Shown one piece after another: positions 1 to 21,263 of a stretch of 21,263 nucleotides of DNA. The notes under the pieces are model-generated. The model saw only the letters and a list, made by a program, of their open reading frames with translations. It ran no database searches and was not told the DNA's origin. The position numbers were made by a program, and so were the translations under genes. The stretch covers positions 1-21,263 of the IMG/VR virus record IMGVR_UViG_3300044516_000308; one strand, 5' to 3'. The stretch comes from a virus. Within the stretch, counting starts at the first letter, position 1, and each line of letters begins with the position of its first letter.

Positions 1-1
1 C

Positions 2-598
2 CCGATTTTTACAGGATTTTATAATAATCCTTATTTTGAAGATAGATTTTTTGAACAATTCGAACAGGATAAATATGAATTGGCTAAAATAGAAAATTTT
101 CATTTTGAACAATTAACTTTTGACTATGAACAATATTACAGAGATGTTGCTTATAATATTACAAATGAAGTTGAAAGCATATTAATTGATTTAAAACTTT
201 GTAAGTCTATAAAATTTGAAACGTTAGTAAGTCCAAAGTATTACAATTATTCAAATGATTCAATTAATATTGAAATTGAGTTAACAAATGAAAACATAAA
301 AGAAATACAAGTTTACCTAAATGATAATATAGTACAATTTAAAAAGTATTTAAAAGACAATTACACAAGTAGGGACGGTTTTATTAGTTCATACAGTAAT
401 GAATTTACAGACTGGTTAATTTTTACCGACAATTTTACAAACTTTGAGCAGTCCCATTATTTAGGTTCAATCCTTCAATTTATTACAGAAAATGAAGGTA
501 TAAACGAAAGTAATTTAGAGATAGATTACAAGTTTTACACTGAATACCTAACAGAGGACAATGAAGAAAACAAAGAATTTTTAAACTTATTATATTAA
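2..598 (+). CDS. Phage protein of unknown function, 5' end outside window
   Basis: The reading frame is open from position 2 to the stop at 596-598, so the gene very probably starts upstream of the window. A TTG at 80 could be called as a start, but nothing favours it and the 26 codons before it have the same composition and read like protein. At least 198 residues are present. The protein is acidic, rich in Asn, Glu, Tyr and Phe, with no membrane segment or signal peptide. The middle part (a Ser-Pro-Lys-Tyr-Tyr-Asn motif, then Ser-Arg-Asp-Gly-Phe-Ile-Ser) looks like a recurrent phage/plasmid family whose function I do not know; that resemblance is from memory. It is followed after 23 bp by another small phage gene on the same strand, so they are probably co-transcribed. 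Confidence 0.8.
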   Translation, partial: PIFTGFYNNPYFEDRFFEQFEQDKYELAKIENFHFEQLTFDYEQYYRDVAYNITNEVESILIDLKLCKSIKFETLVSPKYYNYSNDSINIEIELTNENIKEIQVYLNDNIVQFKKYLKDNYTSRDGFISSYSNEFTDWLIFTDNFTNFEQSHYLGSILQFITENEGINESNLEIDYKFYTEYLTEDNEENKEFLNLLY

Positions 599-621
599 TT
601 AATATTTAAAAACTTAAAACC

Positions 622-1194
622 ATGAAAACAATAATAAAAACTATTAATTTATTCAAGTTTGATGAATTAAGCAAAGAAGCACAACAAAAAGCAATTGAAA
701 AAGAATTAAATTTTAGATATGAAGATAATTATCATTTTGCAAGTTGGGTAATAGATAATTGTTATTTATTAGAGCCTGAACACGAAGAAATGAAAAAAAT
801 AAAAGGTTACGAAAGTTTGAAAGAGCCTATTTTTAACAATAACAGAAAAATATATTTTAGTTTAGATTATGATAAAAACATTGATATAAGCAAAGCCCTA
901 ACAATAACAGACGAAGATATTTTTTTTCAATGGTTAGGAATTAATAACAGATTAAGGAATAAAATTTCATACGAAATTCAAAAAGATTATATTGAATTTA
1001 ATGAATGTTTCTATACAAATAAAGCAATAACATTAAAAGAAGCGGAAGAAAAGACAAAAGAACATTTTCAAAATGTTTTAAACAGAATCCAAAAAGATTA
1101 CGAGTATAATTTTACAGATGAAGCAATAACAGAACATTTTAAAGAAAATGATTTTGATTTTTTAGAAAATGGTGAAATATATAAAAATATATAA
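622..1194 (+). CDS. Phage hypothetical protein (FDELSKEAQQKA-type N-terminus)
   Basis: 190-residue protein with an ATG start preceded by an A-rich leader and no Shine-Dalgarno, as usual in Bacteroidota. Residues about 10-30 carry the pattern FKFDELSKEAQQKAIEK, which recurs at the N-terminus of many small phage proteins of unknown role. The rest is charged and predicted mainly helical, with no membrane segment and no catalytic motif that I recognise. It lies 23 bp after the preceding gene and 2 bp before the next, so it is part of one operon. Function unknown; an early or accessory role is inferred only from its distance from the virion genes. Confidence 0.82.
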   Translation: MKTIIKTINLFKFDELSKEAQQKAIEKELNFRYEDNYHFASWVIDNCYLLEPEHEEMKKIKGYESLKEPIFNNNRKIYFSLDYDKNIDISKALTITDEDIFFQWLGINNRLRNKISYEIQKDYIEFNECFYTNKAITLKEAEEKTKEHFQNVLNRIQKDYEYNFTDEAITEHFKENDFDFLENGEIYKNI

Positions 1195-1196
1195 TT

Positions 1197-1409
1197 ATGA
1201 AAACAAGAATAACAGATTTTGACTTTAAATTTAAAGGATACGGACATTATGAAGTAACATATACAAGTCCAATAACTGGCAAACAATGGAAAAAAACAAC
1301 TGATAATATGCCATTGATTGACAAAACTAAAGGCGAAGAAAATCCAAAAATAAAGGATTTAATAGAATTAAAACGACTAATTAAAGCAAAAACATATATA
1401 ACACATTAA
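1197..1409 (+). CDS. Small phage protein of unknown function
   Basis: 70-residue basic protein whose ATG lies 2 bp after the previous stop codon, which suggests translational coupling. The centre reads like a compact beta-rich module (GYGHYEVTYTSPITGKQW), followed by a Lys-rich helical tail (IKDLIELKRLIKAK). No membrane segment and no recognised active site. The stop codon lies inside a small 6-bp hairpin (1405-1420) without a T-tract, which might help to stabilise the 3' end but is not a convincing terminator. Function unknown. Confidence 0.75.
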   Translation: MKTRITDFDFKFKGYGHYEVTYTSPITGKQWKKTTDNMPLIDKTKGEENPKIKDLIELKRLIKAKTYITH

Positions 1410-1482
1410 GCGTTCTTAATATGTAAATTAAATTATAAGTAAATAAAGAGTAATTAAGTATTAAAATAATAAAAATAAACAT

Positions 1483-1572
1483 ATGATTAAGTTAATAGAG
1501 GAGTTAATAAATTTAGTTTTAGTTGTAACAGTGATTGGAGTAATAGTATCAATGTTAGGAATTAAGTTGTAA
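1483..1572 (+). CDS. Putative 29-residue single-span membrane peptide
   Basis: A 30-codon frame starting at ATG 1483 encodes a short polar start (MIKLIEEL) followed by an unbroken hydrophobic stretch of about 17 residues rich in Val, Ile and Leu, ending in Gly-Ile-Lys-Leu. This is the shape of a single-span membrane peptide. The leader before the ATG is A/T-rich, like the leaders of neighbouring genes. It sits after the three-gene operon and before the terminator at 1670-1703. Such a short frame could be chance; the uninterrupted hydrophobic segment is the only argument. Function unknown. Confidence 0.4.
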   Translation: MIKLIEELINLVLVVTVIGVIVSMLGIKL

Positions 1573-1669
1573 ATAGATAGTTAGATAAGTATAAACCTTT
1601 AAAAACATAAAAATATGAGATAAAATCAAAAGAAAAACTTATAAATGAAATCAATCAAAATGTAATATT

Positions 1670-1703
1670 AACCTCTGTTATTCAATTATCAGGGGTTTTT
1701 TTT
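1670..1703 (+). terminator. Rho-independent terminator after the left operon
   Basis: Stem AACCTCTG (1670-1677) pairs with CAGGGGTT (1690-1697) through eight pairs, one of them G-U. The loop is A/T-rich and the stem is followed by eight T residues (1696-1703). It closes the transcription unit that ends with the small membrane peptide. Confidence 0.8.
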
Positions 1704-2136
1704 GTTGTAATACAGTTACTTAGCATACATTCACAACCAGTACAAACACAACAATAAACAAACACGTTAAAATTTATCAATTTTCTTTGTCTCCAGCCCG
1801 TGTAACAATGAGACTCGACCCCTGAATATCAATTATTTACAAAAACGCCTTTCCTGTCAAATTCTCATACATTTATCAAGTAGTTAGTATTATTATACTC
1901 ATGGGAAAGGAGAGACCCCCACCCCCATGCTCATGGGAAAAAGCAGTTATTCTATTTAACCCCCTCTAAAAAATTTTCCAAAAAACCTAATGCAAATTCA
2001 CCACATACACTATACAACTCTTGAAACATTGTTTTACGTGCTTTTTATGCGATTTAAGAGGCTTTTGCGTAAGTTAGGTATAAAGAGTAGGGTGGGGTTA
2101 TTTTGAATCGTTAAATCGAATATGTGAGAAAAAAAA
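1704..2136. other. Non-coding C-rich region with clustered direct and inverted repeats
   Basis: No convincing gene is seen between the terminator at 1703 and the promoters upstream of 2233. The segment is locally richer in C than its surroundings (for example ACCCCCACCCCC around 1915-1926). It has an inverted repeat CCTTTCC/GGAAAGG (1848-1854 and 1904-1910), an 11-bp direct repeat CTCATGGGAAA (1898-1908 and 1930-1940, 32 bp apart) and a dyad CCCATG-ct-CATGGG (1924-1937). A weaker GTCTC/GAGAC dyad lies at 1789-1814. This architecture suits a replication origin, a cos/pac recognition site or an operator region; which one cannot be told from the sequence. Confidence 0.5.
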
Positions 2137-2164
2137 TTTGTGTGAAAAATTGAATGTAATTTTG
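2137..2164 (+). promoter_or_regulatory. Candidate Bacteroidota promoter P1 upstream of the 2233 operon
   Basis: TTTG at 2137-2140 and TAATTTTG at 2157-2164 match the -33/-7 pattern of Bacteroidota promoters (TTTG and TAnnTTTG), but the 16-bp spacing is on the short side. It would give a leader of about 65 nt. Confidence 0.45.
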
Positions 2165-2171
2165 TGTAAGA

Positions 2172-2203
2172 TTTGTTTTTTTAATTAATAATAAATAGAT
2201 TTG
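2172..2203 (+). promoter_or_regulatory. Bacteroidota promoter P2 upstream of the 2233 operon
   Basis: TTTG at 2172-2175 and TAGATTTG at 2196-2203, separated by 20 bp, match the Bacteroidota consensus well. Transcription would start near 2207, leaving a leader of about 26 nt before the ATG at 2233. This is the best promoter in the left half and probably drives the operon through to the terminase genes. Confidence 0.7.
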
Positions 2204-2232
2204 TTTCATTATTAATTTAAAGTAGTAGAATT

Positions 2233-2535
2233 ATGGGATTTTATGGTAGTATCTGTTTATCAGATTTGAGTGAATTAGTTAGGAATAATCCTGAATTGGT
2301 TCAGAAGAGTAAGAATGGTAAGACTTATTTGAATGTTGATGTTTATGTTAAGGACGAGGTAGACCAGTATGGGAATAAGGCGAGTATTAGTGTTAAGGGT
2401 GGAGAGAAGAGAGTTTACTTAGGTAACTTGAAGGAGAGTGTTAAGTCTGACTTTAAAGCACCAGTAGCAAAACCTCAACAGAGTATCATCAATGATGCTT
2501 TGTCAAACGAAAGTGATGATTTTGAATTATTTTAG
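2233..2535 (+). CDS. Small phage protein with SSB-like acidic tail
   Basis: 100-residue protein. Residues about 24-66 look like a short beta-rich core (GKTYLNVDVYVKDEVDQYGN, then KRVYLGNLKES). The protein ends with the acidic, hydrophobic-tipped tail ESDDFELF. Bacterial single-stranded DNA-binding proteins end in a comparable acidic tip with a terminal Phe that recruits partner proteins, so a single-stranded DNA-binding or replication-accessory role is a reasonable guess, but the core is not an OB-fold I can assign with confidence. It is the first gene of the operon, directly behind two promoters. Function otherwise unknown. Confidence 0.75.
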   Translation: MGFYGSICLSDLSELVRNNPELVQKSKNGKTYLNVDVYVKDEVDQYGNKASISVKGGEKRVYLGNLKESVKSDFKAPVAKPQQSIINDALSNESDDFELF

Positions 2536-2537
2536 TT

Positions 2538-2717
2538 ATGTATAGGATTTATTTAAAAGACGGTTCGTTTTATGATGAGGTATCTACTATGGTTATGGAA
2601 GATTACCTTAGGGATTTGAACAAAGAGTGTGATTCAGCACAGATATTGGAGTTGAATACTAATTGTGGTTGTGTTGCGGTTAATAAAGATGCGATAGTTA
2701 AAATTATTAAATTATGA
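2538..2717 (+). CDS. Small 59-residue phage protein, function unknown
   Basis: An ATG at 2538, 2 bp after the previous stop, opens a 60-codon frame whose TGA (2715-2717) overlaps the ATG of the next gene as ATGA, a typical coupled junction. The protein starts MYRIYLKDGSFYDEV and has a helical middle. It carries a Cys-Gly-Cys pair near residues 43-45 and ends with a Lys/Ile-rich tail. One further Cys is at residue 31, too few for a clear zinc site. It fills an interval that would otherwise be an unexplained gap in a tightly packed operon. Confidence 0.7.
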   Translation: MYRIYLKDGSFYDEVSTMVMEDYLRDLNKECDSAQILELNTNCGCVAVNKDAIVKIIKL

Positions 2718-2923
2718 AAGTGCTTAAAGTAATAGCAGGGGTATTGTTAATGCCAATATTCCTTGCTTTGTTTGTTTGGGATAGGATTATTACTATTCCT
2801 TTGGTTTGGATTCCTACTTCTTCTTTGATGGATTGGTTTAGGGATAATGAAAAGATGGTTAATAGTGTTATCAGGGGTGGTATAGTTGGATTAATAGTTA
2901 TTTCGTTATGGTTCATATTTTAA
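2714..2923 (+). CDS. Small two-span membrane protein
   Basis: 69-residue hydrophobic protein. The first membrane segment covers about residues 5-22 (VIAGVLLMPIFLALFVW core), possibly extending to residue 33, and the second about residues 54-69 (IVGLIVISLWFIF core), with a short charged loop between. The size and two-span layout would fit a holin-like or other membrane-acting phage protein, but there is no neighbouring lysin here, so holin is only a possibility. The start overlaps the previous stop by 4 nt (ATGA) and the end overlaps the next small gene by 16 nt. No motif gives a specific function. Confidence 0.7.
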   Translation: MKVLKVIAGVLLMPIFLALFVWDRIITIPLVWIPTSSLMDWFRDNEKMVNSVIRGGIVGLIVISLWFIF

Positions 2924-3042
2924 AGTACGGAAAAGCGGAATTAAGATATTTACGTAGAAAGTTTCGTGAGAACCATAGAGCAATTAATAATCGTAGAGCC
3001 TATATTAGGAATTTGTATAACGAGTTAAATGATATGAACTAA
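2908..3042 (+). CDS. Tiny basic protein, 44 residues
   Basis: An ATG at 2908 inside the end of the membrane-protein gene opens a 45-codon frame ending in TAA at 3040-3042. The last A of that stop is the first base of the next gene's ATG (TAATG). The product is strongly basic (many Arg/Lys, for example RYLRRKFRENHR) and probably one long helix, so it could contact nucleic acid. Overlap at both ends matches the packing style of this operon and is the main reason to accept it as real. Function unknown. Confidence 0.6.
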   Translation: MVHILKYGKAELRYLRRKFRENHRAINNRRAYIRNLYNELNDMN

Positions 3043-3527
3043 TGGCGGATAGAAGACATCATGCAGTTGCTAATGATTGGGCGACTAAGTTTTACTTGAC
3101 TAATGCTACTGGACATAAGTACCAATCAAGACGATGTGTTTACTTGGCTATTGAAATGATGTTTCAAGCATTAGAGAATGAGGAGTTGCCTTATTTTGAG
3201 TTTAAAGGTAAACCAGAGTTTTGGTTAGAGTTTAAGAAGTATTGGGAAGATGCTCGTGCTTATATGATAGGTACGGAGAAATCATCAGGATTGAGTGCAG
3301 GTATTAACGATAAGCACCCTAATACTAACAAGATTCAGGCTAATAGTAGAATCATTAAAGACTTTTGGGATATTACACCAAGAGTTGCTGAATCAGGTAG
3401 ATTAAATCGTAATAAGAAGGCAAAAGAGTTAAGAGATAAGGAAAAACTAAAAAAGAAGTATGCAAATGTGCTTAGACATAAAAACGACATTGATTTGTCT
3501 GATGAAGGTGCAGGATTTCTTGGTTAA
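3042..3527 (+). CDS. Phage protein of unknown function
   Basis: 161-residue protein starting MADRRHHAVANDW. The first ~100 residues look globular, with aromatic-rich helices. Residues about 120-150 form a Lys/Arg-rich helical tail (NRNKKAKELRDKEKLKKKYA core), which suggests nucleic-acid contact. There is no membrane segment and no catalytic motif that I recognise. The start overlaps the preceding stop by one base (TAATG), and the next gene, a MazG-like enzyme, begins 10 bp downstream. Position among nucleotide-metabolism and terminase genes suggests a DNA-related role, by inference only. Confidence 0.78.
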   Translation: MADRRHHAVANDWATKFYLTNATGHKYQSRRCVYLAIEMMFQALENEELPYFEFKGKPEFWLEFKKYWEDARAYMIGTEKSSGLSAGINDKHPNTNKIQANSRIIKDFWDITPRVAESGRLNRNKKAKELRDKEKLKKKYANVLRHKNDIDLSDEGAGFLG

Positions 3528-3537
3528 AATTTAAATT

Positions 3538-3831
3538 ATGAAAAAAAATATATTAGAGTGGGCAGATAACAAAAATCTGTTAAAAGAGGAAAACAAGTTT
3601 ATACAATTGGCAAAACTTTTAGAGGAATCAGGAGAGTTAGCAAAAGCAATCATTAAAGATGATAGAGTTGAGCAGATTGATGCTATTGGAGATTGTGTGA
3701 TAGTTTTAACGATACTTGCAGAGCAGTTGAAGTTAGATATTGATTGGTGTACGGAAAAAGCATTTAACGTTATTAAAAACAGAACAGGAAAAACGATTAA
3801 TGGTTCATTTATTAAATCAAAAGACTTATGA
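3538..3831 (+). CDS. MazG-like nucleotide pyrophosphohydrolase
   Basis: 97-residue, all-helical protein of the length usual for single-domain MazG-like enzymes. These hydrolyse NTPs or dNTPs to the monophosphate and pyrophosphate, or act on related nucleotides. The family metal-binding signature EExxE is at residues 29-33 (EESGE), and a second acidic cluster ExxD is at 45-48, followed by Asp52 in AIGD. The spacing between the two pairs is slightly short for canonical MazG but normal for phage relatives. Phage members are thought to adjust the host nucleotide or alarmone pool. The stop overlaps the next start as ATGA. Substrate cannot be predicted. Confidence 0.82.
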   Translation: MKKNILEWADNKNLLKEENKFIQLAKLLEESGELAKAIIKDDRVEQIDAIGDCVIVLTILAEQLKLDIDWCTEKAFNVIKNRTGKTINGSFIKSKDL

Positions 3832-4376
3832 AAAAGTTAAAAAGAAGTGATATGGTAGTTTTTATACAAAGTTACAAAGATACTGTTCAAAAAGGAGAAA
3901 CTTGTTTAATTGACAAGGCTATTTATATTGATGATGTTTTACAATCTGTATATATCAAAGCAGAAACAAATTATATCTATTTTGGACTTGAAGATTTTGA
4001 ATTGTATTGCAAACCTTATGAAATTAAAAAATTTGTATCTGTTTCTATGCCTTCAGATAAAGAAGTAAAGAAAATGCGTGAAGTGGAGTGTAAAATAATT
4101 GATGAAATATTAAAAAAAGCAGAAAAACAAATGGAAGAAGCAGTAAGAGAATACGACTATATAAACCCATCTCATTATAAACTTGGCACAATGGAAACAT
4201 TTGATATGATGGTTTTAATTTGGGGTAAAGAAAAAGCAATTGCTCATTGTGAAATGACTGCTTTTAAATACCGAATGAGAGCAGGTAAAAAGCCTGACCA
4301 ACCTATTGAAAGAGATATGGAAAAGGCAAAATGGTATGATAATAAAGCAAAAGAGTTGAGAAATGAGCAAAAATAG
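3828..4376 (+). CDS. DUF3310-domain protein with extra N-terminal domain
   Basis: 182-residue protein. Residues about 110-180 match the phage DUF3310 pattern: an INPSHYKLG-like start, a helix, then FKYRMRAGKKP followed by a Lys/Trp/Tyr-rich helix ending in KWYDNKAKEL. DUF3310 proteins are common in phages; they are sometimes labelled nucleotide kinase, without good proof. Residues 1-70 look like a small beta-barrel (KGETCLIDKAIYIDDV, then FGLEDFELYC), and 75-108 form a charged helical linker. The gene is translationally coupled to the MazG-like gene (ATGA overlap), so a joint nucleotide-metabolism role is plausible but inferred. The 3' end overlaps the next gene by 14 nt. Confidence 0.78.
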   Translation: MKKLKRSDMVVFIQSYKDTVQKGETCLIDKAIYIDDVLQSVYIKAETNYIYFGLEDFELYCKPYEIKKFVSVSMPSDKEVKKMREVECKIIDEILKKAEKQMEEAVREYDYINPSHYKLGTMETFDMMVLIWGKEKAIAHCEMTAFKYRMRAGKKPDQPIERDMEKAKWYDNKAKELRNEQK

Positions 4377-4566
4377 GCGTGAAAAACGAAAATTAGCACG
4401 ATTATCAAAGAATCCTAACTATATTAAGCCTTACAACTATAAAGTAAGGCAACATAACGAAAAAGTAAGAGAATTTAAGAAAAAAGACAGAAAACTTGAA
4501 TTTGGAATAACTTTAGGACTAATTATAACAACTTTAGTATGGATTTCGATGATTTACACGAAATAG
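4363..4566 (+). CDS. Small basic protein with C-terminal membrane anchor
   Basis: 67-residue protein. Residues 1-46 are very basic (SKNRREKRKLARLSKN, then more Lys/Arg), and residues about 47-64 are hydrophobic (FGITLGLIITTLVWISMIY). By the positive-inside rule the basic tail would face the cytoplasm and the C-terminal helix would anchor it in the inner membrane. The gene overlaps the previous gene by 14 nt and the next by 28 nt, in keeping with coupled translation. No function can be assigned. Confidence 0.65.
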   Translation: MSKNRREKRKLARLSKNPNYIKPYNYKVRQHNEKVREFKKKDRKLEFGITLGLIITTLVWISMIYTK

Positions 4567-4793
4567 ACGACTTAGACTTATCAGGAGGGGATTTTAACCT
4601 CTCCTTGTCGTTTGAAGAAGAAAATAAGGATATAAACTCACAATTTGTAGTGATTTGTAAAAATAATGAGCAAGATGATTACATAAGACAAGTATTTAAC
4701 TTAGGTGTTAGAACAAAATCAGGTAGAGGGAAATACGAAACTAATGTAATTGATGCCGATAAACTGATAAAAATGCTTAAAAATGAAAGATAG
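4539..4793 (+). CDS. Small acidic phage protein of unknown function
   Basis: 84-residue protein with a strongly acidic N-terminal 30 residues (MDFDDLHEIDDLDLSGGDF). A small globular part follows: SQFVVICKNNEQDDYIRQVF, then a basic patch KSGRGKYET near residues 60-68. The layout (acidic tail, then a strand-helix unit with a basic loop) is reminiscent of small proteins placed just before terminase or methylase genes in Bacteroidota phages, but I cannot name a family. It overlaps its neighbours by 28 and 11 nt. Two ATG codons lie close together; the first is chosen because it gives the coupled overlap. Confidence 0.7.
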   Translation: MDFDDLHEIDDLDLSGGDFNLSLSFEEENKDINSQFVVICKNNEQDDYIRQVFNLGVRTKSGRGKYETNVIDADKLIKMLKNER

Positions 4794-5379
4794 ACGAGTT
4801 AAAAGAGGTAAATATGTAAAAAGTGGAACAGCACCACAGTTAGAGCCTTTATCTGAAGAAGCACAACAAATGTTATTGTCTAATAATGAAAAAAAAAGGC
4901 TAAGGAAAGAACAAGCACAAGAAATGGAAATATTAGATACCGAAGAAGTAAAACCTCAAGATTTTAAGAAAAAAACAGGTGCTATTAGAGGTAAAAAGAG
5001 TAGAAGTACAGTAGTTAGAGAAATATTAGACACTACTACTTATGGTAGAAACCCTTTAACTGGTACTGACGACCTTATTTCACAGGAATATAGAATTACA
5101 CTTGCTGTATTATCCAAAGCACTAAAAGGAGATGTAAATGCTTATAAAGCACTTATGGATAACGCATATAAACCTCACACACAAGAAGTTGACACTAAAA
5201 TACAAACTATTGATTTAAGTCAATTTAGTTTTGATGAATTAAGAGGTTTCTTAAAAGACCAAGATGATTATTTACCACCAAACTTATTAACAGATGGAAT
5301 TGGAACAAATGAACAACCTGCCTATCCAAGTGAGACAAGCACTGGAACTACAAGTGAGGGCGACATTAGCGAGAGATGA
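4783..5379 (+). CDS. terS: Probable small terminase subunit
   Basis: 198-residue protein immediately upstream of, and overlapping by 86 nt, the large terminase gene. Residues 1-75 are very basic (RRVKRGKYVKSG, later KKKTGAIRGKKSRSTVVREIL), as expected for DNA recognition. Residues about 98-130 form helices with the pattern SKALKGDVNAYKALMDNAY, which resembles the GD-containing core of many small terminase-like phage proteins. The last ~40 residues are polar and low in structure. Small terminases bind the packaging site on the genome and present it to the large subunit. The call rests on position plus this weak pattern, not on a strong motif. Confidence 0.65.
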   Translation: MKDRRVKRGKYVKSGTAPQLEPLSEEAQQMLLSNNEKKRLRKEQAQEMEILDTEEVKPQDFKKKTGAIRGKKSRSTVVREILDTTTYGRNPLTGTDDLISQEYRITLAVLSKALKGDVNAYKALMDNAYKPHTQEVDTKIQTIDLSQFSFDELRGFLKDQDDYLPPNLLTDGIGTNEQPAYPSETSTGTTSEGDISER

Positions 5380-6679
5380 TTTTTGGGAGTTTTGTAAAAT
5401 GTATGATAAGGATTTCTTTATAAAAAGACCTTTCTTACAAAAGATTGCTAAAGCGTTTATGTTAGTAGAACGTGGGGAAATTAAGTCATTATCGGTATCA
5501 TTACCTCCAAGGGGTGGAAAATCATACATTACCTCACTATTTTGTGCTTGGGCATTAGGCAGAAACCCTACAGAATCAGTAATGCGTAACACTTGTACTG
5601 CTACATTATTTCAAAAGTTCTCGTATGATGTTAGGCAGATAGTAAAGTCAGAAAAGTTTGCTATGGTATTTCCTGATGTAGAACTTTCATCTGATAAAGC
5701 CAATCTACAAGGTTGGAATACTAATAAATCACGACAAGTAGGTTATTTTGGAGCAGGGGTAGGTGGTACTATCATTGGTTTTGGTGCTACTATGTTGGCT
5801 ATTACCGATGACTTGTATCGTGGTATTGAAGATGCACTATCTGATGTAACTAACGATAGGATTCTACAATGGAAAGAGGGTACTCACGATTCTCGTCTTG
5901 AACGTAATTGTAAAAAGATTGATATAGGTACAAGATGGTCAACAAACGATGTTATAGGCAAAAATGTAACAAATAATGAGTACGATTTATCAATTATTGT
6001 TCCTGCATTAGACGAACATGAAAAATCTTTCTGTGAAGATGTAATGAGTACAGAACAATACTATGCTATACGTAAAAGAATTAACCCTGAAATATGGTCT
6101 GCTGAATATATGCAAGAACCAGTCGATTTAAAAGGTAGATTATTCTCTAACTTACGATTCATAGAGAAAAGTGATTTCGATGCAATTAAACACAAGGCAA
6201 GTGGCTCTGTTGCTTATATTGATGTATCAGATGCAGGTAGCGATTTTACTGCTATGGCGGTTGCTACAATCATTGACAAGGTAGTTTATATATCAGATTA
6301 TGTATTTAACAAAGGAAATACCGATGTAACTATTCCAATATGTGCTGAAAGAATAAACCGACTAAATGTAGTGTATTGTAGAGTAGAATCTAACTCAATG
6401 GGTGCTGTATTCGGCAGATTACTTCAAACTAAAGCAAGAAGGTGTAAAATATTAAAAGTACACAACACCCAAAATAAGATTACAAGAATAATTATGCAAT
6501 CTTCTACAATTATCAACTCATTTGTCTTTGTAAAGCACGATACTAACGAATACCACCAATTTATGAATAACCTATTAAGTTTCTCTAAAGAAGGAAAAAA
6601 CAGAAATGATGATTCACCCGATTGTCTTGCAGGTTTGAGTATGTTTTTAAAATCTTTATTCAAAAAGTTGGAATTGTAA
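5294..6679 (+). CDS. terL: Large terminase subunit (packaging ATPase-nuclease)
   Basis: 461-residue motor protein that cuts genome concatemers and pumps DNA through the portal. The ATPase domain has a Walker A variant PPRGGKS at residues 71-77, a Walker B MLAITDD at 167-173 and a GTRW coupling motif at 212-215. The C-terminal RNase H-fold nuclease domain shows AYIDVSDAGSD at 307-317 (Asp310), VESNSMG with Glu365, and the acidic cluster NDDSPD at 438-443. Length is typical of HK97-like terminases. The first ~28 residues are encoded inside the end of the small terminase gene in another frame; an internal ATG at 5309 would shorten this overlap. No intron or frameshift is seen. A terminator follows at 6744. 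Confidence 0.95.
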   Translation: MELEQMNNLPIQVRQALELQVRATLARDDFWEFCKMYDKDFFIKRPFLQKIAKAFMLVERGEIKSLSVSLPPRGGKSYITSLFCAWALGRNPTESVMRNTCTATLFQKFSYDVRQIVKSEKFAMVFPDVELSSDKANLQGWNTNKSRQVGYFGAGVGGTIIGFGATMLAITDDLYRGIEDALSDVTNDRILQWKEGTHDSRLERNCKKIDIGTRWSTNDVIGKNVTNNEYDLSIIVPALDEHEKSFCEDVMSTEQYYAIRKRINPEIWSAEYMQEPVDLKGRLFSNLRFIEKSDFDAIKHKASGSVAYIDVSDAGSDFTAMAVATIIDKVVYISDYVFNKGNTDVTIPICAERINRLNVVYCRVESNSMGAVFGRLLQTKARRCKILKVHNTQNKITRIIMQSSTIINSFVFVKHDTNEYHQFMNNLLSFSKEGKNRNDDSPDCLAGLSMFLKSLFKKLEL

Positions 6680-6743
6680 TTATTCTTACTAATTTTGAAT
6701 CGTTTTCCAATGGCTACTGCCTTTAATTGCTTTCTTTAAAATT

Positions 6744-6769
6744 CCCCTCTAACAAAGAGGGGTTTTTTT
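6744..6769 (+). terminator. Rho-independent terminator after terL
   Basis: Perfect 7-bp stem CCCCTCT (6744-6750) / AGAGGGG (6756-6762) with a 5-nt loop, followed by seven T residues. It lies 65 bp after the terL stop and separates the packaging operon from the non-coding interval. Confidence 0.9.
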
Positions 6770-6786
6770 ATTTAAAAAGATATTTG

Positions 6787-6794
6787 TATATTTG
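6787..6794 (+). promoter_or_regulatory. Candidate -7 promoter box, upstream copy
   Basis: TATATTTG matches the Bacteroidota -7 box TAnnTTTG. The expected -33 position falls in the T-tract of the preceding terminator and has no clear TTG, so this is weaker than the next promoter. Transcription would start near 6798 and run to the terminator ending at 6970. Confidence 0.4.
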
Positions 6795-6845
6795 TAAAAG
6801 ATACCACGAATATCTAAACTTATTGCTTTTTTTATTCTTAAATAA

Positions 6846-6875
6846 TTGTTATATCAAAAATAATTGTTAGATTTG
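6846..6875 (+). promoter_or_regulatory. Bacteroidota promoter for the small RNA candidate
   Basis: TTG at 6846-6848 and TAGATTTG at 6868-6875 with 19-bp spacing match the Bacteroidota promoter pattern. The start site is predicted near 6879, exactly where the first hairpin of the downstream RNA begins. No protein gene follows before the terminator at 6933-6970, so the likely product is a short RNA. ATAATTGTTA is repeated at 6842-6851 and 6860-6869, around the -33 position and in the spacer. Confidence 0.6.
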
Positions 6876-6878
6876 AAT

Positions 6879-6970
6879 ATCTAAAGTAGAGGTTAGATGG
6901 TTCTTGTAAAATTTTTCAATTAAATAATACTGCCCCTTTCTTATCCTCTACTAAAGATTGGGGTTTTTTT
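6879..6970 (+). ncRNA. Candidate ~92-nt RNA with two complementary hairpin loops
   Basis: Between the promoter at 6846-6875 and the terminator ending at 6970 there is no plausible protein frame. The predicted transcript begins with hairpin 1: stem ATCTAA (6879-6884) / TTAGAT (6893-6898), loop AGTAGAGG (6885-6892). It ends with the terminator hairpin, whose 11-nt loop (6943-6953) contains CCTCTACT (6945-6952), the exact reverse complement of loop 1 over all eight bases. The two loops could kiss within one molecule or join separate molecules. Lying between terL and the portal gene, a packaging-RNA-like role is conceivable, as is attenuation or antisense-type regulation. The first stem is weak (one G-C pair), and nothing here proves the RNA exists. 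Confidence 0.45.
6933..6970 (+). terminator. Rho-independent terminator of the small RNA candidate
   Basis: Stem CCCC (6933-6936) / GGGG (6960-6963), a 2x2 T-T internal loop, then TCTT (6939-6942) / AAGA (6954-6957). An 11-nt loop closes it and a seven-T run (6964-6970) follows. The stem is less regular than the other terminators in the window, and its loop is complementary to the loop of the upstream hairpin at 6879-6898. Confidence 0.7.
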
Positions 6971-7027
6971 ATGCCCTAAATTTTATTAGGTGTTGTATCT
7001 CATTGTACATCTTTATCAAAAATAATG

Positions 7028-7196
7028 GCTCAAAACGAATGCTTACTTAATACGAAACCCTGCTCTGTTCTACGCTTAACAACAGGTACTGCATTTCCGA
7101 AAGGATAAATAAATAAAGTAAGTAACCCAAAATGCCTAAACCGAAAGGTTGAAGATAATAAGAAAAGGTCGCAGAGGGAAGTGTCGTTTATTGGGC
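7028..7196 (+). other. G+C-richer, foldable non-coding segment, possible structured RNA
   Basis: No convincing protein gene. The segment is visibly richer in G+C than the surrounding intergenic DNA. A long-range helix can form between 7028-7038 and 7184-7196, with two bulges and one G-U pair. Inside it are a 7-bp helix CTTACTT (7042-7048) / AAGTAAG (7116-7122), a hairpin CTGTT/AACAG around 7063-7085, and two hairpins capped by GAAA tetraloops: TCC-GAAA-GGA at 7096-7105 and AACC-GAAA-GGTT at 7139-7150. GNRA loops and the G-U pair exist only in the plus-strand RNA, which favours that strand. It matches no RNA family I can name, and no clear promoter lies directly in front of it. Confidence 0.35.
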
Positions 7197-7199
7197 TTG

Positions 7200-7250
7200 A
7201 TTAATATATCTCTTATATTAATAAAATACTGTGCTTATCTAATGCAGTAT
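7200..7250. repeat. Two adjacent perfect dyads
   Basis: ATTAATATA (7200-7208) / TATATTAAT (7214-7222) is a perfect 9-bp inverted repeat with a 5-nt spacer. It is followed at once by ATACTG (7226-7231) / CAGTAT (7245-7250), a perfect 6-bp inverted repeat. They may be the 3' end of a structured RNA reading rightward, or protein-binding sites. No T-tract follows, so they are not standard terminators. Confidence 0.45.
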
Positions 7251-7270
7251 AATAGCGATAGCATATCCAA

Positions 7271-7306
7271 CAAATAAAAAATGCGAGAAACATAAAGAAT
7301 CTCGCA
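7271..7306 (-). terminator. Rho-independent terminator of the portal gene (minus strand)
   Basis: A perfect 7-bp stem TGCGAGA (7282-7288) / TCTCGCA (7300-7306) with an 11-nt loop. Read on the minus strand it is followed by a T-rich run (complement of 7271-7281, TTTTTTATTTG). It lies 23 bp beyond the portal stop codon and blocks portal transcription from running into the RNA region. On the plus strand it lacks a T-tract. Confidence 0.85.
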
Positions 7307-7329
7307 CTAATTATAAGTTTAATTGTTTT

Positions 7330-8562
7330 TTATTTATAAACCCCCTTTTTTAATCCTAAGAATACTTTCTTTTCTTCATCAGATAAAGTTATACCTAATT
7401 CTTGTTCAATTTTAATCAATGCAGATGCTCTGTAATCGAACCCTTGTGATTCTTGTAAGTAATCTTTTTGCAAAACAGGTAAGTGTTCGTAATCTGCTAC
7501 TAATCGTAACCCTTCTTTCTCTAATCCTAATTGTTCAGTAATGTTATTATAGATATGTTCTGCTTCGGGTATTATAGTTGTAGTATAAGCCAATCTCTCC
7601 CCATAATTAACGTTAGAATACGTTGAACCACTCTCATTGGAGAAAATATAGTAGTTAAGTCCAAAAGCATCTATAATCGCAAGTTTATCTGCTTTAAGTT
7701 CATCAAATAACATTAAATCTTTTGTAGGGAACGACATTGGTGTCCATTTAACATCAGATTCAGAAATTATCAACTCGTCTTTACTTCTGTTGTACCAATC
7801 TCTTTGTATTTGCTCACGTTCTTCAGGAGACATAGGCAAAGCACCACCCAAGTCAGAGTTTACTGCTGATAAGATACCAATAGCACCAATATTTTCTAAA
7901 AGCACATTACGTTTGTTGTATTGAGCCTTAATATTTGATAATGGGTATTTTAAACTTTCTATTTTAGATACAGAATTTAAGATATTAACACCATCAGTTG
8001 TTTGAATGATAATAACTTCGTCATTTGTTAATAACTCTTTGTTGTCTTCGTTAAAATTATATACGTAATCTTTGATTAATCCACCTTTTTCCATCTGTTT
8101 TAATGAACGACCTGATGTATTAATCTGTACTTTGTGAGTAGCAAGTGGAACAAATAAATTAACTATACCAAAACTTCTTTTTGGTGCGTAACACAATGCT
8201 GTAGAGTATAAACTATCATTAACTGATATTGAGTATATTACATCTTGCCAAGATTGCATAGGGTTAGGGTTTTTAATCAAATCCAGTACCCAATGTGATT
8301 CTACTTCTGAACCATCAGATTCTTTTATAAGTCTTGGTTTACCATTTGCCAACATTTGAGCCTTTTTATCTACAACTGTTCGTAATTCAGGTATTTCAAT
8401 ATACGCTTTGAATGGTTTTGAAGTGTCCAACCATATAGCAGTTTTTTTACCATAGAAGTCGTGTTGATAAGCACGAGTGGTATCAAATAAGTCAGAAATA
8501 TTCCTAATAGGCTTTTTTATTTCAGTTCCAAAGAAAGCATTCCAAAAAGAAAGTGTACTCAT
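7330..8562 (-). CDS. HK97-type portal protein, encoded on the opposite strand
   Basis: 410-residue portal protein, counted from the ATG at 8562; a TTG at 8586 would add eight residues and lies inside the promoter region. Portals form the dodecameric ring at one head vertex through which the terminase pumps DNA and to which the neck attaches. Typical HK97/SPP1-like segments are present: an early PELRTVVDKKAQMLA helix, LIKNPNPMQSWQDVIYS, and the stem/crown region LAIIDAFGLNYYIFSNESGS followed by STYSNVNYGERLAYTTTIIP. Length is normal for HK97-like portals and no frame break is seen. Oddly, this is the only gene on the minus strand; it has its own terminator (7271-7306) and a promoter candidate (8597-8604). 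Composition matches its neighbours, so recent foreign origin is not indicated. Confidence 0.93.
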   Translation of the reverse strand: MSTLSFWNAFFGTEIKKPIRNISDLFDTTRAYQHDFYGKKTAIWLDTSKPFKAYIEIPELRTVVDKKAQMLANGKPRLIKESDGSEVESHWVLDLIKNPNPMQSWQDVIYSISVNDSLYSTALCYAPKRSFGIVNLFVPLATHKVQINTSGRSLKQMEKGGLIKDYVYNFNEDNKELLTNDEVIIIQTTDGVNILNSVSKIESLKYPLSNIKAQYNKRNVLLENIGAIGILSAVNSDLGGALPMSPEEREQIQRDWYNRSKDELIISESDVKWTPMSFPTKDLMLFDELKADKLAIIDAFGLNYYIFSNESGSTYSNVNYGERLAYTTTIIPEAEHIYNNITEQLGLEKEGLRLVADYEHLPVLQKDYLQESQGFDYRASALIKIEQELGITLSDEEKKVFLGLKKGVYK

Positions 8563-8575
8563 AATAAATTTTTTA

Positions 8576-8583
8576 TATTTTTG
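8576..8583 (+). promoter_or_regulatory. Rightward promoter box for the protease-capsid unit
   Basis: TATTTTTG matches the Bacteroidota -7 box and is followed by CAATATTAAAG; no clear -33 TTG is seen. Transcription would start near 8587, giving a leader of about 24 nt before the protease ATG at 8611. Confidence 0.55.
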
Positions 8584-8596
8584 CAATATTAAAGAA

Positions 8597-8604
8597 CAAA
8601 TTTA
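8597..8604 (-). promoter_or_regulatory. Leftward promoter box for the portal gene
   Basis: On the minus strand 8604-8597 reads TAAATTTG, a match to TAnnTTTG. Transcription would start near 8593, about 30 nt before the portal ATG. The nearest upstream TTTG is only 14 bp away, so the -33 element is doubtful. It faces the rightward -7 box 13 bp away. Confidence 0.45.
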
Positions 8605-8610
8605 ATAAAT

Positions 8611-9372
8611 ATGAACAACAAAGTAAATTCGGCTTACAAAATAAAATCTCATTCGTTACAAGTTAAAGATGTAGATGCCTCTTCTCGTAAGGTTGCGATG
8701 TATCTTGCTCACTTTAATAACATAGATTCAGACAATGATATGATTGTTAAAGGTGCATTCGCAAAGTCTTTACAAGAAAGAGGTGTAGATTCAAATTCTA
8801 ATAGAAAAATTGCATTTTTAAGACATCACGACTGGAAGTGGCAAATCGGTAAATTTACCGAACTAAAAGAAGATGAAAATGGACTTTATGCAGTTGGGGA
8901 GTTAGGAACTTCTACATTAGGTAATGATGCTTTATGTGATTACCAAGATGGTATTATTAAAGAGCATTCTATAGGATTTAGATATATTAAAGACAAATTA
9001 AAGTGGATTGATGATACCACAATGGAATCTAAAGGTTATTTCCAAGTTAATGAGGTTGCATTATGGGAAGGTTCAGCGGTTACTTTTGGTGCTAACGAAA
9101 TGACACCTGTTTTAGAGGTTGGTAAGTCATTAGAAAGCAAAGGAGAAATCATACTTTCTATTACTAACGAAATGGAAACTATTGTTAAAGCATTAGGTAA
9201 CGGAAATAGAACTGATGAATCTTTATATTCACTTGAAATGCGACATAAATTTCTTTCATCTCAATTAGCAGAGATTGCAGGAATGACTGTTGAACAAACT
9301 GATGTAAAACAAAACCTAATAACTGAATTAAAATCTTTTGATTGGAGTACAGTATTTAATAATGTAAAATAA
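8611..9372 (+). CDS. HK97-type prohead protease (peptidase U35 family)
   Basis: 253-residue serine protease that matures the prohead by removing the capsid protein's N-terminal scaffold segment. Family landmarks are: HFNNIDSDNDMIVKGAF at residues 34-50; the histidine region FLRHHDW at 69-75; the catalytic Ser in IIKEHSIGF (Ser120); and VALWEGSAVTFGANEMTPV at 149-167, which closes the domain. Residues after ~170 form a helical tail that may interact with scaffold. It is the first gene of the rightward head unit, 49 bp from the divergent portal start. Unusually, three small genes lie between it and the capsid gene. Confidence 0.93.
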   Translation: MNNKVNSAYKIKSHSLQVKDVDASSRKVAMYLAHFNNIDSDNDMIVKGAFAKSLQERGVDSNSNRKIAFLRHHDWKWQIGKFTELKEDENGLYAVGELGTSTLGNDALCDYQDGIIKEHSIGFRYIKDKLKWIDDTTMESKGYFQVNEVALWEGSAVTFGANEMTPVLEVGKSLESKGEIILSITNEMETIVKALGNGNRTDESLYSLEMRHKFLSSQLAEIAGMTVEQTDVKQNLITELKSFDWSTVFNNVK

Positions 9373-9378
9373 AGAGTT

Positions 9379-9624
9379 ATGGCGAAGAGAAAAATAGAAA
9401 AAGTAGTATTAGATACTAAAGTGGCTAAAGTAGAGTTAGAAGTAAAGAACGAGCCTATTTTAGAGGTTGCAAAAGAAACTTACGGATTAGACTTAGACAA
9501 GGTATATAAATTCATCTCTAATGGTACAAGTCCTTACTTGAGAGAAGGTCAAGAGGTATATATAAACGGAAGTATGGCAATCATATTCATTCAAAGAGGT
9601 TATGGCAAAGTTCTTAACGACTAA
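9379..9624 (+). CDS. Small head-region protein of unknown function
   Basis: 81-residue protein. The first 30 residues are a charged, Lys/Val-rich extension. Residues 34-80 look like a compact fold (YGLDLDKVYKFISNGTSPYL, then EVYINGSMAIIFIQRGYGKV). It starts 7 bp after the protease stop and overlaps the next gene by 23 nt. Small proteins of this kind sit in the head/neck gene blocks of Bacteroidota phages, but I cannot name a function; a minor head or head-completion role is inferred from position only. Confidence 0.75.
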   Translation: MAKRKIEKVVLDTKVAKVELEVKNEPILEVAKETYGLDLDKVYKFISNGTSPYLREGQEVYINGSMAIIFIQRGYGKVLND

Positions 9625-10105
9625 TGATTTTATAAACAAATTCGAGGTAACGACTGGATTATATCAAAACGATAAGATTCAGTCTTACTTAGATAGATAC
9701 GAAGACGAATATCTTGTTAAGTTATTTGGTGTAGAATTGTATGACTTGTTTATTGATGATTTAGATGTAAACAATGAGCCACAAGACGCTAAATTTGTTC
9801 AAATATTTGAACCATTTAACTATCACGAAGGATTTAGTCTATTAATTTCTCGTGGAATTAAAGATATGTTATTAGGATTCTTGTATTTTGAGTACATGAA
9901 GGATTTAGTAGTACAAACTACAAGTGTAGGTGTGGTTAAGCCTGAAGAACAAAATTCTAAAGTTGTTTCAGCACATACACCTATTTACCTTAAATACAAT
10001 GAAAGCATTAAAACTTACAATGCTATACAAGAGTACATTTTATTAAATATGACAACATACCCTGAATATAGGGGGAGACAAAAACAATACGCATACTGGT
10101 TATGA
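9602..10105 (+). CDS. Probable head-tail connector or neck protein
   Basis: 167-residue, mainly helical protein. The opening part (FLTTNDFINKFEVTTGLYQN and then SYLDRYEDEYLVKLFGVELYDLF) resembles the gp6-like connectors of Bacteroidota phages, in which a helical domain docks under the portal ring. Position in the head block, between protease and capsid, fits a neck role. It overlaps its upstream neighbour by 23 nt and its downstream neighbour by 4 nt (ATGA), so these genes are translated together. The family assignment is from general resemblance; a profile comparison would be needed to be sure. Confidence 0.6.
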   Translation: MAKFLTTNDFINKFEVTTGLYQNDKIQSYLDRYEDEYLVKLFGVELYDLFIDDLDVNNEPQDAKFVQIFEPFNYHEGFSLLISRGIKDMLLGFLYFEYMKDLVVQTTSVGVVKPEEQNSKVVSAHTPIYLKYNESIKTYNAIQEYILLNMTTYPEYRGRQKQYAYWL

Positions 10106-10779
10106 GAGATATTAGTGTTTTATTTGAAGAGTTGGTATCACAAATTGATAGTACAATTACCATTAAAAACAAAGTTGGTAATGTGTTTAATACTTGTGAT
10201 ACTAAATGGTTAAGAGTAGGTAAAAAAGTTTGGGGGTTAACTTCGACAAACGTACTGAAAGAAACTACTGTTAAAACACTAATAAAAGACACTTCATTTG
10301 AACTTAATGACAATACAATAGTAAAGGGGATATATATTTCATCTCCTTTCGCTATTGTAGGTACAAAGATTGCTACTAACAACGAGTTTATATTAAAAAG
10401 TAGAAATTTATTAGATAAAACACCTCTTATTTGGTTGTTAGAATCTCATAATGAAAAAGTATATAATTTAGAAGCAAGTTTAGAGAGAGATATTAAAATG
10501 CGTATTATCTTTCTTGACGAAACAAACGTAGCACAATATAAGACTACAGACCATAGACTACAAGTAGTAGAGCCAATGATTTCTTTACAAGAAGAATTTA
10601 TAAAAGTTCTTAACAAAAAGCCAATTTACAAAACGTTAAAAGATTTCAATAGAAATGTATTTAGTAGATTTGGTGTCGAATCAGATAAAGGTGTAATACA
10701 GAATATCCTTGATGCTGATTTAAGTGGAATTGTAATTGAGTTTACAACTTCCAAGTTTAAAGAACCGTGTAAATGTTAG
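10102..10779 (+). CDS. Head/neck-region protein of unknown function
   Basis: 225-residue soluble protein with mixed strand/helix composition. It begins MRDISVLFEELVSQIDSTITIKNKVGNVFN, includes a beta-rich middle, and ends in a Cys-Lys-Cys tail (EPCKC). No membrane segment, signal peptide or catalytic motif is recognised. It overlaps the previous gene by 4 nt and is followed by a 91-bp leader to the capsid gene. By position it may be a head-completion or tail-terminator protein; this is inference only. Confidence 0.75.
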   Translation: MRDISVLFEELVSQIDSTITIKNKVGNVFNTCDTKWLRVGKKVWGLTSTNVLKETTVKTLIKDTSFELNDNTIVKGIYISSPFAIVGTKIATNNEFILKSRNLLDKTPLIWLLESHNEKVYNLEASLERDIKMRIIFLDETNVAQYKTTDHRLQVVEPMISLQEEFIKVLNKKPIYKTLKDFNRNVFSRFGVESDKGVIQNILDADLSGIVIEFTTSKFKEPCKC

Positions 10780-10811
10780 TTCAGTAATAGAGCCGATTAA
10801 ATAATCACTTT

Positions 10812-10855
10812 ATAATTAAACCCAACATAGGTCGAAAGATTTATTGTTTAATTAT
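10812..10855 (+). promoter_or_regulatory. Stem-loop in the leader of the capsid gene
   Basis: ATAATTAAAC (10812-10821) and GTTTAATTAT (10846-10855) form a perfect 10-bp inverted repeat around a 24-nt loop. It ends 15 nt before the capsid ATG. There is no T-tract and no protein frame. It could protect or process the capsid mRNA, tune its translation, or be a protein-binding dyad. I see no clear TAnnTTTG promoter in this 91-bp gap. Confidence 0.5.
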
Positions 10856-10870
10856 TAAAAATTATTTAAA

Positions 10871-12079
10871 ATGGAAATGACACCAGAACAAGTAGTTGAT
10901 AAAATCAACTCATTAATCGCAGAAAAAACTGCAAATTCAGTATCTAAAACGGAATTAGATGCTTTTAAATCTCAATTAGATGCTTTAGAAGGCAAGGCTG
11001 ATACCTCAGAGGTAAAAACTGCTATTGCTAAATTAGAAGGTATCGTTGAGGGTATGAAAGAAGCGAAAACAGAAAAGAAAAATGTTTTCAAGTCAATGGG
11101 TGAGGCTATTGCTGATGCTTTTGAATCTTCAATTGAAAAAATCACAGAAGTAAAAGAAAATGGTGGTTTAATGAACCTTGATGTTAAAGCGGTAGGAACT
11201 ATGACTATCACTAACAACTATTCAGGTGGAACTGTTGCATTATCTCAATTAGAAGCAGGTGTTGCTCGTATTGCTCGTAGAATGCCTTTCTTACGTCAGT
11301 TAGTTAACACAGCAGGTACAACATCTAAGTATATCACTTACTTACAGTCTAACGGACAAGAAGGTGGTGCTGGTATGACTGCTGAAGGTGCTGAAAAAAC
11401 ACAAGCAGATTTCAACTTAGTAGAAACTTCTGTAGAAGTTAAGAAAATCACTTCTTGGATTAAAGTATCTAAAGAAATGATTGCTGACTTACCATTTATG
11501 AGAAACGAAATCAACAACGAATTAATGGAGTTGGTAGAGTTGAAATTAGACGAGCAAGTATTGTCAGGTAATGGTTCAGGTAATAACTTGACTGGTATCT
11601 TACAAAATGCTGTTGCTTGGGCAGCTGGTGGTTTTGCTTTATCTATTCCTGAACCTAACGAGTATGATGTATTAAGAGTTGCTATCTCTCAAATTCAAGG
11701 TAACTTGTTTAACCCTAACTACATTGTGTTACACCCTGAAGATGTAGCAAAAATGGAATTAAACAAAACTACTACTGGTGAGTATACTTATGCTATGCAC
11801 TATACTGCTGATGGAGTTGTTAGAGTTAAATCTATCCCAGTTGTAGAAAACACAGGTATTACTGCAGGTACTTTCTTAGTTGGTGATTTCACTAAATCTA
11901 ACTTACGTATCAGAGAAGACTTGAACATTCAAGTTGGTTATGTGAATGATGACTTTACTAAAAACTTAATGACAATCTTGTGTGAAGCAAGAGCGGTTCA
12001 TTACGTTAAGTCTAACCACTACAACGCATTTGTTAAAGGTACTTTCTCTACTGCTAAAACTGCATTATTGAAGCCTTAA
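10871..12079 (+). CDS. Major capsid protein, HK97 fold
   Basis: 402-residue shell subunit. Residues 1-100 are a charged helical scaffold-like segment (the delta domain), which the upstream protease would be expected to remove. The mature protein probably begins near residues 100-110, around NLDVKAVGT. The HK97-family landmarks follow: the long helix with VARIARRMPFLRQLV, the E-loop region with SNGQEGGAGMTAEGAEK, the SWIKVSKEMIADLPF helix, a LDEQVLSGNGSGNNLTGIL segment, and the P/A-domain core IVLHPEDVAKMELNKTTTG. Codons such as AAC, ATC and TTC are more frequent here than in neighbouring genes, as expected for a very highly expressed protein. The exact cleavage site is not predictable here. 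Confidence 0.95.
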   Translation: MEMTPEQVVDKINSLIAEKTANSVSKTELDAFKSQLDALEGKADTSEVKTAIAKLEGIVEGMKEAKTEKKNVFKSMGEAIADAFESSIEKITEVKENGGLMNLDVKAVGTMTITNNYSGGTVALSQLEAGVARIARRMPFLRQLVNTAGTTSKYITYLQSNGQEGGAGMTAEGAEKTQADFNLVETSVEVKKITSWIKVSKEMIADLPFMRNEINNELMELVELKLDEQVLSGNGSGNNLTGILQNAVAWAAGGFALSIPEPNEYDVLRVAISQIQGNLFNPNYIVLHPEDVAKMELNKTTTGEYTYAMHYTADGVVRVKSIPVVENTGITAGTFLVGDFTKSNLRIREDLNIQVGYVNDDFTKNLMTILCEARAVHYVKSNHYNAFVKGTFSTAKTALLKP

Positions 12080-12086
12080 TTAATTG

Positions 12087-12116
12087 AGGGGTAACCATTC
12101 CCCTTTTATTTTTTTT
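12087..12116 (+). terminator. Terminator after the capsid gene
   Basis: AGGGG (12087-12091) pairs with CCCCT (12100-12104) across an 8-nt loop and is followed by a T-rich run with a single A. The short 5-bp stem suggests partial termination, which would let some transcription through to the tail tube gene; I see no separate promoter before that gene. Confidence 0.7.
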
Positions 12117-12138
12117 ATTCATTAAATACCAATAAATT

Positions 12139-13041
12139 ATGTCATTAGGTTGTAAATGTGATTTAGGTTTATCGAATACTGGTAAACCAAACTGTGTAAC
12201 ATTACAAAGTGTTACTTCAAAATTAATTCTTGTTCCTTTAAAAGATTCTACAGGTGCTAAAAACTTTTTAGACTTATCTACTACAATCAATGAAGCAACT
12301 TTTACTGCATTGATTAACCAAGCAGATTATTCTAAAAGATGGTTTCCTTTAGGATTGTTTGAAAATGTTGAAATGGCTAAGGCTGATTCTACATTTGAAG
12401 AAGCACCATCAGGAAGAAAAGTTTTTATCAAACAAGGTAAACGTTCATTCGCAGGAGAGTTATGGAATGAAACACCTCAATTATTAGGTAAAATCCAAGA
12501 TAACAGATGTGTTGACTTTGGTGTTTACGTAGTTGATGTTAACGGAAACTTGATTGGTTCTAAAGCAGGTACTAAATTATACCCTATTCCTGTAGATAAC
12601 GAATCTTTTGAAGCAAAATTAATGTTTGCTACTGATTCTACTGCTCAAAAGGTTATGGTAGCATTTGATTTCTACAGATTGTTTGACGAATCTTCTTTAT
12701 GGTTGGTAACTACTGATGAAGCATCTTTAGATTTCAACAACTTAGAAGGATTGTTAGATGTTAACTTGGCTTTTGCATCAATTACTGCTACTGGTGCGGT
12801 TGCTACATTGACTTTAGACTATGGTACTGCTAAAAACCCTATCAAAGTTAAAGGACTTTTAGCCGCTGATTTAGCATTGTTTAATGTTACTGATAATGCA
12901 TCTGTACCTATTACATCTGCTACTGAAGGTGCTGACGGAGTTTATACTTTAGTATTTGCATCTCAAACATCTGCTGATGTATTAAGATTATCTTTAGATA
13001 AAGATGGTTATGTAGGTACTTCTACATTTGTTATACCTTAA
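12139..13041 (+). CDS. Probable major tail (tube) protein with C-terminal Ig-like domain
   Basis: 300-residue protein placed directly after the capsid gene and before the tail-assembly genes, the usual place of the tube protein. Residues 1-205 look like a beta-rich tube fold, with an unusual Cys-rich start (Cys5, Cys7 and Cys19 in MSLGCKCDLGLSNTGKPNC). Residues about 207-300 resemble an immunoglobulin-like add-on domain (short strands, ATLTLDYGTAKNPIKVKG, ending DGYVGTSTFVIP), as found on the surface of many phage tail tubes, where such domains may touch the host surface. Codon use is similar to the capsid gene, pointing to high expression. It is flanked by two terminators. Confidence 0.75.
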   Translation: MSLGCKCDLGLSNTGKPNCVTLQSVTSKLILVPLKDSTGAKNFLDLSTTINEATFTALINQADYSKRWFPLGLFENVEMAKADSTFEEAPSGRKVFIKQGKRSFAGELWNETPQLLGKIQDNRCVDFGVYVVDVNGNLIGSKAGTKLYPIPVDNESFEAKLMFATDSTAQKVMVAFDFYRLFDESSLWLVTTDEASLDFNNLEGLLDVNLAFASITATGAVATLTLDYGTAKNPIKVKGLLAADLALFNVTDNASVPITSATEGADGVYTLVFASQTSADVLRLSLDKDGYVGTSTFVIP

Positions 13042-13065
13042 TAAATAGCAAATCAATTAGTATTA

Positions 13066-13097
13066 GAGGGGTAGCGATTGTTACCTCTCTTTTTTTT
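13066..13097 (+). terminator. Strong terminator after the tail tube gene
   Basis: GAGGGGTA (13066-13073) pairs with TACCTCTC (13082-13089) over eight positions including one G-U, with an 8-nt loop, and is followed by eight T residues (13090-13097). The terminator overlaps a promoter for the next gene. Confidence 0.9.
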
Positions 13098-13104
13098 ACC
13101 TTTG
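13078..13104 (+). promoter_or_regulatory. Promoter for the tail-assembly operon, embedded in a terminator
   Basis: TACCTTTG at 13097-13104 is an exact TAnnTTTG box; TTG at 13078-13080 lies 16 bp upstream, inside the terminator loop. The box ends only 4 bp before the ATG at 13109, so transcription would start at or next to the start codon, giving a leaderless or almost leaderless mRNA. Confidence 0.6.
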
Positions 13105-13108
13105 TTTT

Positions 13109-13591
13109 ATGGGTTTATTTGATAAAACAGTATTAGGCGAGAAATTAGCCAATTTAAAGCGATTACAGACTGCTCAATTATGGATTGATAGTATGGATAA
13201 AGATATTCAAGTATTAGCAGTAGAACTCAATAGAATGCAATTACAACAAGGTTTTGATAGCAATAATGAACAATTAAAAAATATTAAAACTGGGAAAGAC
13301 AAATATGCATTAGCAACAAAGATTATTTATAGTGAAATAGGTAGATATATAGAAGCAGGTGGTCATTATACAATGAAATACACCTCTGAATTCTTTAATA
13401 GCATTCATGTATCGGAAATATTAAATGATGGATTTGAAATAGATGGGAATGGTCAAAAGAAAAATGCAAACTTATTTGAAATTTATGGTGATGAAATTAT
13501 TGGTTTAACATACGATTCATTAGATATATTAAGGGAAAAATTAAAAATTAAAATGATAGAGAAATGCAGGGAGTATGTTACACAAGCATAG
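13109..13591 (+). CDS. Tail-assembly region protein 1
   Basis: 160-residue protein between the tail tube and tape measure genes, the usual site of tail assembly chaperones. It is mostly helical (MGLFDKTVLGEKLANLKRLQTAQLWIDSMDK at the start) with a short globular stretch near residues 85-135 and a basic C-terminal helix. No membrane segment. The ATG lies 4 bp after a TAnnTTTG promoter box, so translation may begin on a leaderless message. It overlaps the next gene by 28 nt in another frame. I see no convincing slippery heptamer, so independent start rather than programmed frameshift is assumed. The chaperone role is inferred from position only. Confidence 0.7.
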   Translation: MGLFDKTVLGEKLANLKRLQTAQLWIDSMDKDIQVLAVELNRMQLQQGFDSNNEQLKNIKTGKDKYALATKIIYSEIGRYIEAGGHYTMKYTSEFFNSIHVSEILNDGFEIDGNGQKKNANLFEIYGDEIIGLTYDSLDILREKLKIKMIEKCREYVTQA

Positions 13592-13980
13592 ATGAAATGC
13601 CATTATACAATTGGCACAAATGTATGGAAGGAGAATATAAATACGTTAGGTTTGATGAAAAAGAAGATACTAAAAACGTAGAGATTTTTGAAAAAGTTTA
13701 TTCAGATAAATTTAAACATCAAATTGAATTAATTAAAAAAATTGCAATCCTACAATGTGAATATTTGATTAGCAAGAATAGATTTAAATTAACTCAAATA
13801 GAGGTAGAAAACACTAAATTAGAAGCAATAAAAAAGGAAACTGGTGTAGGCATGACTTTGCAACAAACTTTAATATACCTATCTAAATGGTTAGGTTATA
13901 GATTAGATTGGAAGCAAGTGTCTGTAAGTGAGTATTATACAATATTAAACGAGAGTTCAAAACAAGCGAAAAATGGCTAA
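13564..13980 (+). CDS. Tail-assembly region protein 2
   Basis: 138-residue protein beginning MQGVCYTSIDEMPLYNWHKCMEGEYKYVRF, a compact N-terminal segment. Residues 40-110 form a long charged helix, and a Trp/Tyr-rich part follows (IYLSKWLGYRLDWKQVSVSEYY). It overlaps the previous gene by 28 nt and the tape measure gene by 8 nt. The pair of overlapping genes before the tape measure recalls the G/GT chaperone arrangement of other siphoviruses, but no shared sequence or slippery site is evident here, so the role is inferred from position. Confidence 0.7.
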   Translation: MQGVCYTSIDEMPLYNWHKCMEGEYKYVRFDEKEDTKNVEIFEKVYSDKFKHQIELIKKIAILQCEYLISKNRFKLTQIEVENTKLEAIKKETGVGMTLQQTLIYLSKWLGYRLDWKQVSVSEYYTILNESSKQAKNG

Positions 13981-16900
13981 TAAAATTAATAGTGAAGATT
14001 TATTTGATAAGGGTTTATTTGATGTCTTAATAAAAGGAATTGGTGATGCTGAAACTGAATTGGCAAAATTAGAAAAATCATTAGGTAATATCGGTGCTAA
14101 ATTCAAACAAGATTTACAAGCATTAGATGTTAAAAATCTTGATAGCATTAATGAAATTCTTAAAAAGAATAAAGAGATTGAAAAATCTTTGCATAGCCAG
14201 TTTGAATTAGAAAAAGAAAAATTAAAACTACAAGCACAAAAAGAAAGGTTAGAAATACAACTTGCTGATTTTAAAAAGAAAACACAAGAACAAGAAGAAG
14301 TTAGATTAAAAAGACTTGCTGAAAAAGAACAAAAAAGACTTTCTAAAGAACAAAAAGATGCAGATAATTTAGCAAATGCTTATAAAAGACTTGAAAAAAA
14401 TACTCGTGAACTTAAAAACGAAAGTAAACGATTAGGTGCTGAAATGCTTGAATTAGAAAAGTCAGGCAAAAGAAACACTAAAGCATATTACGATTTAGAG
14501 AAACAATACGAAAAGGTAACTAAATCAGCACAAGAAGGAGATAAAGCATTAAAGAAATTAGATAGTCAAGTAGGAGATAATTTTAGAAACGTTGGTAACT
14601 ATGGCAAGGCATTAGGTGGTCTTACCGAGTTATTACAACGTATGGGTATGGCATTTGGTATCTATGAAATTGCTCAATTTGGTAAAGGATTATTAACAAC
14701 ACAGGTTCAACTTGACAGATTAAGATTATCTCTACAAAACGTAAGTGGTTCAACAAAAGAATACCAAGCAAACTTTGCATTTTTACGTGATATATCATTA
14801 AGTTACGGACAAGATTTACTTTCACTTGTAGATACCTATAAAAACTTTATGGCATCTACCGAGGAGAGTAATTTGCTATTAGGGGAAAGAAGAAGAATAT
14901 ACGAAAGTATAATTAAAGCAGGTTCGGCACTTGCATTGTCCAATGATGATGTAGAAGGTACTTTGAGAGCAGTACAACAAATGTTCTCTAAAGGTACTAT
15001 ACAAGCAGAGGAATTAAGACAACAGTTAGGAGACAGATTGCCAGGTGCTTTCTCATTGATGGCAAAGGCTGTTGGTGTATCTGAAGCAAAATTAGGGGAA
15101 ATGATGAAAAACGGTCAGATAATGACTGATGAAGTAATGCCTAAATTTGCAATCTTATTAGAAGAACAATTTGGTAAAAAAGCAAGTAAAAACCTTGAAA
15201 CATTAAATGGTGCTTGGAACGCTTTTAAGACTAATCTAACATTATACATAGACCAAGCACAAGCAAGTGTTAATATTAATAAGTCTTTGGCTTGGACTAT
15301 TAAAAGAGTTGGAGAAAACATAGGTGGAATACTAAAAGCAACAAGACAAGTTGTAACTGCATTTTTGTTATATAAAGCAACATTAATAGCAGTTGATGTT
15401 AGACAAAGGGTGTTGAGTAGTGGGTTTTATAATTTAATAAAATCATTTTTTAAAGGAGAATTATCTATAAAATCTTTAGCCACATCTTTTAAAGCGTTAA
15501 CCGCATCAACAGAAGGTTTTTCAAGTGCGTTAAAAAGTATAAGTTTATTTGCTGTAATTCAAGGTATTACAACATTAACAGAAAAGTTTATTGATTTAGC
15601 AAACGGAACTGATTTAGCAAGAGAAAGATATTTGCTATATCAAGGTGCTGTTTCAAAAGGAAATAAAAAAGCAAATGATTTTTTAAGAGGTATTAATGAC
15701 GATTTCTTTACATATCAAAAAAAGCAACAAGAAGATAGAAAAAAAGGTTTAATTTCTGAAGAACAACTAAAAAAGAATATCGCTAATGCAGAATTAAGCA
15801 GAGAAGAAAAAATAAGAAAAAGAATTGGGGAATTACAACGTTCAATACAAGTAGCAAAATCAAAACGAGTAGAAATTAGAGCAGATTATAAAGGAATGTC
15901 GCCTGACGAGATTGTTAAAAAACAATTAGAAGCAGGAGATGATTATGAGAAATTATGGGCAATATCTGAACACTCTATAGATTTTAACAAAAGAGTTGCT
16001 AAAACTTATGATATGTTGGGTGCTAATGCTACTGATTTTTCAGAGCAATTAATAGATTTAAATAAAGAACTAAACAAGTATAATGTTTTAGGTCAAGGAA
16101 CCGCCAAGGCAAATAATGATGCATCTTACTCATACAAACCATTAATTAAAGATTTAAAAACAGTAGAAATTGAATATAAAACTATTAATAACTACTTACA
16201 AGACCATATCAATTTACTTAATGAAATAGAACTTTATAACAGTGAAAGAGGTGCTACAGTAAGAGCAACACAATTTGAAGACGAGTTTAAAAGACAAATG
16301 GAAGAAGTTCAAGTTAATGGACAATATAATTTACAAATATTAGGTAAATTAAAGCAAGAAGAACAAGATTTTCTAATTGATGCAGAAAAAAAACAAACTG
16401 AAATTGTAATAAAACAACGTAAAGACGAGTTTGAAAAAAGAACCAAATCACTTGAGGAATCTTTAGAAAAAGAAAAACAAGACTATTTAAGCAATTTTGT
16501 ACAACAACAAACTAAATTAGCAACTGCTGAAGAAAATTTAAGTAGAGCAACATACAATCTTAAAAATGAAAAGGTAGGCTCAAAGAAATATGCTAAAGAT
16601 TCAGAAAAAATCAAACAACTTAAAGCAGAAGCAGATGCACAAAGAAAAATTTACGATAATTTAACCAAAGAAACACTTACAAAATTTGAAGAAAGAAGTA
16701 CTGAATTGCAACAAGCAAAAGAATCAGAAGATAAAGAAATTGGTGCGTGGGAACTATTTAAAGCAAAAGAATTAGAAGATAAAGTATCAGACATTAAGAA
16801 AAAGGCTTTTGATGAATGGACACAAGAAGAAAAAGATTTAATTTATGCTCACGATGAATGGAGATTGAACAATATTAAAAAACTTGCTAATTCTACAAAC

Positions 16901-17656
16901 GAATTGATTCAAATGGGTATGGACACTTACGTAAAATCACTTGAGCGTAACATATCATTAGTAGAAGACAAAATGAATCGTTTAAATCAACGTATTGACT
17001 TTTTACAACAAAAAGCAGCTACAGGAAATATTACCGCTAACGAATCACTTGCACAGGCACAAGAAGACCAGTTAAATGCTGAAAAAGAAAAAGCAAAATT
17101 CCAACGTACAATACAACGTATGCAATTTGCTATGACTATTTTCAATGCTTATAACTCAAACATTCAAAATGCAAAAGTTGGAGAAAATCCATTTACTAAA
17201 ACTATTACTGATATTTCTGCTCTTACAGCGTTCGTAGGCTCACTTCCTACATTCTATGAAGGTACAGATACAACTATTGCAGATGCGTTAGGAAATCCTC
17301 ATTTACAAGGCAAAGATGGATATGTAGTACGTGTAGATGGTAGTGAAAAAGTTCTTAACCCTTACTTATCTTCTAAAACAGGTAATTTAACAACAAGAGA
17401 TATTGCTCAAATAGCAGAAGATAGATTAAAAGGTAAATTAACATATTCTCACGAGGGAGCAAGTTCAACTTTGAGTGCTTGGCAATTAGTTGGTATTTCC
17501 GATAAGTTAGATGAATTAACTAATGTAATTAAGAACAAGCCTGAAACAAATATTGCTATGGGAGAAATAGTTGGTGGTGTAATGAAGATTGTAGAAACTA
17601 CTAAAGTAAGCAATACTACTACAAGAAATATTCACAGGTTCAATAAGAAGATATGA
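13973..17656 (+). CDS. Tail tape measure protein
   Basis: 1227-residue protein that sets tail length and is ejected with the DNA; at about 1.5 angstrom per residue it would span a tail of roughly 180 nm. Residues ~20-205 are charged coiled coil. Residues ~235-425 match the conserved tape-measure N-terminal domain, including IQAEELRQQLGDRLPGAFSL and GQIMTDEVMPKFAILLEEQFG. Hydrophobic segments near 450-475 and 510-530 could insert in the host membrane. Coiled coil resumes at ~590-640 and ~760-1060. The C-terminus (YEGTDTT near 1096, then GKDGYVVRVDGSEKVLNP near 1110-1127) resembles the end motif of many tape measures. It overlaps the upstream gene by 8 nt and the downstream gene by 4 nt. Confidence 0.93.
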   Translation: MANKINSEDLFDKGLFDVLIKGIGDAETELAKLEKSLGNIGAKFKQDLQALDVKNLDSINEILKKNKEIEKSLHSQFELEKEKLKLQAQKERLEIQLADFKKKTQEQEEVRLKRLAEKEQKRLSKEQKDADNLANAYKRLEKNTRELKNESKRLGAEMLELEKSGKRNTKAYYDLEKQYEKVTKSAQEGDKALKKLDSQVGDNFRNVGNYGKALGGLTELLQRMGMAFGIYEIAQFGKGLLTTQVQLDRLRLSLQNVSGSTKEYQANFAFLRDISLSYGQDLLSLVDTYKNFMASTEESNLLLGERRRIYESIIKAGSALALSNDDVEGTLRAVQQMFSKGTIQAEELRQQLGDRLPGAFSLMAKAVGVSEAKLGEMMKNGQIMTDEVMPKFAILLEEQFGKKASKNLETLNGAWNAFKTNLTLYIDQAQASVNINKSLAWTIKRVGENIGGILKATRQVVTAFLLYKATLIAVDVRQRVLSSGFYNLIKSFFKGELSIKSLATSFKALTASTEGFSSALKSISLFAVIQGITTLTEKFIDLANGTDLARERYLLYQGAVSKGNKKANDFLRGINDDFFTYQKKQQEDRKKGLISEEQLKKNIANAELSREEKIRKRIGELQRSIQVAKSKRVEIRADYKGMSPDEIVKKQLEAGDDYEKLWAISEHSIDFNKRVAKTYDMLGANATDFSEQLIDLNKELNKYNVLGQGTAKANNDASYSYKPLIKDLKTVEIEYKTINNYLQDHINLLNEIELYNSERGATVRATQFEDEFKRQMEEVQVNGQYNLQILGKLKQEEQDFLIDAEKKQTEIVIKQRKDEFEKRTKSLEESLEKEKQDYLSNFVQQQTKLATAEENLSRATYNLKNEKVGSKKYAKDSEKIKQLKAEADAQRKIYDNLTKETLTKFEERSTELQQAKESEDKEIGAWELFKAKELEDKVSDIKKKAFDEWTQEEKDLIYAHDEWRLNNIKKLANSTNELIQMGMDTYVKSLERNISLVEDKMNRLNQRIDFLQQKAATGNITANESLAQAQEDQLNAEKEKAKFQRTIQRMQFAMTIFNAYNSNIQNAKVGENPFTKTITDISALTAFVGSLPTFYEGTDTTIADALGNPHLQGKDGYVVRVDGSEKVLNPYLSSKTGNLTTRDIAQIAEDRLKGKLTYSHEGASSTLSAWQLVGISDKLDELTNVIKNKPETNIAMGEIVGGVMKIVETTKVSNTTTRNIHRFNKKI

Positions 17657-19329
17657 AGCACTTTATAAATGGAACAGAAATAACACCGAGAAACCTTGAA
17701 GATATAGGAATCTCGGTTGATTTTTCTAAAGATGTACAACAAGAATCAATCAATATAGACAATTTAATTATCCCTATGGTTGGTAGAGATTTGGTAATGA
17801 ATCATTTAAATAATATTGGAATATCAGAAGGAATACCATATCAAATATCATTTGGTAATAAAAAGTTACCATACTACATAGACTTGCTTGAAGGTTTAAA
17901 GATAAGGTCAAACGAAGTCGAAGTAAAGATTAAGCAAAGGTATGCTCACGACAATTTTATTGAGAATGCTGATTCATTAACATTTGATTTCTTAAACTCT
18001 AAAAAGAAATTGCCAGTATTTGATGCTAAGTATCGTATTATTCAGCAAGAGCCTTTATTTAAAGCAATAGTAGTATCTATTACTATTTATTCAGTAGCAA
18101 GAACAATACAAGACCAAGTTAGGGAATTAGCGAAAACTACCAAAGATTTTACATCAACAATAACTTTTGCACCATTTGCTGTTCAAGGTAAAGCATTTGA
18201 ATCAGGATTACAGTTGGCTATACAAATTGCCTATTTAGCAATATTAGTAGTTCAAATTAAAAAGTTAGCAGAAGAATTAAAAGAGTTGATTTTTCCCAAA
18301 ACAAGAGTGTATAATGCTTGTAAGGTAATTGATTTAATGAAATATGGTTGTGAGCATTTAGGATATACTTTTAAATCAACAATACTTGAGGGAGAGTATA
18401 AAAATCTTGCAGTTGTATCAACACCACAAAACAGAGGTAAAAAAGGTATATTAGATTACTTAGAATCTGAATTAAACTTTGCTTTTAATACTGGTTATCC
18501 TACTGTATCTGATTCTACACCAACATTAGGTTCACTTATTCAGGCTATGCAAACAATGTTTAATGCTAAAATCAAAGTAAGAAACAGTATAGTAGAGTTT
18601 GAAAGATGGGATTATTGGTTAACACAATCACAAGGATTGGTTAATGTAGCATTACCTGTTCAAGAGAATGCAGTTGATGAATATGAAATTGACACAGAAA
18701 GAATCTATAAAAGGTATCTTATCCAATACCAAACAGACTTTTCTGATATGACCACACTTGACAATTATCAAAATACAGCAAGTGAGTATTCGGCAGAGAG
18801 AAAAACTATCTTAAACCAAGATTTAAACCTTTTAAAAGGACTTACAAGTGTAAACATACCATTTGCTAAAGCAAAAAGAAAAACATCTGTTAATTGGCTT
18901 GAAAATCAGTTTTTAAAAATGTTTAAAAAGATTGATTCAAGTTTTGGAACTAATTATGCAAGTACAAAATCTCCATTAGGTATTATGGAAGTAACAAATC
19001 AGTATTTTGCATTGTCTAAACTTATTTTAGTAGATAGTAGTGGTAAATTATATAGTGATGAAAAAATGCACCCAAGTTATTTATGGGATAAATTTCATTC
19101 AATTAATGACCCTAACTTGTATTCGTGGATTATCAGAAGAAAAGTGCCTACTGCTATGACTGAAGAAGAATTTATTAAAATACTTGACAATAACTATGCA
19201 CCTATAAATGGTAATGTTTGTGAAATACTTTCAATAGAATATTTACCAATGCAAAATAAAGCATTGTTAGATTACAAACAAAAGGTTAAGTTTTACAAGA
19301 ACAATGTAATAATTCAGAAAATTTATTAA
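17653..19329 (+). CDS. Probable distal tail / baseplate protein
   Basis: 558-residue protein translated by ATGA overlap from the tape measure gene, the position normally taken by the distal tail or tail-associated protein. The first ~110 residues look beta-rich (MKHFINGTEITPRNLEDIGISVDF, then LPYYIDLLEGLKIRSNEVEVKI). Two hydrophobic stretches occur at about 137-150 and 185-203, unusual for a baseplate protein; they may be buried helices or a membrane-interacting insertion. The rest is mixed, with ERWDYWLTQSQG in the middle and a beta-rich end. No peptidase, glycosidase or lectin motif is recognised. The Dit/Tal-like role is inferred from position. Confidence 0.65.
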   Translation: MKHFINGTEITPRNLEDIGISVDFSKDVQQESINIDNLIIPMVGRDLVMNHLNNIGISEGIPYQISFGNKKLPYYIDLLEGLKIRSNEVEVKIKQRYAHDNFIENADSLTFDFLNSKKKLPVFDAKYRIIQQEPLFKAIVVSITIYSVARTIQDQVRELAKTTKDFTSTITFAPFAVQGKAFESGLQLAIQIAYLAILVVQIKKLAEELKELIFPKTRVYNACKVIDLMKYGCEHLGYTFKSTILEGEYKNLAVVSTPQNRGKKGILDYLESELNFAFNTGYPTVSDSTPTLGSLIQAMQTMFNAKIKVRNSIVEFERWDYWLTQSQGLVNVALPVQENAVDEYEIDTERIYKRYLIQYQTDFSDMTTLDNYQNTASEYSAERKTILNQDLNLLKGLTSVNIPFAKAKRKTSVNWLENQFLKMFKKIDSSFGTNYASTKSPLGIMEVTNQYFALSKLILVDSSGKLYSDEKMHPSYLWDKFHSINDPNLYSWIIRRKVPTAMTEEEFIKILDNNYAPINGNVCEILSIEYLPMQNKALLDYKQKVKFYKNNVIIQKIY

Positions 19330-19341
19330 TAATTTTGGTGT

Positions 19342-19533
19342 ATGAACGGATTTGACGAAATAATCAATGGCTTAATTGCTGAAACAGAAAAGACGATAAT
19401 GAATTTATCTAATGTAGAGGGTTCAGAAAGTGTACAGTCTTTACTTAAAGAAGTGCAAGATGCTATTAAAAGCAACGATATTGAAAAACTTAATCAAATA
19501 ATGGAACAACATGGCGATAAAACTAACAAATAG
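19342..19533 (+). CDS. Small acidic helical protein in the tail module
   Basis: 63-residue acidic protein, almost entirely helical (MNGFDEIINGLIAETEKTIM, then VQSLLKEVQDAIKSNDIEKLNQIMEQH). No membrane segment or motif. It starts 12 bp after the previous gene and overlaps the next by 23 nt in another frame, so it is probably translated with the tail genes. It could be a minor tail or assembly protein; function unknown. Confidence 0.65.
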   Translation: MNGFDEIINGLIAETEKTIMNLSNVEGSESVQSLLKEVQDAIKSNDIEKLNQIMEQHGDKTNK

Positions 19534-21263
19534 TAATTTTTACGATATATATGGAAACTCGTCTAAAGAATTTAAAGCCAATGCAGGAGATTTAATTTTA
19601 GTTGACCATGAATTTGAAGTTGAAATTGGTTGTGTATCAAGTATAGAAAATCAGTTAAAAATTGATAAACTTGAAAATAAATTATCAAGAGGTCAAGGTT
19701 CGTTTTTAAATGATGGTTTTAGAATAGGACAAAGTTGTACATTGTATATTGTAAATAACACAAATGGTGTTACAGAAACATTTACAAGTATGCTTATATC
19801 AAACGTAACTGACTTAGTCTTAACTATTACTGGATTACCAAACAGAAACAATTGGAGTACAGGAACAGATTATACAGCAGTACTATTAAGTGATTCTACT
19901 TATGATTCATTAAACTTTGCGTTTAATTTTGCAGACAACGATATACCTAAAGAAAACTCCCCATCACTTGAATCTTTAATTGACCAAGAAACAAGTAAAT
20001 TTGTTGTTGAAGGGTTAAATTTTATGAGTATAGGCGACACTTTGCCAATGACACAAATTGGTAAGAGGTCAGGTCAATTTTCTACTTCTGCATCAATAAC
20101 AAGAATTTCAGATATAAGTAATACATATACTGCATTTTCATCAGCAAGAATTAGATTCAATATAACAGTTTCACTTACTTTTCCTGCTATGTTTGACCCT
20201 GATAGTTTTATAGGGGACAAGTGTTTAAAATACTACTCAAAGACATCTTTTAAAATTAATTCAAATGATAATCTTGCACCTACAGTAATTGAGTACAAAG
20301 AAAACGCAACAACTGGATTGTGGAATGAAGCATACAATACAGAAGTGCCAATTTGTACACAAAGCGATACTATAAGTGAGTTATTTTATAATAAAGGTAC
20401 ATACGCAGAAGTAACATTTGTAGTTCCAGTATCTTCAGGAATAACACAAATACAATTAGGTGCTATGTATCTAACTGTAGATGATGATTACAATAAGAAT
20501 AAGCCTTTATCACAAGAAAACTATTTACCATTTGTAAGAACACCATTAATAGGTACAGGTGCAGGTTTTGCTTTTCCTTCTTCTACCGATAGTAAATTTG
20601 TATTATATGTAAATACTTTATCTTATTCTGATTTAGGAGGACTTAGAACATTTACATTACGTTTTACCATTTCAGACGATGGTTTTTCAACAGTCGATTT
20701 CTATACGTTTATGGCGAATAGAGGAGATTTAGATAGGCAATTTTACTTATGGGCGAAAATTGGAAATACTAACAGAATAATATTTGAAGGTCAACTAACT
20801 GAATATCAAAGGCAAGGCGAGTTGACTGAAAGACCTTCTACTTTTTTAATTAATCACGACAACAACATAGATTATAAGATAAAAACTAATATTATAAATG
20901 ATGTAAACGAGGATTTTAACTTAGAAGATGATATTGCTTATATTGCAGAGTTTGAATTGTCAGATAATGATAAATACAAAACAATAAATGCAAAAGTAAT
21001 TGTATTAAATACAGCAAATGGTTATCAATTTACGTTAGATAAAGTATCTTTTGATTTAACAAATGTAGATTTACAATATTTCCCTTTACAAGTAACATCT
21101 GTATCAAACAACTTGCCTGATTCATCACTTAAAAAGGAAGCGTTTTTTATGGAATTAGAACCCTATGATTCAGGAATAATTATTACAAGATTATACTATC
21201 CTTTTTTAATTGATTGGAAATATTGGGAAGATGTATTATCGACACACCCTTATTTTGTGGCAA
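19511..21263 (+). CDS. Large tail/baseplate structural protein, 3' end outside window
   Basis: An ATG at 19511 opens a frame with no stop to the window end, at least 584 residues. The protein starts MAIKLTNSNFYDIYGNSSKEF and is beta-rich throughout, with many Thr, Ser, Asn and aromatic residues and few charges in the strands. This composition is typical of virion surface or baseplate proteins. Near the end, LYYPFLIDWKYWEDVL is a striking aromatic-rich motif. There is no signal peptide or catalytic motif. It follows the tape measure and distal tail genes, so it is probably part of the tail tip or its upper baseplate. It overlaps the preceding small gene by 23 nt. Confidence 0.82.
   Translation, partial: MAIKLTNSNFYDIYGNSSKEFKANAGDLILVDHEFEVEIGCVSSIENQLKIDKLENKLSRGQGSFLNDGFRIGQSCTLYIVNNTNGVTETFTSMLISNVTDLVLTITGLPNRNNWSTGTDYTAVLLSDSTYDSLNFAFNFADNDIPKENSPSLESLIDQETSKFVVEGLNFMSIGDTLPMTQIGKRSGQFSTSASITRISDISNTYTAFSSARIRFNITVSLTFPAMFDPDSFIGDKCLKYYSKTSFKINSNDNLAPTVIEYKENATTGLWNEAYNTEVPICTQSDTISELFYNKGTYAEVTFVVPVSSGITQIQLGAMYLTVDDDYNKNKPLSQENYLPFVRTPLIGTGAGFAFPSSTDSKFVLYVNTLSYSDLGGLRTFTLRFTISDDGFSTVDFYTFMANRGDLDRQFYLWAKIGNTNRIIFEGQLTEYQRQGELTERPSTFLINHDNNIDYKIKTNIINDVNEDFNLEDDIAYIAEFELSDNDKYKTINAKVIVLNTANGYQFTLDKVSFDLTNVDLQYFPLQVTSVSNNLPDSSLKKEAFFMELEPYDSGIIITRLYYPFLIDWKYWEDVLSTHPYFVA

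Follow-up and report, generated by a model that had tools for sequence, protein, structure and literature searches.

In this study, we describe a predicted RNA of about 90 nt (from ~6880 to ~6970) whose opening hairpin carries a loop exactly complementary to part of the apical loop of the RNA's own terminator, an architecture that is conserved among related phages and maintained by covariation of the two loops. The RNA lies between the genes for the large terminase subunit (terL) and the portal in a 21.3-kb virus record with Bacteroidetes-type promoters, from an uncultured phage; the whole stretch of 21,263 nucleotides was analysed and is called the window below. We consider the element to be probably (a chance of roughly 55%) the leader or attenuator belonging to a small accessory cassette, itself an insertion at the junction where terL and portal converge. 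Judged by sequence comparison, it seems to represent a new style of RNA-based control and not a part of the DNA-packaging motor.

Architecture of the element

Direct reading of the plus strand located the promoter (6846–6875) as the preliminary description had given it, with a TTG at 6846–6848, a 19-nt spacer and a -7 box, TAGATTTG, at 6868–6875. In Flavobacterium, the sigma-A -7 box TAnnTTTG occupies positions -12 to -5 (PMC9723704), a spacing that puts the predicted +1 of the window at about 6880, at the foot of the 5′-terminal hairpin. This hairpin (6879–6898, plus strand), read from the sequence and recovered by our loop scan, consists of ATCTAA (6879–6884), the loop AGTAGAGG (6885–6892) and TTAGAT (6893–6898). 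A linker (6899–6931, plus strand), unlike that of other members in alignments, leads to the terminator; the spacing between hairpin and terminator is approximately 45 nt. The intrinsic terminator (6932–6970, plus strand; direct reading and scan) comprises an outer stem, CCCC (6933–6936) with GGGG (6960–6963), an inner stem, TCTT (6939–6942) with AAGA (6954–6957), an apical loop (6943–6953) that holds CCTCTACT at 6945–6952, and a T-run (6964–6970). Both loops lie where they had been reported, and their reported complementarity over all eight bases proved exact on comparison of AGTAGAGG with CCTCTACT. Neither AGTAGAGG nor its complement has any further copy in the window.

In the minimum-energy fold of the window RNA (RNAfold), the two loops are merged in one long-range stem (−17.3 kcal/mol), compared with −15.3 kcal/mol for two separate hairpins, and the isolated loop–loop duplex amounts to about −10.9 kcal/mol. 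Because the long-range stem is preferred, we consider long-range pairing as well as kissing. Complementarity ends at about the loop edges in the relatives L022–L024, and pairing is essentially limited to the loops in the HNH leaders described below, which speaks for contact between the loops and against a long stem arising by accident; the complementarity of L004 reaches further, into a stem of 15 bp. The stretch 6870–6980 folds better than its shuffles (z = −3.0) and the 95-nt RNA alone modestly so (z = −0.9), a value so small that folding energy by itself proves nothing.

The window also holds an apparently orphaned promoter and hairpin at 6787–6815 (plus strand), with a -7 box, TATATTTG, at 6787–6794 and the hairpin AGATA-CCACGAA-TATCT. 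The partner of its loop CCACGAA, namely TTCGTGG, is absent from the vicinity on the plus strand of the window and present in L004. This suggests a remnant of an older, L004-type leader whose partner loop was lost in the window, and points to leader exchange by recombination, perhaps at T-rich tracts.

Covarying loop pairs in related phages

We scanned relatives for hairpins whose loop could pair with that of a terminator further downstream. At the same junction, the plan of the window, including its 5′-terminal hairpin, recurs in four of them, L004, L022, L023 and L024, with the loop pairs CCACGAA/TTCGTGG, ATACCAG/CTGGTAT, CCACTAC/GTAGTGG and CTGGAAC/GTTCCAG, respectively. In these four and in the window, a TAnnTTTG box sets the predicted +1 at the foot of the 5′ hairpin, within 1–2 bases. 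The variable leaders are not alignable with MAFFT, so the loop pairs were compared directly. All 35 of 35 pairs across the five RNAs are Watson–Crick, and every loop position varies on both sides. The true assignment of loops to partners ranks first among 120 permutations (the runner-up reaching 31 pairs), and off-diagonal combinations attain no more than 5 of 7 pairs. The preliminary description had proposed to look among terL–portal relatives for loops that change together and so stay complementary, which is what the five RNAs display. L023 and L024 have diverged at 8 of their 14 loop positions, compared with 7 of 75 positions in the remainder (Fisher p=1.7e-4, for this one sequence pair); pairing specificity seems to be under pressure to change. 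Scanner matches in L038/L039, L051, L078, L079 and others were dropped because they have no promoter, and a candidate in L231, of 6 nt only, was judged too weak.

When whole contigs of the relatives were scanned, the plan was found away from terL in L222 and L223, and a pattern search added L243, L245 and L246. These five homologous leaders stand directly upstream of HNH homing-endonuclease genes, assigned as NUMOD4-HNH by Pfam in L222 and L223 and read as HNH by eye in the other three. Their layout is GTAT-TGTCGC[T/A]G-ATAC, about 38 nt, and a terminator with the apical loop C[A/T]GCGAC, the ATG of the gene following shortly past the T-run. The window terminator shares their two-storey plan of outer stem, internal loop, inner stem and apical loop. 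All 110 of 110 cells are paired in the alignment of the HNH leaders (A4), in which both sides have changed at three pairs of the outer stem, two of the inner stem and one kissing pair (U-A to A-U); slid controls gave at most one double change. The loops of this group are nearly constant, with 1 of 7 positions varying. A sixth case of leader structure and terminator directly ahead of a gene is L230, where a DUF6291 gene is preceded by a 12-bp terminator hairpin whose apical loop GTGAGACC is complementary to the 5′ end GGTCTCAC, the leader's own 5′ hairpin being weak. The exact TAnnTTTG box precedes L223 and L230 only, the remaining HNH leaders having near-matches.

Two further observations concern such leaders. 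In L222 (6645–6690) and L223 (10910–10930), the terminator of the HNH leader contains an ATG in its left arm; that of L223 is in frame with the HNH gene and could belong to a leader peptide or serve as an alternative start. The cultured Polaribacter phages Danklef_1 (28558–28650 of L284) and Freya_1 (36630–36730 of L285) have leaders that are 98% identical, with a 7-nt complementarity, GGTGGAA/TTCCACC, between the 5′ region and the foot of the terminator, not its apical loop, and were kept only as a lead. This leader precedes a GIY-YIG gene in Danklef_1 and directly precedes an annotated transcriptional regulator in Freya_1; in Danklef_1, an endonuclease gene was apparently inserted right behind it.

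The terL–portal junction and its contents

The preliminary description correctly placed the element between terL (5294–6679, plus strand; Pfam PF22530) and the portal gene (7330–8586; Pfam PF04860), with the correction that the latter lies on the minus strand, inverted relative to terL and the protease gene, so that terL and portal are convergent. The same inversion relative to terL, protease and capsid genes is seen throughout the nearer clades (the window, L002–L036, L047, L049, L052 and L056); the portal is collinear in distant clades (L037–L048 and L057), which makes this a case of one packaging gene inverted within the structural module. By direct reading, the portal transcript has its own terminator hairpin at 7282–7306, with the T-run on the minus strand.

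Just past terL, the window has a short transcript unit (6690–6769, plus strand) with a box, TAATTTTG, at 6690–6697 and a bidirectional terminator at 6744–6769. In many nearer relatives, a TAnnTTTG box likewise stands just past the terL stop codon, with a terminator ~75–100 nt on; as a candidate for an RNA linked to terL, this unit is better conserved than the RNA at 6879–6970.

The terL–portal interval measures 656 bp in the window, L002 and L003, and 577 bp in L004. It shrinks to 95 bp in two relatives with near-identical motor proteins, L005 and L056 (TerL 98–99% and portal 99% identical), and terL and portal overlap by 2 bp (interval -2) in L034–L036 and L052. Alignment and interval lengths relative to the empty L005/L056 junction delimit the insertion in the window to approximately 6770–7325, the extra DNA sitting between the bidirectional terminator and the portal stop codon. 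Elsewhere, the junction holds NUMOD4-HNH genes (L009, by Pfam; L012 and L020, by inspection), other small reading frames (L040 and L041) or a different non-coding block (L022–L024). These empty sites and varied contents identify the junction as an insertion site for accessory cassettes ('morons'). On the minus strand of the junction in L009, L012, L013, L020 and L189, we observed a different leader of ~75 nt, GTGTGGA ... TCCACAC followed by a T-run, whose terminator takes its left arm from the 5′ end of the transcript; it stands ahead of small reading frames (HNH where checked).

In the window, the presumed payload past the leader terminator is a non-coding block of about 310 nt (6971–7281, plus strand) with no reading frame longer than 42 aa and no match in Pfam or Rfam. 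It is 93% identical to its counterpart in L004, equal to the flanking genes, and folds no better than shuffles. L022 (3150–3475, minus strand), L023 and L024 carry an unrelated non-coding block of ~290 nt, which has a z of −3.0 on the transcribed strand and is almost substitution-free over ~220 nt (alignment by inspection), adjacent to leaders that differ strongly; it is possibly a new structured RNA. Exact scans of viral contigs limited each of the two ~300-nt blocks to its own small phage group, and the L022 block gave short matches only in 395 genomes of one bacterial class.

Specificity of the architecture

The combination of a 5′ hairpin with a complementary terminator loop arose in none of 10 shuffles of the window. 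A stricter scan, which also required a promoter box and which misses the window itself through a G+C filter on its 6-base seed, gave no case in 2.16 Mb of shuffled loci. No promoter-bearing case was found in 1.0 Mb of other viral contigs picked for a similar 5′ hairpin, and a search for TATATTTG with the AGATA-N-TATCT hairpin pattern found no genuine case in the 1.0 Mb of other contigs. The HNH leader pattern with free loops retrieved nothing beyond the TGTCGC[T/A]G group. A covariance model of the HNH leaders gave six weak matches in the 395 genomes, which belong to one bacterial class and were drawn around a Bacteroidales MAG; these matches were mostly ordinary terminators, none was loop-complementary, and no convincing cellular homologue was found in this set. 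The window has no Rfam match at the gathering threshold, and relaxed thresholds yielded only sub-threshold matches for the window and L022 junctions, for which nucleotide searches of cultured phages returned only short matches.

Discussion

In the mechanism we propose, the element's own promoter would start a transcript whose first bases fold into a hairpin. About 45 nt later, the intrinsic terminator would form, and its apical loop would pair over 7–8 bases with the loop of the first hairpin, through a loop–loop kiss or an alternative long-range stem. By capturing the emerging terminator loop, the nascent 5′ hairpin would set the efficiency of termination, in either direction. Most transcripts would end as the ~90-nt RNA and some would read through into the payload, which would be a homing-endonuclease gene in several relatives and the ~310-nt non-coding block in the window. 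That the element is transcribed, and that pairing changes its termination, we infer from sequence patterns.

Several observations favour this leader or attenuator. One junction carries five independent, fully complementary loop pairs, each (in the window, L004 and L022–L024) with the predicted +1 at the base of the 5′ hairpin; the homologous HNH group has a covarying loop pair and covarying terminator stems; L230 repeats the idea ahead of a DUF6291 gene; and the empty sites reveal an insertable cassette. RNA-structure control of homing endonucleases is, moreover, established in phage T4 (PMC2988022). Against this reading, the payload is non-coding in the window, L004 and L022–L024, which leaves no obvious product to be set, the fold z of the window RNA is small, and the HNH group varies at a single loop position. 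A related proposal is that the released ~90-nt RNA acts in trans, either loop pairing with the identical RNA made by another copy of the phage, so that the two dimerise or a newcomer's cassette is forced to terminate, with loops that diversify and so avoid cross-talk. Divergence of the L023 and L024 loops ahead of their scaffold makes such self-specific action a live alternative, and the poor off-diagonal pairing, the orphan hairpin with its partner loop in L004, and the antisense-regulated pT181 attenuator, from which orthogonal sets have been engineered (PMC3753616), agree with it. We nevertheless think it unlikely, as intramolecular pairing across the ~45-nt linker should win over pairing in trans, the rate test concerns one sequence pair and the HNH-group loops hardly change. 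It is still less likely that the tied hairpins serve stability or insulation, protecting the small RNA or isolating the cassette, with read-through left unregulated. The members studied do have both a terminator and a hairpin near +1, and by inspection no other terminator separates the portal stop codon from the cassette in L022–L024, so that the cassette terminator could also end the portal transcript; stability, however, needs no loop pairing, and exact loop complementarity amid changing sequence would be left unexplained.

The preliminary description had likened the RNA to the packaging RNA (pRNA) of phi29, multimerising at the terminase–portal motor. Its paired-loop small-RNA unit is upheld by the covariation, and its position between terL and portal would suit such a role; the role itself is contradicted by the comparisons. 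The RNA belongs to an optional insertion that is missing from siblings with near-identical motor proteins (L005 and L056), which makes an essential motor part unlikely, and the junction in L034–L036 and L052 has no room for it. No copy was found elsewhere in the sequenced parts of the empty-site relatives, whose contigs are fragments. The homologous plan stands before HNH genes away from terL and portal, and TerL bears a T7-type RNaseH-like nuclease domain, unlike the phi29-type packaging ATPase. The loops of pRNA, moreover, pair by just 3–4 nt on an RNA with a three-way junction (PMC12670572, PMC5340915), and none is predicted in the window RNA, which forms two hairpins or one long stem. We therefore regard a packaging RNA as highly improbable, although the RNA may resemble pRNA in the narrow sense that its paired loops could dimerise; the evidence favours the ideas first offered as fallbacks, an attenuator or a trans-acting regulator. 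Hardly more credible is chance complementarity around an ordinary terminator. AT-rich DNA is rich in hairpins, and eight matched bases in short loops, at ~4e-5 per placement for the window alone, are not prohibitive genome-wide, but the match recurs with different letters in four relatives, a second group covaries, and neither the 2.16 Mb of shuffled loci nor, with a promoter, the 1.0 Mb of other viral contigs produced a case. Loop covariation refutes this explanation.

If confirmed, a leader or attenuator of this kind would add a regulatory RNA design based on mutual recognition between the beginning of a transcript and its own terminator loop, in Bacteroidetes-type phages, whose regulation is little known. 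It ties leaders of this type to cassettes for homing endonucleases and supplies sets of naturally occurring loop pairs that seem to be orthogonal, and the covariation makes the pairing directly testable by a simple transcription assay. More speculatively, and in our view doubtfully, the loops may constitute a hypervariable, self-complementary kissing-loop code in which each transcript holds both halves of its own recognition pair. Diversifying selection would then make the cassettes of related phages mutually deaf, amounting to self/non-self control of mobile endonucleases and non-coding payloads.

A limited search of the open-licence literature found no description of a 5′ hairpin loop that matches the apical loop of its own terminator, and several known systems share parts of the plan. 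Like phi29 pRNA, the element keeps two loops of a single RNA complementary through covariation, a feature common to other RNAs; it differs in having no three-way junction, in its longer pairing, in being optional to the genome and in being unlinked to motor genes. With the ornate phage RNAs ROOL and GOLLD (PMC12286853), it shares kissing loops in a phage non-coding RNA, and a ~300-nt block could be a structured RNA of that sort; the element itself is small and has no Rfam match, oligomers not being in evidence. In T4, the homing endonucleases I-TevI, SegB and MobE are restrained by RNA hairpins that hide the ribosome-binding site (PMC2988022). Here, too, a structured RNA immediately precedes a mobile phage endonuclease gene, but in this case an intrinsic terminator is involved, with a loop that pairs with the 5′-terminal hairpin, and a form lacking any endonuclease gene also exists. 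In attenuators of the pT181 type, the specificity of a hairpin loop is linked to a terminator (PMC3753616), and families with distinct loop specificities are possible in both systems. On the minus strand of the leader, no convincing antisense promoter was seen by inspection (the sigma-70 scan excludes Bacteroidetes promoters). The present element differs from the pT181 type in that the complementary loop lies within the same transcript, in the terminator itself.
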